A stretch of DNA of 64,000 nt, taken from Povalibacter uvarum (GTDB lineage: Bacteria > Pseudomonadota > Gammaproteobacteria > Steroidobacterales > Steroidobacteraceae). The stretch is taken from the NCBI RefSeq assembly GCF_014202975.1, contig NZ_JACHHZ010000002.1:434001-498000 (forward strand), given 5' to 3'. The position numbers and the translations under genes were made by a program. The notes beneath the pieces are model-generated. The model worked only from the letters and a program-made list of their open reading frames with translations, did no database searches and was not told where the DNA came from. Below, piece by piece: positions 1-64,000 of this stretch; the stretch's first letter is position 1; the number at the start of each line of letters is the position of its first letter.

Positions 1-241
1 TCCAGGGAATCACGCTCAGCGTCTCGGGATCACCTACGGCCATGTAGTCGGGACCGTGCGGCCCCATGCCGAATCCCCACAGCGCGAAGCCAGCGAAACC
101 CGCGCCATCAGTGAGCACCATGTCGAGATGCTCGACGGGCACGGCCTTCGCTTTGGCCGCGCCATGAATGTCCACGAACTGCGCGAGTACGAACCGGATG
201 TCGTTCTTGCGCAGGAACTCTTTTGCTGCCGCCGTGTTCAT
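1..241 (-). CDS. Glutamine-synthetase-family protein (GlnT / gamma-glutamylmethylamide synthetase-like), 5' part only
   Basis: Only the first 80 codons are present; the gene runs off the left edge. The start reads [20 protein letters not shown], followed by [20 protein letters not shown] and later [19 protein letters not shown]. This is the beta-grasp N-terminal domain seen in GlnT-type glutamine synthetases and gamma-glutamylmethylamide synthetases. Family members ligate ammonia or an amine to glutamate using ATP. The ATG overlaps the soxG stop in an ATGA, so the gene is the fifth of the sox operon. A role in handling methylated amines or released nitrogen is inferred from that position. The catalytic domain is outside the window, so substrate choice is open. 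Confidence 0.75.
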
Positions 242-774
242 CGCGCGCCTCCAGGCGATTTCGTATCGATCAGATAAGGCCCGGCGACCTCGTTCAGCGA
301 CGACCAGACGTAGTCGCCGAAGGTGGGGTCGCACCAGAGTCGATAGCGACGTTGGGCGGCATTGCCCTGCGGTACGACGGTGACCGCAACGCCGATCATC
401 AAAGTCATCACAGCCTCGCGCGCTTCCGCACGCAAGGCAGCGAAATTCACATTGCACATCTGCGCGAGGACATCGTCGGCAGCATCGCCAGCGATGACGA
501 ATGCGCAGTCTTCTCTCAAGACCGGATACACGCCAGGGATGTGAGCGGCGATCTCGGCCTGCAGCTTGCGAAGCGCATTGCCGTCGCCTCGCTCCAGCAG
601 AAATTCACTCGCTCCGAGGCGGACGCAGATGTCCTGCTCATCGTCTCCTGTCACGCACCATGAGTTGGCGCGCTCGGGAAGTGGGATGCCTTGTTCCCCG
701 AGCCATGCCGCCGCATTGGGTCCCTTGAACCCGATGCGCGCGAGATTCACGACCTGCTGCAAGGTAGCGCTCAT
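238..774 (-). CDS. soxG: Sarcosine oxidase gamma subunit
   Basis: A 178-residue protein starting [18 protein letters not shown]. It contains stretches typical of SoxG, a GcvT-like fold protein: residues near [31 protein letters not shown], and a C-terminal [19 protein letters not shown]. SoxG is the gamma subunit of heterotetrameric sarcosine oxidase, which oxidises sarcosine to glycine and passes the methyl group to tetrahydrofolate. I chose the ATG at 774 because it overlaps the soxA stop (ATGA) and removes an N-terminal extension that lies inside soxA. It is in turn coupled to the downstream glutamine-synthetase-like gene by a second ATGA. Confidence 0.88.
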
Positions 775-3575
775 GCAGCCACCCCGAACTTCTGGCGCTG
801 ATTGTCGTGATCGAAGAACGGGGTCGGGCACACCGTTGCGGTGACGGTCGACCCATCGGTCACGCGGAACGTAAGCTTCGTACCCAGCACTGCGAGCGAC
901 GGCTTGATCATCGCGAGGCCGATCGTCTTCCCGAGCGTGTTGGAATACGTGACGCTCGTGACGCGACCCGCGATCTCGCCGTTGTCGATGGCCAGGTGGC
1001 ATTCCTTGAGCGCCGGCACAGCGTTTTCGATCTCGAACCCGACGAGCAATTGCCGCGGTCCGCGGCGCTCAAGCAACCGTAGGCTGCGCTGACCGATGAA
1101 GAAGGGCTTCTGCATGCGCACTGCCCAGCCCGCCTGCGCTTCGAACGGGTTGGTGAGGCCATCGGTGTCCTGCCCGATGATGAAGTGGCCTTTCTCCAGC
1201 CGCAGGACTCTCTGCGCTTCGACACCGAACAGACGCAAGTCGAACTTGCGGCCCTGCTCGACGAGGCCATCCCAGACGCGTTGCGCATGAGAGTGCGGCA
1301 CGTGAATCTCATAGCCGAGCTCGCCGACGAACCCGACTCGCAGCAATCGCGCATTCGCTGCGCCGACGATGCCTTCACGTACACCAAGGTATGGGAACGC
1401 GCCGTCGTTGAGATTCACGGACGTCATCGCGCTCAGCAGATCGCGACTGCGCGGGCCCGCGAGATTGAAGGCAGCGCGATGGCCCGTGACGTTCACGAGC
1501 GAGCAGTTCAATCCCCAGAGCGCATTCAGTCGCAGCAGATCGCGATACACGCCGGCCGAACCGCCCGTCGTGGTCGTGAAATAGAAGCTTTCCTCGTGCA
1601 AGCGAGCGACGACACCGTCGTCGACGATCGTGCCGGCCTCATCCAGCAGCAAGCCGTAACGCGTCATCCCCACCTTGAGATCGGAATAGCGCCCTGCGTA
1701 GGCGCGATCGAGGAACGCACCTGCGTCCGGGCCATGGACCTCGATCTTGCCGAGCGTGCCGACATCGATGAGTCCGACGCTGTTGCGAACGACAGCCACT
1801 TCACCCGCGATGCATTGCTCGCGTGACTCGCCTTCACGCATGTAGTACTCGGGCCGGCGCCAGTTCCCTGCCAACATCCATACGGCGCCGGCGTCGCTGT
1901 GCCGCGGAGCGATCGGTGTCGCACGTTCCGGCGTGAAGCCGCGGCCCGCCAGATGCTTCATCGGCACCGGGTGGTACATCGGTCTCGCTGTCGTCAACCC
2001 CACCTGGTCCATCGACAGGCCGCGTTTGCCGGCGAGAATTCGCGCCGCATTGAGATTCGAATGCTTTCCCTGCGACGGACCCATACCCACAGTGGTGTAG
2101 CGCTTCAGCAGTTCGATGCTGTCGAATCCTTCGTGGATGGCGTTCTCGATGTCCTTGACCTGAAGGTCTTCGTCGAAGTCGATGAAGTCTTTTCCGCGCG
2201 GGTCCTGGCGCCGGTGCGGTGATGGCGCAACAGGCGATGAGCTGCGAGCGATGATCGATGACCCAGATGGCGGAACCGTGGCGGAGGCGAATTCTGCGGC
2301 AGCGCGGCCGGCCGTTCGACCTTCCATGCACGCTGCTTCGGCATTGAAGAGCCCATTGATCGCACCCGAGACAAAGCATCCGGCTGGCAGCTCGGATGGC
2401 AGATGCATCTGCGCCGCGTCGTCGAATGCAGTCTTGCCGCCGGCTTGCAGCAGCAGCTGCGCAGCTGCGGCCCACCCTCCGCTCATCAGGACGGCGTCAC
2501 AGTCGATGCGTTCGCCCGCGAAATGGACGGCCGCAACGCAGCCCTCTGCATTTCTCTCTGCTTCGATGGGAGCGTCGCCAACGACAACCTTAACGCCACG
2601 CTGGATCAGCAGTGACGAGAGATCTGGCGCGACCGAAGTGGAGTTGAGCTCGACAATGTGAGCAATCGACAGGCCTGCGTCGAGCAACGCAACTGCCGCC
2701 TCATAGCCGGCACGGTGCGTCGTCACGACGAGGACTTTCCGCCCGACGGCGATCGAGTGACGCTGAAGCAATCGCTGTGCTGCGCCAGCCATGACGATGC
2801 CCGGCAGATCGTTGTTGTGGAATGCTATGGGCTGTTCGATCGCACCTGTTGCAAACACGATTGCGCCTGCGCGCACCTTGGTCATGCGATGCGGTTCGAT
2901 GACGGCAGCCCAGCGATCGGCGTACACGCCGGCGACATACGAGCTCGTCAGCACATCGACGCCATCGGCGGAGTGCGCCGACACTCGCGTACTCTCGTCG
3001 ACCAGCATCACCTTGGCGCCTGTAGCAGCGGCTGCGCGAGCCGCCGCTTCGCCAGCAACGCCGCCACCGATCACGAGCACGTCGCAGAATGCGTAGCGCT
3101 TCGGTGTTTGCAGGCGCGGTGCATCCACGGAGATCTGCCCGAGGCCGCTCAGATTGCGAATCAGCCTTTCCCAGCGAGGAAAGAACCGCTTGGAGTTGAA
3201 TGCCTTGTAGTAGAAGCCGACGGGCAGGAACCGACCGAGCCGATCGATCCATTGCGCGCGATCGGACTGGAGACCGCCGACCGTGTTCACCGCGAGCACT
3301 TCCATCCCGTCCGCCAGCGGCGTGACGTCGCCGCGTACGTTCGGAACCGGGCCCACCTGGAATATCGCGTTCACATCATGATTGGCGAACGAGAGGATTC
3401 CGCGCGGACGGTGATACTTGAAGCTGCGGCCGAGAATCATCACACCTGCTGCCGAGAGCGCAGAAGTGATCGTGTCGCCCGCGAACCCCTCGTAGCGAAC
3501 GCCTTCGAACGTGAAGGCAAGCGATCGCGTGCGATCGATCCATTCTCCTTCCCGCTGCGGCAGGCGATACATCAT
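771..3575 (-). CDS. soxA: Sarcosine oxidase alpha subunit
   Basis: A 934-residue protein, the usual size for SoxA. The order of parts is an N-terminal ferredoxin-like domain (about residues 15-105), an FAD/NAD-binding domain with GGGVAG at 170-175, and a C-terminal GcvT-like tetrahydrofolate domain from about 560 to the end (for example GHFIIGQDTDGLTNP and PFFIGQRSL). In the known tetrameric enzymes alpha binds NAD and provides the folate site where the one-carbon unit is transferred. Two adjacent ATGs (3575, 3572) exist; the first overlaps the soxD stop. Gene order soxB-soxD-soxA-soxG is the standard one. Confidence 0.93.
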   Translation of the reverse strand: MMYRLPQREGEWIDRTRSLAFTFEGVRYEGFAGDTITSALSAAGVMILGRSFKYHRPRGILSFANHDVNAIFQVGPVPNVRGDVTPLADGMEVLAVNTVGGLQSDRAQWIDRLGRFLPVGFYYKAFNSKRFFPRWERLIRNLSGLGQISVDAPRLQTPKRYAFCDVLVIGGGVAGEAAARAAAATGAKVMLVDESTRVSAHSADGVDVLTSSYVAGVYADRWAAVIEPHRMTKVRAGAIVFATGAIEQPIAFHNNDLPGIVMAGAAQRLLQRHSIAVGRKVLVVTTHRAGYEAAVALLDAGLSIAHIVELNSTSVAPDLSSLLIQRGVKVVVGDAPIEAERNAEGCVAAVHFAGERIDCDAVLMSGGWAAAAQLLLQAGGKTAFDDAAQMHLPSELPAGCFVSGAINGLFNAEAACMEGRTAGRAAAEFASATVPPSGSSIIARSSSPVAPSPHRRQDPRGKDFIDFDEDLQVKDIENAIHEGFDSIELLKRYTTVGMGPSQGKHSNLNAARILAGKRGLSMDQVGLTTARPMYHPVPMKHLAGRGFTPERATPIAPRHSDAGAVWMLAGNWRRPEYYMREGESREQCIAGEVAVVRNSVGLIDVGTLGKIEVHGPDAGAFLDRAYAGRYSDLKVGMTRYGLLLDEAGTIVDDGVVARLHEESFYFTTTTGGSAGVYRDLLRLNALWGLNCSLVNVTGHRAAFNLAGPRSRDLLSAMTSVNLNDGAFPYLGVREGIVGAANARLLRVGFVGELGYEIHVPHSHAQRVWDGLVEQGRKFDLRLFGVEAQRVLRLEKGHFIIGQDTDGLTNPFEAQAGWAVRMQKPFFIGQRSLRLLERRGPRQLLVGFEIENAVPALKECHLAIDNGEIAGRVTSVTYSNTLGKTIGLAMIKPSLAVLGTKLTFRVTDGSTVTATVCPTPFFDHDNQRQKFGVAA

Positions 3576-3844
3576 GCTCGATGCACCTCACGCAGCTTTT
3601 CGACAGGGTAGGTGTCGATCACGGCGTCACGCGCCGTATCACGCTCTGCGATGAACCAGTAGCCCGACGCGATGTGGCACCACCATTCGCGCTTCACGCC
3701 GGGAACGCCGCTGCGATTGAACACGTAGTCCGCCCATTGCGGGTCCGTGCACGCATCCGGATCGGGCATGTCACGCACTTCACCGGCGTAAGCGAATTCG
3801 CTCACGGGGCGGACGCCATTCAACGGGCAGCGTAGTTGCTTCAT
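3572..3844 (-). CDS. soxD: Sarcosine oxidase delta subunit, variant lacking most zinc cysteines
   Basis: A 90-residue protein (MKQLRCPLNGVRPVSEFAYA and so on) between soxB and soxA, with the delta-subunit features EFAYAGEVRDMPDPD, WADYVF and FIAERDT. Delta subunits normally bind one zinc through a CxxC pair near the N-terminus plus a later His and Cys. Here only Cys6 of the pair remains (CPLNG), and the later region is WWCHIASGYWF, with Cys56 and His57 but no obvious match to the usual C-terminal cysteine. It either belongs to a SoxD subclass without the classical zinc site or binds metal differently. It starts 4 nt after soxB stops and overlaps soxA by ATGA. Confidence 0.85.
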   Translation of the reverse strand: MKQLRCPLNGVRPVSEFAYAGEVRDMPDPDACTDPQWADYVFNRSGVPGVKREWWCHIASGYWFIAERDTARDAVIDTYPVEKLREVHRA

Positions 3845-3848
3845 TCGC

Positions 3849-5087
3849 TCAATGCCCCACCGACGCCGCGCCTTTCTCGCCGGTCAGCTCGAAGCGCGCG
3901 AAGCGATCGAGACCGAAGCCAGCGATCAGCGGATGATTGCGACCCGTCGCGACTGTGTGACTCATCGTCTTGCCGCAGACCGGTGTCGCCTTGAACCCCC
4001 AGGTGCCCCAGCCGGCATCGAGATAGAAACCCTCGATCGGTGTAGTGCCCATGATCGGCGCGAAGTCCGGCGTCATGTCGGCGAGGCCCGCCCACTGGCG
4101 GACGATCTTCACCTCCGACAGGAACGGAAACAGATCGAGCATGTGAGCCGAAAGCGTTTCGGTGAAGTCGAGTGTCGAGCGCGTCTGGTGCACTTCGTAG
4201 GGATCGAGCGTCGAACCCATCACGAGCTCGCCGCGAGCGGTTTGCGAGACATACACGTGCAGCGAGCCCGACACGATGATCGGATCGAGCCAGGGTTTGA
4301 TGGGCTCGGAGACCATCGCCTGCAACGGATGGATATAGATGGGCGAGCGCAGCCCGACCATCTCCAGCAAGCGCGGCGTGAATCCCGCGACTGCGCACAG
4401 TACTTTCGAAGTGCTGATGTAACCCCGGGTCGTTCGAACACCTTTGATGCGACCGGCTTCGACGTCGATGCCCGTCACTTCCGTTTCCTGGTGAATCTCG
4501 ACGCCGCGCTGGTCTGCGCCGCGACCGTAGCCCCAAGCAACAGCATCGTGTCGCGCGATCGCTCCCGGCGCGTGATAGAGCGCGCCGAGCACTGGCGCGT
4601 GTCCGCCGCACTCTATGTCGATCATCGGGAGCGCATTCTTCACGTACGCCGCATCGACGACTTCCGATTTCACGCCGTAGTGCTTGTTCACTTCGGCGCG
4701 CCAGCGCATCGTGCGCATTGACGCATCCGTGTGGGCGAGCGTGAAATGCCCGCGCGTCGAATAGAAGAGATTCAGATCGAAGTCGGCCGACAGGTCCTGC
4801 CAGAGCCGCACGCTTTCGTCGTAGAACTGCACGCCCTCGGGCGTCAGGTAGTTGGAGCGGATGATCGTGGTGTTGCGCCCCGTATTGCCCCCGCCGATGT
4901 AACCCTTTTCGATGACTGCGATGTTGCGGACACCGTGATCGCGCGCGAGATAGTACGCAGCCGCCAGTCCATGCCCTCCGCCGCCGATGATGACGACGTC
5001 ATAGCTGTCGCGCAGTCGCTCGTGTCGCCGGAACATGCGAGGTTCCGGATAGCGTTTCGACAGGCCGATGCGTAGGAGACGGAGCAA
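3849..5087 (-). CDS. soxB: Sarcosine oxidase beta subunit (FAD/FMN flavoprotein)
   Basis: A 412-residue flavoprotein that leads the operon. The dinucleotide-binding motif VVIIGGGGHGLAAAYYLA covers about residues 31-48 and is followed by a GGGNTGRN stretch typical of the DAO/SoxB family. His180 in ARHDAVAWGYGRG matches the position of the histidine that carries covalent FMN in characterised tetrameric sarcosine oxidases. GWGTWGFKATPVCGK near the C-terminus is the second flavin-contact region. The subunit holds the sarcosine dehydrogenation site. The gene diverges from the XRE-cupin regulator across a 110-bp region containing a 7-bp tandem repeat and a dyad. Confidence 0.93.
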   Translation of the reverse strand: MLRLLRIGLSKRYPEPRMFRRHERLRDSYDVVIIGGGGHGLAAAYYLARDHGVRNIAVIEKGYIGGGNTGRNTTIIRSNYLTPEGVQFYDESVRLWQDLSADFDLNLFYSTRGHFTLAHTDASMRTMRWRAEVNKHYGVKSEVVDAAYVKNALPMIDIECGGHAPVLGALYHAPGAIARHDAVAWGYGRGADQRGVEIHQETEVTGIDVEAGRIKGVRTTRGYISTSKVLCAVAGFTPRLLEMVGLRSPIYIHPLQAMVSEPIKPWLDPIIVSGSLHVYVSQTARGELVMGSTLDPYEVHQTRSTLDFTETLSAHMLDLFPFLSEVKIVRQWAGLADMTPDFAPIMGTTPIEGFYLDAGWGTWGFKATPVCGKTMSHTVATGRNHPLIAGFGLDRFARFELTGEKGAASVGH

Positions 5088-5090
5088 GCA

Positions 5091-5134
5091 GGGTGACGGG
5101 TGACGGGTGACGGGTGACGGGTGACGGGTGACGG
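5091..5134. repeat. Tandem 7-bp repeat, six copies of GGGTGAC
   Basis: Six uninterrupted copies of GGGTGAC followed by two G residues lie 3 bp upstream of the soxB start. The tract occupies the place where the soxB ribosome-binding site or promoter should be. Similar GTGACGGG words form hairpins at 57541-57571 and occur near 51837. Copy-number change here could alter soxB expression; that is inference. Confidence 0.9.
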
Positions 5135-5150
5135 ACGGAAGATGCCAGAC

Positions 5151-5176
5151 TCATTTACTGATGGTCAAATGATTTG
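5151..5176. promoter_or_regulatory. Candidate operator dyads between soxB and the XRE-cupin regulator
   Basis: Two overlapping AT-rich dyads stand out in GC-rich DNA: TCATTT-N10-AAATGA (5151-5172) and CAAAT-G-ATTTG (5166-5176). They lie 22-47 bp upstream of the regulator start and about 64-89 bp upstream of soxB. This is the expected place for autoregulation and control of the sox operon. No experimental consensus is known to me for this regulator. Confidence 0.45.
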
Positions 5177-5197
5177 CGTATAGGTTAAATAGCCGTC

Positions 5198-5836
5198 ATG
5201 CCGAAAACGAAGGCCGTCGTCCCGGCCCCTGGACCCAGAGCAATTGCGCCAGCGGACCTCGCATCGAGTGTGGGCGCGGCGATTCGCCGTTTGCGGTCGG
5301 CGCAGGGACTTACGCTTTTGGAGGTGGCCGAGCGCGCGGAAATCAGCGCGGCGATGCTCAGCAGGCTGGAGACAGGCGCGGTCAGCCCGAGCCTCGAAAC
5401 GATTGCGGCTGTCGCGGTGGCATTGGGCGCGGATCTACCGACGCTATTTCGGGGGCTGCAGGCACAACCGAGCGACGCGCAGCTCGTGCGCAAAGGCGAA
5501 GGATTGGAAGTCGTGCGGCGAGGAACGAAACGCGGCCACACCTACCATCTGCTCGCGTCGGACCGGGGTCCCCGCAAGACTTTCGAGCCGTTCCTCGTCA
5601 CGCTGAACGACAAGAGCGAGATCTTTCCGGACTTCGAGCATCCGGGGACCGAAATGATCCACATGCTCGAAGGCTCCCTGCGGTACCGCCACGGCAGCGA
5701 GAGCTACCTGCTCAAACCCGGCGACACCCTGACGTTCAGCGGCGAAGTACCCCACGGACCGCAGAGCCTGATCAAGCTGCCGATCCGGTTCCTGTCGGTG
5801 ATCGTGTACGGGGAAGGCGATCAGGCGATCAAGTGA
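5198..5836 (+). CDS. XRE-family HTH transcriptional regulator with C-terminal cupin
   Basis: A 212-residue protein with an XRE/Cro-type helix-turn-helix (about residues 28-80: IRRLRSAQGLTLLEVAERA, then AAMLSRLETGAVSPSLETI) and a C-terminal cupin sensor domain (about 115-205, with HPGTEMIHMLEGSLRYRHG and LKPGDTLTFSGEVPH). Proteins of this layout sense small molecules and usually control the neighbouring catabolic genes. It is transcribed away from soxB, so it is the likely regulator of the sox operon (inference). No strong Shine-Dalgarno precedes the ATG at 5198. The 3' end overlaps the convergent HemD-like gene by 8 bp. Confidence 0.85.
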   Translation: MPKTKAVVPAPGPRAIAPADLASSVGAAIRRLRSAQGLTLLEVAERAEISAAMLSRLETGAVSPSLETIAAVAVALGADLPTLFRGLQAQPSDAQLVRKGEGLEVVRRGTKRGHTYHLLASDRGPRKTFEPFLVTLNDKSEIFPDFEHPGTEMIHMLEGSLRYRHGSESYLLKPGDTLTFSGEVPHGPQSLIKLPIRFLSVIVYGEGDQAIK

Positions 5837-6659
5837 TCCCTTCCTTCGGCCCCAGCCCATCCTCCATCGCGCTCGTCAGCGGCTTCATGAAGAAAGAATC
5901 CTGCGGCATCAGCTGCGCCTTGATGTCGTGACGGGCAAGTGCGTCGGCGACGACTGGGCCGATGGCGGCAATCTGCGTTCGCTCCAGTGCGGACTTCACC
6001 AGCTCGAGCGGCCCGACGGCGAAAAGACGCTCGACCTGGGGCGTGCTGGTGAACGCAATCACGTCGACTTCGCCCGCCGCCATTCGAGTCATCAGCGCGC
6101 GAACGGCATCGTCGTCCGCCTTGTCTGCATAGATGTATGGAGCGACGGTACTGACCGTGGCTCCTGCTCCCGCAAGAAAGTCCATCAGCGGTCGATTCGG
6201 CTCGGTTCCATAGAGCTGCACGCCGATCTTGCGCGCAGCGAGGCTTCCCGAAGCCTTCAGCGCGGCGATGACGCCCTCGGTTGTCGGCGTTTCAGCGGCA
6301 ATGTCGGGCTTGAGTCCCAGTTCGCGCAGCGCTTTCGCCGGCTTGGGTCCCCGGGTGGTCTTGCGGACCTTGGTAAGCGCGCGGATGAACTGGTCGCGAA
6401 TGTCCGGCGCGTGCAGATCGATACAACGCAGGATCCGTCGCAATCCTTCTCCGGTCAGCAGAACGAGGTCGTGAAACTCCCCCGTATTGAACTGGCGGAT
6501 CCAGGCCAGCACCGGCTGCGGATCGGGCGCATCGAGAATCGCGACCAGCGGACAGCGCAGCACGATCGCGCCGCGTCGCTCCAGCATCGCGGAGAAAACG
6601 TCGAGTTCACGGGTTTCAGGCACCGCGACCGTGCGGCCAGCGAGCGTTTGTTCCTGCAT
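5829..6659 (-). CDS. Uroporphyrinogen-III synthase-like protein (second HemD paralogue)
   Basis: A 276-residue HEM4-fold protein. N-terminal RTVAVPETRELDVFSAMLER is followed by LVLLTGEGLRRIL, VRKTTRGPKPAKALRELGL, IGVQLYGTEPNRPLMDFL and VIAFTSTPQVERLF, the alternating segments of the two-lobed HemD family. Uroporphyrinogen-III synthase cyclises hydroxymethylbilane to the asymmetric tetrapyrrole. A separate HemD lies next to hemC at 19.6 kb, so this copy may serve another tetrapyrrole branch or a non-catalytic role. It stands alone, convergent with the XRE-cupin regulator. Family assignment is good; physiological role is open. Confidence 0.75.
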   Translation of the reverse strand: MQEQTLAGRTVAVPETRELDVFSAMLERRGAIVLRCPLVAILDAPDPQPVLAWIRQFNTGEFHDLVLLTGEGLRRILRCIDLHAPDIRDQFIRALTKVRKTTRGPKPAKALRELGLKPDIAAETPTTEGVIAALKASGSLAARKIGVQLYGTEPNRPLMDFLAGAGATVSTVAPYIYADKADDDAVRALMTRMAAGEVDVIAFTSTPQVERLFAVGPLELVKSALERTQIAAIGPVVADALARHDIKAQLMPQDSFFMKPLTSAMEDGLGPKEGIT

Positions 6660-6697
6660 GGGACATCGGGTTTTGGCGGATGGCGGACACAGGCTAA

Positions 6698-6730
6698 CTG
6701 GCTAGCTGGCTAGCTGGCTAGCTGGCTAGC
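6698..6730. repeat. Tandem 8-bp repeat, four copies of CTGGCTAG
   Basis: Four exact copies of CTGGCTAG, preceded by a degenerate copy (GGCTAA), lie between the HemD-like gene start and the tRNA. CTAG is normally rare in bacterial DNA, which makes the tract striking. Related words (CCAGCTAG, GCTAGAC) occur near 56810-56825. Confidence 0.85.
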
Positions 6731-6779
6731 AAAGGAGCCGAGCAGGCGTTTCCGCGCTCGGGCAAGGATTCGGAGTGAG

Positions 6780-6856
6780 TGGCGCGCCCGACTGGATTCG
6801 AACCAGTGACCCCTGCCTTCGGAGGGCAGTACTCTATCCAGCTGAGCTACGGGCGC
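6780..6856 (-). tRNA. tRNA-Arg (anticodon CCG)
   Basis: Read on the minus strand, the cloverleaf starts with acceptor strand GCGCCCG and closes with CGGGCGC. The D arm is GCTCAGCTGGATAGAG, the anticodon stem-loop CTGCC-CTCCGAA-GGCAG places CCG at the anticodon, and the T loop GGTTCGAATCC is canonical. A discriminator G and an encoded CCA complete the 77-nt gene. CCG reads the arginine codon CGG. Confidence 0.95.
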
Positions 6857-7005
6857 GTGACTGGCGGGGTGCGAGATATTACGGGCCGCCCGCGGTGAGG
6901 TCCAACCTGATCCGGCCGCGGGCCAAGCTTCGAGGTTTGAGGGCAGGCACCGGGTCGTTATACTTGCGCGCCCTGTCCGGGCCGTCCCCTTGTTCTGGAG
7001 CCGCT

Positions 7006-7515
7006 GTGAGCGCTGCGCACGATAAGAAGTTCTTCAATACTTTCATGCTCGTCCTGGGCGTGCTGATCCTCATCGCCCTCGGCCTCTGGGCCCTGGCCCG
7101 CGTCGTCGCGGTCGATACCCAGGAAGCCAATGTGCATGCCGATCCGGCGATGCAGGCGGCTGTAAACGACCGTATCGCCCCCGTAGCCAAGGTTGCCGTC
7201 AGCGGGCAGGACAATTCGGCACTCGCTCCGGCGAAGCCGCAGGCCGCCGCGCCAGCCGCCGAGATTGGCGGTGAAGAGGTCTACAACATGGCTTGCGTCG
7301 CCTGCCACGGCGCCGGCGTCGCCGGCGCGCCGAAGTACGGCGACAAGGGCGCCTGGGGCCCGCGCCTCGCGAAGGGCGGCGACACGCTCCACAAGCACGC
7401 GATCGAGGGCTTCCAGGGCCAAGCCGGCTTCATGCCGCCGAAGGGTGGCCGCGTGGATCTCTCCGACAAGTCGATCATGAACGCCGTCGACTACATGATG
7501 GCTGCTGCGAAGTAA
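7006..7515 (+). CDS. Cytochrome c5-type monohaem protein, membrane anchored
   Basis: A 169-residue protein. The GTG at 7006 is preferred because TGGAG lies just upstream and the open frame further 5' runs through the antisense tRNA. Residues 9-34 form an uncleaved N-terminal membrane segment (FFNTFMLVLGVLILIALGLW). An Ala/Pro-rich linker leads to a C-terminal class I cytochrome domain with the haem site CVACH and a distal methionine in GFMPPKGG. C5 cytochromes carry electrons in the periplasm to terminal oxidases or reductases. It is convergent with comM, with only 5 bp between stop codons. Confidence 0.85.
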   Translation: MSAAHDKKFFNTFMLVLGVLILIALGLWALARVVAVDTQEANVHADPAMQAAVNDRIAPVAKVAVSGQDNSALAPAKPQAAAPAAEIGGEEVYNMACVACHGAGVAGAPKYGDKGAWGPRLAKGGDTLHKHAIEGFQGQAGFMPPKGGRVDLSDKSIMNAVDYMMAAAK

Positions 7516-7520
7516 GCAGT

Positions 7521-9053
7521 TCACCGTCGCGACGGCGCAATCGCGCCGCCGCCGTTCCCCTGGTTGCGGTCGAAGCGCCGCAACGCAATTGCCTCGCTGA
7601 CCTGCGCCGGCCCGATCTCCTCTTTCGAGGCGAGATCGGCAATCGTCCGCGCGACCTTCAGAATTCGATGATGGGCTCGAGCTGACAGCCCGAGCGCGGT
7701 CGTCGCCCGCTCGAGCGTCGCACGCGCGGATCCCTGCAGGCGACAATGCTCATGCACCTCCCGATTCGTGAGGCACGCGTTCGCTTTCCCCTGTCTCGTG
7801 ATCTGCCGTTCCCTCGCACAACGCACGCGAACACTTACCGTCGCACTCGACTCCTCCTCCTGCGATGCGTAGAGAGCGGACGCCGCGGGCCGCGGCACTT
7901 CCACATGCATGTCGAGCCGATCCAGCAGCGGGCCGGAAATTTTCGCGCGGTAGCGTTCGACCTTCTCCTGACTGCAGCGACAGCGCGCGTCTCCCAGATA
8001 GCCGCAGGGACAAGGATTCATCGCGGCGATCAGCTGGAAGCGCGCAGGAAACTCGATCTGCTGTGACGCGCGCGAGATCGTGATGACGCCGTTCTCGAGC
8101 GGCTCACGCAGGACTTCGAGAACGCGACGACCAAACTCCGGCAGCTCATCGAGAAACAGGACTCCGTTGTGAGCGAGTGAGATCTCACCGGGCCGTGGAA
8201 AAGTCCCGCCTCCAACGAGTGCGATCGCGGAAGCCGTGTGGTGCGGATTACGAAAGGGCCGGAGCCGCCATTCATCAAGCCTGATCGAGCCGCCGCAAAC
8301 GCTTCGCACAGCAGCGACTTCGAGCGCCTCGATCTCGGTCATCGGCGGAAGCAATCCGGGAAGACGCTGCGCGAGCATGCTTTTGCCCGTTCCCGGAGGA
8401 CCTACGAACAACAACGAGTGTTGCCCGGCGGCCGCGATTTCCAGTGCGCGGCGCGCCTGCACCTGTCCTCGCACGTCACTCAGATCGATGCCGCTTTGCG
8501 GCGGCAGAGGCAATGGCTCGCCACAGCGAAATGCCAGGAGGCCCGACTGGGTGAGGTGCGCCGCAACTTCAAGCAAGTGCTTGGCCGTTGCGACCGGACA
8601 TTGGGTGACGAGCAATGCCTCAGCTGCGTTCGACGGCGGCACGATGAGTTTGTGCCCGACCCGCGAAGCCGCCACCGCGGCAAGCAGCGCTCCTTTCACC
8701 GGCTGCAGTTCGCCGCTCAACGAAAGTTCGCCGTAGAACTCACAGCCAGCTGGACTCGCTGCCGGCAGTTGTCCCGACGCAAGCAGAATGCCGAGGGCGA
8801 TCGGCAAATCGAATCGACCGCCCTCCTTCGGCAGATCCGCGGGCGAGAGATTCACGGTGATCCGCCCGGCGGGCATCTCGAAATTGCAGTTCGCAATCGC
8901 GGCCCGCACGCGATCCTTGCTTTCCTTCACGACCGCTTCGGGCAACCCGACGATCGCAAACGCAGGCAGCCCGTTGCCGATATCGACTTCGACGCGCACT
9001 TGCGGCGCTTCCATGCCGTGCTGCGCACGACTCAATACCGTCGCCATGGCCAT
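7521..9053 (-). CDS. comM: ComM/YifB-family Mg-chelatase-like AAA+ ATPase
   Basis: A 510-residue protein. The ATG at 9053 is chosen because AAGGAGG lies 8 nt upstream; the longer frame uses TTG. The N-terminal ChlI-like domain (VRVEVDIGNGLPAFAIVGLP) is followed by Walker A GPPGTGKSMLAQRLPGL, Walker B VLFLDELPEF, the arginine-finger region and a C-terminal Mg_chelatase_C domain containing a cysteine cluster (NPCPCGYLGDARCRCS). In naturally competent gammaproteobacteria ComM is a hexameric helicase that extends recombination of incoming DNA. No other competence gene is visible here. Confidence 0.9.
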   Translation of the reverse strand: MAMATVLSRAQHGMEAPQVRVEVDIGNGLPAFAIVGLPEAVVKESKDRVRAAIANCNFEMPAGRITVNLSPADLPKEGGRFDLPIALGILLASGQLPAASPAGCEFYGELSLSGELQPVKGALLAAVAASRVGHKLIVPPSNAAEALLVTQCPVATAKHLLEVAAHLTQSGLLAFRCGEPLPLPPQSGIDLSDVRGQVQARRALEIAAAGQHSLLFVGPPGTGKSMLAQRLPGLLPPMTEIEALEVAAVRSVCGGSIRLDEWRLRPFRNPHHTASAIALVGGGTFPRPGEISLAHNGVLFLDELPEFGRRVLEVLREPLENGVITISRASQQIEFPARFQLIAAMNPCPCGYLGDARCRCSQEKVERYRAKISGPLLDRLDMHVEVPRPAASALYASQEEESSATVSVRVRCARERQITRQGKANACLTNREVHEHCRLQGSARATLERATTALGLSARAHHRILKVARTIADLASKEEIGPAQVSEAIALRRFDRNQGNGGGAIAPSRR

Positions 9054-9084
9054 TCCTTGGCCCTCCTTCAAGATGGTTCAAAGA

Positions 9085-9584
9085 CTAAGAATTTCCACGG
9101 GGACCACGGGGATTCACGGGGCGGAAAAATCTGAAACGCGCTTGATGCCGTGCTTCAGCAGGCGATGGTTGAAATTGAGGATGTAGCCAACGCGTATTCC
9201 GCTCAACCGCAGATACGTGAGCAACTGCGCCACATGCGAAGCATCCACTCCGCTCATGGACTTGATCTCGAGGATCAGCGCGTCGCAAACGACAATGTCA
9301 GCGCGGTAGCCGACACCCAGGTCTATCCCTCTATAGGTGACGAAGATCGGGGCTTCGACCTGCACGTCCAGGCCGCGCGCCCGTAGTTCATACGCCAACG
9401 CGTGCTGATAGATGGATTCAAGCAACCCAGGACCCAGGATGCTGTGTACCGCCGTCGCTGCGGTGAGCGTCTCATCGATGATTTCGAGTAGACATTCCTT
9501 TGCCATAGCCGCCTCCTTGCAGCTTACGTACTCACACTTTGGATTCTCCCCGTGGATCCCCGTGATCCCCGTGGAGATTCTTAG
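9085..9584. mobile_element. 500-bp inverted-repeat element carrying a GxxExxY gene
   Basis: Two 37-bp ends, 9085-9121 and 9548-9584, are inverted copies with about three mismatches. Each is built on CCACGGGG / CACGGGGAT words and starts CTAAGAAT. Between them lies one complete gene, GxxExxY (9114-9506), whose stop codon is inside the left repeat. The right repeat supplies the TAA stop of ubiK. No transposase is present, so any movement would be in trans. A relative without a gene lies at 38175-38289. Mobility is inferred from structure only; I could not identify a target-site duplication. Confidence 0.6.
9114..9506 (-). CDS. GxxExxY family protein
   Basis: A 130-residue protein with the family signature GPGLLESIY (GxxExxY) near residue 26, followed by a PD-(D/E)XK-like core: YRADIVVCDALILEIKS, in which the D, E-x-K spacing resembles a restriction-endonuclease-fold active site. 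The end reads GYILNFNHRLLKHGIKR. The function of this family is not established; a nuclease-like fold is inferred. The gene sits inside a pair of inverted repeats and its stop codon falls in one of them, so gene and repeats behave as one cassette. Confidence 0.8.
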   Translation of the reverse strand: MAKECLLEIIDETLTAATAVHSILGPGLLESIYQHALAYELRARGLDVQVEAPIFVTYRGIDLGVGYRADIVVCDALILEIKSMSGVDASHVAQLLTYLRLSGIRVGYILNFNHRLLKHGIKRVSDFSAP

Positions 9585-9823
9585 TTCTTGCTCCCTTCCA
9601 GCTCCGCCAGACGCGCCTCCAGCGCTTCCAGTTTTTCACGGGTGCGACGCAGCACGCCTGCCTGCACATCGAACTCCTGGCGGGTCACCAGATCGAGCTT
9701 CGAGAGACCGGACTGGAGGACGGCTTTGAAGTTCGACTCCAGGTCGCGGCGGACGGCTGTGAGGCTTTCCGGAACGGCGGCGGAGAGGCGCCGGGCGAGG
9801 TCGTCGAGGGTTCTGGGATCCAT
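9581..9823 (-). CDS. ubiK: UbiK/BMFP-domain ubiquinone biosynthesis accessory factor
   Basis: An 80-residue protein: an N-terminal amphipathic part (DPRTLDDLARRLSAAVPESL), the conserved LDLVTRQEFDVQAGVLRRTR segment, and a C-terminal trimeric coiled coil (REKLEALEARLAELE). UbiK (YqiC) homologues bind lipids and help the late aerobic steps of ubiquinone synthesis together with UbiJ, whose gene is at 35.8 kb. The last codons run directly into the inverted repeat, which provides the stop codon. Confidence 0.88.
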   Translation of the reverse strand: MDPRTLDDLARRLSAAVPESLTAVRRDLESNFKAVLQSGLSKLDLVTRQEFDVQAGVLRRTREKLEALEARLAELEGSKN

Positions 9824-9992
9824 GGAAAAAGCTCTGCGCGGTGAATGCCGCGAACTCTAGGGGTCGCATACAGACGTGGCAAGGCGCGCCGGCGCGCCTC
9901 GTACCTGATCACTCTTGCACCTTTTTCGCTGGCCGGCGACCCGTCCGCGGCGGCTATTTCCGGTCCGATCGCCTCAAATTGCGCTTCGGTGA

Positions 9993-10514
<522 letters not shown>

Positions 10515-10567
10515 TTTTTCGAAGAGCACCTCCTGGCAACCAAATAAATTCCCGTAGGAGAACGACA

Positions 10568-12097
10568 GTGAAAAGACCTTTGTCCACGAGCCGCGTGCTC
10601 ACTTACCTGTGGAGCGTGGTGCTACTCGCACTTACGTTCATCGGGTCCGACATGGCGCTGGCACAGGACACGCCGCCCGGTGAGGCGACTGCAGCGGAAG
10701 CGACTGCAGCACCGGCGGAAGCTGCGCCGGCCGAGGCAGCCGCTGCCGAAGCAGCACCCGCGGAGGCCGCCGCTGCTCCCGCGCCGACCTTCAACAACGG
10801 CGATATCGCGTGGCTCATGGTCGCCACACTGCTCGTCATCATGATGGCCGTCCCCGGCCTCGCGCTGTTCTACGGCGGCATGGTCCGGTCGAAGAACATC
10901 CTGTCGGTCTCGATGCAGATCTTCGTGACCTTCAGCCTCCTCGCGGTGCTCTACGCGATCTACGGGTACAGCATCGCCTTCACGAACGGCAATGCGTTCT
11001 TCGGCGGCTTCGACCGGCTCTTCCTCTCGGGCCTGCTCAACGAGGACGGCAGCTTCGTCGCAGCCGCCACGTTCAGCAACGGCATCTACATTCCCGAAAT
11101 GCTGTTCGTCGCGTTCCAGATGACCTTCGCCGCCATCACTCCCTGCCTCATCGTCGGCGCCTTCGCCGAACGCATGAAGTTCTCGGCGGTGCTGCTCTTC
11201 ATGGTGCTGTGGTTCACTTTCGCCTACCTGCCGATCGCCCACATGGTCTGGTTCTGGGCCGGCCCGGATGCGGTTCGCGACGGCGCCGATGGCGCGGTGA
11301 CCGCGGGCTATATCTTCCAGCAGGGTGCTCTCGACTTCGCCGGCGGCACGGTCGTGCACATCAACGCAGGCATTGCCGGTCTGATCGGCTGCATCCTGGT
11401 CGGCAAGCGCAAGGGTTACGGCGTCACTGCGATGCCGCCGCACAACGTGCCGCTGATCATGGTCGGCGCCGCACTGCTGTGGGTCGGCTGGTTCGGCTTC
11501 AACGTCGGGTCGAACCTCGAAGCGAATGCCTTCGCCTCGCAGGTCTTCCTGAACACCTTCATCGCCACCGGCGCGGCGGTCGTGGCCTGGACCTTCGGTG
11601 AATGGATCTTCCGTGGCACGCCGACCATGCTCGGTGCCGCCTCGGGCGCCATCGCCGGTCTCGTCGCCATCACCCCGGCCTGCGGCTGGGTCGGCCCGAT
11701 GGGCGCGATCATCCTCGGCCTGCTGGCTGGTCTGGTCTGCCTCTTCGCGGTGACGAAGCTCAAGCACGCGCTCGGTTACGACGACTCGCTCGACGTCTTC
11801 GGTGTGCACTGCATCGGCGGCATCCTGGGCGCGATCCTGACGGGCGTGTTCAACGACCCGGCTCTGGGCGGCACGGGCATCTTCGACTACGTGAAGCAGG
11901 AGTGGGTCTACGCTGGCATGGGTGCGCAGGTCTGGTCGCAGACCAAGGGCGTGCTGATCACTGTCGTGTGGACCGGCGTCGTGTCCTTCATCGCCTACAA
12001 GATCGTCGACCTGGTGGTGGGGCTGCGCGTCAGCGAAGAAGCCGAAACCGAGGGTCTCGACACGGTCGAGCACGGCGAGCGCGGCTACAACCTCTGA
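10568..12097 (+). CDS. amtB: Ammonium transporter AmtB
   Basis: A 509-residue protein with a GTG start behind TAGGAG. It has a cleavable signal peptide ending near ALAQD (about residue 33), then an unusual Ala/Glu/Pro-rich stretch (roughly residues 36-73), then the eleven-helix Amt core from NNGDIAWLMVATLLVIMMAV. Family hallmarks include FYGGMVRSKNILS, the pore region GGTVVHINAGIAGL and DDSLDVFGVHCIGG with the twin-histidine positions. It moves ammonium into the cell and is gated by GlnK. A strong terminator follows, separating it from the second P-II gene. Confidence 0.95.
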   Translation: MKRPLSTSRVLTYLWSVVLLALTFIGSDMALAQDTPPGEATAAEATAAPAEAAPAEAAAAEAAPAEAAAAPAPTFNNGDIAWLMVATLLVIMMAVPGLALFYGGMVRSKNILSVSMQIFVTFSLLAVLYAIYGYSIAFTNGNAFFGGFDRLFLSGLLNEDGSFVAAATFSNGIYIPEMLFVAFQMTFAAITPCLIVGAFAERMKFSAVLLFMVLWFTFAYLPIAHMVWFWAGPDAVRDGADGAVTAGYIFQQGALDFAGGTVVHINAGIAGLIGCILVGKRKGYGVTAMPPHNVPLIMVGAALLWVGWFGFNVGSNLEANAFASQVFLNTFIATGAAVVAWTFGEWIFRGTPTMLGAASGAIAGLVAITPACGWVGPMGAIILGLLAGLVCLFAVTKLKHALGYDDSLDVFGVHCIGGILGAILTGVFNDPALGGTGIFDYVKQEWVYAGMGAQVWSQTKGVLITVVWTGVVSFIAYKIVDLVVGLRVSEEAETEGLDTVEHGERGYNL

Positions 12098-12138
12098 CCT
12101 GTCCATGCGGGGCCGGGTTGCCGGCCCCTCTTCCTCCA

Positions 12139-12167
12139 GACGGGCGCTTCGGCGCCCGTCTTTTTTT
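12139..12167 (+). terminator. Rho-independent terminator of glnK-amtB
   Basis: A perfect 9-bp stem, GACGGGCGC / GCGCCCGTC, closes on a TTCG tetraloop and is followed at once by seven T residues. It lies 42 bp after the amtB stop. Confidence 0.95.
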
Positions 12168-12225
12168 GTCCAGCGGAAGAGCGTGACGCACTCCTCAGTT
12201 GGGGATCCTCGCGGGACTGTCTTAA

Positions 12226-12645
<420 letters not shown>

Positions 12646-12686
12646 CAACTGTTTGAACGACGATTCCGCTTTCGGTGGAGAAGGTC

Positions 12687-13145
12687 ATGCTGCGATTTTC
12701 GATGTCACTCACCATTGCCGCGCTGGCATTGAGCGCCGGTATCGCGAGCGCCGACGTCTACAAGTTCACGGACGCGCAGGGCAACGTGCTCTACACCGAC
12801 AAGCCTTCCACGCTGCCGGCCGAGCGGTTGAACGTCCAGTCGCGCAAGACCGACGTGATCGAAGCGCAGACCCGTCAGCAGGCGGAAATGGACCGCATGA
12901 AGGCGGCCGACGGCTCCCGCCAGGAGACGACAACCAAGCAGGCCGATCAGAAGTCCGCGAACGACTCGACCGCCAAGGACAAGGCCGATCGCTGCGTGAA
13001 AGCCCGCGAGCGCTACGAGAAGTACACGATGTCGCAGCGGCTGTTCGAGGAAACACCGAACGGCGGGCGCCGCTACCTCACCGATGAGGAGCTGTCGGGT
13101 GCACGCGCCGCGGCCAAGACCACCATGGACGAGCTCTGCAAGTAA
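12687..13145 (+). CDS. DUF4124-domain secreted protein
   Basis: A 152-residue protein. The ATG at 12687 has GGAG 6 nt upstream; an in-frame GTG at 12675 is less likely. A signal peptide (MLRFSMSLTIAALALSAG, cleavage near IASA-D) precedes DVYKFTDAQGNVLYTDKP, the hallmark of DUF4124. A charged, Lys/Gln-rich coiled region and two late cysteines (DRCVKARERYEKY and MDELCK) follow. DUF4124 proteins are exported and their function is unknown. It lies 41 bp after the second P-II gene, without clear functional linkage. Confidence 0.75.
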   Translation: MLRFSMSLTIAALALSAGIASADVYKFTDAQGNVLYTDKPSTLPAERLNVQSRKTDVIEAQTRQQAEMDRMKAADGSRQETTTKQADQKSANDSTAKDKADRCVKARERYEKYTMSQRLFEETPNGGRRYLTDEELSGARAAAKTTMDELCK

Positions 13146-13286
13146 GCCTTCTCCCGGTCCCCCACTCTCGGACTACCTGAGTCCGGGAAATTGCCCCGCA
13201 GCGCACCGGCACGCGTTCAAATCCGCGGCCGCCGGGACGTACAATCCGGCCGATTCATCGTCCCCTCTCCGGAGCGTCTGCTGCAG

Positions 13287-14204
13287 ATGACCGCACCCGC
13301 CTTGAAGAAAATCGGCCTTATCGGGCTCGGCGCCATGGGCGTCGGCATGGCCCGCAATCTCCACAAGCACGGTCTGCTCGCCGGCGTCTGGAATCGCACG
13401 GCAAGCAAGACCCAGGCAGTCGCCCGGGAAACCGGATGCGTGGTCGCCCAGTCGCCGACAGACCTGGCACCGCTGTGCGATGCGATCGTTCTTTGCGTCT
13501 CGGCGGACGCCGACGTGCTCGGCGTGGTCGATGCCTTGTTGCCCAACATTCGCCGCGATGCCGTCGTGATCGACTGCTCGACTGTAAGCGCCGATACGGC
13601 CCGATCAGCAGCGCATCGTTTGCGTGAGCGCGGCGCGTTCTTCATCGACGCGCCCGTTTCCGGCGGCGTCGAAGGCGCACGCGATGGAGCCCTCGCGATC
13701 ATGTGCGGCGGCGATGCGCAGGCCTTCGAGCGCGCGCGGCCCGTCCTCGAAGCCATGGGCAAGACCGTTACGCATTTCGGTGCGAGCGGCATGGGCCAGG
13801 CGGCGAAAGCCACGAATCAGATCATGTGCGCAGGCGTGATCCAGGCTGTCGCGGAAGCCATGGCCTTCGCGAAGGCCGAAGAGCTGCCGCTCGACAAGCT
13901 GATCGAAACACTCGGCAAGGGCGCGGGCTCGAGCTGGTACTTCGTGAATCGCGCTCCGAACATCGTCCGCGACAGTTATCCAGCCGGCTTCCGTGTCCGG
14001 CTGCACGACAAGGATCTGAAGATCTGCCGCGCCATGGCTGCGCGTCACGGCGTGCAACTGCCGTTGATCGAGATGACGCTCGTTCACTACCGGCGTCTCA
14101 TCGAGCAGGGTCACGGCGACGAGGACATCTCGACGCTGTTCCATCTCAAGGATGCCTTGTTCGCCGCGGCGGCCAGCGACCCCAAACGGCTCGAGAACAA
14201 GTAG
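13287..14204 (+). CDS. NAD(P)-dependent beta-hydroxyacid dehydrogenase (3-hydroxyisobutyrate dehydrogenase family)
   Basis: A 305-residue protein starting MTAPALKKIGLIGLGAMGVG. GLGAMG is the nucleotide-binding glycine motif, FIDAPVSGGVEGARDGALAIM the substrate-binding segment, and the catalytic lysine lies in GQAAKATNQIM. The C-terminal all-helical domain includes LHDKDLKICRAMAARHG. Members reduce or oxidise short beta-hydroxyacids such as tartronate semialdehyde or 3-hydroxyisobutyrate; the substrate cannot be read here. The ATG at 13287 removes an implausible Arg-rich extension. The next gene, algZ, begins 23 bp later, so co-transcription is possible. Confidence 0.85.
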   Translation: MTAPALKKIGLIGLGAMGVGMARNLHKHGLLAGVWNRTASKTQAVARETGCVVAQSPTDLAPLCDAIVLCVSADADVLGVVDALLPNIRRDAVVIDCSTVSADTARSAAHRLRERGAFFIDAPVSGGVEGARDGALAIMCGGDAQAFERARPVLEAMGKTVTHFGASGMGQAAKATNQIMCAGVIQAVAEAMAFAKAEELPLDKLIETLGKGAGSSWYFVNRAPNIVRDSYPAGFRVRLHDKDLKICRAMAARHGVQLPLIEMTLVHYRRLIEQGHGDEDISTLFHLKDALFAAAASDPKRLENK

Positions 14205-14227
14205 CAGAAGGCCGCGACGCCACTGAC

Positions 14228-15307
14228 GTGAACGAACCTCGCGGCAATCAGGCGCGACTCATCCTGCCCGACTTCTGCTCGGGTCCAGCGGTTCTTGCCG
14301 TCGTCCTGATCACCGAGCTCGTCGCGATCATCTTCGCGATCGCACGCCAGGCGCTGCACGAGAACTTCTGGATCGACCTCGCGAGCTCGTCCCTCTTCCT
14401 GCTGTGGATCGGATTGGGCAGCTCCGCGATCCTGTGCCGCACACGTTCCTGGCTGCAGCGAATACCCGCGACGCGGGCGACCGCGATCGCGATCGCCATG
14501 CTCGTGGGCGTCGTGGGTGTGATCTCCGAGCTCGTCTATCAGATCGGCCTCGGCTGGACGTTCGGCCGGATCGAGCACAACCCGCTGTTCCCGGCGAATC
14601 ACTGGGAGTTCCTGCTGCGAAACCTGGCCGTCGGGTTCATCGTGAGCGCACTCGCGCTGCGCTACTTCTATATCAGCGCGGAATGGAAGCGGAGCATCGA
14701 AATGGAAGCGCTCGCCCGCATTCGGGCGCTGCAGGCACGCATCCGGCCGCACTTCCTCTTCAACAGCATGAACACCATCGCGTCGCTCACGCGATCGAAT
14801 CCGAGCAGCGCCGAACAGGCCGTTGAGGATCTCGCGGATCTGTTTCGCGCAAGCCTCGCCGAGGCCGACACGATGATCACGTTGCGCGAAGAGATCGACA
14901 TCGCACGCACACACCAGCGAATCGAACAGCTGCGGCTCGGCGCACGCTTCGCCGTAAACTGGGATATCGATGAGCTGCCGATGCGGGCCAGCGTCCCCTG
15001 CCTCATCGTGCAGCCCCTGCTCGAGAACGCGGTGTACCACGGCATCGAGATGCTTCCCTCGGGAGGCACAGTGAACATCAGCGGCCGCGTCGCGAACGGA
15101 CGCGTCGAGATCGAAGTGCGCAACCCGATTCCCGCACAGCTCGGCTACGGCGAACGCGAAGGCAATCGCATGGCGCTCGAGAACATCCGCCAGCGCCTCG
15201 AACTCGCCTGGCCGGGCCGGGCCGCCATCGAAACCCGCCAGGAAGGCGGTGAGTTTTCAGCTCGGCTCATCTTCCCGTATGCTGAAGGAGAAGCGGTTGG
15301 CGGTTAG
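14228..15307 (+). CDS. algZ: AlgZ/LytS-type membrane sensor histidine kinase
   Basis: A 359-residue protein from the GTG at 14228 (the open frame further upstream lies within the dehydrogenase gene). Four hydrophobic segments fill residues 15-150. A His_kinase domain follows, with the phospho-acceptor in RIRPHFLFNSMNTIASL and an N-box in VQPLLENAVYHGIE. The neighbouring LytTR regulator and the hem genes downstream match the algZ-algR-hemC-hemD arrangement of pseudomonads. In that group AlgZ controls AlgR activity on virulence and motility genes. The last residues (GEAVGG) and the TAG stop come from a heptamer repeat. Confidence 0.85.
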   Translation: MNEPRGNQARLILPDFCSGPAVLAVVLITELVAIIFAIARQALHENFWIDLASSSLFLLWIGLGSSAILCRTRSWLQRIPATRATAIAIAMLVGVVGVISELVYQIGLGWTFGRIEHNPLFPANHWEFLLRNLAVGFIVSALALRYFYISAEWKRSIEMEALARIRALQARIRPHFLFNSMNTIASLTRSNPSSAEQAVEDLADLFRASLAEADTMITLREEIDIARTHQRIEQLRLGARFAVNWDIDELPMRASVPCLIVQPLLENAVYHGIEMLPSGGTVNISGRVANGRVEIEVRNPIPAQLGYGEREGNRMALENIRQRLELAWPGRAAIETRQEGGEFSARLIFPYAEGEAVGG

Positions 15308-15396
15308 CGGTTGGCGGTTGGTAAGAACCGGAACCCGACTGTGTAGAGTCTGATCCGACTCTTGCCAACCGCCAACCGCCAACCGCCAACCGCTTC
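15290..15396. repeat. Long palindrome built from GCGGTTG heptamers (algZ-algR junction)
   Basis: The left arm 15290-15321 consists of tandem AGCGGTT/GGCGGTT heptamers. The right arm 15365-15396 is its inverted copy with one mismatch over 32 bp, separated by 43 bp. The algZ stop codon lies in the left arm, and algR starts 8 bp after the right arm. The transcript would fold into a very long stem between the two cistrons. Confidence 0.95.
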
Positions 15397-15403
15397 TTTC
15401 CTT

Positions 15404-16141
15404 ATGAATCTCCTGATCGTTGACGACGAAGGGCCCGCAAGAGAGCGGCTGCGGAGGCTGCTTGAAGAAATCGGTGACTGCACGACGATCGCCGAGGCCG
15501 GCAACGGTGAAGAAGCGCTCGCTTACTGCAGCGAGAAGCAGCCCGACATCGTGCTGCTCGACGTCCGCATGCCGGGATTGTCGGGGATCGAAGTCGCGCG
15601 CCACATCGATACGCTGCAGGATCCTCCCGCCGTCATCTTCACGACCGCATACGACCAATACGCCGTCGAGGCTTTCGAAACGGAAGCCGTCGGCTACCTG
15701 CTGAAACCGGTTCGCAAGGAGAAGCTCGCGCACGCGCTGCGTCACGCGGGTCGCATCTCACCGTCGCGTCTCGTCAAGGTTGCGCAATCTGCGAAGCTCG
15801 AGCATCGGCGCGAGCAGATCTGTGCACGACTGGGAGATCAGCTGAAGCTGATTCCGATCGCTGACATCTACTATTTCCTCGCCGACCAGAAATACATCAC
15901 CGTCCGTCACAAGAACGGCGAGAGCCTGATCGACGAATCACTGAAGGCGCTGGCGGAAGAATTCTCCGCGGGCTTCGTGCGCATTCACAGGAACGCACTG
16001 GTCGCCGAGAACCAGATCTCCGCGGTGGAACGCACGGAAGAAGGCAAGTACAGCGTTCGCATGCGCGAATGTGGCGACGTGCTGGAAGTGAGCCGGCGGC
16101 ATGCTGCGGAGCTGCTTCGGCGCATCCGCGGCGAATCCTGA
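15404..16141 (+). CDS. algR: AlgR/LytTR response regulator
   Basis: A 245-residue regulator. The receiver domain has acidic residues in LLIVDDE, the phospho-acceptor Asp53 in IVLLDVRMPG, and the conserved Lys in YLLKPVRKEK. The C-terminal half is a LytTR DNA-binding domain (LKLIPIADIYYFLADQKYITV and FVRIHRNALVAENQI). It pairs with the adjacent AlgZ-like kinase. Its start lies immediately after a heptamer palindrome, so translation may be influenced by that stem. The downstream minus-strand genes interrupt the usual link to hemC. Confidence 0.88.
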   Translation: MNLLIVDDEGPARERLRRLLEEIGDCTTIAEAGNGEEALAYCSEKQPDIVLLDVRMPGLSGIEVARHIDTLQDPPAVIFTTAYDQYAVEAFETEAVGYLLKPVRKEKLAHALRHAGRISPSRLVKVAQSAKLEHRREQICARLGDQLKLIPIADIYYFLADQKYITVRHKNGESLIDESLKALAEEFSAGFVRIHRNALVAENQISAVERTEEGKYSVRMRECGDVLEVSRRHAAELLRRIRGES

Positions 16142-16166
16142 AGGGAATCCGATCTCGTCCGTTGAC

Positions 16167-16451
16167 TCAGCGAATCAGTCGCATGATGCGCTGACCCGCC
16201 GTCAGCAGAACGGCGCCGCGACCGGCCCACCGGAACAGACGCCGGGGCCCGATGATCGCCAGCAACGCAATCCCCCCGGTCACCAGCAACGGCTTTGCCG
16301 CGTAGCGACGCACGATGTTGAGGCCGTGATCGACTGTTCCCAGTCGCGATTCGATGCGATCCACCGTCTGCGCGAGCTCTGCTCGCTGTACGGCACTGTG
16401 AGCGCGAAGTGCGTTGCGTCGCTGAGCCAGGGTAAGTGTGCGTTCGCTCAT
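16167..16451 (-). CDS. YqjK-like membrane-associated protein
   Basis: A 94-residue basic protein: an N-terminal helix (RTLTLAQRRNALRAHSAVQR), a coiled segment, then one membrane stretch (KPLLVTGGIALLAIIGP) and a basic tail. It matches the YqjK type found with YqjE and YqjD/DUF883. Its ATG overlaps the yqjE-like stop in ATGA. The set is thought to be envelope or stress associated; the function is unknown. Confidence 0.65.
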   Translation of the reverse strand: MSERTLTLAQRRNALRAHSAVQRAELAQTVDRIESRLGTVDHGLNIVRRYAAKPLLVTGGIALLAIIGPRRLFRWAGRGAVLLTAGQRIMRLIR

Positions 16452-16858
16452 AACCGTGCGCGGAGTTGATCGCGATCCTTCGCCAGCTCGGCCAATGTGG
16501 CATCGAGCATCGGCGGCTTGGCAGCGAGCTTGCGTTGCAACACCAGGCCACCGACGATGGCGATGAGCAGGAAGCCGAAGGTCGTCAGCAGTGCGGCGAG
16601 AATCCGGTGCGTATCCCAGAACGCAAAGATGATCGTCAGTGCGCCGAGGAACAGGGCCATCATCGCCGCGAACAACGCGATGAAGGACCAGATCAGCATC
16701 TGCGCGACCTGCTGCACTTCCTCCTGCAGTTCCGTCGTCAGCAACTGCAGGCGCGTGTGCGCGATCGCGACCAGTGTCGCAACGAAATTGCTCAGCGACT
16801 GGAACAGTCCCGTGACCGGTGCCGGATCGCGATCGGGAGACATGCCGTCCATCTGCAT
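16448..16858 (-). CDS. YqjE/holin-superfamily III membrane protein
   Basis: A 136-residue protein with two hydrophobic helices (MLIWSFIALFAAMMALFLGA and AALLTTFGFLLIAIVGGLVL) flanked by helical segments (RLQLLTTELQEEVQQVA). It belongs to the YqjE/phage-holin-like family, which in chromosomes is not phage derived but is linked to DUF883 proteins. It sits 9 bp after the DUF883 gene stop and overlaps the YqjK-like gene, giving a three-gene operon. The alternative start MSPDRD at the sixth codon is equally possible. Confidence 0.75.
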   Translation of the reverse strand: MQMDGMSPDRDPAPVTGLFQSLSNFVATLVAIAHTRLQLLTTELQEEVQQVAQMLIWSFIALFAAMMALFLGALTIIFAFWDTHRILAALLTTFGFLLIAIVGGLVLQRKLAAKPPMLDATLAELAKDRDQLRARL

Positions 16859-16867
16859 CGGATCCGC

Positions 16868-17173
16868 TTAACGGCGAGCGATCAGGATGCCGAGCACCAG
16901 GCCGATGCCTGCTGCGATGCCCACCGACTGCCAGGGATTGTCACGCACATACTCTTCGGTCGCGTCGGCGAGCTCGCGGGCGCGGCGCAACGCTTCCTCT
17001 TCCACCTCGGTGAGCCTTACCTTGGCCTGGCGCAGCGATTCTTCGGCGCGTGCACGGACTTCCTGGATCTTCTCGCCCGTCTGCGCAGAGGTAGCCTTCA
17101 GCAGGGCCTCCGCATCGTTGATGACCACTTTGAGATCTTCAACCAGCCGGTCGGCGGTCACTTCGCTGCTCAT
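16868..17173 (-). CDS. DUF883/ElaB-YqjD family protein
   Basis: A 101-residue protein starting MSSEVTADRLVEDLKVVIND, with a GAGG ribosome-binding site upstream. A long charged coiled coil (about residues 10-75) ends in the family signature EEYVRDNPWQSVGIAAGIGLVLGILIARR. It combines the DNPWQ motif with a C-terminal membrane anchor. YqjD and ElaB of E. coli tether ribosomes to the inner membrane in stationary phase; extending that role here is inference. It leads the yqjD-E-K-like operon. Confidence 0.85.
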   Translation of the reverse strand: MSSEVTADRLVEDLKVVINDAEALLKATSAQTGEKIQEVRARAEESLRQAKVRLTEVEEEALRRARELADATEEYVRDNPWQSVGIAAGIGLVLGILIARR

Positions 17174-17417
17174 GTTCGATCCTCGTTTCCGGGTACTAGC
17201 GATGTACTTGGGGTGTGATCTGGTCCGCTTCACGCGCGAGCGCGCTGGCTTTGCAGGAGATTTCGGTCCGGGCATGGTATTCCGTGCCTCTAAAACTCAG
17301 CAACCCGGGAAGCGGCCGGAAAGGTCCCTCGTTCGCTCGGTACTTCCCGCAAGTGCCGGCCCGGCAAGTGTTAGCATTGCCGCGCTCTTCGCCACCAGCC
17401 ACCACCGGGGTACGCAA

Positions 17418-18566
17418 ATGGAGTTGTCGCCGCCTGCGATGACGAATGACCGATTCTATACGCGGACTTTCGCGCTGGTCGCATGCCTGGTGCTGGCGAT
17501 CGCGCTCTACAAGATCATCACGCCGTTCCTCGGCCCGCTGATCTGGGCGATCTTCCTGGCGTTTCTCCTGCACCCACTGCATGTTCGCCTGACGCGCCGG
17601 CTGCGCAACCGTGCCCACCTTTCCGCCGGGCTGCTGACGTTCGGCATGCTGATTCTGTTCATCGGCCCTCTGGCCGGACTGAGCGCTGCGTTCGCCGCGC
17701 AGGTGAGTGATCTCGTTCGAGCTGCGCAGGAGACGCTCGCGGATCAGACGGCCTCCAACGTCTTCGACCTGAACAATGTTCCCTGGCTCAACGCGCCGTG
17801 GGTGCAGGACGGACTGCGCAGCCTCGAAAGCCTGTTCGGCATCGACACCACCGACCTCGTCGGATGGTTGCGGCAGGGGGCCAATCAGGTGCTGCACTGG
17901 CTTGCGTCGATGGGCGGCAAAGTATTCCTGGGCGCGATCGGCACCGTCATCGGCTTCGTGCTGATGATGTTCATGCTGTTCTTTTTCATCCGCGACGGCA
18001 GCGAGATGCTCACAACCGCCCGCGCGCTGATCCCGATGACCGAGGAGTACAAGACGCGCCTGTTCGATCACGTCGGTGCCGTCACACGCGCGATGGTGCT
18101 CGGCACGGGCTTGACTGCCCTGATCCAGGGCACGCTCGTCGGCATCGCATTCCTGATCGTCGGATTGCCTTCCGCGCTGGTCTTCGCCGTGATCGCCGTG
18201 CTGGCCTCGCTTCTGCCCTTCGGCGGCACGGCCCTCGTCTGGATACCCGCGGCCATCGTGCTCGCCGCGCAGGGCCGATGGGGCGCCACGATCTTCATGG
18301 TGATCTGGGGAGCGGTGCTCGTTTCGCTCGTCGACAACGTCGTGCGTCCGATGCTGGTCTCCGGTCGCGCCAACGTCGGCACGCTGACGGTGTTCATCGG
18401 CGTGCTCGGCGGACTCGCCGCGTTCGGCGCGATCGGCTTGTTCCTGGGGCCGGTCGTACTCGCACTGATCATCGCGCTCATCCGGCTGGTGCTCGAGGTT
18501 CGTCGCGTCGAAACGGTCGCGGCACAGCCCGTGCCTCCCGCACCGTCGCCGCCGCCCACCCCCTGA
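17418..18566 (+). CDS. AI-2E family transporter (PF01594)
   Basis: A 382-residue membrane protein with about eight hydrophobic helices (first at FALVACLVLAIALYKIITPF) and a large soluble loop around residues 90-150. It carries the family patterns FFFIRDGSEM, GLPSALVFAVIAVLASLLPFGG and NVVRPMLVSGRANVGTLTVF. Family members include exporters of AI-2 and Na+/H+ antiporters, so the substrate is open. The ATG at 17418 is used; MTNDRF at 17439 is an alternative. It diverges from the DUF883 operon and ends 43 bp before hemC. Confidence 0.85.
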   Translation: MELSPPAMTNDRFYTRTFALVACLVLAIALYKIITPFLGPLIWAIFLAFLLHPLHVRLTRRLRNRAHLSAGLLTFGMLILFIGPLAGLSAAFAAQVSDLVRAAQETLADQTASNVFDLNNVPWLNAPWVQDGLRSLESLFGIDTTDLVGWLRQGANQVLHWLASMGGKVFLGAIGTVIGFVLMMFMLFFFIRDGSEMLTTARALIPMTEEYKTRLFDHVGAVTRAMVLGTGLTALIQGTLVGIAFLIVGLPSALVFAVIAVLASLLPFGGTALVWIPAAIVLAAQGRWGATIFMVIWGAVLVSLVDNVVRPMLVSGRANVGTLTVFIGVLGGLAAFGAIGLFLGPVVLALIIALIRLVLEVRRVETVAAQPVPPAPSPPPTP

Positions 18567-18609
18567 AATGTATGCGCATCGCAGGACGATGCGCCCGACT
18601 GCAACCACG

Positions 18610-19554
18610 ATGACCGACAGCCCCTTGAGAATTGCAACTCGCCAGAGCCGACTCGCGCTCTGGCAGGCCGAGCACGTCGCCGCGCGACTGCGCGAAGCCC
18701 ACCCCAACGTGAACGTAGTGCTCGTGCCGATGACCACGCAGGGCGATCGCGTGCTCGATCGTCCGCTCGCGCAGGTCGGCGGCAAGGGTCTCTTCATAAA
18801 GGAACTGGAAATCGCCATCGAGGAGAATCGTGCGGATATCGCCGTGCACTCCATGAAGGACGTGCCGAGCGAGCTGCCGCCGGGAATGAGCCTCGCCGCA
18901 ATGCTGCCGCGCGCTGATGCGCGAGACGCATTCGTGTCGCGCCGGTTCAGCAACTATCGATCGCTGCCTCAGGGAGCGCGCGTAGGAACCTCCAGCCTGC
19001 GGCGACAGTGCCAGTTGAAGGCGATTCGGCCGGATCTCGAAGTCATCCCTCTGCGCGGCAACGTGGACACGCGGCTGCGCAAGCTCGATGAAGAACAGTA
19101 CGACGCGATCATTCTCGCCGCCGCCGGCCTCATCCGGCTCGGATTCGCCGATCGCATCACGCACTACATCGACTTCGATCATTCACTCCCCGCTGTCGGC
19201 CAGGGGATCGTCGGCATTGAGTGCCGCAGCAACGATGAACGAAGCCTGCGGCTCGCCGGCGCGCTGGACGACGCCGTGTCGCGGCGCTGCTGCGAGGCCG
19301 AACGCGCATTCGCGTTGCGCTTGCAGGGAAGCTGCCAATCACCGATCGCGGGCTATGCGGAAGCGAGAGGCGCGGAGCTCGTTCTTCGTGGCGTCGTAGG
19401 CTCCGAAGATGGGGGCACCCTGTATCGCGGCACAGTGCAGGGCGTCGATCCAGTCGAGATCGGCATCCAGCTTGCGGATCGTCTGCTCTCAGCCGGCGCG
19501 GACGTGCTGCTCGCGGAACAACGGGCTCGGTCTGCTCAAGCGGGGACGAATTGA
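18610..19554 (+). CDS. hemC: Porphobilinogen deaminase (hydroxymethylbilane synthase)
   Basis: A 314-residue enzyme starting MTDSPLRIATRQSRLALWQ. The family hallmarks are VGGKGLFIKELE, VHSMKDVPSELP, RVGTSSLRRQCQL, LRGNVDTRLRKL and the dipyrromethane-cofactor cysteine in LQGSCQSPIAGYA. It joins four porphobilinogen units into hydroxymethylbilane in haem synthesis. The ATG at 18610 gives the standard length. Its TGA stop overlaps the TTG start of hemD, implying translational coupling. Confidence 0.95.
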   Translation: MTDSPLRIATRQSRLALWQAEHVAARLREAHPNVNVVLVPMTTQGDRVLDRPLAQVGGKGLFIKELEIAIEENRADIAVHSMKDVPSELPPGMSLAAMLPRADARDAFVSRRFSNYRSLPQGARVGTSSLRRQCQLKAIRPDLEVIPLRGNVDTRLRKLDEEQYDAIILAAAGLIRLGFADRITHYIDFDHSLPAVGQGIVGIECRSNDERSLRLAGALDDAVSRRCCEAERAFALRLQGSCQSPIAGYAEARGAELVLRGVVGSEDGGTLYRGTVQGVDPVEIGIQLADRLLSAGADVLLAEQRARSAQAGTN

Positions 19555-20321
19555 TTCCTGCCGTGATTCCGCCGCTCAGCGGCTTGTCGGTGCTGGTCAC
19601 ACGCCCGCAACCGCAGAGTGATGTCCTTGCAGACCGCATCCGCGCATTGAGCGGCGAAGCTTTCGTTCTTCCCGCCATCCAGATCAGGCCGCTGGTCGCG
19701 ACGGTCGCCGGGACGTACGACCTCGTCGTCTTCGTCAGCGTCAATGCCGTCGAGCATGGAGCGCGCCTGATCGTCCGCGGCGAGACGACGCGCATCGCTG
19801 CAATCGGCAAGACCACTGCCACGGCGCTCGCGGCAATCGATATCGCCGTCGACATCGTTCCGGAACGCGGCTTCACCAGCGAAGCGCTGCTGGCGCATCC
19901 GCAACTGACGCTGCAACCCGGATCGCGGGTACTGATCGTTCGAGGCGCCGGCGGACGCGAATTGCTGCAGCAGACCTTCAGCACCTCCGGGTTCATCGTC
20001 GAGACATTGGATGTCTACGAGCGCGCGCTCCCCGTCATCGATGAGAGCCTGCGCGACGAACTCGATGCGCGCTGGCTTGCCGGGGAAATCAACGCCGTAA
20101 CGGCCACCAGTGTCGAGACCCTCGCAAACCTGAAGCTGCTGTTGAGCGAACGAAGCGTGGAGCTGCTTCGAACAACACCGCTGGTCGTTCCCAGCCCCCG
20201 GGTCTGCGAGGCCGCCGCGGAAATGGGATTGGTTGGGGAATGCATCGTCGCTGCGGGCGCGGACGATTCCTCCATCGTAGGCGCGTTGTCCCTGTGGCAC
20301 GCGAGGGCCCGAACGCCCTGA
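19551..20321 (+). CDS. hemD: Uroporphyrinogen-III synthase
   Basis: A 256-residue HEM4-family protein (GLSVLVTRPQPQSDVLADRI, then LVVFVSVNAVEHGARL, ERGFTSEALLAH, VLIVRGAGGRELLQQTF and VDVYERALP-like segments). Its position between hemC and hemX makes it the housekeeping enzyme converting hydroxymethylbilane to uroporphyrinogen III. The start is uncertain: TTG at 19551 has GGGGA 4 nt upstream and overlaps the hemC stop, while GTG at 19563 is the alternative. A second HEM4 protein is encoded at 5.8-6.7 kb. Confidence 0.88.
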   Translation: MIPAVIPPLSGLSVLVTRPQPQSDVLADRIRALSGEAFVLPAIQIRPLVATVAGTYDLVVFVSVNAVEHGARLIVRGETTRIAAIGKTTATALAAIDIAVDIVPERGFTSEALLAHPQLTLQPGSRVLIVRGAGGRELLQQTFSTSGFIVETLDVYERALPVIDESLRDELDARWLAGEINAVTATSVETLANLKLLLSERSVELLRTTPLVVPSPRVCEAAAEMGLVGECIVAAGADDSSIVGALSLWHARARTP

Positions 20322-20396
20322 CCATCCGGGTCCCGTATTTGGCGCGTTGCAGGCCCTACTGCCATACTTGCCCGCCTGACACGACCCGCCACGCCC

Positions 20397-21446
20397 ATGG
20401 CTGAGAACCTTCCAGACACTGCTTCTTCCGGTCTTCCTGCCGCACCCGTTCGCCGCGTGCGTTCGTTCAGCCGTTTCACCACGGCCGTTGCCGTTCTTGG
20501 CTTCGCCATTGGCGGGTATGCACTGTGGCGACTCGACAGCACGCGGGATCGCGTCGATGACCTGAATCGCCAGGTCGCACAGCTGGAATCGGGTCGAGAA
20601 GTCCTTCAAGCCGAGGTCCGCGCGCTCACGGAACGCGAACAGCTCGCGCGCCGGTCGATCGAGGAGCGGCTCGCCGCGCTGAGCGAGGCGCCGAAACAAC
20701 TCCAGGAATTTGGGAACGCGCTGGAAGAGCTGCGAGGGCGCGCCGAAGGACCGGAGCGGGCATGGTCGCGCGCTGAAGCGTATTTCCTCATGGAGCTGGC
20801 TCAGCGACGGCTGACCCTCGATCGCGATATCGATACCGCCATCGTCGCGCTCGAAGCGGCCGATTCGCGACTGGCTTCGCTGCGCGATGCGTCACTCACG
20901 GATGTTCGTCAGCAGATCGCCCGCGAGATACAGGCGCTGCGCCAAGTGCGCCGGCCGGACATCACGGGCATTCTCGCTCGGCTGACCGATGCCGAAGAGC
21001 GGGCCGCCTCGGCGCCTGTGCTCGGCATCGTCGCGGTCGAAAGAACGACACGTGTCACCACGTTGCCCGAGGGCTTCTTCGCACGTGCCTGGGCCGTCGT
21101 CCGCAACACCTTTGCCGGCCTGGTCTCTGTTCGCAAGATCGACTCGCGTGGCGGCAATGTCATCACGCTCGAAGAGCAGTCGCTGCGGCGCCAGCACCTG
21201 CAGTTGCTTCTCTACTCCGCCAGAGCAGCGGTCGTTCGTCACGACAACACGGCCTACCGCAGCGCGCTTGCCGGTGCTCGTCAGTGGCTGGGTGAGTTCT
21301 TCGATCTGACCGATCCCGCCGCGGAAGCGCTGGCGAAGGATGTGCAGGCGCTCGAGCCGATCAACATCGATCCGCCGCTGCCCGATGTCTCGGGCTCCTC
21401 GCGGGCGCTGCAGCGACTGCTGCCCGCGCGACGTAACTCGCAATGA
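20397..21446 (+). CDS. hemX: HemX-family membrane protein
   Basis: A 349-residue protein with one N-terminal membrane helix (TTAVAVLGFAIGGYALWRL) followed by a coiled coil (residues about 50-120) and a conserved periplasmic domain (RAEAYFLMELAQRRLTLDRD, RQHLQLLLYSARAAVVRHD). In enterobacteria HemX (YggM/HemX type, not a methyltransferase) is encoded with hemC-D-Y; its exact role in tetrapyrrole metabolism is not settled. It overlaps hemY by ATGA. Confidence 0.88.
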   Translation: MAENLPDTASSGLPAAPVRRVRSFSRFTTAVAVLGFAIGGYALWRLDSTRDRVDDLNRQVAQLESGREVLQAEVRALTEREQLARRSIEERLAALSEAPKQLQEFGNALEELRGRAEGPERAWSRAEAYFLMELAQRRLTLDRDIDTAIVALEAADSRLASLRDASLTDVRQQIAREIQALRQVRRPDITGILARLTDAEERAASAPVLGIVAVERTTRVTTLPEGFFARAWAVVRNTFAGLVSVRKIDSRGGNVITLEEQSLRRQHLQLLLYSARAAVVRHDNTAYRSALAGARQWLGEFFDLTDPAAEALAKDVQALEPINIDPPLPDVSGSSRALQRLLPARRNSQ

Positions 21447-22684
21447 AGACGGGCATCTACATCGCGATCGCGCTGATCTGCGGTGCGTTGCTCGCGCACC
21501 TGTTGCTCGCCGATCCCGGTTACGTCGCGATCCGCTTCGCCGGCCATGTGATCGAGATGTCGGCGATCACGTTCGTCCTGCTCGCAATCACCGCATTCTT
21601 CCTCGTCCGCTGGGTGTGGAAGCTCATCAATGCCCGGCGGCTGTGGCGCGAAGGCCAGGAGCAACGCCGGCAGGATCGGGCTCGCCGCAGCCTCGCCCGC
21701 GGCCTTCTCGAAATGTCAGAGGGCGAGTGGTCCGCCTCGGAGCAGACGCTGGTCAACTCGGCGCGCGATGCAGAGTCGCCTGCTGCTCACTATCTGGTAG
21801 CGGCGCGCGCAGCAGATCTTCAGGGTGCCACACAACGCCGCGACGAACTGATCGCGAAGGCGCTCGAAGTCTCGGCGGATCGTCGTTCGCCCGCCTTGAT
21901 CATGCAGGCGGAGATGCATCTGAAGCACAAGCAGTTCCAGGCGGCGCTGGAAACCCTCCATCAGCTCGAAGCAGGAGGTGAGAGCAGTGTGCGCGGCACG
22001 ATGCTGACCGCCCGGATCCTTCGACAGATCGGCGATTGGGAAAAGCTTCAGGGGCTCGAACCGAAGTTGCGCACGACCCGGGGCGTGACAGCGGCGTTCG
22101 TGGATGAAACGGTCGCGCAGATCTACCTGGATCGCCTGCAGGCAGCGGGCCGCGCGAACGATTCAAAGGCGCTCGCGCAGGCCTGGAAGGAGCTGCCGAA
22201 GTCGTTGGCGCAGCGAGCCGAGATTGTCGTCGCTTACGCTCGTGCGGCCGCCGCTTGCGACGAAGTCGAGCTTGCGGAAACAGAGCTGCGGAAGTTCCTC
22301 GGCCGCCAATGGGACGAAGCCGCCGTGCTCGCTTATGGCGAGCTCGACACCGACGAGCCGCTCGTGACGCTCGAACGAGCCGAGCAATGGCTTCCAGAGC
22401 ACAGCGAAGATGCGGCCCTGCTCTTCACCTGCGCGCGACATTCGATCCGTGCCGAGCTCTACGGCAAAGCGCGCAGCTATCTCGAAACGAGCATCGCGAT
22501 CCGTCCGAGGCTCGAAGCCTGGCAATTGCTTGCCAATCTGTTCGAGCAACTCGGTGAACGCGATCGCGCAATCAAGGCGCTCACGGACGCGCTCGCACAT
22601 GCAGTCGGTCGCCGCGCCGCGATGCCGAAGATCCGCGCCCGGCGCTGGGTCGATCGACGGCAAGCAGACAGGAGGAGGAACTGA
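21443..22684 (+). CDS. hemY: HemY-family TPR membrane protein
   Basis: A 413-residue protein with two N-terminal membrane helices (IAIALICGALLAHLLLADPG, then SAITFVLLAITAFFLVRWVW) and a TPR-like helical region to the end (for example YLVAARAADLQGATQRRDEL and WQLLANLFEQLGERDRAIKA). It is the gammaproteobacterial HemY of the hemCDXY cluster, not protoporphyrinogen oxidase. It is thought to assist haem-pathway enzymes at the membrane. It is coupled to hemX and ends the hem operon; a hairpin follows at 22696. Confidence 0.88.
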   Translation: MKTGIYIAIALICGALLAHLLLADPGYVAIRFAGHVIEMSAITFVLLAITAFFLVRWVWKLINARRLWREGQEQRRQDRARRSLARGLLEMSEGEWSASEQTLVNSARDAESPAAHYLVAARAADLQGATQRRDELIAKALEVSADRRSPALIMQAEMHLKHKQFQAALETLHQLEAGGESSVRGTMLTARILRQIGDWEKLQGLEPKLRTTRGVTAAFVDETVAQIYLDRLQAAGRANDSKALAQAWKELPKSLAQRAEIVVAYARAAAACDEVELAETELRKFLGRQWDEAAVLAYGELDTDEPLVTLERAEQWLPEHSEDAALLFTCARHSIRAELYGKARSYLETSIAIRPRLEAWQLLANLFEQLGERDRAIKALTDALAHAVGRRAAMPKIRARRWVDRRQADRRRN

Positions 22685-22695
22685 AGCTGACGTCG

Positions 22696-22730
22696 GTGAC
22701 GAGGCCCGCGCAACTCACTGACCTCGTCAC
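22696..22730. repeat. 9-bp inverted repeat after hemY
   Basis: GTGACGAGG and CCTCGTCAC pair perfectly around a 17-nt loop, 11 bp after the hemY stop and 11 bp before the next start. There is no T-tract, so it is more likely an RNA-processing or stabilising hairpin than a full terminator. The GTGACG word recurs in other repeats of the window. Confidence 0.7.
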
Positions 22731-22741
22731 TCCATCACCTC

Positions 22742-23818
22742 ATGTCTTACACCCGCCTGACCCTGCTGCCATCGCAACAAGTCCTCTCGGTCGAGGAAGG
22801 CGAGACCATTCTCGATGCAGCGTTGCGCGCCGGGCTGAATCTGCCGCATAGCTGCAAGGGCGGCCATTGCGCGTCCTGCCGTGCACGGATCGTGTCGGGC
22901 GATGTTCGCTATCCGGGCATTCAACCTCTGGGTATTACGCCGGACGAAGCTCGGGCAGGCTACATCCTGTTGTGCCAGGCGCACGCCGCCAGCCCGGAGC
23001 TGAGTGTCGAGATTCGCGAGATCCGGCCGCCGACGCCGGAAGAGCGCATCCAGAGTCTGCCGTGCCGCATCGAGCACATGCAGGCACTCGCGCCAGGCGT
23101 CATGGCTGTGTTCCTGCGATTGCCCTCAACGGAGACGTTCACGTTCGTCGCGGGTCAGTATCTCGACATCATGCTGCCGCAGAACCGGCGGCGCAGTTTC
23201 TCGATTGCGAATCCGCCGCACGACGCCGAGTTCATCGAACTGCATATCCGCCGCGTCGCGGGCGGCGAGTTCACTCAGCAGCTCTTCACGGGAATGAAGG
23301 AAAAGACATTGCTGCGCATCGAAGGACCGCTCGGTCAATTCTGGTTCCGCGAAGAGTCGCCGCGGCCGGCGCTACTCATCGGCGGTGGCACCGGCTACGC
23401 GCCGTTGCGCGCGATGCTGCGCCACCTCCTCGAGCGTGGCGATCGTCGTCCGCTGCATCTTTACTGGGGCGCGCAGACGCGGGCCGATCTCTATGAAGAC
23501 GCGATGCTGCGCGAGATGACGCAGCGATACCCCAACCTCACCTACACACCCGTCCTGTCGGCACCGAACGCCGTGGATGAATGGCAAGGCCGCACGGGGT
23601 GGATTCATGCGGCGGCTCACGAAGATCATCCGCAACTCGCCGACTTCGATGTCTACGCGAGCGGCCCGCCAGTGATGGTGGAAACCATCCGGCATCAATT
23701 CGTCAGCCAGGGCCTGCCCGCGAACCAGCTCTTCTTCGATTCCTTCGACTTCGCGCCGGATGCTCTCGAGAAGTTGCGTCAGACGATCCGCTCGCCTGAC
23801 AACACTCCGTCTTCCTGA
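22742..23818 (+). CDS. 2Fe-2S ferredoxin-FNR fusion reductase (AscD/CDP-glucoseen-reductase-like)
   Basis: A 358-residue protein. The N-terminal plant-type ferredoxin domain has CKGGHCASC (C-x4-C-x2-C, about residues 40-48) and the fourth ligand in YILLCQAHA. The FNR-like part binds flavin (RRRSFSIANPP) and NAD(P)H (LLIGGGTGYAPLRAML, then VYASGPPVMVE). Such proteins pass electrons from NAD(P)H through flavin to the 2Fe-2S centre and on to a partner oxygenase or dehydratase; the partner is unknown. It follows hemY by 57 bp. Its 3' end overlaps the convergent TIGR01777 gene by 40 bp. Confidence 0.85.
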   Translation: MSYTRLTLLPSQQVLSVEEGETILDAALRAGLNLPHSCKGGHCASCRARIVSGDVRYPGIQPLGITPDEARAGYILLCQAHAASPELSVEIREIRPPTPEERIQSLPCRIEHMQALAPGVMAVFLRLPSTETFTFVAGQYLDIMLPQNRRRSFSIANPPHDAEFIELHIRRVAGGEFTQQLFTGMKEKTLLRIEGPLGQFWFREESPRPALLIGGGTGYAPLRAMLRHLLERGDRRPLHLYWGAQTRADLYEDAMLREMTQRYPNLTYTPVLSAPNAVDEWQGRTGWIHAAAHEDHPQLADFDVYASGPPVMVETIRHQFVSQGLPANQLFFDSFDFAPDALEKLRQTIRSPDNTPSS

Positions 23819-25191
23819 GTCGCGCGAATCGCACGCCGGCGCTGATTCCAGTGCCAGATGATCGGCGCGAGCACGAAATCATAGAACGCGGCTGCCGCCG
23901 GCTTCACGACCGGAAGCCGCAATACCCACGCGAGTACGCGCCACCCCGGCAGACCCGACCAGACTGCGTTGAGTGCATCCATTCCGCTGAGCATCTCGCC
24001 TGCCTTGCTCAGCACATAGACGCGTTTGCGTGCCGTGGCGAGATCAAGGCGGTAGCTCGCGATCAGATCCGTGCGCAACGAGACGTCGTCGAATCGCCAC
24101 GCACGGCCATTGCGAGTCGCCAGACGACAGTACGTCCTCATCTCCGTGTCGCAGACCGGGCAGAGCGCGTCGTAGAGAACGTCCGCTGGCTCCGGTGCGG
24201 GCTGCCCGTACAGATCGCCGAGAGCGCCCCCCAGCTGCGGATACTGGAACTCGAAACCCGAGCACTCGGCATACATCGGGATCACTCTCTGGCCATCGAC
24301 GAGCAGCTGCGCTCGTTCACCCAGTGCGAATCGCAGAAGATTCGCAGGCACCCGCAGCGTCAGGCCGGGACCGAACACTTCGCCCAACGTCTTGGCGAAC
24401 TCATGCTGGCGAACCGGCGCAGGTGCCGTTGCGTTCACAGCGCCGCTGATGGCGTCATGAGCGACGCAGTGTTCGATCAATCGCACAGCGTCCTTGATGT
24501 GGATCCACGAGAGCCATTGATCCCCGCCGCCCATCACGGTGCAAGCACCGCATCGTGCGGCCAACGCCTGTTGTGGTAGCGCGCCCCCGTCCTTACCGAG
24601 CACGACGCCGAAGCGAAGGCGACACACGCGCACACCGTAAGCTTCCGCACGCTGCGCGGCCAATTCCCACACCTGACAGAGCTGCGACTGGAAGACGGTC
24701 TGTCCACGGTGGGCTTCCGTCAGCTCTTCGTCGCCTCGCACACCGTAGTAGCCAACAGCCGAAGCGCTGATGAGCACCTCGGGTTTGCGATCGAGTCGCG
24801 CGATCAGATCGATGAGTTTCTGCGTGATGTCGAGCCTGCTTTCGATCAGCACCTCCCGCCGCCGCTTCGACCATGCGCGATCGAAGATCGGCTCGCCCGC
24901 GAGATTCACGATGGCGTCGATGCACGTCGTGCTCTCGATCTCATAGAGCGAAGTGCAGACGCTCACATGCGGACCGTAGAGATCGTCCGCGCGACGTCGA
25001 TTGCGGGTCAGCACGATGACCCGATCGCCCGAGGCGATCAGATGGCGGCAAAGATGCCGTCCGATGAAGCCCGTTGCTCCCGTGACCAGCAGCGTGCGCG
25101 CTTCAGTACGCGTACCCGCAAGGAGCGGGTGTCGCTGCCAGCGCGCCGGGCGCAGAGAACTGAAGGATGCAAAGAGCTGACCGATGTTCAT
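23779..25191 (-). CDS. Fusion of TIGR01777 SDR (YfcH-like) and DUF393 thioredoxin-like domain
   Basis: A 470-residue two-domain protein. Residues about 33-330 form an extended SDR of the TIGR01777 type (LLVTGATGFIGRHLCRHL, VNLAGEPIFDRAWS, SAVGYYG, MGGGDQWLSWIHIKDAVRLI). From about 338 a DUF393 domain begins with YDALCPVCDTEM, a CxxC thioredoxin-like motif, and ends in a hydrophobic C-terminus. The catalytic role is unknown. It starts 12 bp after the DUF4166 gene ends and is probably in the same GbsR-controlled operon. The domain order suggests a redox-linked step in a cell-envelope or lipid process, but that is speculation. Confidence 0.85.
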   Translation of the reverse strand: MNIGQLFASFSSLRPARWQRHPLLAGTRTEARTLLVTGATGFIGRHLCRHLIASGDRVIVLTRNRRRADDLYGPHVSVCTSLYEIESTTCIDAIVNLAGEPIFDRAWSKRRREVLIESRLDITQKLIDLIARLDRKPEVLISASAVGYYGVRGDEELTEAHRGQTVFQSQLCQVWELAAQRAEAYGVRVCRLRFGVVLGKDGGALPQQALAARCGACTVMGGGDQWLSWIHIKDAVRLIEHCVAHDAISGAVNATAPAPVRQHEFAKTLGEVFGPGLTLRVPANLLRFALGERAQLLVDGQRVIPMYAECSGFEFQYPQLGGALGDLYGQPAPEPADVLYDALCPVCDTEMRTYCRLATRNGRAWRFDDVSLRTDLIASYRLDLATARKRVYVLSKAGEMLSGMDALNAVWSGLPGWRVLAWVLRLPVVKPAAAAFYDFVLAPIIWHWNQRRRAIRATQEDGVLSGERIV

Positions 25192-25203
25192 GGCGCGACC
25201 TCG

Positions 25204-25842
25204 TCAATGAAACACGCCGTCCTGATCGAACATGCGACCGAACCAGCGATGGTCGGTCGTCATCGCGAAGCGAAAGTTGCCGTCGCCGAGATCCTCGTGC
25301 ACGACATGAGTCTCTCCCGGCAGGAACCATTCCGGCAGATCGAAACGCAGCGGCCCGGCGCGGAAGAAGTAGCCCGTGCTCACGAAGTGCAATTCGCCCT
25401 GCTGCTCGAAAACCCGCAACCGCATGTGCAATCCCGCATTGAGACACTCGACCAGCAAGCCGTCATCATCGAGTTGCTTGGTGGAGCGCACGACGATGGG
25501 ATGATCGGGAAATTCGTAACGCCGTTCCCACACGACGCCTGCCTCCGATTCGTACACGCGCACGTGCATCGGAACGTCGTTGCCGACGAGCGGCGCCACC
25601 GGAGTACCGATCAACCGGCACAAGTGTGCAAGGGCACGACCGCAAACCGATGCGTGAACTCTGGCGCGGCCCTGATAGATCGTGGCGGCGTCCGCATGAG
25701 CGTCATCGCCGAAGCGCGCCTGCACGGCTGCGGGCAATCGGTTCCAGGCTGCGTCTCCCAGCAGCTTCCGGAAATCCGGCCTGCGACCGCTGGCTTTGCC
25801 TGCTGCCCAGTCCCGGGCGTCCTGAAGGATTGCGATACCCAT
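25204..25842 (-). CDS. DUF4166-domain protein
   Basis: A 212-residue protein with the DUF4166 pattern: FRKLLGDAAWNRLPAAVQAR at the start, then YQGRARVHASVCGRALAHLC, VPMHVRVYESEAGVVWERR and the ending HEDLGDGNFRFAMTTDHRWF. DUF4166 is often found fused or adjacent to SDR or DUF393 proteins; its function is unknown. An 18-bp dyad 62 bp upstream of the start is a near copy of the one in front of the GbsR-like gene, so its expression probably depends on that regulator. Confidence 0.8.
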   Translation of the reverse strand: MGIAILQDARDWAAGKASGRRPDFRKLLGDAAWNRLPAAVQARFGDDAHADAATIYQGRARVHASVCGRALAHLCRLIGTPVAPLVGNDVPMHVRVYESEAGVVWERRYEFPDHPIVVRSTKQLDDDGLLVECLNAGLHMRLRVFEQQGELHFVSTGYFFRAGPLRFDLPEWFLPGETHVVHEDLGDGNFRFAMTTDHRWFGRMFDQDGVFH

Positions 25843-25903
25843 GGCGTGGCCTCTTCTTCTTCGACTCGACTCGTCGCCTCTCCCGTTCCGCCGGCGTCCG
25901 TAA

Positions 25904-25921
25904 TTTCAGGAAAATCTGAAA
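25904..25921. promoter_or_regulatory. Candidate GbsR operator 1 (TTTCAG-N6-CTGAAA)
   Basis: A perfect dyad with a GAAAAT spacer, 62 bp upstream of the DUF4166 start and just after the regulator gene stop. The same TTTCAG-N6-CTGAAA with spacer GAATGT occurs at 26485-26502. Two copies bracketing one regulator gene are unlikely by chance. Confidence 0.75.
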
Positions 25922-25940
25922 CCCGGCGCGAAAAAAACGC

Positions 25941-26462
25941 CTAGCCCACGATCTTCGCGACCCGCGTCCCCATGCGCATCAGCTTGAGCAGCGTGGGGCG
26001 CGGCATGCTGCGGATCTGGTCGTACCACCCGGTCATCTCTTCGAGAAATTCGAGCATGGTCGCGATACGCTCCTTCACCTGGTCGGGCGTTTCGGTATCA
26101 CGCTTTGCTTCCTGCGCGCAGTCGCGCAGCATCTGCACCGTCGGATCGATCTCGCGGCGCTTGCGGCCATCCATGATGGTGGTCAGCACTTCCCAGATAT
26201 CCTTGCGGGCCAGGAAATAGTCGCGGCGATCGCCGATGACGTGGGTAATGCTGACGAGGTCCCAGGTCTGCAGTTCCTTGAGACTCACGCTGACGTTCGA
26301 GCGGGCGATCGCAAGGGTCTCGGCGATGCCGTCGGCGGTCAGCGGTTCCGGGGACAGAAACAGCAATGCATGAATCTGTGCGACCGAGCGGCTGACGCCC
26401 CAGCGGCTCCCCATCTCGCCCCAATGCAGGACGCAGCGCTGAATGGTGGGGGTGAGCTTCAT
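25941..26462 (-). CDS. GbsR/MarR-type transcriptional regulator
   Basis: A 173-residue protein. The winged-helix region spans about residues 25-90 (RSVAQIHALLFLSPEPLTAD, ETLAIARSNVSVSLKELQTW, VIGDRRDYFLARKDIWE), followed by a helical C-terminus (QVKERIATMLEFLEEMTGWY). This is the GbsR family, whose founding member represses choline/glycine-betaine genes in Bacillus. Here the effector is unknown and no betaine genes are adjacent. Matching dyads lie 23 bp upstream of its start and upstream of the DUF4166 gene, indicating autoregulation plus control of that operon. Confidence 0.85.
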   Translation of the reverse strand: MKLTPTIQRCVLHWGEMGSRWGVSRSVAQIHALLFLSPEPLTADGIAETLAIARSNVSVSLKELQTWDLVSITHVIGDRRDYFLARKDIWEVLTTIMDGRKRREIDPTVQMLRDCAQEAKRDTETPDQVKERIATMLEFLEEMTGWYDQIRSMPRPTLLKLMRMGTRVAKIVG

Positions 26463-26484
26463 GAGTGGTCTGGAAAAACGGTTA

Positions 26485-26502
26485 TTTCAGGAATGTCTGA
26501 AA
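26485..26502. promoter_or_regulatory. Candidate GbsR operator 2 (TTTCAG-N6-CTGAAA)
   Basis: This dyad is identical in both arms to operator 1 and differs only within the 6-bp spacer. It lies 23 bp upstream of the regulator ATG and 50 bp upstream of the divergent SDR gene, so it could govern both. Confidence 0.75.
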
Positions 26503-26551
26503 TTTACGGAAAGAGTGGGATGACTGTCAATGCGCGCAGTGCGTACCCGGC

Positions 26552-27454
26552 ATGACTAGCGGCCGGCCTCATTCGCTGATCGTTGGATGCGGCTACGTGG
26601 GCGAGCGCCTGGCGCGAAAACTGTCGGCCGTACATGACATAACGGCGGTCGTCCGGTCGTCCGATCGCGCCGCCGAACTCAATGCGGCCGGCATTGCGAC
26701 GGTCGCTGTGGACCTCGACCGCGTGCGCCTGGGCGCGTGGATCCCCGAGAAACTGGAGCAGGCCGCGATTTTCTATCTCGCCCCGCCTCCTCCCGCCGGA
26801 GAGAGCGACCTGCGGCTCGATCGTTTCCTGCAACTCGCGACAGTGCCGCCGCGCGCATTCGTCTACATGAGCACGACGGGCGTCTATGGCGATACCGACG
26901 GCGCACCCGTCGACGAAAGCAGCCTGATCCAGCCGCTAACGGATCGCGCGCGACGCAGAGTGAGCGCTGAAGAAATGACTCGCGTCTGGTGCACGGAGCG
27001 GCGCGTGCGGCGAATCGTCCTACGGGTGCCAGGGATCTACGGTCCCGGGCGCCTGCCGCTCGAAAGATTGCGCAAGCGCGAGCCGACGTTGCATCCCGAC
27101 GATGCGGGGATCAGCAATCGCATCCACGTCGACGATCTGGTTGCCGCCTGCGTCGCGGCTGCCTTGAACACGGAGGCGCGCGGCGTCTACAACATCACCG
27201 ACGGCAACTCCTGCAGCGCCACGGACTTCCTCGATCGCGTCTCCGCGTTGGCCGGCTTGCCGCAAGCACCGCGGGTCTCGATGGATGAAGCGCAACTGAC
27301 CTTCAGCCCCGAGCGGCTGTCATTCCTGCACGAATCCCGTCGCGTGAGCAACGAGCGGATGCTGAAGCATCTGGGCGTGCAGTTGCGCTACGGGAATATC
27401 GACGAAGGAATCCGGCAGAGCCTGGAGGAAGAAAAGGCGCCCGCGCGGGAATGA
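26552..27454 (+). CDS. YeeZ-like SDR family NAD(P)-binding protein
   Basis: A 300-residue extended SDR. The N-terminal SLIVGCGYVGERLARKLSA has the GxGYxG nucleotide motif of the YeeZ type. VYMSTTGVYGDTDG and a later RVPGIYGPGRLPLERL follow, with RIHVDDLVAACVAAAL near residue 190. It lacks an obvious YxxxK in the usual place, as in several YeeZ-like proteins. Substrate is unknown. It diverges from the GbsR-like regulator and shares the intergenic operator. Its 3' end is convergent with the ParA-like gene across a REP element. Confidence 0.75.
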   Translation: MTSGRPHSLIVGCGYVGERLARKLSAVHDITAVVRSSDRAAELNAAGIATVAVDLDRVRLGAWIPEKLEQAAIFYLAPPPPAGESDLRLDRFLQLATVPPRAFVYMSTTGVYGDTDGAPVDESSLIQPLTDRARRRVSAEEMTRVWCTERRVRRIVLRVPGIYGPGRLPLERLRKREPTLHPDDAGISNRIHVDDLVAACVAAALNTEARGVYNITDGNSCSATDFLDRVSALAGLPQAPRVSMDEAQLTFSPERLSFLHESRRVSNERMLKHLGVQLRYGNIDEGIRQSLEEEKAPARE

Positions 27455-27467
27455 GGCGGAAGGTCAG

Positions 27468-27540
27468 CGTCACACCCGCGAACGCGGGTGTCCATCTGAT
27501 CGGCCACGGGAATGGATTCCCGCCTGCGCGGGAATGACGA
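27468..27540. repeat. REP-like hairpin pair at convergent gene ends
   Basis: Two imperfect hairpins, each based on an inverted CCCGCG...CGCGGG stem. One is flanked by CGTCACA/TGTCCAT (27468-27495), the other by TGGATT/AATGACGA (27513-27540). The pair separates the SDR and ParA-like genes, which end towards each other. The same family recurs at 35789, 43047-43180, 56847 and 61600. Confidence 0.85.
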
Positions 27541-27547
27541 GAACTTT

Positions 27548-28189
27548 CTAACCCGGCTGACTGCGCTTGCTTCCCAACCATTTGGTGATCGGTGCCCACT
27601 GCTCCCAGTCGGGCCGGGCCAGGTACTCAGGCAGCTCGAAAATCCCCATGCCGCGCTGGAAAGCGCGCAGGTAGTTGGTCGACTGCCGCAGCGAAGCGAG
27701 ATACGGCACTTTCAGTTTGCCGAGATATGTATCGAGCTCTTCGAACATGAGGGTGTTCTCTCGGACGCGATTCGCAACGACCGCGAGCCGCGCCTGTTCG
27801 CGCTGAACTTTCCCCAGCTCGAGCAGCTCGCCCATGAAATGCGCGCACGCCTTCATGTCGATCGGCGACGGCATCACCGGCACGAGGATCGTTTCGGCAC
27901 GACGCACGAGCTCGTTCATCTCTGATCCGTGAGTCCGGGCAGGCGCGTCGATGACGAGCACTTCGGTGTCCCGGGCAACGCCGCGTACGCCGTCGTCGTA
28001 CGCCGGTACGCCCGTGATCTTCGGCAGATCGTCCGGACGCATCGCAAGCCAGTCGAGGCTCGTGCGCTGCGGGTCGTAGTCGGCGATCGCGACCTTGTAT
28101 CCCTCGCCGGCAAACCAGGCAGCGACGTTCGTGGCGAGCGTGCTCTTGCCGCAGCCCCCCTTCGAATTCATAACCATCACATGGCGCAT
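27548..28189 (-). CDS. Orphan ParA/MinD-family ATPase
   Basis: A 213-residue protein with the deviant Walker A motif MVMNSKGGCGKSTLATNVAA, the switch-like ADYDPQRTSLDWL and the Walker B-like VLVIDAPART. It is a short ParA without an N-terminal DNA-binding domain and has no parB beside it. Such orphans position varied cargoes (chemoreceptor arrays, storage granules, carboxysomes) or are chromosomal remnants. The cargo cannot be inferred from the neighbours. Confidence 0.85.
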   Translation of the reverse strand: MRHVMVMNSKGGCGKSTLATNVAAWFAGEGYKVAIADYDPQRTSLDWLAMRPDDLPKITGVPAYDDGVRGVARDTEVLVIDAPARTHGSEMNELVRRAETILVPVMPSPIDMKACAHFMGELLELGKVQREQARLAVVANRVRENTLMFEELDTYLGKLKVPYLASLRQSTNYLRAFQRGMGIFELPEYLARPDWEQWAPITKWLGSKRSQPG

Positions 28190-28311
28190 GAAATCCTCGC
28201 TTCGCGATCGGCAGGCGATGTCTTTGTGGGCGGTTGTTATTGTTCAAAGAGCCTTTTTCCGCCGGCTACGTTAAGGTGACGCCGTGGAAATGTCCACGCA
28301 GGAGACCCGTC

Positions 28312-28743
28312 ATGGCCTTCGCGAATCCGCCGCCCGGCGACATCGCAGCCCTGCTTCGCGCCGCTCGCACGATCGCAGTCGTCGGCCTCTCGGATAACCC
28401 GCAACGCCCCAGCTACGAAGTGGCCTCCACGCTTCTCGACTACGGTTACCGCATCATCCCGGTCAATCCCGCGCTCGCCGTCTGGGAAGGCATTCGGGCG
28501 GTCCCCGACCTCGACCATCTGTCGGATGCGCTCGGTCCTGGCGAACAGGTCGACATCGTCGATGTCTTCAGGCAACCACAGCACGTGCCGCAAGTGGTCG
28601 ACGACTGCATTCGCCTTGGTCTTCCCGCGCTATGGCTGCAGCTCGGTGTGATCGATGAGAAGGCAGCGGAGCGTGCTCGTACTGCTGGCATCGCCGTCGT
28701 GATGGACAAGTGCATCAAGGTGGAGAGGATGAGGATGGGGTGA
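28312..28743 (+). CDS. CoA-binding protein (YccU-like)
   Basis: A 143-residue CoA_binding_2 domain protein. TIAVVGLSDNPQRPSYEVAS forms the Rossmann turn, and YRIIPVNPALAVWEGI, QVDIVDVFRQPQHVP and GLPALWLQLGVIDEKAAERA follow. The ATG at 28312 has GGAG 7 nt upstream, which removes an N-terminal extension. Single-domain homologues such as YccU bind CoA but have no settled function. It is divergent from the ParA-like gene and 15 bp upstream of dapF. Confidence 0.85.
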   Translation: MAFANPPPGDIAALLRAARTIAVVGLSDNPQRPSYEVASTLLDYGYRIIPVNPALAVWEGIRAVPDLDHLSDALGPGEQVDIVDVFRQPQHVPQVVDDCIRLGLPALWLQLGVIDEKAAERARTAGIAVVMDKCIKVERMRMG

Positions 28744-28758
28744 TGCTATTCTTCCCCC

Positions 28759-29583
28759 ATGCTTCTGCGCTTCACCAAAATGCATGGCCTCGGAAACGAC
28801 TTCATCGTTTTCGATGCGCCCTCCGATGATGCAGTCCCCGATGGCGCGGCACTGAAACAGCTGGCCGACCGCCGCACCGGGATCGGTTTCGATCAGGCGC
28901 TCGTCCTGCTCCCGCCGCGCGCGAAGGACACAGACGTCTACTACCGGATCTTCAACGCCGACGGTTCCGAAGTAGAACAGTGCGGCAATGGCGCACGCTG
29001 CGTCGGGAAGCTCGTGGCCGAGAAGCTGGCACGACAGGATCTGCACATGGACAGCCTCGGCGGCCGCGTCGATGTGCAGTTGCGGAAAGACGGACTCGTC
29101 TCCGTGGACATGGGCATTCCGGATTTCACGCCCGCCGCGGTCGGCTTCGACGCGACTCGGGAAGCGGATGTCTATCCGTTGCGTGTCGGCGAATCGGAAC
29201 TGCAGATCAGCGCAGTCTCGATGGGCAACCCGCATGCAGTGATGCGCGTGCCGTCGGTGAGCGAAGCGCCCGTGGACACGCTCGGTCCGGCGGTAGAGAA
29301 TCACCCGCGTTTCGCGAACCGGACCAACGTCGGGTTCCTGGAAGTCGTGAGCCGCACGCACATTCGCCTACGGGTGTTCGAGCGCGGCGTCGGAGAGACG
29401 CTCGCTTGCGGTACAGGTGCCTGCGCCGCCGTCGCTGTCGGACGCAGACTCGGTCTGCTCGATGAAGAGGTGACGGTCGATGCGCTCGGCGGACGACTGG
29501 TGATCCGCTGGCCCGGCCCGGGTGAGCATCTATGGATGACGGGCCCGGCGATCACGGTATTCGAAGGGACAGTGACGCTTTGA
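28759..29583 (+). CDS. dapF: Diaminopimelate epimerase
   Basis: A 274-residue enzyme. FTKMHGLGNDFIVFDA is the family signature start; the two catalytic cysteines are in EQCGNGARC and ACGTGACAAVAVG. GIGFDQALVL, MGNPHAVMRV and RTNVGFLEVVSR are further conserved segments. It converts LL- to meso-diaminopimelate for lysine and peptidoglycan. It begins the conserved gammaproteobacterial run dapF-DUF484-xerC. Confidence 0.95.
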   Translation: MLLRFTKMHGLGNDFIVFDAPSDDAVPDGAALKQLADRRTGIGFDQALVLLPPRAKDTDVYYRIFNADGSEVEQCGNGARCVGKLVAEKLARQDLHMDSLGGRVDVQLRKDGLVSVDMGIPDFTPAAVGFDATREADVYPLRVGESELQISAVSMGNPHAVMRVPSVSEAPVDTLGPAVENHPRFANRTNVGFLEVVSRTHIRLRVFERGVGETLACGTGACAAVAVGRRLGLLDEEVTVDALGGRLVIRWPGPGEHLWMTGPAITVFEGTVTL

Positions 29584-29695
29584 AAAGGGCCGGTCCGCCG
29601 TTGGCGGTTGACCGCCCGAAGAACCTGGCCGAGCGACGATTCTATTCAGGCCGGCAGCGGCCAACTGGCGACGGGGAACCCGTTCACGAGGTGCC

Positions 29696-30400
29696 ATGAG
29701 CAAGCAAACAGTCCGCGGTGTCGAAGTCGACTCCCTCCCCGAGGAAGTCATTGCGGAGTATCTCCAGCACAACCCGGATTTCTTTGAGCGCCACTCCGGC
29801 CTCCTCGGCCGACTCAAGCTGCCTCACGGCAAAGGCGGATCGACGGTCTCGCTGGTCGAACGACAGGTATCGGTCCTGCGCGAGAAGCACGACAAGCTCG
29901 AATCGCACCTGCATGACCTCATCGCCGTCGCGCGCGACAACGACTCGCTCGCCGACAAGATCCACAAGCTTTCGCGACGCCTGATCCGGGCCCGCAATGC
30001 AGCGGGCGTCATCGACGCGCTCGAGTCCTCCCTGCGCGAAGACTTCGGCGCCTCCGAATGGCTGATCGTCCTGGCGCCCTCGGCCGAATCCGGGTTGCAT
30101 GGCGTCACGAGCCGCCACCTTCGCGTCGTCGATCCGACCGCGGCCGAACTGAAAATGTTCGAAACGCTCTTCGCGTCGGGCAAGCCGCGCTGCGGCCAGA
30201 TCCGCGACAGCCAGCGCGACTTCCTGTTCGGCACCGGCAGCGTGGAGATCGGCTCCGCGGCGCTGGTTCCGCTGGGCCCGCAAACATCCGCGGGCCTGCT
30301 CGCGATCGGCAGCCCGGACACGGATCGCTTCCATCCCGGGATGAGCACCGAATTCCTTGCACGGATCGGCGATCTCGTCAGCGAAGCGGTGGGAGCGTAG
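29696..30400 (+). CDS. DUF484 family protein
   Basis: A 234-residue protein. The N-terminal VIAEYLQHNPDFFERHSGLL and LKLPHGKGGSTVSLVERQV are DUF484 signatures; a coiled coil precedes a GAF-like domain from about residue 105. DUF484 genes lie between dapF and xerC throughout gammaproteobacteria, but the role is unknown. The 112-bp gap before it contains a short degenerate copy of the GCGGTTG repeat word near 29600. Confidence 0.9.
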   Translation: MSKQTVRGVEVDSLPEEVIAEYLQHNPDFFERHSGLLGRLKLPHGKGGSTVSLVERQVSVLREKHDKLESHLHDLIAVARDNDSLADKIHKLSRRLIRARNAAGVIDALESSLREDFGASEWLIVLAPSAESGLHGVTSRHLRVVDPTAAELKMFETLFASGKPRCGQIRDSQRDFLFGTGSVEIGSAALVPLGPQTSAGLLAIGSPDTDRFHPGMSTEFLARIGDLVSEAVGA

Positions 30401-30445
30401 TCGCTCGCTGGCAGCGAGCGACGGCCAGCCAGCTGGCCTCCTCTC

Positions 30446-31348
30446 ATGCTCGATTCCGCTCTCGCCTGGCTTCCCCGCTTCCTGACGCATCTTTCGTCCG
30501 AGCGTCGTCTCTCGTCGCACACGGACGTCAACTATCGTCGCGATCTCGAGCTGTTCGCGCAGTACTGCACGAAGAACGGCATCGACGACTGGGTGCGCGT
30601 CGACAGTCAGCACGTCCGGACCTTCGCCGCCAGTGAGTTCCGTCGCGGCCAGTCACCGCGAACGATCCAGCGCCGCTTGTCGGCCCTGCGCAGCTTCTGC
30701 AATTTCCTGCTGCGCGAATCCGTGCTGAAGTCGAACCCCGCGAGCGAAGTTCAGGCGCCCAAAGCGCGCAAACGTCTTCCGCAGACGGTGGACGCGGATC
30801 AGATGGCGCGCCTGCTCACCTTCCGAACGGATGACGAGCTGAGCGTCCGCGACAAGGCGATCATGGAGTTGTTCTACTCGTCGGGACTGCGCTTGTCCGA
30901 GCTCGTCGGACTCGACCTCGCCGACGTCGATCTGCGCGACCGCACCGTTCGGGTCACCGGCAAGGGCAACAAGACCCGCATGGTTCCCGTGGGTCGATAC
31001 GCTGTGCAGGCGATCACCATCTGGCTCGGTGAACGCAGCGCGCTTGCCGCACCTGGCGAAGCGGCGATGTTCGTCTCTCAACGCGGCGGGCGCCTGCAAC
31101 AACGTTCCATCCAGGTCCGCATCGAGCGCTGGGCGAAGCGCCAGGGCCTGGGCATTCATATGCACCCGCACATGTTCCGGCACTCCTTCGCGACCCATCT
31201 GCTCGAATCGAGCCAGGATCTGCGCGCCGTGCAGGAATTGCTCGGTCACGCCAATATTTCGACGACGCAGGTGTACACGCACCTTGATTTCCAGCATCTA
31301 GCCAAAATCTACGATCAGGCTCATCCGCGCGCGCGGCGTAAATCTTAA
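30446..31348 (+). CDS. xerC: Site-specific tyrosine recombinase XerC
   Basis: A 300-residue recombinase with an N-terminal SAM-like domain (FLTHLSSERRLSSHTDVNYR). The catalytic set is visible: Arg in YSSGLRLSELVGL, Lys in TGKGNKTRMVPVG, HxxR in HMFRHSFATHLLE, His in LGHANISTTQ and the nucleophile Tyr in VYTHLDF. With XerD it resolves chromosome dimers at dif. The dapF-DUF484-xerC neighbourhood shows it is the housekeeping XerC and not a mobile-element integrase. Confidence 0.95.
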   Translation: MLDSALAWLPRFLTHLSSERRLSSHTDVNYRRDLELFAQYCTKNGIDDWVRVDSQHVRTFAASEFRRGQSPRTIQRRLSALRSFCNFLLRESVLKSNPASEVQAPKARKRLPQTVDADQMARLLTFRTDDELSVRDKAIMELFYSSGLRLSELVGLDLADVDLRDRTVRVTGKGNKTRMVPVGRYAVQAITIWLGERSALAAPGEAAMFVSQRGGRLQQRSIQVRIERWAKRQGLGIHMHPHMFRHSFATHLLESSQDLRAVQELLGHANISTTQVYTHLDFQHLAKIYDQAHPRARRKS

Positions 31349-31351
31349 GAG

Positions 31352-31460
31352 TTTCACGCGGAGAGCAAGGAGAGCACGGAGGCAGAGATCGGAAATCAAG
31401 GATTCTGTCAGGCTTCCTTCTGCTCTAATCTGCGTGAACTCCGTGTAAAACCTCTGGCTC
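31352..31460. repeat. Degenerate inverted repeat with CACGCGGAG words (xerC-hslV gap)
   Basis: The left part reads TTTCACGCGGAG, then AGCACGGAGG; the right part has CTGCGTGAACTCCGTGTAAA, which is roughly its inverse. The layout resembles decayed ends of the GxxExxY type of element, but no gene remains between them. Similarity is partial, so the grouping is tentative. Confidence 0.4.
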
Positions 31461-31463
31461 CTC

Positions 31464-32021
31464 ATGAACCAATTCGAAGGCACAACGATTCTTTCGGTCC
31501 GTCGCGGCGGCACAGTGGTCATCGGCGGCGACGGACAAGTGTCGCTCGGTAACACTGTGATGAAGGGCAACGCCCGCAAGGTGCGGCGGCTGCACGAAGG
31601 CAAGGTGCTCGCCGGATTCGCTGGCGGAACCGCCGATGCCTTCACGCTCTTCGAGCGCTTCGAAGCGAAACTTCAGCAATACGGGAATCTGACTCGCGGT
31701 GCGATCGAGCTCGCAAAGGACTGGCGTTCTGATCGGAGCCTGCGCCGGCTCGAAGCACTGCTCTGCGTCGCCGACACCAAGAGCTCGTTCATCATCTCCG
31801 GCAACGGCGATGTCATCGAACCCGAGGACGACATCATGGCCATCGGCTCCGGCGGCTCTTACGCCCTCTCCGCGGCACGCGCCCTGATGCAGAACACGGA
31901 ACTCGACGCACGCAATGTCGTCGAAAAATCTCTGAACATTGCGGCGGACATCTGCATCTATACAAACAGAAATCTCACGATCGAAGAGCTTTCGGAGAAG
32001 CGGTTAGCGGTTGGCGGTTAG
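31464..32021 (+). CDS. hslV: ATP-dependent protease peptidase subunit HslV
   Basis: A 185-residue peptidase. The propeptide MNQFEG precedes [10 protein letters not shown], so Thr7 would become the N-terminal catalytic threonine. [36 protein letters not shown] and [14 protein letters not shown] are conserved. HslV forms a double hexameric proteolytic core driven by HslU. The natural end is expected near TIEELSEK; the last six residues (RLAVGG) and the TAG stop are supplied by a heptamer repeat. Confidence 0.95.
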
Positions 32022-32108
32022 CGGTTGGTTCAGAACAGAACTGCCGAACCGGAACGATGCCCCTGATTTCTTCTGACGAACCGCTAACCGCCAACCGCCA
32101 ACCGCTTC
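31997..32108. repeat. Heptamer palindrome (GCGGTTG family) at the hslV-hslU junction
   Basis: The left arm 31997-32030 has tandem AGCGGTT/GGCGGTT units; the right arm 32079-32108 is the inverse (CCGCTAACCGCCAACC type units). The hslV stop codon lies in the left arm and hslU begins 9 bp after the right arm. The arrangement is the same as between algZ and algR. Confidence 0.93.
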
Positions 32109-32116
32109 TTCTTCCT

Positions 32117-33454
32117 ATGTCATCCATGACCCCCCGAGAAATCGTTCAAGAACTCGACAAGCACATCGTTGGACAGGGCGATGCCAAGCGCTCTGTTGCC
32201 ATCGCTTTGCGCAATCGATGGCGGCGCATGCAGGTGCCCGAAGCGCTGCGTTCCGAGATCACGCCGAAGAACATCCTCATGATCGGCCCGACCGGTGTCG
32301 GCAAGACCGAAATTGCACGACGGCTCGCGAAGCTTGCGCGCGCACCGTTCATCAAGGTTGAAGCCACGAAGTTCACCGAGGTCGGCTATGTCGGCCGCGA
32401 GGTCGACTCGATCATCAAGGACCTGATGGACGTCGCGGTGAAGATGACGCGCGAAGTCGAAGTCGAGAAAGTCCGGCACCGCGCGATGGATGCCGCGGAG
32501 GATCGGGTCCTGGACGCGTTGTTGCCGCGGCCGAAGTCGCTGGGCTTCGCGCCGGAACCCGAATCGCCGCCGCGGGATCAGGAGACGCGACAGAAATTCC
32601 GCAAGATGCTGCGTGAAGGCCAGCTCGATGATCGCGAGATCGAGATCGAAGTGCGTGCGCTGCCGATGGGTGTCGAAATCATGGCGCCGGCCGGCATGGA
32701 AGATCTCACGCAACAGCTGCAGGGCATGTTCGCCAATCTCGGCGGCAGCCGCACGAAGATGCGCAAGGTGAAAGTGCGCGAAGCCTTCAAGCTGCTGACC
32801 GACGAAGAAGCCGCGAGGATGATCAACGAGGAAGAGCTGAAGCTGCAGGCGCTGCAGAACGCCGAGCAGAACGGCATCGTCTTCATCGATGAGATCGACA
32901 AGATCGCGCGACGCCAGGAAACGCATGGCGCCGACGTGAGCCGCGAAGGCGTGCAGCGCGACCTGCTGCCGCTGGTCGAAGGCAGCACCGTGAGCACCAA
33001 GCACGGCATGGTGAAGACGGATCACATCCTGTTCATCGCGTCCGGCGCGTTCCACATGTCGAAGCCATCGGACCTGATTCCGGAGCTGCAGGGCCGCTTT
33101 CCGATTCGCGTCGAGCTGCAGGCGCTGAAGGTCGAAGATTTCATCCGCATCCTCACCGAGCCGGATGCCTCTCTCTGCACCCAGTACAAGGCATTGCTCG
33201 CAACGGAAGGCGTGAATCTCGACTTCGCCGACAGCGGCGTGCGCCGTCTCGCCGAAGTCGCCTTCCAGGTCAACGAACGCACGGAGAACATCGGTGCCCG
33301 CCGGCTGCACACCGTGCTCGAACGACTCCTCGAAACCCTCTCCTTCGACGCCGCCGATCGCAACGGCGCGAGCGTCACGGTCGATGCCACTTACGTCGAC
33401 AAGTATCTCGGCGAACTGGTGAAGGATGAGGATCTGACGAGGTACATTCTCTGA
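32117..33454 (+). CDS. hslU: ATP-dependent protease ATPase subunit HslU
   Basis: A 445-residue AAA+ unfoldase starting [20 protein letters not shown]. Walker A is [14 protein letters not shown], the pore motif GYVGREVD, Walker [14 protein letters not shown], and sensor 2 lies in [16 protein letters not shown]. The I-domain occupies about residues 110-230. The ATG at 32117 gives the family-standard N-terminus; the longer frame is only read-through of the repeat. It unfolds substrates for HslV. Confidence 0.95.
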
Positions 33455-33479
33455 GCAGGTAGCGACGAGCCAGGAATCC

Positions 33480-33848
33480 ATGCCCCACCCCACGTCCCTC
33501 AAGCTTCGCACCAAATCCCGCCTGCTCGAAGTCACCTTCGACGACGGTTCGTCGTTCGAACTACCCTTCGAGTATCTGCGTGTGTATTCGCCTTCAGCCG
33601 AGGTGCGTGGGCACGGACCGGGGCAGGAGACGTTGCAGGTGGGCAAGCATGAGGTCGGTATCAAGGCCGCGGAGCCGATTGGAAACTACGCGGTTCGCCT
33701 CGTGTTCGATGACGGCCACGACACCGGCCTTTACACGTGGAGCTATCTGCATGAGCTCGGTCGGGAGCGCGAGCAGAAGTGGGCGAATTATCTCGCGCGC
33801 CTGAAAGATCTTGGGATTCCCCATCCTACACCGGCTCCGCGCCGCTGA
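33480..33848 (+). CDS. DUF971 (GBBH-like N-terminal) domain protein
   Basis: A 122-residue protein: LKLRTKSRLLEVTFDDGSSF, LPFEYLRVYSPSAEVRGHG and YAVRLVFDDGHDTGLYTWSY are typical DUF971 segments, including the H-D-T-G-L-Y-x-W run. In gammaproteobacteria it sits directly after hslVU; homologues are linked to Fe-S proteins, but its role is unproven. It is convergent with the next gene, with two bases between stop codons. Confidence 0.88.
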   Translation: MPHPTSLKLRTKSRLLEVTFDDGSSFELPFEYLRVYSPSAEVRGHGPGQETLQVGKHEVGIKAAEPIGNYAVRLVFDDGHDTGLYTWSYLHELGREREQKWANYLARLKDLGIPHPTPAPRR

Positions 33849-33850
33849 AC

Positions 33851-34972
33851 CTACGGCGCTTCGATCGTCCACCGGATATTCAGTCCGCTGACCGCGGCGT
33901 CGAATTCATCCAGCGTCATCAGATCGAGACAAGGCGTAGCTCCAGCGCGAGTGAGCCGGCCGCTCATCAGTTTGCGCGCGATCACGATTGCGGCGATGCA
34001 TGGGATCTCGGGACCGTGACCTTCCAGCGCCGTGAGCATCCATCGCAGCCGCAGTTCGCGGCCCTCCGCGATTCCCTCGATATCCACGTGCATGCCACCG
34101 GCATCTGAGCCGAAAGGCAGAAGCCAGTCGCTCGCGTCACGCAGCCACTTCGCGGCCGGAGCCCAACTCTTGACGATGTGCCACCGCGCCAGCCACGACA
34201 TGAGCCAGAGTGGCCACTGAATCACCGCCAGTTCGAGGCCGGCGTGAAACCGCACGCGATCCTTCACGCTGTAGCGTTGCGGAAACAGGGACAGATCCGG
34301 GACATCGCAGTTCCCGAACCAGCGCCATCCGAGTTCCGGATAGAACACGCGATGCTGGTCCTGCCAGCCGTACACATCGCGCCACGCGCCTTTCTCCCAA
34401 CGCTTGAACGGCCTGCCGCAATAGCTCAGCACGGACTGCACCGTCGAGAGACCGCGCGGTGTCCGATTTCCGGGCGTGATGCCGATGGCGATGCTGTCGA
34501 TCGAATCGAAGCGGTCGCGAAATCGATCCACGACCGCGGCTGACAACGCCGGCACAGTGCTGGCGCCGCTGACCACGAGCACGCCACGCTCGCGGGCAGC
34601 GGCATCGAGTGCGCCGATGCCGCAGACGAACTCCCTTCCGTCGGCAAGATCAATGTAGTGGGCACGCGCTTCGATGCACGCCTGCGCGACTTCCCTTGAT
34701 TGGCCCTGGAAGGGACCGGCGGTGTGGATCACCAGATCGACGCGAAGCGCTGCCAGTCGGGCCGCAAGTTGTGGATCGTGCGTATCGAGGGCTATCCCTT
34801 GGAGTGTCGCCGCTTTGCCTCCCGGGCCGGCTGCGAACTCCCGCGCTCGACGCTCATCGCGGCCCGCGACGAGCAGATGACATTCCTCCATCGCCAGCGC
34901 CCTGACGATGCGTGCTCCAAAATTCCCGTACCCGCCGAGAACCAGAATTCGATAGGCCGGCTTCCCGGTCAT
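33851..34972 (-). CDS. Saccharopine-dehydrogenase-like NAD(P)-binding protein
   Basis: A 373-residue protein. [20 protein letters not shown] is a Rossmann motif; [20 protein letters not shown] and [12 protein letters not shown] belong to the saccharopine dehydrogenase NADP-binding family. A hydrophobic patch near residues 250-270 ([18 protein letters not shown]) hints at membrane association. Substrate is unknown. Its start is 20 bp from the divergent ubiE start, so promoters overlap. Confidence 0.75.
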
Positions 34973-34992
34973 GGCTACAATGCCCGTCTCTC

Positions 34993-35763
34993 ATGAACAC
35001 GAACGGCGACAACCGCAACCCGGCGGATACTACCGACTTCGGTTACCAGGAGGTTCCGAAGACCGAAAAAGCGGCGCGCGTGCGGGCTGTTTTCGAATCG
35101 GTCGCAGGCAACTATGACCTGATGAACGACCTGATGTCCGGCGGCGCCCACCGGGTCTGGAAACGGTTCACGCTCTCACAGACGGGCCTGCGTCCGGGTC
35201 AGCGTGCGCTCGACGTAGCAGGCGGAACTGGCGACATCGCCGCAGGCATGGCGCAGCAGGTCGGCAGCACCGGCCTCGTGCTGCTGACGGACATCAATGC
35301 CGCGATGCTCGCCGAAGGGCGCGACGCTCTCACGAATCGGGGGGTCGTCGGCAACGTGCGTTACTCGCTCGCGAACGCGGAGCGATTGCCCTTCCCGGAT
35401 TCGAGCTTCGATTGCGTCACGATCGGCTTCGGCCTGCGCAACGTGACGGACAAGGCCGCCGCGCTGCGCTCGATGGCGCGAGTACTGAAGCCCGGCGGCC
35501 AGCTGCTCATCCTGGAGTTCTCGCACCCCGTCGCGCCCGGATTGAAACCGATCTACGACGCGTACTCCTTCTCGGTATTGCCATGGTTGGGAAAAGTCGT
35601 CGCGAAGGACGAAGCCAGCTATCGCTACCTCGCCGAATCCATCCGGCGCTTCCCCGAGCAGGAAGCACTTGTAGCGATGATGCAGGAAGCAGGACTCGAC
35701 AACTGCAGGTATCACAACCTGAGCGGCGGCATCGTGGCGCTGCATCGGGGATATCGGCTGTGA
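34993..35763 (+). CDS. ubiE: Ubiquinone/menaquinone C-methyltransferase UbiE
   Basis: A 256-residue SAM-dependent methyltransferase. [40 protein letters not shown], the SAM motif [14 protein letters not shown] and [18 protein letters not shown] are family signatures, as is the ending [12 protein letters not shown]. It C-methylates the benzoquinol ring in ubiquinone synthesis. It starts the ubiE-ubiJ-ubiB cluster, interrupted after its stop by one REP hairpin. Confidence 0.95.
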
Positions 35764-35788
35764 TCTCTCGGGCCATCCGGATCAAGGC

Positions 35789-35815
35789 ATGGATCCCCGC
35801 CTGCGCGGGGATGAC
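35789..35815. repeat. Single REP-like hairpin between ubiE and ubiJ
   Basis: TGGATCCCCG then CCTGCGCGGGGATGAC forms a hairpin of the same family as the elements at 27468, 43047, 56847 and 61600. This is the only copy between co-directional genes. It creates a false N-terminal extension of the ubiJ frame. Confidence 0.8.
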
Positions 35816-35830
35816 AAAGTAGTTCTTCCG

Positions 35831-36427
35831 ATGCGCTTGACACCGCTCGAATCCGCGCTCAATCGCAACATCCTCGCGTCCTCCACGGCGCAGGGGCTGT
35901 GCCGGCGCCTAACGGGCAAGCATCTCGCGATCCGGTTCTCCGGCACGCCGCTCAGCATTCACTTCCGCAGCGACGGCGAGCGCATGGCACTCGACACGTC
36001 GGCGTCGGAACCGGCGAATGCAACGCTGACCGGCTCGCCGCTTTCGCTGCTGCAACTCGCCGGCGCTCGGCCCGAAGCTGCCGTGCAGACAGGCGCGGTT
36101 CACATCGAGGGTGACGCCGAAGTAGCACAGACCTTCAGCGAGCTGCTCAAGCACGCCCGCCCGGATCTCGAAGAAGAACTCTCGCGCGTCATCGGCGACG
36201 TCGCCGCTCATCAGGTCGGCAACTTCGCGCGATCGGCGCTCGCGTTCGGGCGCCGGACCGCCGACACGTTCGCGCAGAACGTCGCGGAGTATCTGCAGGA
36301 AGAAGGCCGCGATATTCCGACGCGCGTCGAGGCGGATGAGTTCATCGCCGGCGTCGACAAGCTGCGCGAGGACGCGGATCGTCTGGAAGCCAGGCTGGCC
36401 TTGCTCGAAGGCCGGAGAAAGAAGTGA
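35831..36427 (+). CDS. ubiJ: UbiJ-type SCP2-domain ubiquinone biosynthesis accessory factor
   Basis: A 198-residue protein starting MRLTPLESALNRNILASST. An SCP2-like lipid-binding domain (about 15-110, with GKHLAIRFSGTPLSIHFRSD) precedes HARPDLEEELSRVIGDVAAHQ and a C-terminal coiled coil (DADRLEARLALLEGRR). UbiJ partners with UbiK and the Ubi complex, delivering hydrophobic intermediates. It is placed, as usual, between ubiE and ubiB. The ATG at 35831 excludes codons derived from the REP element. Confidence 0.9.
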   Translation: MRLTPLESALNRNILASSTAQGLCRRLTGKHLAIRFSGTPLSIHFRSDGERMALDTSASEPANATLTGSPLSLLQLAGARPEAAVQTGAVHIEGDAEVAQTFSELLKHARPDLEEELSRVIGDVAAHQVGNFARSALAFGRRTADTFAQNVAEYLQEEGRDIPTRVEADEFIAGVDKLREDADRLEARLALLEGRRKK

Positions 36428-36498
36428 ACGACGGCACGATGACCGTCGCAATGTCCGACGCGGCGCATCCGACGCCCGACTCACGCTGATCGATTCCC

Positions 36499-38136
36499 AT
36501 GCGACTTCGCGTTCTCAGCCGCCTCCTGCAGATCCAGCGTGTTCTCGTCCGTCACGGGCTCGACGAGATCATTCTCGCGACCCACCTGTTCCGGCCGCTG
36601 CGCTTTGCTTTCTACCTGTCGCCCGCCACGTGGTTCCGCCGCAGTCGCACGACGCCGCGGGCCCTTCGCTTGCGACTGGCGCTCGAGGAGCTCGGTCCGA
36701 TCTTCATGAAGTTCGGCCAGACGCTGTCGACGCGACGCGATCTGCTGCCGCGCGATATCGCGGATGAACTGGAGAAGCTGCAGGATCGCGTGCCGCCATT
36801 CCCTGGCGAGCGGGCCAAAGCGATCGCGGAAGCCGCGTTCGAGAAACCCCTGAGCGAAGTCTTCGCGAGCTTCGATGAGAAGCCGCTCGCGGCCGCAACG
36901 ATCGCGCAGGTGCATCCCGCGCAACTGCGCAGCGGCAAGGAAGTCGTCGTCAAGATCGTACGCCCGGGCATTCGGGACCAGATCGAGCTCGATATCGAAG
37001 TGATGTTCGCGCTGGCGCGCCTCGCGAACCGTTACTGGTCGCAGGCACATCGCCTGCGGCCAGTCGAGCTGGTGCGCGAGTACGAGAAAACAATCCTCGA
37101 TGAGCTGAATCTCATGCGCGAGGCCGCGAACGCGCAACAGCTCCGCCGCAACTTCGCGGACTCACGTCTGCTGTACGTCCCCGAAGTCTATTGGGATTAT
37201 TGCCGCAAGAACGTCATGGTGATGGAGCGCGTGAACGGAGTGCTCATCAACGACATTCCCGAGCTCGAGCGGCGCGGCGCGAACATCAAGCGTCTCGCCG
37301 AGAACGGCGTGGAGATCTTCTTCACGCAGGCGTTCCGCCACAACTTCTTCCATGCCGACATGCACCCGGGCAACATCTTCGTGCTGCTCGATGATCCGCA
37401 GCAACCGCGTTACGCGGCTGTGGATTTCGGCATCGTCGGAACACTCGACCCGCGCGATCAGCACTATCTCGCGGAGAACTTCCTCGCGTTCTTCGATCAC
37501 GACTACCGACGGATCGCGCAGCTCCACATCGATTCCGGCTGGATTCCCGCCCACGTTCGCGTCGATGAACTCGAGTCCGCGGTACGCACGGTGTGCGAGC
37601 CGATCGCGAACAAGCCGCTGCGGGAGATTTCGTTCGGCCAGGTGCTGATCAGCCTGTTCGAGGCAGCGCAGCGCTTCGATGCCCAGATGCAGCCGCAGCT
37701 GATGCTGATCCAGAAGACGCTGCTGCAGATCGAAGGCGTCGGCCGCCAGCTCTATCCGGATCTCGATCTCTGGGAAACAGCACAGCCTCTTCTGCGGCAA
37801 TGGATGCAGGAGCGCTACAGCCTGAAGTCGATGATGAAGCAGACCCGCGCGCAACTGCCGGGATTGATCGATTCGCTGCGTGCCGCTCCGCAGTTGCTGC
37901 AACAGGTCGTACAGCGCGCATCCGATGGCCGACTGAACGTGCCCGTCGCCTCGAAGGAGCTCGAAACGCTTCGCCAGGAAATTCGCGAGGACGGCCGTCG
38001 CCGGGACATCACTGTCATCTCGGCCATCGCGCTGCTCGGCGGATTGTTCTGGCTGGCACTCCATCGCGATCCGGTGTGGCCGGGCATCGCGCTCGTCGTC
38101 GGCAGTCTTGTCTCGCTGTGGTACTCCAGGAGATAG
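36499..38136 (+). CDS. ubiB: Ubiquinone biosynthesis regulatory kinase-like protein UbiB
   Basis: A 545-residue ABC1/ADCK family member. The KxGQ motif is in GPIFMKFGQTLSTRRDLLP, an Ala-rich nucleotide loop lies in KPLAAATIAQVHPAQL, and HNFFHADMHPGNIFVLLDD plus AAVDFGIVGTLDPRD form the catalytic-like core. Two membrane helices close the C-terminus (ISAIALLGGLFWLAL, PGIALVVGSLVSLWY). It has ATPase activity needed for ubiquinone synthesis in known species. Confidence 0.95.
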   Translation: MRLRVLSRLLQIQRVLVRHGLDEIILATHLFRPLRFAFYLSPATWFRRSRTTPRALRLRLALEELGPIFMKFGQTLSTRRDLLPRDIADELEKLQDRVPPFPGERAKAIAEAAFEKPLSEVFASFDEKPLAAATIAQVHPAQLRSGKEVVVKIVRPGIRDQIELDIEVMFALARLANRYWSQAHRLRPVELVREYEKTILDELNLMREAANAQQLRRNFADSRLLYVPEVYWDYCRKNVMVMERVNGVLINDIPELERRGANIKRLAENGVEIFFTQAFRHNFFHADMHPGNIFVLLDDPQQPRYAAVDFGIVGTLDPRDQHYLAENFLAFFDHDYRRIAQLHIDSGWIPAHVRVDELESAVRTVCEPIANKPLREISFGQVLISLFEAAQRFDAQMQPQLMLIQKTLLQIEGVGRQLYPDLDLWETAQPLLRQWMQERYSLKSMMKQTRAQLPGLIDSLRAAPQLLQQVVQRASDGRLNVPVASKELETLRQEIREDGRRRDITVISAIALLGGLFWLALHRDPVWPGIALVVGSLVSLWYSRR

Positions 38137-38175
38137 GAGAGGAGCCGGAGAGGAATCGGAGAAGAGCCGGAGAAG
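38137..38175. repeat. Short direct repeat of GAGCCGGAGAG-like units
   Basis: About three 11-bp units (GAGCCGGAGAG, GAATCGGAGAA, GAGCCGGAGAA) follow the ubiB stop and abut the inverted-repeat element that starts at 38175. Confidence 0.6.
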
Positions 38176-38289
38176 ATTTTCCACGGGGAACACGGGGATC
38201 CACGGGGGAAGACAATGAAAAAGAACTGTCTCCGCGGATTCTCATGCGGGATTCATCCCCGTGGCTCCCCATGATCCCCGTGGAAATTC
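38175..38289. mobile_element. Empty relative of the GxxExxY inverted-repeat element
   Basis: The arms 38175-38208 and 38256-38289 are inverted copies of CCACGGGGA / CACGGGGATC words. They closely resemble the ends of the 500-bp element at 9085-9584, but enclose only about 47 bp with no gene. This looks like an internal-deletion derivative or solo palindrome. It lies between the convergent ends of ubiB and the thioesterase-like gene. Confidence 0.6.
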
Positions 38290-38296
38290 CGTCCTC

Positions 38297-38992
38297 TTAT
38301 CTCTTCAGCTCGATCCACGTGGCAACGCCGACGGCGCAGCAAGCGCCATCCGCATCGAAGATCGCCGTGCCTGCGCGGTGTTTGCGACCCTCCACGCCGA
38401 TCGACCAGCCTGTCACCACGCAGGGCTCATCGGCTTTCGGCAGGTGATCGATGCGAACCGCGAGTTCGCCGAGCAGCGCGGGATTCGGGCTGCAGGTTGC
38501 GAAGTAGCCGGGGCAATCGAGCGCGGCCCAGATGAACTCCGGTCGCACCTTGCCGCGCGAATCGGCGAGCGCTGCGTCGGGCTTCCACGGCGCGGCGAGC
38601 TGATTGGTGCCGGGTACCGAGCCCGGGAAGATCCGCAGTCCATCACCTTCCACGCGATCGGGCCCGCATACGAAGCAGCTCGGGAAGCCGTGCTTGCCGA
38701 AGCCGACGTAGTGATGCGACGCGCCCAGCGCTTCGACCCACGATGAAGGTGCCGGCGGCTGCGTCTGTACATCGCTGATCGCTGCAGTCGCAATCAGCAC
38801 GCCATTCGAATGAGCGTCCCATCGATCGTCGGCGATTCTCGTGATGTCGATCGTCTGATCGATCGGTACGGGCTGTACCAGCCGTACCTTCACCGGCTCG
38901 CCGATCGCAATGGCGATCGCGCCGGTCGAGTAGCCGCCATTGCCCGAGTCGGGCGGCCCGTTGAAACGACGATCGATGACGATCTGTGTCAT
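38297..38992 (-). CDS. Thioesterase-superfamily (hotdog-like) protein
   Basis: A 231-residue protein starting MTQIVIDRRFNGPPDSGNGG. GYSTGAIAIAIGEPVKVRLV and a central SCFVCGPDRVEGDGLRIFPG motif suit a double-hotdog thioesterase-like family with a conserved CxxCG-type turn. The second half (KVRPEFIWAALDCPGYFA) resembles acyl-thioesterase repeats. No catalytic residue can be named with confidence. It overlaps dedA by ATGA, so both are translated together. Confidence 0.65.
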   Translation of the reverse strand: MTQIVIDRRFNGPPDSGNGGYSTGAIAIAIGEPVKVRLVQPVPIDQTIDITRIADDRWDAHSNGVLIATAAISDVQTQPPAPSSWVEALGASHHYVGFGKHGFPSCFVCGPDRVEGDGLRIFPGSVPGTNQLAAPWKPDAALADSRGKVRPEFIWAALDCPGYFATCSPNPALLGELAVRIDHLPKADEPCVVTGWSIGVEGRKHRAGTAIFDADGACCAVGVATWIELKR

Positions 38993-39639
38993 GTCGCTTG
39001 CTTCGGCGCGGGCTTCAGCAGACCCCAGACGACCGGCACCACGGAGATCACGATGATCGCGATCGTCACGATGCCGAAGTTGTTCTTGATGATCGGCACG
39101 TTGCCGAACAGGAATCCGCCCCAGATGAAGATCGTCATCCACGCGAATGCACCGACGAAGTTGTAAGCCGCAAAGCGGCGGCGCTGCATCATCCCGACGC
39201 CGGCGACGAACGGCGCGAACGTGCGGATGATCGGGATGAAACGCGACAGTACGATCGTCTTGCCGCCATGTTTCTCATAGAACGCCTGTGTGCGCAGCAG
39301 GTAGTCCTGCTTCATCCATTTGATACTGCCGCTGAACGCTCGCGGGCCGATCGCCCGCCCGATGCGGAAGTTCACCTCGTTGCCGAGAATCGCGGCGACC
39401 ATCAGCAGCAGCCACAGCCACACCGCATTCAGGGTACCAGTGCTGTCGATCGCGGCGAGCGCACCGACCGCGAACAGCAGCGAGTCACCGGGCAGGAACG
39501 GAGTCACCACGAGCCCGGTTTCGCAGAAGATGATGAGGAACAGGATCGCGTAGATCCAGAAGTGATACTGCACCACCAGCTCCGTCAGATGACGGTCGAG
39601 ATGCAACACGAAGTCGATGAACCAGTGAATCAGTTCCAT
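38989..39639 (-). CDS. DedA family membrane protein
   Basis: A 216-residue DedA/VTT-domain protein. Helices include WIYAILFLIIFCETGLVVTP and WLWLLLMVAAILGN. The re-entrant FLPGDSLLFAVGAL and the RFIPIIRTFAPFVAGVGMM region carry the conserved acidic and arginine residues. DedA proteins are now linked to undecaprenyl-phosphate and other lipid translocation and to membrane-potential homeostasis. The ATG at 39639 removes an extension inside panD. It starts 4 bp after panD ends. Confidence 0.88.
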   Translation of the reverse strand: MELIHWFIDFVLHLDRHLTELVVQYHFWIYAILFLIIFCETGLVVTPFLPGDSLLFAVGALAAIDSTGTLNAVWLWLLLMVAAILGNEVNFRIGRAIGPRAFSGSIKWMKQDYLLRTQAFYEKHGGKTIVLSRFIPIIRTFAPFVAGVGMMQRRRFAAYNFVGAFAWMTIFIWGGFLFGNVPIIKNNFGIVTIAIIVISVVPVVWGLLKPAPKQAT

Positions 39640-39643
39640 AGCT

Positions 39644-40015
39644 CTACGCTGCCCCTTTGACCTGCGCGCGTCGCGGTTGATTACGCTCATCCACGAGCAC
39701 GACCACGGGCTCGTGCCGTTCTGCTTCCGCTTCGGTGTATTGCGAGTAGGCACAGATGATGAGCAGATCGCCGACCATCGCCTTGCGGGCCGCCGCCCCA
39801 TTCAGCGAGATCGCACCTGAACCGCGCGGCGCCTTGATGATGTAGGTCGAGAAGCGCTCGCCATTCGAAACGTTGTACAGCTCGATGTACTGATTGACGC
39901 GAAGACCGGACGCATCGAGCAGCCCCTCGTCGATGCCGCACGAGCCTTCGTAGTCGAGATCGGCTTGCGTCACGCGCACCCGGTGGAGCTTGGCCTGGAG
40001 CAGAGTCAGGAGCAT
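39644..40015 (-). CDS. panD: Aspartate 1-decarboxylase
   Basis: A 123-residue pyruvoyl enzyme. LQAKLHRVRVTQADLDYEGS ends at the self-cleavage site Gly24-Ser25 (YEGSCGID), which generates the pyruvoyl group. NVSNGERFSTYIIKAPRGSG, ISLNGAAARKAMVGDLLIIC and YSQYTEAEA complete the fold. It makes beta-alanine for pantothenate and CoA. No panB or panC is adjacent. It heads the panD-dedA-thioesterase unit. Confidence 0.95.
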   Translation of the reverse strand: MLLTLLQAKLHRVRVTQADLDYEGSCGIDEGLLDASGLRVNQYIELYNVSNGERFSTYIIKAPRGSGAISLNGAAARKAMVGDLLIICAYSQYTEAEAERHEPVVVLVDERNQPRRAQVKGAA

Positions 40016-40094
40016 GGATCGGAACCGCCTGTGGAAAAGCCGGCGACAGGCTACAGGGTCGTCATTACAACGGCCAGAAAGAAGCGCGGCACGT

Positions 40095-40634
40095 TCAATG
40101 TTCCCGCAGCTTGCGCACGAGACTTTCGAGATCGGTGTCGACGAGCAGCGCGGCACCGTGCCTCGGCCGCAGGAAGCCCTCCTCGATGCAGCGGTCGATG
40201 AAGGCGATCAGGGGGTCGTAATACCCCTCCTGGTTCAGCAGGCCGCAGGGCTTGCGATGCAGCTCGAGCTGCGTCCACGTCCACGCTTCGAACAGCTCGT
40301 CCATGGTGCCGATGCCGCCCGGCAGCGTCAGGAACGCGTCCGAAAGATCACCCATGACCTGCTTGCGCCGGGCCATCGTGTCGACGACGTGCAGCTCGGT
40401 CAGCCCGGAATGGCCGACCTCCTTGTCGAGCAGCAGCTGCGGAATGACGCCGACGACTCGGCCGCCGTCCGCCAGCGCCGCGTCAGCCAGGGCGCCCATC
40501 AGCCCGACCCGGCCGCCTCCATAGACCAGTGTGATGTTCTCGCGGGCGAGCAGTGCCCCCAGTTCGCGGGCGACTTTCAGGTAGCGCGGGTGATTGCCGG
40601 GGTTGGCGCCGCAGAAGACGCAAAGGGATTTCAT
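40095..40634 (-). CDS. LOG-family protein (cytokinin-type nucleoside 5'-monophosphate phosphoribohydrolase)
   Basis: A 179-residue protein with the TIGR00730 signatures SLCVFCGANPGNHPRYLKVA, LVYGGGRVGLMGALADAAL, RKQVMGDLSDAFLTLPGG and PGGIGTMDELFEAWTWTQL. Family enzymes release free base from nucleoside monophosphates; in bacteria the physiological substrate is often just AMP-like nucleotides. It lies 79 bp upstream of panD on the same strand. Confidence 0.9.
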   Translation of the reverse strand: MKSLCVFCGANPGNHPRYLKVARELGALLARENITLVYGGGRVGLMGALADAALADGGRVVGVIPQLLLDKEVGHSGLTELHVVDTMARRKQVMGDLSDAFLTLPGGIGTMDELFEAWTWTQLELHRKPCGLLNQEGYYDPLIAFIDRCIEEGFLRPRHGAALLVDTDLESLVRKLREH

Positions 40635-40907
40635 GTCGGCATTCTACCCGTACGTTTATGTCAAACCTCCAGCGATCCACGGCTGCGCGGCCAGGAGCGA
40701 TAACGCGCAGATCGGCCTCGGGAAAAGCCCGCATCCGACGCAGCGACGCAAGCTGTCGGTGTCGCGACGAATGAGAGGCGATTCGCACTTCCGGGCCGGC
40801 AGTCCCCGCAACCTGAGTTGTTGGACATTTATTCACTCAAGCTGCCTGCCGCACTGCCCGATAAGCCTGTCGGATGCACGCGGTTCGCCGCTACAGCCAT
40901 TGAACAT

Positions 40908-43046
40908 ATGCAAGGCACGTACACCCCCTGGCTCGTCACTCTTTCGATCGCCGTGGCCGTCGTCGTTTCCTATACGGCGTTGAGCCTGGCTGCGCGCGTG
41001 GCGAATTCGCGAGGCCGCATCGCGACCGCGTGGGTCATCGGCGGCGCGGCTGTCATGGGCGTCGGTATCTGGTCGATGCACTTCATCGGCATGCTGGCCT
41101 TGTCGCTGCCGATCCGGCTGACGTATAGCCTCCCCATCACCGCGGTCTCGCTCGGCATCGCCATCGCTGCCTCCGCATTCGCCCTGAATTTCGCGAGCCG
41201 TTCGACGCTCGACATCAAAGGCCTGTCGCTCAGCGCGTTGTTGCTCGGCGCGGGCATCGCAGCGATGCACTACACCGGCATGGCCGGTGTCCGCATCGTC
41301 CCTGGCATCCAATATGAGCCCGGGCTGTTCCTCGCTTCGATCGGCATTGCGGTTTCCGCGTCGTTCGTCGCGCTATGGCTCTTCTTCCGGCTCCGCCGTG
41401 GCCAGTCCTGGCAGATGATGCTGGCGCGGGTAGGCGCAGCTGTCGTCATGGGTTTCGCGATCACCGGCATGCACTACACCGGCATGGCGGCTTCGAAGTT
41501 CGGTCTCGGTTCCTACTGCCTGCCTGGCGCAAGCCTGGACAACAAGTGGTTCGCAATCGCGCTGGCGGTATTCGCGTTCGGCGTCATGGCGATCGCCATC
41601 CTGACGGCGGTCTACGACGCCTGGTTGCATCAGCAGCAGCGAGACAGCGATGCTGCGATGGACCATCAGCGCCTGCGCTCGAGCCTCTCCGATGCGCTGA
41701 CCGGCCTGCCGAACCGCGTGGCACTGGTCAGTGCCGCGGAAGACGCCATGGTCCGCGCGGACCGCAACGGTACCCAGATCGCACTGCTTGTGCTCGATGT
41801 CGATCGGCTCAAGGCGATCAACGATTCCCTCGGACATCAGGCCGGCGATGAAATGCTGCTCGAGCTGTCGCGCCGCCTGCGCAGCGTGCTGCGTCACAAC
41901 GATATCCTTGCGCGTCTCGCGGGCGACGAGTTCACCATCGTCGCAACCGACATGCGCAGCGCGCACGCCGTCGAGACGGTAGTCGAGAAGGTGCTGGCGG
42001 CACTCGAGCAGAAGTTCGTCGTCTCGGGAGTGGAGGTTCATCCGTCGGTCAGTATCGGCATCAGCACCTACCCGCTCGACGGCAACTCGTTCGAGCTGCT
42101 GCTGCGTCGTGCGAACGCGGCGATGCGCTACACGAAGGACTCCGCACGCGGTGGCTACCGCTTCTATGCCGCGGAAATGAGCTCCTTCATCGACGATCGC
42201 CTCGCACTCGAAAGCGAGCTGCGCCGTGCGATCGAGACCGGCGAGCTCGAGATTCACTATCAGCCGAAGGTCGATATCCCGACGAACCGCGTTCGCAGCT
42301 GCGAGGCCCTCATTCGCTGGCGGCATCCGACGCGCGGCATGGTGTCGCCGATGACGTTTATTCCCGTCGCGGAAGAAACGGGACTCATCGTTCCTCTCGG
42401 CGAGTGGGTGCTGCGGCAAGCGTGCCTCCAGGTCCGGCACTGGATCGACACCGGAATGTCGCCCGTGCGCGTCGCGGTGAACCTGTCGGCGAAGCAGTTC
42501 CGCCAAGCCAATCTGCCGGCGATCGTTCAGTCCGCGCTGGCGGAGGCCCATCTCGAGCCGGGATTCATCGAGCTGGAGCTCACGGAGAGTGCGGTCATGC
42601 ACGACCCCGAGGCCTCAGCGCAGACGCTCGCGACGCTGAGCGCGATGGGCGTGCATATCTCGATCGACGACTTCGGCACCGGCTACTCGAGCCTGAGCTA
42701 CCTGCGCCGCTTCCCGCTCGATAAGCTGAAGATCGATCGCAGCTTCATTCGCGATCTGATGAAGAACCCCGACGACGTGTCGATCGTGAAAGCGATCATC
42801 TCGCTCGCGCACAGCCTGCGCCTGCGTGTCGTCGCTGAAGGCGTCGAGACCGCCGATCAGCTCGAATTCCTGCGCCAGCTCGGCTGCGATCAGTACCAGG
42901 GCTACTACTGCAGCCCTGCGGTAACTCCGGACGATTTCGCGGCGCTCATCCAGCGCCTGCGGGCAGAACGGCCGGAACTCACCGAAGCCGACATGCTGAG
43001 GACGCAGAGCAGGTTGTCGGCGTTCACGCCGGAAGTGGCGAACTGA
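40908..43046 (+). CDS. MHYT-GGDEF-EAL membrane protein (cyclic-di-GMP turnover)
   Basis: A 712-residue protein from the ATG at 40908 (a TTG at 40818 would add 30 residues; no clear ribosome-binding site supports either). The N-terminal MHYT sensor has seven helices with SMHFIGMLAL, MHYTGMAGV and MHYTGMAAS, thought to bind metal ions. The GGDEF domain carries RLAGDEFTIV, so its first glycine is alanine. The EAL domain has CEALIRWRHP, ELELTESAVM, IDDFGTGYSSLSYLRRFPLD and AEGVET, all consistent with active phosphodiesterase. The net activity cannot be judged from sequence. Confidence 0.88.
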   Translation: MQGTYTPWLVTLSIAVAVVVSYTALSLAARVANSRGRIATAWVIGGAAVMGVGIWSMHFIGMLALSLPIRLTYSLPITAVSLGIAIAASAFALNFASRSTLDIKGLSLSALLLGAGIAAMHYTGMAGVRIVPGIQYEPGLFLASIGIAVSASFVALWLFFRLRRGQSWQMMLARVGAAVVMGFAITGMHYTGMAASKFGLGSYCLPGASLDNKWFAIALAVFAFGVMAIAILTAVYDAWLHQQQRDSDAAMDHQRLRSSLSDALTGLPNRVALVSAAEDAMVRADRNGTQIALLVLDVDRLKAINDSLGHQAGDEMLLELSRRLRSVLRHNDILARLAGDEFTIVATDMRSAHAVETVVEKVLAALEQKFVVSGVEVHPSVSIGISTYPLDGNSFELLLRRANAAMRYTKDSARGGYRFYAAEMSSFIDDRLALESELRRAIETGELEIHYQPKVDIPTNRVRSCEALIRWRHPTRGMVSPMTFIPVAEETGLIVPLGEWVLRQACLQVRHWIDTGMSPVRVAVNLSAKQFRQANLPAIVQSALAEAHLEPGFIELELTESAVMHDPEASAQTLATLSAMGVHISIDDFGTGYSSLSYLRRFPLDKLKIDRSFIRDLMKNPDDVSIVKAIISLAHSLRLRVVAEGVETADQLEFLRQLGCDQYQGYYCSPAVTPDDFAALIQRLRAERPELTEADMLRTQSRLSAFTPEVAN

Positions 43047-43178
43047 GGCCACGAAGTTCGCCATCCCCGCGAAGGCGGGGATCCACTCTTTCAGATTCGG
43101 CCACGAAGTTCGCCATCCCCGCGAAGGCGGGGATCCATCTTGGTTGACGGCATGGATTCCCGCGTGCGCGGGAATGAT
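43047..43178. repeat. Three REP-like hairpins, two inside a 52-bp tandem duplication
   Basis: GGCCACGAAGTTCGCCATCC starts two near-identical copies at 43047 and 43099, each holding a CCCCGCGAAGGCGGGG hairpin. A third hairpin of the TGGATTCCCGC type lies at 43152-43178. The cluster fills the gap between two convergent genes. Confidence 0.88.
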
Positions 43179-43191
43179 GGGAGGCGGCGCC

Positions 43192-43959
43192 TCAGCCGCC
43201 GTGATACTTCTGGTGCAGCCGATTCATCCCTGCGATCCACCGATCGCGATCGGTCGCTTTGCGCTGCATGTACTCCACGACTTCAGCGTGCGGCAGGATC
43301 AGGAATTTCTCCGCGGCCAGCCCTGCGATCACTGCGTCCGCGACCTGTTCGGGTTCCATGATGCCGTTGACGCTCGCAACATCGCCTTCGTTGCCGGCGA
43401 TCATGTCCGTGCGCACGGCCTGCGGGCACAGCACCGATACCTTGATGCCTTCGTGAGCGTGCGTGAGTGCGATCCACTCGGCCAGCGATACCGCCGCGTG
43501 CTTGGTGACGGCGTAGGTCACGCTGCCGATCTGTGAAAGCAATCCTGCGGCCGATGCTGTGTTCAGCAAGTATCCGCCGCCGCGTTTGATCATTCGCGGC
43601 ACGAGGCAACGTGCTGCGTACACGTGTGCCATCAGATTTACATCCCAGATGGTTTGCCACGCGGAGTCGGGCGTTTCGAGTCCGCGGCCGATGCCGATGC
43701 CTGCGTTGGAGCAGAACAGATCGATCGGGCCGTGGTCGCCTTCGATTCCGTCGATGAAATCGACCAGCTCCGACTCGCGCCGAACGTCGACGCGTCGCCA
43801 CGATCCGCCGATTTCCTTCGCGACGGCGACAGCGCGTTCTTCGTTGAGATCGGCGATCGCGACGTGACGCGCGCCCTCGGCAGCGAATCTTCTTGCGAGC
43901 GCACGGCCGATGCCGCTCGCGCCGCCGGTCACGGCGACGACTTTGTCCTTCACGATCAT
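43192..43959 (-). CDS. Short-chain dehydrogenase/reductase
   Basis: A 255-residue classical SDR: cofactor motif TGGASGIGRALARRFA (TGxxxGIG), CSNAGIGIGRG (NAG), Ser in NTASAAGLLSQIG and catalytic YAVTK. Acidic Asp in VAIADLNEERA after beta-2 favours NAD over NADP. The substrate is not predictable. It lies 60 bp downstream of a small hypothetical gene on the same strand and ends near a REP cluster. Confidence 0.88.
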   Translation of the reverse strand: MIVKDKVVAVTGGASGIGRALARRFAAEGARHVAIADLNEERAVAVAKEIGGSWRRVDVRRESELVDFIDGIEGDHGPIDLFCSNAGIGIGRGLETPDSAWQTIWDVNLMAHVYAARCLVPRMIKRGGGYLLNTASAAGLLSQIGSVTYAVTKHAAVSLAEWIALTHAHEGIKVSVLCPQAVRTDMIAGNEGDVASVNGIMEPEQVADAVIAGLAAEKFLILPHAEVVEYMQRKATDRDRWIAGMNRLHQKYHGG

Positions 43960-44019
43960 GCGAACTCCCCCGTCTCGTTGTTGTCGGGCGAGTATTGCAC
44001 AGCTGTTTTCGAAGAAAGG

Positions 44020-44376
44020 TCAGTGCTCGTGATCGGTTGACCGCCGACCGCCCGTGCGACGCCGTTCCTTACCGCTCCACGGTGCAGCCATCAATCCTTC
44101 GTCGCTGCGTCGGCGCGGTCCGGAGCGACGATCGGCATGGTGCTTGAACTTGCAATCGCAGTGCGAGGTATCGCACGAGGGCAATGGCAACCGCGGGGCC
44201 TGAGTAGAGAGGTATCGCTTGCCCTTGAATCGGTGTACCGCGGCACACGCGTCTTTGCCCGGAATGATGGAGACCGCACGATACGGGCTGGGCGACGCCT
44301 TCGGCTTCTTTGCCGGAGGCGGCTTACTGGATTTGAATAGTGCGCCGAATGGCCACCACGGAGACTTCGACGCCAT
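44020..44376 (-). CDS. Small conserved hypothetical protein with Cys/His-rich centre
   Basis: A 118-residue basic protein. The centre YRAVSIIPGKDACAAVHRFK and GKRYLSTQAPRLPLPSCDTS is followed by CDCKFKHHADRRSG and an Arg-rich tail (KERRRTGGRRSTD). The spacing of Cys and His residues (C..C.C.....HH) suggests metal binding, but I cannot name a domain with confidence. I recall similar short proteins in other proteobacteria. The coding frame has no shadow of a better gene on the other strand, which supports it being real. Confidence 0.65.
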   Translation of the reverse strand: MASKSPWWPFGALFKSSKPPPAKKPKASPSPYRAVSIIPGKDACAAVHRFKGKRYLSTQAPRLPLPSCDTSHCDCKFKHHADRRSGPRRRSDEGLMAAPWSGKERRRTGGRRSTDHEH

Positions 44377-44537
44377 CGCTCCTCACTCGTCCCAACGCGA
44401 CAGCGAAGCAATGCAACGCATTGCCCGCGAGTCTCAGAAAGGCATAGGAGGAAAGAATGTTCCCGTGAGCAGCGCGCTTACAATCGGTCGATGGTACCGA
44501 CGCGAAATGGCGACGTAGGGAAAAGAAGGGATGCGAG

Positions 44538-44575
44538 AGGCTGTGAGCGGTGAGCTGCGAGCCGGAGACGAGAAG
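44538..44575. repeat. Heptamer repeat, CTGTGAG/CGGTGAG/CTGCGAG
   Basis: Three consecutive 7-bp units (CTGTGAG, CGGTGAG, CTGCGAG) lie between trpA and the small hypothetical gene. Related units occur at 52996 and at 55603-55685. Confidence 0.65.
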
Positions 44576-44583
44576 AACGGGCC

Positions 44584-44617
44584 GAGGCAGCGATTCTGGC
44601 TCATCGCTCATCGCCTC
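44584..44617 (-). terminator. Hairpin after trpA, possible trp operon terminator
   Basis: On the transcript strand GAGGC and GCCTC flank AGCGAT/ATCGCT in one stem beginning 8 bp after the trpA stop. Only a weak pyrimidine tract follows, so it may act as a stabilising hairpin or as a factor-dependent terminator. Confidence 0.4.
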
Positions 44618-44624
44618 TGCATCG

Positions 44625-45395
44625 TCACATCCGCAGACTTCGCAGGAATGCCGCGGGATCTTCGCCGCGTTCGATGACTTCGACCAGCGCGGAGCCGACA
44701 ATCACGCCATCCACATACGGCCCGATTCGCATCACTTGCTCGCGACTGCGAATGCCGAAACCTGCGCACACAGGGACCTTCGCCGCTTGCTTGAGGCGTG
44801 CGAAGTAATCGAGCACTTCTTGCGGCACAGCCACATTCTTGCCGGTGGTGCCCGTCATCGTGACGCCATACATGAATCCCTGGCCCGCGTCACAAAGCAC
44901 TTTGACCCGGTCGGCTGGAGTCACGGGCGTGACGAACTGCACGAGAGCGACGCCATACTGGTTTAGTGCAGTGCGCAGATCGGAGCACTCTTCCAACGGC
45001 AGGTCCGGCACGATGAAGCCGGTGATACCCGCTTCAGCCGCAGCTTTCGGCAACTTGTCCAGACCGTACGCGAGGAGCGGATTGAGATAGCTCATCAGCA
45101 GCAACGGTGCGCGAGGCTTCGAAGCGGCGTTCGTCAGCTCGGAAAGAATCCATTGCAGCGACACCCCTTGTTCGAGCGCAGCCCGGCTCGAACGCTGCAC
45201 CGTCGTGCCGTCCGCCATCGGATCGGTGAACGGAACGCCGATCTCGACGACGTCCGATGCCGACGCCACCGCATTGAGCAGAGCGATGAAGCCCTCGCGA
45301 CGAGGAAAGCCCGCCGTGATGTACGCGACCATCGCCGGTCCGCCCTTTGCCCTGGCCTGGCGAATCGCCTCTGAAATCTGATTGCCGTGATGCAT
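44625..45395 (-). CDS. trpA: Tryptophan synthase alpha chain
   Basis: A 256-residue TIM-barrel enzyme. Catalytic Glu is in VVEIGVPFTDPMADGTTVQR and catalytic Asp in GFIVPDLPLEE. YGVTMTGTTGK, VCAGFGIRSREQV and VDGVIVGSALVEVIE form the phosphate site. It cleaves indole-3-glycerol phosphate to indole, which passes to TrpB. It is the last gene of the trp operon, 11 bp after trpB. Confidence 0.97.
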   Translation of the reverse strand: MHHGNQISEAIRQARAKGGPAMVAYITAGFPRREGFIALLNAVASASDVVEIGVPFTDPMADGTTVQRSSRAALEQGVSLQWILSELTNAASKPRAPLLLMSYLNPLLAYGLDKLPKAAAEAGITGFIVPDLPLEECSDLRTALNQYGVALVQFVTPVTPADRVKVLCDAGQGFMYGVTMTGTTGKNVAVPQEVLDYFARLKQAAKVPVCAGFGIRSREQVMRIGPYVDGVIVGSALVEVIERGEDPAAFLRSLRM

Positions 45396-45406
45396 TTTTC
45401 TATCCG

Positions 45407-46660
45407 CTATCCGCCAGTCACTTCATTCTTCAACAATGTTTTCTGCAGCGTCGGCATGTCTTTGTCGCCGCGTCCCGAGAGTCCGATGAGAATTCGCTTG
45501 CCGGGATTCGCGCGGGCAAACCGCTTCGCGCCCGCCAGGGCGTGCGAAGACTCGATGGCAGGCAGGATGCCTTCGGCAGCGCAGCACTCGGCGAGTGCTT
45601 CCAGCGCATCGTCGTCATTCACCGCTTCGTACTGCACGCGTCCGATCGTTGCGAGCAACGCGTGTTCCGGGCCGACGCCGGGATAGTCGAGGCCGGCGGA
45701 AACCGAGTGCGTTTCCTGGATCTGGCCATTCGGATCCTGCAGCAAGAGCGAGTAGGTGCCCTGCAACACTCCGGGTGTGCCGTAGGCGATCGACGCTGCG
45801 TTCTGTCCCAGTCCGTTGCCGATGCCGCCCGCTTCGAGGCCCAGCAGCCTGACGTCGCGATCCTTGACGAACGGATGAAACAGGCCGATCGCGTTGGAAC
45901 CGCCGCCGACGCAGGCAATCGCGATGTCGGGCAGCTTGCCCGTCTGGGTGAGCATCTGCTCGCGCGCTTCGCGACCGATCACAGACTGCAGTTCGCGAAC
46001 GATGTATGGATACGGATGCGGGCCGATCGCAGAGCCGAGGCAATAGTACGTGCCGTTCGGATCGGACACCCAGTCGCGCAGTGCCTCATCGACCGCCGCG
46101 CGAAGCGTCTTGTCGCCGCTCGTCACCGGCATCACGGTCGCACCGAGCAACTTCATGCGGCCCACATTGGGTGCCTGCCGCTCCATGTCGATCGAACCCA
46201 TGTAGACCGTGCACGGCATTCCGAGTCGTGCGCAGGCGGCTGCCGAAGCGACGCCGTGCTGGCCCGCGCCGGTCTCTGCGATCACACGCTTCGCGCCGAG
46301 CTTCTTCGCGAGCAGCACCTGTCCGATCGAGTTGTTGATCTTGTGCGCGCCCGTGTGCGCGAGATCCTCGCGCTTCAGCCACACCTCGGCACCCCAGCGC
46401 TTCGACAGGCCGCGTGCGTGCGTCAGCGGTGTCGGCCTGCCGACCCAACTGTTGAGCTCCGCATGAAACTCCGCGAGGAATTCTGGATTGCGCAGGAAGC
46501 GATCGACGCCTTCCTGCAGACGATTCAACGCCGGCACCAGCGTTTCGGGAACGTAACGGCCGCCGAACGGACCGAAGCGTCCACGCTCATCGGGATAGGC
46601 ATCGTTCATAACCGCAGCCAGCACGGCCTGCGCATCGATATGGCTCACATCTGCTTTCAT
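45407..46660 (-). CDS. trpB: Tryptophan synthase beta chain
   Basis: A 417-residue PLP enzyme. GRFGPFGGRYVPETLVPALN opens the protein; PLP lysine is in KREDLAHTGAHKINNSIGQV, and the phosphate-binding loop is CVGGGSNAIGLFHPF. SAGLDYPGVGPEHALL and SGRGDKDMPT are conserved near the end. It condenses indole with serine. The ATG at 46660 overlaps the trpF stop by ATGA. Confidence 0.97.
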   Translation of the reverse strand: MKADVSHIDAQAVLAAVMNDAYPDERGRFGPFGGRYVPETLVPALNRLQEGVDRFLRNPEFLAEFHAELNSWVGRPTPLTHARGLSKRWGAEVWLKREDLAHTGAHKINNSIGQVLLAKKLGAKRVIAETGAGQHGVASAAACARLGMPCTVYMGSIDMERQAPNVGRMKLLGATVMPVTSGDKTLRAAVDEALRDWVSDPNGTYYCLGSAIGPHPYPYIVRELQSVIGREAREQMLTQTGKLPDIAIACVGGGSNAIGLFHPFVKDRDVRLLGLEAGGIGNGLGQNAASIAYGTPGVLQGTYSLLLQDPNGQIQETHSVSAGLDYPGVGPEHALLATIGRVQYEAVNDDDALEALAECCAAEGILPAIESSHALAGAKRFARANPGKRILIGLSGRGDKDMPTLQKTLLKNEVTGG

Positions 46661-47247
46661 CTCTCGGACTCCGCTGCTTCGCGCGCTGTGCGCACGAACT
46701 GATGAATTCTCCCCCGATCCTTCACACCGGGACTGCGCTCGACACCGCTGCTGACATCGACACCGAACGGACCGACGCGGCGGATCGCATCCGCGACGTT
46801 GCCGGCGTTGAGCCCGCCCGCCAGGATGAGCTCGGTCCGACGTGCGACACCCGCCGCTTCCGCCCAATCCGTCGTCGTCCCCGTGCCGCTCGCCGGGCCT
46901 TCGAACAGAAGCCTTCGCGGCAACTCGTCCGGCACACGGCCGCTGCGCACGACGGGTGTGACGTTCAATCCGTCCGGGACGATCAATCCCCGCAGGTCTT
47001 CCGCATCCGTCTGCAGTACATCGGGACGGAAGACTTCCCAAACCTCATCCAGCAGCTCCTGCGATGGATGCTGCATCACCGCCACTCGCGGGATCTGAAC
47101 GCCTCTCGCGAGCTCGACGGCTCGCTGCGGCGTGATCTGGCGCTTCGACGGTGCGAACACGAAGCCGATCGCATCCGCGCCTGCTTCGATCGCCGCTGCC
47201 AGTCCCTCTTCCGAAGTGAGTCCGCAGATCTTGATCCACAGCTTCAT
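46657..47247 (-). CDS. trpF: Phosphoribosylanthranilate isomerase
   Basis: A 196-residue TIM barrel. KICGLTSEEGLAAAIEAGAD carries the catalytic Cys; AIGFVFAPSKRQITPQRAVE, LQTDAED and LAGGLNAGNVADAI follow, with the second acid in GVDVSSGVERSPGVKD. It catalyses the Amadori rearrangement in tryptophan synthesis. It is a separate gene and not fused to trpC as in E. coli. The ATG at 47247 gives standard length. Confidence 0.95.
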   Translation of the reverse strand: MKLWIKICGLTSEEGLAAAIEAGADAIGFVFAPSKRQITPQRAVELARGVQIPRVAVMQHPSQELLDEVWEVFRPDVLQTDAEDLRGLIVPDGLNVTPVVRSGRVPDELPRRLLFEGPASGTGTTTDWAEAAGVARRTELILAGGLNAGNVADAIRRVGPFGVDVSSGVERSPGVKDRGRIHQFVRTAREAAESER

Positions 47248-47266
47248 CGGCGCGGCGCAACGCGGG

Positions 47267-48142
47267 TCATTCGTCGTCGCCTCCCGTCGCGAGGCGGATC
47301 TGCCGGCTGCGCATGGCCATCGTGCGTTCGCGTCCGGCAGCCAGCATTTCTCCCAGCAGCTTGCGGGGATTCTGCGAGTGCATGAGCGTCGTGCCGACGA
47401 GCGCAACCTGGTAACCGATGTCGACGACGGTTCTGACGTCATCGAGCGAAGTCACGCCGCTTTCGGCGACGTGCGCATATCCCGGGGGCATCTGATCGAT
47501 GAGCTCGGCAAGACGCCCGAGCTCGACGGTGAGCTTTTCGAGATCGCGGCAGTTCAGTCCGACGAGAATGCGCTCGTCATGCGCCTTGCGCAGCGCAAGG
47601 ACTTCATGAGCTGTCTGCAAGTCCATTGCATCGAAGGCTTCGAGCAGCACGAACATCTTCAGCATCGCGGCGCAGTCGAGCAGCTCGGTGATCCGGCTGC
47701 GGTCGAGCATGCGCACGATGACCAGCACACCGCCGGCGCCCGCGGCGCGGGCTTCCATCACCTGATAGGGATCGACGAGAAAGTCCTTGCGCATCGCAGG
47801 GACATGCAGCGGCGCCAGGATTGCCGCCGCCTGCGACAGATGATCGAGCGAGCCGCCGAAGCGGGACGGTTCTGTGAGAACGGAAACCGCGCACGCACCG
47901 CCATGCGCGTAAGCCTGCACTCTCGCTTCGACGCCTGTCGTGTTCGCGGAGAGATCACCCGCCGAGGGTGAATGCAATTTGCACTCGGCGATGATGTCGA
48001 AGCTCTCGGGGCAGAGTTTCAGCTTCGGCGGTGGCGGCAGATCGGTGACCCGCGACCACAGTGCCTGTTCGGACTCACGCGCACGAGCTTGCTCCAGCCG
48101 AGCCATACTCGTTTGAGTCATCTCTGTGAGCAAACCAGTCAT
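47267..48142 (-). CDS. trpC: Indole-3-glycerol phosphate synthase
   Basis: A 291-residue TIM barrel with IIAECKLHSPSAGDLS in place of the more usual KKASPSKG motif, AMRKDFLVDPYQVMEARAAG, LVGLNCRDLEKLTVEL, VAESGVTSLDDV and ALVGTTLMHS. It closes the indole ring. The first ATG (48142) has no Shine-Dalgarno (CCTCCT precedes it), so ATG at 48121 or 48106 may be used. A heptamer repeat fills the gap between trpD and trpC. Confidence 0.92.
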   Translation of the reverse strand: MTGLLTEMTQTSMARLEQARARESEQALWSRVTDLPPPPKLKLCPESFDIIAECKLHSPSAGDLSANTTGVEARVQAYAHGGACAVSVLTEPSRFGGSLDHLSQAAAILAPLHVPAMRKDFLVDPYQVMEARAAGAGGVLVIVRMLDRSRITELLDCAAMLKMFVLLEAFDAMDLQTAHEVLALRKAHDERILVGLNCRDLEKLTVELGRLAELIDQMPPGYAHVAESGVTSLDDVRTVVDIGYQVALVGTTLMHSQNPRKLLGEMLAAGRERTMAMRSRQIRLATGGDDE

Positions 48143-48150
48143 AGGAGGGC

Positions 48151-48181
48151 AGCGGTTGGCGGTTGGCGGTTAGCGGTTGGC
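48151..48181. repeat. Single-arm GCGGTTG heptamer repeat between trpD and trpC
   Basis: Four tandem units of the AGCGGTT/GGCGGTT type lie 9 bp upstream of the trpC start. Unlike the copies at algZ-algR and hslV-hslU there is no inverted arm nearby, so it does not form the long stem. Confidence 0.88.
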
Positions 48182-48222
48182 GAGAACGGAGACATCGGCG
48201 AACTCACTGTGGACTGTCCTTT

Positions 48223-49251
48223 TCACTGTCTGCTCGCACCGAAGGCGCGGAGCTTATCCAGCAACGTTCGGGCCGCGCCGGTTTCGATGGCGTCCTCGGC
48301 CATGCGCGCTCCTTCGCGCGCTGACTGTGCCTTGCCCAGCAACTCCAGAACAAGTGCGGCTTGCAACACGATCGCATTGCGATGCGCGCTGCGGTCGCGG
48401 CCTTCGAGTACGGCTTGCAGATGCACGGCATTGTGCGCCGCATCGCCGCCTTTGAGCTCGTCCGCGGTGCAACGCGGCAGGCCGAACTCTTCCGCATCCC
48501 GCTCGTGTCGCGTGACCTTGCCGGGGCGAACATCGAACAGGGTGAAGGGACCTACCGGAGTTGCTTCATCCCAACCGGGATGGCCGTGCACTACATACGT
48601 GCGTTCGATGGGCATGCCCGCCAGCGCGTCGGCCATCAGCCCGGCCGCATCGATGTGGTATGCGCCGATCAGGTGATACGGAGGTGCCGCGGGATTCAGC
48701 AGCGGCCCGAGCACGTTGAAGACCGTCCGCACGCCGAGCGCCTGGCGAATCGGCATGATCATCTTCATCGCGGGATGAAAGTGCGGCGCGAAAAAAAATG
48801 TGAAGCCCGTCGCCGCGAGACATTCACCTGAAACGACTTCGTCCAGCGGCAGATTCAGGCCCAGGGCGCGAATCACGTCGGCGCTGCCGCTGCGGCTCGA
48901 GATCGAGCTGGTACCGTGCTTCGCAACCCGGATGCCCATCGAAGCGACCAGCAATGCGGCACCGGTCGAGAGATTGAAGCTGCCCGATCCATCGCCACCC
49001 GTGCCCACCATGTCGACGAGCGGCGATCCTGGCGGAAGTACCGGCCGTCGAGCGAGGCCACGCATCGTGGTCGCGAAGCCGCGCAACTCGTCTGCCGTTA
49101 CTCCTTTCACCCGCAGCGCCGTCAACAGTGCGCCGGCCATCGCCGGTGCGGTGTTCGGATCTGTCAGCGCAACGAGCAAAGCCGATGCTTCATCCTGGGT
49201 GAGATTGCGCCGGTCGAGCAATCCCTCGAGCGTGTCGCGCAAGGAACTCAT
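48223..49251 (-). CDS. trpD: Anthranilate phosphoribosyltransferase
   Basis: A 342-residue enzyme. The PRPP motif [40 protein letters not shown] and [19 protein letters not shown] are family hallmarks. It transfers phosphoribose from PRPP to anthranilate. Its ATG overlaps the trpG stop (ATGA). The gap to trpC is 80 bp, the widest inside the operon. Confidence 0.96.
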
Positions 49252-49856
49252 GCAATCTCCCGCCTGCCTGAACGCAGCTTGAGGAAGTTGCCCATCAGGA
49301 CCGGTCCCTGCGGAGTCAGGACGCTTTCCGGGTGGAACTGCACGCCTTCGACAGCGAGTGTCTTGTGGCGCACGCCCATGATCTCCCCTTCATCGGTGCG
49401 GGCCGTCACTTCGAGCGCATCCGGCATCGATTGCGGCTGCGCGATGAGCGAGTGATAGCGACCGGCCTCGAACGGCTCCGGCATATCGACGAAGACACCG
49501 CGACCATCATGATGAACGAGCGAGGTCTTGCCGTGCATGAGGCGGCCGGCGCGGACGACTTTGCCGCCGAACACTTCGACCAGCGATTGGTGCCCGAGGC
49601 AGACGCCGAACACGGGCATTTCGCCCGCGAAAGCTTCGATCATCTTCATCGAGACGCCGGCTTCGTAAGGCGTGCCCGGTCCCGGCGAGATGCAAAGGTG
49701 TGACGGCTTCAGCGCCCGTGCTTCGTCGACCGAGATCTGGTCGTTGCGATGCACGAGCACATCCGCGCCGAGCACCATGAACGCCTGGACGAGGTTGTAG
49801 GTAAACGAATCGTAGTTGTCGATGAGCAGCAACCGCGGCTTCTGCGAAGAAGTCAT
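49248..49856 (-). CDS. trpG: Anthranilate synthase component II (glutamine amidotransferase)
   Basis: A 202-residue class I amidotransferase. [17 protein letters not shown] opens it; the nucleophile Cys is in [18 protein letters not shown] and the His/Glu pair in [27 protein letters not shown] forms the oxyanion region. It provides ammonia to TrpE and may also serve folate synthesis. It is coupled to trpE and trpD by ATGA overlaps on both sides. Confidence 0.96.
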
Positions 49857-51271
49857 AGTCCCTCCTCCGCCAATGCCAGTGCACGTCGCACGATCGCGCT
49901 CTTCGCAAGCACTTCCTGGTACTCCATCCGCGGCACGCTGTCGGCCACGATGCCGGCGCCTGCCTGATAACTGTAGGTGTCACCGCGAAAGACGATGGTG
50001 CGGATCGTGATCGCCTGGTCCATCGCGCCGCCGTTGCCGAAGTAGCCGACCGTGCCGCCGTAGAAGCCGCGCCGCACCGGTTCGAGCTCATCGATGATCT
50101 CCATCGCCCGAACCTTCGGCGCGCCGACGAGAGTGCCGGCCGGAAATGCGGCGGCGAACAGATCGAATGCATCCTTGCCCTGCGCCATCTCGCCTTTCAC
50201 GCCGCTGACGATGTGCATCACGTGGCTGTAGCGCTCGATGTGGCGATACGGATTCACATGCACGCTGCCGGCGCGGGCAACGCGGCCCAGGTCGTTACGC
50301 GCGAGATCGACGAGCATGACGTGCTCGGCGTTCTCCTTCGGATCCGCAAGCAACTCCCGCTGCAGCGCTTCATCGTGCGCACTGTCCTCGCCGCGGGGGC
50401 GTGTTCCCGCGATCGGCCGCATCTCGGCGCGGCCATTCGACAGCTTCACGAGTGCCTCCGGCGAAGAACCCACGACGACGTAATCGCCAAGATCGCAGAA
50501 GTACATGTACGGCGATGGATTCAGCAATCGCAGCGCCCGATAGGTCTCGAAAGGCTCGAGGCTGCATTGACCGGAGAAGCGCACCGACAGCACGAGCTGG
50601 TAGACGTCGCCGGCTGCGATGTATTCCTTGGTGCGTGCAACGCCATTGAGGAATTCAGCCTCGCTGAGGCTGCCGATCGCGGGCGAATAGCTGATGCGTT
50701 TGTCGCTCGCGGGAATCGGTCCGCGCAGCGCCTGGATCACTTCCTTCCGCAGTGCGAGTCGTTCGCTTTCGCTGCCCGCGTGCAACAGCGCGACGCCGCG
50801 CGTCAGATGGTCGAACACGAGAATCGAACGCGGCGCGAGATAGTGCGCTTCCGGCGTCGCCTCCAGTGAGCGTGCCCGGTTCGGCAGGCGCTCGAAACGC
50901 CGCACGAGGTCGTAGCCCGCCACTCCGACGAGGCCACCAAGCAACGGCACGCCCGGGATCTGCGGCTGCGGCTGCGGCGCTTTTGCCAGCGCGGATCGCA
51001 ACGCGTCCAGCAATTCCTGTTGATTCGCAGGCGCTCGGGTCGTCTGCCCGTCGACGGTCAAACCGCGCTCATCGAGGCGTACTTCCAGACAATCGCCGAA
51101 TCCGATGAACGAGTAACGCGCGAGCCGCTCGCCGCCTTCGACGCTCTCCAGCAGAAACCGTGGCCGGAACGGCTTCAGCTTCAGGTAGGCCGAGACTGGT
51201 GTATCCAGGTCGGCGGCAATGTCGAAAGGAGGTTTCACGTTTTTCCAGTTCGCAGGCAATAAAAAACCCAT
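49853..51271 (-). CDS. trpE: Anthranilate synthase component I
   Basis: A 472-residue chorismate-utilising enzyme. [20 protein letters not shown] is the N-terminal feedback region and [20 protein letters not shown] follows it. [36 protein letters not shown] and [20 protein letters not shown] form the active site. The ATG at 51271 lies inside the 3' arm of the attenuator terminator; TTG at 51259 and GTG at 51238 are alternative starts, none with a good ribosome-binding site. Confidence 0.95.
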
Positions 51272-51374
51272 CCCGGCTATTCGCTCGGAGATGGGTTTGT
51301 TGGGTTCGGCGGTTATCGGTTTTTAAGCGCGCAGCAGTCCAGCAGCCCTCTCCTTATGAGAGCCGCCACCACCA
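51261..51374 (-). promoter_or_regulatory. trp attenuator (four pairing segments ending in an intrinsic terminator)
   Basis: Segments on the transcript: 1 = CTCTC in the last trpL codons (51362-51358), 2 = GGAGAGGG right after the trpL stop (51353-51346), 3 = CCCATCTCC (51295-51287), 4 = GATGGGTTT (51272-51264). Segments 1:2 pair, 2:3 pair with one bulge, and 3:4 form a terminator (AAACCCATC/GATGGGTTT) followed by six T residues in all. A ribosome stalled on the three Trp codons would cover 1, let 2:3 form and allow read-through; completing trpL would give 3:4 and stop transcription. Confidence 0.85.
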
Positions 51375-51407
51375 ACGGTGTGACATTGTGGTCATGCGCG
51401 TATACAT
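51354..51407 (-). CDS. trpL: trp operon leader peptide with three adjacent Trp codons
   Basis: A 17-codon frame, MYTRMTTMSHRWWWRLS, followed by TAA; the TGG TGG TGG run is at 51374-51366. It is too short for standard gene calls. The ATG lies 7 nt after the -10 element of a strong promoter, so the mRNA would begin at or next to the AUG; no Shine-Dalgarno is present. Leaderless trpL is known in rhizobia. Internal ATGs (codons 5 and 8) are alternatives. Confidence 0.8.
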   Translation of the reverse strand: MYTRMTTMSHRWWWRLS

Positions 51408-51414
51408 GGGCTGA

Positions 51415-51443
51415 GTATTACCGGCGGGCCGGAGGGGAGTCAA
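51415..51443 (-). promoter_or_regulatory. Sigma-70 promoter of the trp operon
   Basis: TTGACT (51443-51438), 17 bp, then TAATAC (51420-51415), close to the TTGACA/TATAAT consensus with ideal spacing. It lies in the 53-bp gap between the DUF4870 stop and trpL. Confidence 0.85.
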
Positions 51444-51460
51444 GGCTGGGAAAGGCGGCC

Positions 51461-51823
51461 CTATTTGATCAACCGAAGGTTGACCGGATACCGATACGGC
51501 ACCCCCTCGCTCGCTTTCACCGCCGCGATGATCATGAAGACCAGATCGGCGAGGCTGAGCAGGAGCAGCAGCAGGAAGCCGACGGCGACGAGCATCAGGA
51601 CCACGCACACGATGGCGGCGAGGAACACGGTGATCTGGAAATTGATCGCTTCCTTGCCCTGATCGTTCACGAACGGCATTTCGTCCTTCTTGATCAGCCA
51701 CACGATCAGCGGGCCGAGAATGATGCCGATGCCGGTGAAGAAGCCCAGCAGTGCGCTCAGGTGCGCGCCGACAGCCCAATTGCGTTCTTCGGAGGTCGGA
51801 GAGGCAGGCACCGGTTGATTCAT
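51461..51823 (-). CDS. DUF4870 membrane protein
   Basis: A 120-residue protein with RNWAVGAHLSALLGFFTGIG and IGIILGPLIVWLIKKDEMPF, followed by VNDQGKEAINFQITVFLAAI and a long hydrophobic helix (CVVLMLVAVGFLLLLLLSLA). This is the DUF4870 pattern (Tic20-like). The function is unknown. It is divergent from cysB and lies just upstream of the trp promoter on the same strand. Confidence 0.85.
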   Translation of the reverse strand: MNQPVPASPTSEERNWAVGAHLSALLGFFTGIGIILGPLIVWLIKKDEMPFVNDQGKEAINFQITVFLAAIVCVVLMLVAVGFLLLLLLSLADLVFMIIAAVKASEGVPYRYPVNLRLIK

Positions 51824-51966
51824 GGAAGCTCCCTGCGTGACGGGTGATGTGCAGGATGCGCCATTCGCTGCTGATACCGCAATACAACCGACATGCAGCT
51901 ATCGTGTCCGTCTGGCCATCGTGATCGCTCACCGTGGCAGAATGCCGCGGACACTCTCGAACAACC

Positions 51967-52941
51967 ATGAAACTCCAGCAACTGCGTTACCTCGCGGCCG
52001 TCGTTCAGAGCGGCCTCAACATCACGGCAGCCGCCGAGAAGCTGCATACGTCACAACCGGCGGTCAGCAAGCAGATCAAGCTGCTCGAAGACGAACTCGG
52101 CTTCCGCATCTTCGTCCGCAGCGGCCGAACGCTGACGAAAGTCACGCCGGCGGGTCAGCATGTCGTCGATCGCGCTGTCCGCGTGCTGCGCGAAGTCCAG
52201 AACATCAAGGGGATTTCCGACGAACACAAGGAAGAGGATCGCGGCACGCTGTCGATCGGTACGACGCACACGCAAGCGCGCTATGTATTGCCCGCGGTCA
52301 TCCAGCAGTTCCGCTCACGCTATCCGAACGTGAAGCTGAATCTTCACCAGGGGACGTCGGAACAGATCGCCGAGATGGCCGCACTGGACCGGATCGACTT
52401 CGCGATTGCGACGGGATCGGACAACCTGTTCGGCAATCTCGTGCTGCTGCCCGCGTATCAATGGCACCGACACGTCGTCGTGCCGCTCGATCATCCGCTG
52501 GCCTCGGTCAGGAAGCCGACGCTGAAGCAGATCGCCGCGTATCCGATCGTCACGTACGTATTCAGCTTCACCGGGCCTTCGTCGCTGCAACAGCTCTTCT
52601 CGAAAGCCGGGCTGCCGCTCAACGTTGCGCTGACCGCACGCGATGCCGATGTCATCAAGACCTATGTTCGCCTTGGGCTCGGTGTCGGCATCGTTGCCGA
52701 CGTTGCCGTCGATGCGCGAGAGGATCGCGACCTCGTCGCGATCGATGCATCGCACTTGTTCCCGATTCACACGACATGGATCGGCATTTCGCGAGGCGGT
52801 CTGCTGCGTCGCTACATGTACGACTTCATGCAACTCTTCGCGCCGCACCTCAATCGCCGGCTGGTCGATCGCGCCGTAGCCGCGGATTCGCAGGACGAAG
52901 TCGCTGCGCTCTTCCAGGATGTAAAAGTGCCAGTGCGGTGA
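51967..52941 (+). CDS. cysB: CysB-type LysR transcriptional regulator of sulfur assimilation
   Basis: A 324-residue LysR protein, the same length as E. coli CysB. The start MKLQQLRYLAAVVQSGLNIT leads the helix-turn-helix (TAAAEKLHTSQPAVSKQIKL). The inducer domain has GTTHTQARYVLP and HQGTSEQIAEM, the region that binds sulfate or thiosulfate and N-acetylserine in CysB/Cbl. TDVDVIKTYVRLGLGVGIVA-like residues are present (ARDADVIKTYVRLGLGVGIV). It is followed by a TonB receptor and a sulfate-binding protein, which fits a sulfur-supply region. Confidence 0.9.
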   Translation: MKLQQLRYLAAVVQSGLNITAAAEKLHTSQPAVSKQIKLLEDELGFRIFVRSGRTLTKVTPAGQHVVDRAVRVLREVQNIKGISDEHKEEDRGTLSIGTTHTQARYVLPAVIQQFRSRYPNVKLNLHQGTSEQIAEMAALDRIDFAIATGSDNLFGNLVLLPAYQWHRHVVVPLDHPLASVRKPTLKQIAAYPIVTYVFSFTGPSSLQQLFSKAGLPLNVALTARDADVIKTYVRLGLGVGIVADVAVDAREDRDLVAIDASHLFPIHTTWIGISRGGLLRRYMYDFMQLFAPHLNRRLVDRAVAADSQDEVAALFQDVKVPVR

Positions 52942-52995
52942 CTCGACCGTCACTGCGCCGGACGGGACGAGCAGCCTCGTCCGCGCCTCCGCGCT

Positions 52996-53018
52996 CATAG
53001 CTCACAGCTCGCAGCTGA
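52996..53018. repeat. GAGCTGY-family heptamer copies downstream of cysB
   Basis: CATAGCTCACAGCTCGCAGC contains inverted copies of the GAGCTGT/GAGCTGC units seen at 55603-55640. The rest of the 261-bp gap between cysB and the receptor gene contains no feature I can support. Confidence 0.55.
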
Positions 53019-53202
53019 TAACCGCCAGTTCTGCGCACTCCGGGCGGCGCCCTCCCCGGTCCCCAACTCCTACCCGGACACCTCTTCTCATAACCACCTT
53101 GTCACCCCTTCGCGACTGATCGCTCACTGCCCTCTCCGTAGCATCTATTCCTGTATACGGCGCACGCACGCGCCGCCCGATAAATCAGGAGAGGGGAGTT
53201 CT

Positions 53203-55599
53203 ATGCGTTCTTTGTATGGCGTGGCCGCAGCCGTCACGGTAGCGCTCGGCGGCGCGGTTTGCGGTGTCTCGCATGCCCAGACTGCCGCAGCGGATGCACA
53301 GGCGAACGATTCGCTCGAGAACATCATCGTGACGGCTCGTCGCCGTGAAGAGCAGGTGCAGGACGTTCCGCTCGCGATCTCCGTCGTGAATGCAGCTCAA
53401 CTCGAGCAGACCGGCACATTCAACGTCGGCAAGCTCAGCCAGATCCAGCCGTCGATCCAGTTCTATTCGAGCAACCCGCGCAACTCCGCCGCGAACATCC
53501 GCGGTCTCGGTGCGCCATTCGGCCTGACGAACGACGGCATCGAGCAGGGCGTCGGCATCTACATCGACCAGGTCTACTATGCCCGCAGCGCCACTGCGAC
53601 GTTCGACTTCCTCGACGTCGACCAGATCGAAATCCTGCGCGGCCCCCAGGGCACGCTGTACGGCAAGAACACCACGTCCGGCGCGATCAACGTGACCTCG
53701 CGCAAACCGAGCTTCACCCGTGAAGCGGATGCCGAGCTGACGTACGGCAACCTCGGCTTCGCCCAGGGCAAGGCGTCGATCTCCGGCCCTCTGATCGACG
53801 ACAAGCTCGCGTTCCGTCTCGGCACGTCGTACACGCAGCGTGACGGCACGATCCGCAATGCGTACACGGGCGAAGACATCAACGAACAGGACAACCTGGG
53901 CTTCAAGGGCCAGCTGCTGTGGCAGCCGTCCGACGACCTCAGCGTGACGTTCTCGGCCGACTACACGCATTCCAATCCGCTCGGCTTCGGCCAGCTCTAC
54001 GTGCGCACAGGTTCCACGCAGCGTCCTCTCAGCCGCCAGTACGCAGCGCTTGCGGCGGCTTCGAACAACTACCAGGTGCCGAGCACCGACCCGTTCGATC
54101 GCGTTACCGATCTCGATGCGAATCTCTCGGCGAAGCAGAACTTCGGCGGCGGTTCGGCGCTCGTCGAATGGGATGTCGGCCCGGGTCGATTCACCTCCGT
54201 GTCCGCGTATCGCAAGTGGGACTGGGTCCCGGCGAACGATCGTGACTTCATCGGCCTGCCGATCACGACGATCTCAGAGAACCCTTCGCAGCAGCGCCAG
54301 TGGACCCAGGAATTCCGCTACGCCGCCTCGAGTGAAAAGCTCGACTACGTGGCGGGGTTATACGGCTTCTATCAGACGATCGACACCAACGGCGTGCAGG
54401 AACAAGGCGAGCTTGCGAGCCGCTGGCTGCTGAGCGGTGCGAACGCGAACAACCCGGCGATCCTCGATGGACTGCGGGCTGAGAACGACATCGGCCTCAA
54501 GAACACGAGCGTCGCCGCATTCGGCCAGGTCACGTGGCACGTCACCGACGACCTGCGTCTGCAACCCGGCCTGCGCGTCAATTATGACAAGAAGGACGGC
54601 CGCTACATCGCAACGGTGACGAACTCGACCAACACACCGCTGACGCCTGCACAGCTGGGTGTGCTGGCGCCGCAGAACTACACGCCGAAGTTCGACGATA
54701 CGAATATCTCCGGCGACTTTACGGTGAGCTACGACATCGCCGACAACGTGCTCGCCTACGGCACGTATGCGCGATCGTTCAAGTCTGGCGGTATCAATCT
54801 CTCCGGCCTGCCGCTCGATGCGAACAACCAGCCGATCACGGCGGTTGAAACCGTGAAACCTGAAACGGTCAATCATTACGAGGCTGGGCTCAAGACACAG
54901 TGGCTCGAGAATCGTGTCACTGCGAATCTCGCGCTGTTCTGGACCGAGATCGATGACTATCAGGCGACGGTGACCAACAGCCAGGCGAACGTGATTCGCG
55001 GATACCTGGCCAATGCAGAGCAGATCCGCGTTCGCGGTGTCGAGCTCGATCTCTCCACGCGCCCGCTCGATGGCCTCACGGTGTACGCGAACGGCGCGTA
55101 CAACGATCACGAGTACACGAGCTTCCCGGATGCTCCATGCCCGCCGGAACTGTCGGGCGGTACCGCAGCCTCGGCGGCGAATCCTCCGAGCGCGCCGGGA
55201 ACACCGGGCGGATTCAGCCCGCCGTCGTGCGACATCTCCGGCCAGTGGCTGCCGGGCATTTCGAAGTATTCCGCATCGTACGGCCTCCAGTACGACCTGC
55301 CGGTGGCAGCGCTCGGTCGCACCGGCAGCGTGTTCTTCGCGTTCGATGGCCTGTATCGCTCGGAGTTCTCATCGAATCCTTCGCGATCGGCCTACACCGA
55401 CGTCGACGGCTATTCGCTCGCGAACTTCCGTGCCGGCATCAACATCGGCAACGGCTGGCAGGTCTACGGCTGGGCCCGCAATGCCTTCGATGAAGAGTAT
55501 TTCGATTTCCTCTCCACGCAGTCGGGAAGCACGGGGCTCGTGATCGGGCAGCCGGGCGATCCGAGGACGTATGGAGTGACGGTGAGAGGATCGTTCTGA
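53203..55599 (+). CDS. TonB-dependent outer-membrane receptor
   Basis: A 798-residue receptor. A signal peptide (MRSLYGVAAAVTVALGGAVC, cleavage near SHAQ) is followed by a TonB box in ENIIVTARRREEQVQDVPLA. The plug domain includes RGLGAPFGLTNDGIEQGVGI and IEILRGPQGTLYGKNTTSGA. The barrel ends with GVTVRGSF, a terminal Phe as required for BAM insertion. GGAGAGGGGAG gives a strong ribosome-binding site. The ligand is unknown; its place between cysB and a sulfate-binding protein suggests an organosulfur compound, by inference only. Confidence 0.92.
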   Translation: MRSLYGVAAAVTVALGGAVCGVSHAQTAAADAQANDSLENIIVTARRREEQVQDVPLAISVVNAAQLEQTGTFNVGKLSQIQPSIQFYSSNPRNSAANIRGLGAPFGLTNDGIEQGVGIYIDQVYYARSATATFDFLDVDQIEILRGPQGTLYGKNTTSGAINVTSRKPSFTREADAELTYGNLGFAQGKASISGPLIDDKLAFRLGTSYTQRDGTIRNAYTGEDINEQDNLGFKGQLLWQPSDDLSVTFSADYTHSNPLGFGQLYVRTGSTQRPLSRQYAALAAASNNYQVPSTDPFDRVTDLDANLSAKQNFGGGSALVEWDVGPGRFTSVSAYRKWDWVPANDRDFIGLPITTISENPSQQRQWTQEFRYAASSEKLDYVAGLYGFYQTIDTNGVQEQGELASRWLLSGANANNPAILDGLRAENDIGLKNTSVAAFGQVTWHVTDDLRLQPGLRVNYDKKDGRYIATVTNSTNTPLTPAQLGVLAPQNYTPKFDDTNISGDFTVSYDIADNVLAYGTYARSFKSGGINLSGLPLDANNQPITAVETVKPETVNHYEAGLKTQWLENRVTANLALFWTEIDDYQATVTNSQANVIRGYLANAEQIRVRGVELDLSTRPLDGLTVYANGAYNDHEYTSFPDAPCPPELSGGTAASAANPPSAPGTPGGFSPPSCDISGQWLPGISKYSASYGLQYDLPVAALGRTGSVFFAFDGLYRSEFSSNPSRSAYTDVDGYSLANFRAGINIGNGWQVYGWARNAFDEEYFDFLSTQSGSTGLVIGQPGDPRTYGVTVRGSF

Positions 55600-55602
55600 G
55601 CA

Positions 55603-55692
55603 AGGCTGTGAGCAACGAGCTGCGAGCTGTGAGCCAGACAGAGAGTCTTCCTCTGGCTACCAGCTCTTCGTCGCTCGCAGCTCGCGGCCTTT
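55603..55692. repeat. Palindromic heptamer repeat (GAGCTGC/GAGCTGT family)
   Basis: GAGCTGC GAGCTGT GAGC in the left part is answered by inverted units (CCAGCTC, CGCTCGCAGCTCGCGG) in the right part, so the transcript between the receptor and sbp genes can form a stem. The left arm begins 4 bp after the receptor stop. Confidence 0.75.
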
Positions 55693-55776
55693 TCATCCTC
55701 GCGTCATCCACCCGTCACACAACTGCGGCAGGCTGAAGCGGCGCGTCGTGCGCCAAAATTTTCTCAGAGTCCAACC

Positions 55777-56802
55777 ATGAGCTCACATACTCTCTCCAGA
55801 CGACGAACTCTCCTTGCCGGCCTCGCGCTCGCCGCGACGATCGCGGCAGCACCTGCAGCGCAAGCTGCGACTACCACGCTACTCAACGTTTCGTACGATC
55901 CGACGCGCGAGCTGTACGAGGAGTACAACAAGGAATTCGCCAGGTACTGGAAGGCGAAGACCGGCGACGACGTCGACGTGAAGCAATCGCACGGCGGTTC
56001 GGGCAAGCAGGCGCGAACTGTCATCGACGGACTGCCCGCTGATGTCGTTACCCTCGCGCTCGCGGGCGACATCGATGCGCTGGTGACGAATGGAAAGCTG
56101 CTGCCGGTGAACTGGCAGTCGCGTTTGCCGCACAACAGCGCGCCTTACACCTCGACGATCGTGTTCCTCGTTCGTAAAGGCAATCCGAAAGGCATCAAGG
56201 ACTGGAGCGATCTGATCAAGCCAGGCGTGCAGGTGATTACGCCGAATCCGAAAACGTCGGGCGGCGCGCGCTGGAACTATCTCGCAGGCTGGGCGTGGGC
56301 GCTGAAGCAGCCTGGCGGCAACGAAACGACGGCGAAGGAATACATCCGCAAGCTCTACAGGAACGTCCCCGTGCTCGACACCGGTGCCCGCGGTTCGACG
56401 ACGACGTTCGTTCAACGCGGCATCGGCGATGTGCTGCTCGCGTGGGAGAACGAAGCGTTCCTGTCATTGAAGGAGGTCGGCGGCGACAAGGTCGAAATCG
56501 TCGCGCCTTCGCTGAGCATCCTGGCTGAACCGCCTGTCGCCGTCGTCGACAAGGTCGTGCTCAAGCGCGGAACACGCGACGTCGCGACCGAATACCTGCA
56601 GCACCTCTACAGCCCCGAAGCGCAGGAGATCATCGCCCGCAACTACTATCGCCCGATCGACGATAAGGTCGCCGCGAAGCACGCGAAGCAATTCCCCAAG
56701 ATCAATCTCGTGACCATCGCGGACTTCGGCGGCTGGGAGAAGGCGCAGAAGACCCATTTCAATGATAGAGGGGTGTTTGATCAGATTTATGCGCCGGAGT
56801 GA
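55777..56802 (+). CDS. sbp: Periplasmic sulfate-binding protein (Sbp/CysP family), orphan
   Basis: A 341-residue binding protein: [76 protein letters not shown] and [20 protein letters not shown] are Sbp signatures contacting sulfate. The signal peptide begins [20 protein letters not shown], with an arginine pair resembling a Tat motif. The ABC permease and ATPase genes (cysT, cysW, cysA) do not follow; the next gene is on the opposite strand, so they must be elsewhere. Confidence 0.92.
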
Positions 56803-56846
56803 GAGAAGCCAGCTAGTTGCTAGACGGTAGCCCGAGCGGAGACACC

Positions 56847-56914
56847 CGTCACTCCCGCGCACGCGGGAGTCCATCTTCAGAAAGGCATGGATTCCCGCTT
56901 TCGCGGGAATGACG
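56847..56914. repeat. REP-like hairpin pair at convergent gene ends
   Basis: Hairpins CGTCACTCCCGCGCACGCGG (56847 onward) and TGGATTCCCGCTTTCGCGGG (56888 onward) repeat the arrangement at 27468 and 61600. They separate sbp from the convergent hypothetical gene. Confidence 0.85.
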
Positions 56915-56931
56915 TAAGCGGCAGTAGCCGG

Positions 56932-57411
56932 CTAGTCGTCTTCTTCCTTGTTCTCCTCCACCCTCTTCTTCAATTTCATCCACTCCTCGAGCTTCTTCAG
57001 GTCGGTGGGTTTGCGGGGGGTGGGAGGCGGAGGCTGGCCGGGCGCAGGGCGGACGTTCTTTCCTGGGGAGCCGGCGCTGTTGTATGGATTGAACCCGCCG
57101 CCGCTGCCTTTGGCGGGCGTGTTGTCGTATGGGTTGAAGCCGCCGCCCGGCAGGGGCGCCTTCTGGTCGCCTTCGAGACCTTCGGGCTTCTTGTGTCGCG
57201 CCGTTTCGGCGATCGAGAGGTCACCGAGGTCGAGCTTCTTGAGACGCTGGGTGCTGACGTCCCTGCTGTAGACGCCCGTTTCGAGCTGCCATTCCCAGGT
57301 CGGATTGCCTCGGGAATCGTAAGCCACGCGGCCCGATCGCTTGTCGGTGCCCTGCGAGCCGACCGCGGTGGGCGGTGCGCGCTCCGGCTTCTTGTCTTTC
57401 GGATCGGTCAT
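56932..57411 (-). CDS. Conserved hypothetical protein, charged and Pro/Gly-rich
   Basis: A 159-residue hydrophilic protein starting MTDPKDKKPERAPPTAVGSQ. The best conserved-looking part is VAYDSRGNPTWEWQLETGVY and SRDVSTQRLKKLDLGDLSIA. Two GGGFNPY repeats (near residues 90 and 107) sit in a low-complexity segment, and a Lys/Glu-rich coil ends the protein. There is no signal peptide, membrane helix or known domain. It looks like a cytoplasmic, partly disordered protein. No Shine-Dalgarno precedes the ATG. Confidence 0.7.
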   Translation of the reverse strand: MTDPKDKKPERAPPTAVGSQGTDKRSGRVAYDSRGNPTWEWQLETGVYSRDVSTQRLKKLDLGDLSIAETARHKKPEGLEGDQKAPLPGGGFNPYDNTPAKGSGGGFNPYNSAGSPGKNVRPAPGQPPPPTPRKPTDLKKLEEWMKLKKRVEENKEEDD

Positions 57412-57540
57412 AAGGAAAAAAGGATAGTGGACGATCTGTTCGATGCAGAGTAACCAGCCCCTGATTCTTTCCGAACTATCCGTACCCTGGTATCCGCAAT
57501 CTCCTTTCGCCGGCAGGTATCCTGAAGATATCTGACAGAG

Positions 57541-57571
57541 GGTGACGGGAATAGACGGTATACCCGTCACC
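57541..57571. repeat. 9-bp inverted repeat GGTGACGGG / CCCGTCACC
   Basis: A perfect stem around a 13-nt loop lies 48 bp before the ABC transporter start. The arms repeat the GTGACGG word of the six-copy tract at 5091. It has no T-tract, so it is not a typical terminator. Confidence 0.65.
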
Positions 57572-57619
57572 ATGGAAATCGGGCGCAAAGATCCCCAGCT
57601 ATAGGCATCCCAAGAAGCA

Positions 57620-59512
57620 ATGCCGGCCGGCGACGTTCGTCCTGGCTCCACCGCCATCCTGATGACTTCCCGACACCCCCGACCCGCGACCGATAAGCCC
57701 GACCTGACCCGCGGCTTTCTTGGGGTCTTCGCTTACAGCCGGCGTGCCCTCGAGCTCGTCTGGACGACCAGCCGGCCACTGAGCATCACGTTCGCCCTCC
57801 TCACCTTGCTGGCCGGCGTGTTCCCGGCGGCCATTGCGTACGTCGGGTCGCTGATCGTCGATGCCGTCGTTGCTGCGATCCAGGCCAGCCCACAGACGCA
57901 TGACGCGGCCAAGTGGCATGCGCTGGAGCTCGTCGTCGCCGAAGGGTTCCTGGTCGCCGGGCTGGCGGGCGCTCAGCGCGGCCTGTCGCTCTGCCAATCG
58001 CTGCTGCGGGCGCAACTCGGCCAGCGCGTCAATTCGATGATTCTGGAGAAGGCGCTCACGCTGGATCTGGCGCACTTCGAGAACTCGGAGTTCTACGACA
58101 AGCTCACTCGCGCGCGCCGCGAAGCATCGAGCCGGCCGTTGTCGCTCGTCACACGCACCTTCGGTCTCGGACAGAACGCCGTATCACTCATCAGCTACGC
58201 GGTGCTGCTGATTCACTTCTCGCCGTGGGCGGTTGCCGTTCTCATTCTTGCGGGACTGCCCGCGTTCATCGCCGAAGCAAAATTTTCTGGCGCCGCGTTC
58301 CGGCTGTTCCTGTGGCGTTCGCCAGAAACGCGCATGCAGCTCTATCTCGAAACGCTGCTCGCGCGCGAAGATCACGTAAAGGAAGTGAAGCTGTTCGGTC
58401 TCGGACCGCTGTTCCTGGATCGCTATCGAAGCATCTTCCGCAAGCTCTACAAGGAAGATCGCGATCTCACGGTCCGTCGCGACACCTGGGGCTTCTTCCT
58501 CGGGCTGATCGGCACGACGGCGCTGTACGGTGCTTATGCGTGGATCGCGCTTTCAGCCATTGCATCGCGCATCACGCTCGGACAGATGACGATGTATCTC
58601 ATGCTGTTCCGGCAGGGTCAGTCGGCAGTGTCCGCGATCCTCTCGGCGATCAGCGGCATGTATGAAGACAACTTGTATCTCTCGACGCTCTACGACTACC
58701 TGGAAACGCCGATCGAGCGGGGCACCGGCACGCTCGTTCGCGGGCCCCAGCCAGCCGACGGCATTCGCTTCGAGCACGTCGGCTTCACCTATCCGGGCGC
58801 GGAGATGCCGACTCTCATCGACGTGAACCTGCACATCCGACCGGGGCAATCGCTCGCGCTGGTCGGCGAGAATGGCTCGGGCAAGACGACGCTCATCAAG
58901 CTGCTGACGCGCCTGTACCAGCCGACCTCGGGTCGCATCCTGCTCGATGGCCAGGATCTGCGCGACTGGGATGAGATCGCGCTGCGCGATCGCATCGGTG
59001 TGATCTTCCAGGATTTCACGCGCTATCAGTTGCTGTTCGGCGAGAACATCGGCGCCGGCGACGTGCAGCACTTCGCGGATGAGGCGCGCTGGCGCGAGGC
59101 TGGCGAGAAAGGCATGGCGACGGCGATCGCCGAATCATTGCCTGACGGCTACCGCACGCCGCTGGGCAAATGGTTCAACGATGGCCGCGAACTGTCCGGA
59201 GGACAGTGGCAGAAGATCGCACTGTCGCGCGCGTTCATGCGTTCTCGCGCCGACATTCTCGTTCTCGATGAGCCCACGGCCGCAATGGATGCGGCCGCCG
59301 AAGCCACGATCTTCGAGCACTTCCGCACGCTGACCCACGGACGCATCGCGATCCTGATTTCGCACCGGTTCTCCACCGTGCGCATGGCGGACAAGATCGT
59401 CGTTCTGCAGGACGGCCGCATCATCGAAGAAGGCAGTCACGAAGAGCTGATGCGCGTCGACAACGGGCATTACGCGCATCTGTTCTCGCTGCAGGCGAAA
59501 GGCTACAGATGA
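57620..59512 (+). CDS. ABC exporter, fused membrane and ATPase domains
   Basis: A 630-residue half-transporter (MTSRHP at 57662 is an alternative start). About six helices fill residues 50-340 (for example SITFALLTLLAGVFPAAIAY). The ATPase domain has Walker A LVGENGSGKTTLIKLL, Q-loop VIFQDFTRYQ, signature LSGGQWQKIALSRAFM, Walker B ILVLDEPTAAMDAAAEA and the H-loop ILISHRF. It would work as a homodimer exporting a peptide, lipid or drug-like substrate. No peptide-maturation gene is nearby, so the cargo is unknown. Confidence 0.9.
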   Translation: MPAGDVRPGSTAILMTSRHPRPATDKPDLTRGFLGVFAYSRRALELVWTTSRPLSITFALLTLLAGVFPAAIAYVGSLIVDAVVAAIQASPQTHDAAKWHALELVVAEGFLVAGLAGAQRGLSLCQSLLRAQLGQRVNSMILEKALTLDLAHFENSEFYDKLTRARREASSRPLSLVTRTFGLGQNAVSLISYAVLLIHFSPWAVAVLILAGLPAFIAEAKFSGAAFRLFLWRSPETRMQLYLETLLAREDHVKEVKLFGLGPLFLDRYRSIFRKLYKEDRDLTVRRDTWGFFLGLIGTTALYGAYAWIALSAIASRITLGQMTMYLMLFRQGQSAVSAILSAISGMYEDNLYLSTLYDYLETPIERGTGTLVRGPQPADGIRFEHVGFTYPGAEMPTLIDVNLHIRPGQSLALVGENGSGKTTLIKLLTRLYQPTSGRILLDGQDLRDWDEIALRDRIGVIFQDFTRYQLLFGENIGAGDVQHFADEARWREAGEKGMATAIAESLPDGYRTPLGKWFNDGRELSGGQWQKIALSRAFMRSRADILVLDEPTAAMDAAAEATIFEHFRTLTHGRIAILISHRFSTVRMADKIVVLQDGRIIEEGSHEELMRVDNGHYAHLFSLQAKGYR

Positions 59513-59622
59513 GCCGGAAGCTCATTAATTGAGACCCATGTCCCAGATCGCGTGATCGGGCGCTCACTCGTGACGTGAGAGGCAGCGATTGCTGGTCGGC
59601 GTAGGTAGTGTTCCGGCCCCGC

Positions 59623-61596
59623 ATGAGCCCCGCCCTCCCTCTTCGCCGTTCGCTGCGTCGCTTCGCCTCGGGTGCGTTGTCGACGCTGCTTGCGTTCGCG
59701 GCCATGGAGGCCTCCGGCGCCTGCATGGTCAGCACCGATGCGGTGATGCGCGCGTATGACCGCCAGGTCGGTCGCGATCCCGCGGCTGTCGTAAGTGAAA
59801 TTTCGACAAGACTGACGTCAGGTCAGGACACAGATCCTTTACAGCGCGCCGCGCTGTATGGAGTCCTCGCCGAGGCGTATGCGTCTCTCGAGCGCTACGC
59901 CGAAACGCGCGAAGCTGCCAACAAGGGGCTCGCATTGGTGAGCGACCCGCTCAATCCCGTTTACGTCAATCTTCTTCACTACGGCGCATCCAACAGCTTC
60001 GACGAGGAAACCCGTCCGCTCGCTTTCTCGCAGACACAGGCAGCGCTCGATGTGCAGCCGGCTGGTTCGTCCGCGCAAGCATGCCTGCTGACCGCGCTCG
60101 GCATCCTGGAACATTTCTCCGGTCGCACGGACCAGGCGAGCATCTATCTCACTCGCGCCTATCGGATGAGTGAAGGCGACGAGCGGGCCCCTCAGCGCAT
60201 CATCGCCGCGGAAGTGCTGTCGATCGTAATGCGCGATCTGCATGACTTCTCGCAGGCACTCGCACTGAACAAGGAAGTGATCGGCTGGTACGAGCAGAAC
60301 GCGCCGTTTCGCATCGCCGTGGCGCATTTCATGCGAGGCGCAATTTTTCGCGAGATCGGCAGCCACGCGGAGGCTCTGAAGGAGCTGGAGATCTCCCGCG
60401 AGCTCGGTGTCGAAGCGAACGACGCCATGGGGATCGCGTACGCCGATCAGCTCATGTGCGCCTCGAATGTCGACCTCGGCGCACTCGCTGTTGCGAGAAG
60501 GCAGTGCGGCAACGCGCTGCGGACTTTCACGGAAGCGGGTTCAATCGATCCGCGGAAGAAAGTACTGACCAATCTCGCTGAGATCGATCTGCTCGAGCAC
60601 ACGCCCGCCGCTGCGCTGGCACGACTCAATCAGGTGCTGGACCAGCAGGGGCGCGACATTGCACCTTTCCGGCTCGCGAAAGTCTATGAGCTGCGCGCGC
60701 AGGCCAACACTCAGCTCGGGCACGCCGACGCCGCCCTTGCGGACTACCAGGCCTACATGGATCGGTACAAGACGAGCACCGACGCGGAACGCGCGCGTGA
60801 AGCCGCGGCGCTGCGTGCACGATTCGAGACCGATCGGGAAATCGAACGCAATGCTTTCTTGCAGCGCGAATTGCAGAGCAAGAACGAAAAACTGCAGGCG
60901 CAGTCAGCGCGATTGCGCTGGATGATCGTGTCGGGTCTCGCCGGCACGGCGGTCATCGCGCTGCTCACGTACTTGCTCGTCACTGCCAAACGCAAGCGCG
61001 CCTTGCTCGCGCAATTGGCGCAACAGGACGATCTGACCGCGCTGCCGAACCGCCGCCGCACCTTGCAGCTCGCGACAGAAGCGTTCGACGTCACTCGCGC
61101 CTACCGCCAGCCGCTGACGATCGGCATTCTCGATCTCGATCACTTCAAGCAGATCAACGATCGCTTCGGTCACGCCACCGGCGACTTCGTACTCCAGGAA
61201 TTCTCACGCATCGGACGCGAAGTGATCCGCGAGACCGACGTTCTGGGCCGCTGGGGCGGGGAGGAATTCCTGATCGTGCTGCCGAACACTACGCTCGACG
61301 TGGCGCTCGGCATCGTCGACCGTATCCGCGAAGCATCGACGCGCATCAAGGGCGCCGCTGCCACCGTCGAGTTGAAAGTCAGCCTCAGCGCCGGCCTCGC
61401 CACGAACGAAGGCGATCCCGTGCGCCTCGAAGAGATCATTGCCTCAGCCGACACCGCGCTCTACGAAGCCAAGAAGAGCGGCCGCGATGTCGTGCGCGTC
61501 TCGCAGGAAAGCTACGACGTCGCATCGACAGGCATCCGCAAGCGGCTCCGGCATGCGGGGATTGATCTGAAGACGGGGAGTCATCGGAAGACGTAG
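59623..61596 (+). CDS. TPR-like sensor with C-terminal GGDEF diguanylate cyclase
   Basis: A 657-residue protein from ATG 59623 (GTG at 59608 is possible). A signal-like N-terminus (LSTLLAFAAMEASGAC) precedes a large TPR-like helical sensor (about residues 60-390), a short coiled coil, one membrane helix (MIVSGLAGTAVIALLTYLLV) and a GGDEF domain. The active-site GGEEF lies in LGRWGGEEFLIVLP, with LDLDHFKQINDRFGHATGD upstream. It should make cyclic di-GMP in response to a periplasmic cue. There is no RxxD inhibitory site immediately upstream of GGEEF. Confidence 0.88.
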   Translation: MSPALPLRRSLRRFASGALSTLLAFAAMEASGACMVSTDAVMRAYDRQVGRDPAAVVSEISTRLTSGQDTDPLQRAALYGVLAEAYASLERYAETREAANKGLALVSDPLNPVYVNLLHYGASNSFDEETRPLAFSQTQAALDVQPAGSSAQACLLTALGILEHFSGRTDQASIYLTRAYRMSEGDERAPQRIIAAEVLSIVMRDLHDFSQALALNKEVIGWYEQNAPFRIAVAHFMRGAIFREIGSHAEALKELEISRELGVEANDAMGIAYADQLMCASNVDLGALAVARRQCGNALRTFTEAGSIDPRKKVLTNLAEIDLLEHTPAAALARLNQVLDQQGRDIAPFRLAKVYELRAQANTQLGHADAALADYQAYMDRYKTSTDAERAREAAALRARFETDREIERNAFLQRELQSKNEKLQAQSARLRWMIVSGLAGTAVIALLTYLLVTAKRKRALLAQLAQQDDLTALPNRRRTLQLATEAFDVTRAYRQPLTIGILDLDHFKQINDRFGHATGDFVLQEFSRIGREVIRETDVLGRWGGEEFLIVLPNTTLDVALGIVDRIREASTRIKGAAATVELKVSLSAGLATNEGDPVRLEEIIASADTALYEAKKSGRDVVRVSQESYDVASTGIRKRLRHAGIDLKTGSHRKT

Positions 61597-61599
61597 CTC

Positions 61600-61672
61600 C
61601 GTCACACCCGCGAAAGCGGGTGTCCATCCTTGTCGCTGGTCCAGATGGATTCCCGCTTTCGCGGGAATGACG
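61600..61672. repeat. REP-like hairpin pair at convergent gene ends
   Basis: CGTCACACCCGCGAAAGCGG (61600 onward) and TGGATTCCCGCTTTCGCGGG (61646 onward) form two hairpins between the GGDEF gene and opgG. They begin 4 bp after the GGDEF gene stop codon. Confidence 0.85.
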
Positions 61673-61683
61673 AATGCTGGCAG

Positions 61684-63216
61684 CTACCGGCCAGCCGCCT
61701 CCATCAAATTGCTCCACGTCTCCGTCAACACATCCTCTCCGCTCTGCAGGAACCCTCGCAGCTCGGTCGGCTCTCCGGGCTTCAACTGCTTCACGCGCAC
61801 CGTCATGCGCCATGCGCCCGTCGCGTCGAGGCGATAAGCATTGCTCTCCATGACCTCGCCGTTGGCTGGCGCGGAGACCACAGCTTTGACCGGCGCATCC
61901 GAGCCCAGCTTGTCGAGCTTCGGACCCGTGAAGTCGACGACATACTGCTGTTCGTTCGGTCCGAGCTCGGCGAAGCCGCGGCCGGCTCGCGATTGCACGA
62001 CCCAGCCGCCGGGCGGACGCTGCTGTTCATCGCCCTGCCAGTGGAGCCGATAGGAATAGTCGAACGGCTGACCGACAGCCGGCGCCTTTTCCGGCACCCA
62101 GTACGCGACGATGTTGTCGTTCGTCTCATCGGGCGTGCTCAGTTGCACGAGCTCGACGCGACCCGGGCCCCACGAGCTGGTCGGCTCCACCCAGGCGCTC
62201 GGTCGCAGCTCATAGCGCGCTTCGCTGTCTTCGTAGCTGCTGAAGCTGCGATCGCGCTGCATGACACCGAAGCCGCGCAGCGATGGCATCGAGAACGATG
62301 TCGCCAGCACGCCCTTCGGATTGATCAGCGGGCGCCAGATCCACTCGCCGCTGCCCATCGCGACCATCAGCCCATCGGAGTCGTGCACCTCAGGACGAAA
62401 GTCGGTGCGATGCGGCTGGTTCTCGCCGAACTGATACATGCTCGTGAGCGGCGCAATCCCCAGCGTCGCGACAGGCGCACGCAGGAACAGGCGCGCACGG
62501 ACATCCATGACCGTTTCCTTGCCGGGCCGGATGTCGAACTGATACGCGCCGCTTGCCCGCGGTGAATCGAGCAGCGCATAGACCGTCAGCGAGTCCGTGC
62601 TCTTCTCGGGTTTGACGAGCCAGAACTCGGTGAAGCGCGGAAACTCTTCGCCCTTGCCGCCGACGGTATCGAGCGCAAGGCCCCGCGCCGACAGCCCGTA
62701 ACGCTGACCTGCGCCGAGTGCGCGGAAGTAGCTCGCACCAAGGAACACGACGAGTTCATCTTTGTACGCGCCCGAGTTCAGGGGATAGTGCGCGCGAAAT
62801 CCCGCAAAACCCACATCGCCCCAGCGCTGCGGCGACAGCTTGTTCTGACCGTAGTCGAAATCCGCGCTGCGATAGCGCAGGTGCCGCACTGAGCTGCCCG
62901 CGACTTCGTTGATCAACACCGGCTCGGTCTGGAACTTGCCGAGATGAAAGAACATCACCTCGAACGACGCCGCATCGGATCGCCATAGCGCATGATCGGG
63001 ACGAAAGCGGATGTCGCGATACTGATCGTACGTCAGCGCCGCGAGTTCCGCCGGCGGCTTGCGGCTCTCGGCCACATACGGCTTCTGCGCCTGCGCCCTC
63101 GCACGCTCCGCGACATCGTCGAATCCGAACGCATACGTCCGCGACGCGACCAGCATCGCGCAAAGACACGCGCCAAAGACCCTGCTCGCAAGTGAGTACC
63201 GATCGATCCGCGACAT
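61684..63216 (-). CDS. opgG: Periplasmic glucan biosynthesis protein OpgG (MdoG family)
   Basis: A 510-residue protein starting MSRIDRYSLASRVFGACLCA with a signal peptide ending near SRTYAFG. FGFDDVAERARAQAQKPYV and LTYDQYRDIRFRPDHALWRS are the classical MdoG start. YRALGAGQRYGLSARGLALD-like residues (SYFRALGAGQRYGLSARGLA), RFTEFWLVKP and LTSMYQFGENQPHRTDFRPE follow. It acts in the periplasm in building osmoregulated glucans. The usual partner opgH is not in the window. Confidence 0.92.
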   Translation of the reverse strand: MSRIDRYSLASRVFGACLCAMLVASRTYAFGFDDVAERARAQAQKPYVAESRKPPAELAALTYDQYRDIRFRPDHALWRSDAASFEVMFFHLGKFQTEPVLINEVAGSSVRHLRYRSADFDYGQNKLSPQRWGDVGFAGFRAHYPLNSGAYKDELVVFLGASYFRALGAGQRYGLSARGLALDTVGGKGEEFPRFTEFWLVKPEKSTDSLTVYALLDSPRASGAYQFDIRPGKETVMDVRARLFLRAPVATLGIAPLTSMYQFGENQPHRTDFRPEVHDSDGLMVAMGSGEWIWRPLINPKGVLATSFSMPSLRGFGVMQRDRSFSSYEDSEARYELRPSAWVEPTSSWGPGRVELVQLSTPDETNDNIVAYWVPEKAPAVGQPFDYSYRLHWQGDEQQRPPGGWVVQSRAGRGFAELGPNEQQYVVDFTGPKLDKLGSDAPVKAVVSAPANGEVMESNAYRLDATGAWRMTVRVKQLKPGEPTELRGFLQSGEDVLTETWSNLMEAAGR

Positions 63217-63285
63217 TGCATTCGCCCCAACGCTTGTTTCGGCGGAAGATAGCATGAGGCGGGAGGGCGCGAGGCTCGCGCCTCT

Positions 63286-64000
63286 CTACATCTGCCTGAA
63301 CAGATGCAAATAGCTGCGGCTGACGGGCAACACATCCTCTCTGCCCTTCAGATGAATGTCAGCCGTTTCGTTCTCGCCGCGCGTCACATGACTGATCGCT
63401 TTCAGGCTCACGACCACGGACCGATGCACCTGCGCGAACTGTTCGGGATCCAGCTGTGTCGCCAGCTCCTTCAGGGGTGTGCGAATCACAGCCTCGCGAG
63501 ACTGACCCTCTTCATCGCGCCAGGCCACGAGCGTGTACTTCTCATCTGAACGCAGGAAGTCGATGTCCTCCACCGGGATCAGCCGCACCGTCTGACCCAC
63601 CGATGCACGAATCCATCGCAGGGACGCAGGTGCACTGCCCCGCTGCAGATTCGTCGCGAGCTGCTGCAGCAATGCCTCGGTATTCGCGGCAGGCTGCGAA
63701 GCGCGCAGCCGCTCCTGCAGCCGCGCTACAGTCTCCGCAAGGCGTGAAGGTTCGACGGGCTTCACCAGATAGTCGAGCACACCCTGCGCGAATGCCTGGA
63801 CCGCGTACTGATCGAATGCCGTGACGAACACGAGATGAGCCCGCCGCCCGATGTGACGCGCCGCCTCGACGCCCGTCATGCCAGGCATGTGGACATCGAG
63901 AAAACAGATGTCCGGTTGCTGAGCTTCGAATTTGTCGACTGCCTCTCTGCCGTTGCGGGCCTGTGCGATCACTTCGAGTTCCGGCCACGCTTGTGCCAGC
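63286..64000 (-). CDS. LytTR-family response regulator, N-terminus cut by the window edge
   Basis: The frame is open to the right edge (upstream residues LAQAWPELEVIAQARNG are visible), so the true start and first receiver strand are missing. The receiver phospho-acceptor is in ICFLDVHMPGMTGVEAARHI and the conserved Lys in GVLDYLVKPVEPSRLAE. The LytTR domain begins near VRLIPVEDIDFLRSDEKYTL and ends QVHRSVVVSLKAISHVTRG. A membrane LytS-type kinase is expected upstream beyond the window. It is a paralogue of AlgR at 15.4 kb. Confidence 0.88.
   Translation of the reverse strand, partial: LAQAWPELEVIAQARNGREAVDKFEAQQPDICFLDVHMPGMTGVEAARHIGRRAHLVFVTAFDQYAVQAFAQGVLDYLVKPVEPSRLAETVARLQERLRASQPAANTEALLQQLATNLQRGSAPASLRWIRASVGQTVRLIPVEDIDFLRSDEKYTLVAWRDEEGQSREAVIRTPLKELATQLDPEQFAQVHRSVVVSLKAISHVTRGENETADIHLKGREDVLPVSRSYLHLFRQM

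Follow-up and report, generated by a model that had tools for sequence, protein, structure and literature searches.

A probable ribosome-mediated trp attenuator with an apparently leaderless leader-peptide gene upstream of trpEGDCFBA in Povalibacter uvarum

The window, i.e. the whole 64,000-nucleotide stretch of Povalibacter uvarum DNA that was analysed, carries on its minus strand a compact leader flanked on one side by a same-strand DUF4870 gene, which stops at 51461, and on the other by trpE. On the 3' side of the leader lies a complete trpEGDCFBA operon, whose Pfam domains follow the order trpE-G-D-C-F-B-A. Read along the minus strand, the leader consists of a sigma70-like promoter, a 17-codon frame, MYTRMTTMSHRWWWRLS, and then GGAGAGGG, ACCCATCTCC and GATGGGTTTTTT. 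The features of the locus are the following.

51414 to 51443, minus strand: sigma70-like promoter (TTGACT 51443-51438, 18-nt spacer, AATACT 51419-51414)
51354 to 51407, minus strand: trpL leader peptide frame MYTRMTTMSHRWWWRLS, 17 codons (ATG 51407, TAA 51356-51354); relatives have Trp-run frames
51366 to 51374, minus strand: sensing codons TGG TGG TGG, read directly
51358 to 51367, minus strand: segment 1, with a predicted 10-bp pairing to 51350-51341 that leaves the stop codon in the loop
51346 to 51353, minus strand: segment 2, GGAGAGGG, directly 3' of the stop codon
51287 to 51298, minus strand: segment 3, AAACCCATCTCC; antiterminator pairing of 51295-51287 with segment 2, terminator pairing of 51298-51290 with segment 4
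51261 to 51272, minus strand: segment 4, GATGGGTTT (51272-51264), with its T tract (T6, 51266-51261); intrinsic terminator
49853 to 51238, minus strand: trpE, anthranilate synthase I (Pfam, NCBIfam; start from alignment)
49248 to 49856, minus strand: trpG, glutamine amidotransferase (PF00117)
48223 to 49251, minus strand: trpD (PF00591/PF02885)
47267 to 48142, minus strand: trpC (PF00218)
46657 to 47442, minus strand: trpF (PF00697; domain from residue 70, listed start probably too far upstream)
45407 to 47041, minus strand: trpB (PF00291; domain from residue 202, listed start too far upstream)
44625 to 45395, minus strand: trpA (PF00290)

The trpE product finds its best NCBIfam match in TIGR00564, at 492.9 bits and under the cut-off of 517.7. 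The formal opening of its frame, ATG 51271, falls inside the terminator; the gene probably starts at GTG 51238 instead, since alignments with the closest relatives do not begin before residue 11 of the longer frame. Among named TrpE proteins, the closest come from a gammaproteobacterial MAG (86%) and from Steroidobacter gossypii (84%). Other named relatives include Steroidobacteraceae and Woeseiaceae, and the order containing the source genome seems to include the latter family, one genome of this order sharing its leader peptide with a named Woeseiaceae MAG.

The anatomy of the leader is largely that described in the first-pass annotation, which had proposed a trp attenuator. The 17-codon frame with its three consecutive TGG codons can be read directly, segment 2 follows the stop codon without a gap, and the 9-bp terminator stem is present as claimed, AAACCCATC (51298-51290) facing GATGGGTTT (51272-51264) before the T6 tract. 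The bases shared by the 2:3 and 3:4 pairings are 51295-51290. Regarding the promoter, the annotated TTGACT and, after N17, TAATAC (51420-51415) are both present, but the -10 conserved among relatives is nATACT, which corresponds here to AATACT, one base further on and with a spacer of 18.

The relationship between this promoter and the trpL start was examined across relatives, in a set of 122 unique leaders that takes in those with WWW or with a terminator-like end. The best promoter of each leader was chosen blind to start codons, and the distance to the first in-frame ATG or GTG was then measured. This codon lies 6-10 nt past the -10 in 106 of the 122 leaders, against 8.9 (7.3%) expected from sliding the reference point; in the remaining 16, the top-scoring promoter lies elsewhere or the distance is different. 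When any start 6-10 nt after the -10 is allowed, a set of 108 leaders is obtained, with 103 ATG and 5 GTG starts. In this set the -35 element reads TTGAC[G/C/T/A] in 106 cases and the -10 element GATACT, CATACT or AATACT in 90. The leader sequence of the window contains one promoter-like site, compared to 0.3 in shuffled sequences. The usual discriminator measures ~6-8 bases, and the observed spacing therefore places the predicted transcription start on the start codon or no more than ~3 nt from it. In the window, the transcript is expected to begin at about 51408-51406, at or adjoining the trpL ATG. A Shine-Dalgarno-like motif precedes only 5 of the 108 trpL starts, as opposed to 50 of 95 trpE starts, and the mean anti-Shine-Dalgarno pairing energy of the trpL starts (-2.6 kcal/mol) is practically that of shuffled sequences (-2.5 kcal/mol), while the trpE starts reach -5.2 kcal/mol. 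Judged from these sequence features, trpL looks leaderless in the window and in most of the sampled relatives.

Folding of the leader sequence in the window yields both of the expected alternative structures, with modest statistics. The full leader folds into the 1:2 pairing (51367-51358 with 51350-51341) together with the terminator, with a z-score of -2.27 and 6 of 200 shuffles as good. Cutting the leader at 51357 still allows the terminator to form, but its z-score of -1.29 (22 of 200 shuffles as good) is not above shuffles. Upon removal of segment 4, the 2:3 antiterminator is obtained, in which GGAGAGGG pairs with CCC-A-UCUCC and one base is bulged. The antiterminator folds taken alone do not stand above shuffles (z -0.63 and -0.93; 56 and 33 of 200 as good). 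Taken by itself, one sequence would thus not prove an attenuator. The trp terminator escapes a simple terminator scan restricted to loops of 3-8, whose output is one weak hairpin on the plus strand, at 51444-51460 (0.7 expected).

The comparison of relatives gives a very strong signal, and the compensatory changes found in both terminator and antiterminator run against the lack of covariation that had been named as an argument against the attenuator. The terminator could be anchored cleanly in 113 of the 122 leaders, the other 9 being dropped. Its stem shows A-U to G-C changes in 9 leaders and U-A to C-G in 6, as well as C-G to U-A at three inner positions in 1, 4 and 7 leaders. The three C-G pairs near the outer end of the stem are invariant; pairing is missing at two inner positions, in 21 and 29 leaders respectively. 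In a MAFFT alignment comprising the window leader and 44 of 68 referenced ones (45 in all), 94.5% of the terminator cells are paired, with 5 of 11 pairs changed on both sides. Two-sided changes occupy 13 cells (shuffled 2.0), and the covariation score is 0.191 (shuffled 0.140). None of 500 shuffles reaches the observed value on any of the five measures, and every slid register scores lower.

For the antiterminator, the same alignment has 87.5% of cells paired and 3 of 8 pairs changed on both sides, with 7 two-sided cells (shuffled 1.1) and a covariation score of 0.105 (shuffled 0.067). Shuffles reach the observed value in 0 of 500 cases on three measures, including the covariation score, and in 9 and 10 of 500 on the other two. 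The true register is the best of the slid ones on percentage and score; register +3 has more pair types, and +3 and -3 equal the true register in two-sided pairs, but with lower score and percentage. One pair, columns 46:115, is standard in only 13 of the 45 leaders, since the bulge shifts and many segments 2 carry A in place of U at this site. When segment 2 is permuted among the 113 leaders (1000 permutations), the observed 866 of 904 segment 2-segment 3 pairs exceed the permuted mean of 837 and maximum of 846. Where segment 3 is variant (30 leaders), 224 of 240 pairs are formed against a permuted mean of 212 and a maximum of 224, the best permutation being a tie. Judged by its duplex energy, the 2:3 pairing is significant at p≤0.05 in only 80 of 120 leaders. 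All these shuffles and permutations ignore relatedness, and the leaders were picked by their Trp codons. Covariation supports the predicted 2:3 and 3:4 pairings. The three mutually exclusive pairings of the first-pass annotation consequently stand in part: 2:3 and 3:4 covary, but 1:2, which can be drawn and appears in the predicted fold, finds no support across relatives beyond composition. At least 4 segment-2 bases are paired in 108 of the 113 leaders, yet p≤0.05 against shuffles is reached in 12 only.

A further constraint concerns the distance between the Trp codons and segment 2. Segment 2 was sought 4-23 nt after the last Trp codon and chosen by best complementarity; it starts 10-15 nt past this codon in 109 of 113 leaders, and 12 nt past it in the window. 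The place of the stop codon varies among leaders, being either just before segment 2, as in the window, or well beyond it. This fixed spacing is what the mechanism would require, since a stalled ribosome would free segment 2, and a ribosome at the stop codon would cover it or have passed it. The residues before the Trp run vary widely among relatives, with Arg following the run in 63 of 108. The comparison of leader peptides among relatives lends no support to a conserved peptide function beyond WWR, nor does it speak against one.

The distribution of the leader was assessed in regions upstream of trpE. For the family, 60 genomes were searched and 55 regions obtained (30 loci and 25 stretches), leaving out one trpE at a contig edge and four genomes with weak matches only. 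The named sample of 80 loci comprises 35 relatives (L056-L090) and a 45-member trpE outgroup from other phyla (L091-L135). The order sample of 78 genomes, 8 of them shared with the family set, gave 58 regions, 12 genomes being left out for partial, weak or edge matches or as a divergent lineage already sampled, and the class sample of 104 genomes, 97 with a match, gave 60. Some named loci are from the same genomes as sampled family, order or class ones, and the 122 leaders were counted after removing identical ones. The strict test, which asks for both a short WW-containing frame and a terminator ending in GGG[CT]TTT, is passed by 50 of 55 family regions, 25 of 35 named relatives and 37 of 58 regions from the rest of the order, against 1 of 60 in the rest of the class and 0 of 45 in the outgroup. 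The WW frame alone occurs in 54 of 55, 29 of 35, 45 of 58, 9 of 60 and 3 of 45, respectively, and a looser test, which WWW without a terminator also passes, gives 53 of 55, 28 of 35, 40 of 58, 1 of 60 and 2 of 45. Loss of WWW in close relatives, which the first-pass annotation had regarded as contrary to its proposal, was not found: WWW frames precede trpE in 40 of 55 family regions, and the same-genus loci L002, L003 and L004 carry WWW, WWW and WW. The conserved parts and the covarying pairings agree with the attenuation logic that it had recognised.

The 21 failures of the strict test within the order are heterogeneous. The leader frames of L145, L159, L164, L166 and L194 appear to open with GTG 6-10 nt after the -10, and these may possibly be leaderless GTG starts. 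WLW or WRW occurs in L148 and L161, a variant terminator end in L152, L155, L160, L177 and L178, WWW without a T tract in L167 and L169, and a single Trp codon with a terminator in L193. No such leader is present in L181 and L188-L192, the latter five forming one lineage whose TrpE is only ~48% identical. In the last ~180 bases before trpE of L012 and L061, the promoter and start codon are kept and the Trp run and terminator are gone; these loci are natural losses of the attenuator. The leader is absent from L068. For L206, the sole class locus passing the strict test, the match appears, judging from the sequence, to fall in a coding region that precedes trpE. Two loci on contigs named Gemmatimonadetes and Acidimicrobiia (L085 and L088) have TrpE 57-65% identical and a similar WWW leader with terminator, reflecting either mis-binned contigs or gene transfer.

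The model R1, built in this work, matches 54 of 60 family genomes, among them G042, whose match has an E of no better than 0.006 and does not lie at trpE. Over 274 class genomes, 26 have E≤0.01; the three strong matches (E≤1.5e-13) are the own genome and two others, one from the family and one from the order. Nine weaker matches (L258-L266) were scanned for short WW frames, which are lacking in five; those in L262-L264 look like chance. In L260, positions 1472-1600 hold a WWW frame followed by a terminator, adjoining a divergent gene that from its sequence is guessed to be PHP-domain-like. By eye, no TTGAC...ATACT promoter directly precedes its ATG, and no trpE frame of at least 100 aa is found among the listed frames of this stretch, in which frames running off the end are unlisted. 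L260 is probably a trp leader of the ordinary kind, judging by this arrangement, and R1 is in that case not wholly specific to the order, as it weakly finds the classic kind too.

Compared with known systems, the leader shares its four-segment logic with the E. coli trp attenuator (RF00513), and the leader peptide in the window and that of E. coli have the same W-W-R-x-S ending. In E. coli, trpL is preceded by a 5' UTR containing a Shine-Dalgarno sequence, and there is a TrpR operator. The Rfam model RF00513 (Trp_leader), which represents the E. coli kind, has no match at gathering score in the window or the genome, with the E. coli control matching; at E up to 10 in 51100-51600 it again gives none, and the only hit is one chance microRNA match. 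Across the window, only a tRNA gene at 6783-6856, minus strand, reaches the Rfam gathering score (RF00005, 66.5 bits). In other Gammaproteobacteria, at least 8 of the 60 class loci have a short Trp-rich frame ahead of trpE. These WRW or WRWR frames (L197, L199, L200, L207, L224, L227, L238 and L240), which we take to resemble the Pseudomonas ones, encode another peptide and are without the GGG[CT]TTT terminator end. In the two class loci of the leader table, no promoter is followed by a start at a distance of 6-10 nt. Earlier literature includes the comparative work of Vitreschak et al. 2004 and Merino et al. 2008, and also Bae and Crawford 1990. A literature search by titles and abstract openings found no trp attenuator of Steroidobacter or relatives. 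The closest parallel is Sinorhizobium meliloti, for which it is reported that the terminated RNA, rnTrpL, begins with the trpL ATG, that attenuation is the only control of trpE(G), without transcription repression, and that the rnTrpL RNA and the peTrpL peptide act in trans (PMC7298713). A leaderless trpL is thus already known, in the literature consulted only from S. meliloti, and the principle of the switch, by which synthesis of tryptophan enzymes stops when tryptophan is abundant, is ordinary. S. meliloti trpLE(G) and the present locus have in common a Trp-run leader peptide and attenuator anatomy before trpE. S. meliloti differs in being an Alphaproteobacterium, in having three trp operons, of which trpE(G) is one, and in its leader peptide of 14 aa.

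The locus is very probably a ribosome-mediated transcription attenuator of trpEGDCFBA with a leader-peptide gene predicted to be leaderless. From the conserved parts and their spacing we infer the following course of events. RNA polymerase would start at the trpL ATG or within ~3 bases of it, and the ribosome would therefore have to enter at the very 5' end of the transcript, where no Shine-Dalgarno sequence assists it. With charged tRNA-Trp available, the ribosome would move past the Trp triplet as far as the stop codon and cover segment 2, so that segment 3 would pair with segment 4 and transcription would end in the U tract. When charged tRNA-Trp is scarce, the ribosome would wait on the Trp codons and leave segment 2, 12 nt further on, free to pair with segment 3 once this is made; the terminator would then not form and trpE would be transcribed.

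The same attenuator could also operate with an ordinary 5' UTR, either because transcription starts further upstream or because translation begins at an inner ATG (51395 or 51386), in which case trpL would not be leaderless. Two such in-frame codons exist in the window frame, and 14 of 108 leaders have one; the other 94 have none, 103 of 108 lack an SD-like sequence before the promoter-proximal start, and the frequency of this start 6-10 nt from the -10 is far above expectation, so that we regard this arrangement as improbable. A plain intrinsic terminator of the upstream DUF4870 gene, or a constitutive one, combined with a chance small frame and no sensing of tryptophan, would be compatible with a strong hairpin lying downstream of a same-strand gene that ends at 51461. 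The promoter, however, separates that gene from the leader, and most sampled members of the order keep the 2:3 pairing as well as the Trp runs at their set distance from segment 2, which makes this explanation scarcely credible.

Control of the leader by a protein (TrpR or TRAP) or by a T-box would find a starting point in the TrpR-family match present in the genome. This only match is, however, a YerC/YecD protein (TIGR02531, 75.5 bits, cut-off 42.2), whose gene (L136:1465-1782, on contig C1 of the own genome) immediately precedes hisG in the same orientation; YerC/YecD proteins are candidate histidine regulators. Against the TrpR equivalog TIGR01321 this protein scores 28.5 bits with a cut-off of 67.25, and no TrpR is found in the genome. 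A missed TrpR gene is possible but unlikely, the genome being 98% complete. No TRAP gene is found in the genome and no T-box RNA in the genome or window, the positive control being found in both searches, and no TrpR operator motif is obvious by eye in the promoter. Regulation of this kind is extremely unlikely, and the attenuator sensing tRNA-Trp through a putatively leaderless trpL is retained as the preferred reading.

These results provide a set of trp attenuators that samples one order well, its window member being missed by the Rfam model when its own genome and the window were searched. The constrained features are the spacings from the Trp codons to segment 2 and from the -10 to the start codon, which vary by no more than a few bases; the stop codon, in contrast, changes position and the larger part of the peptide drifts. 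Tentatively, and with the chances leaning somewhat against it, it may be proposed that most of this gammaproteobacterial order uses an attenuator in which a lock between promoter and frame makes the sensor gene leaderless, independently of rhizobia, and in which loading at the bare 5' end is part of the switch. If this is true, the state of leaderless initiation would join tRNA-Trp as an input of the switch, and termination would release a small leaderless mRNA of ~145 nt with a possible role in trans. The sampled leaders offer natural variants for studying the coupling of ribosome position, leaderless initiation and termination.
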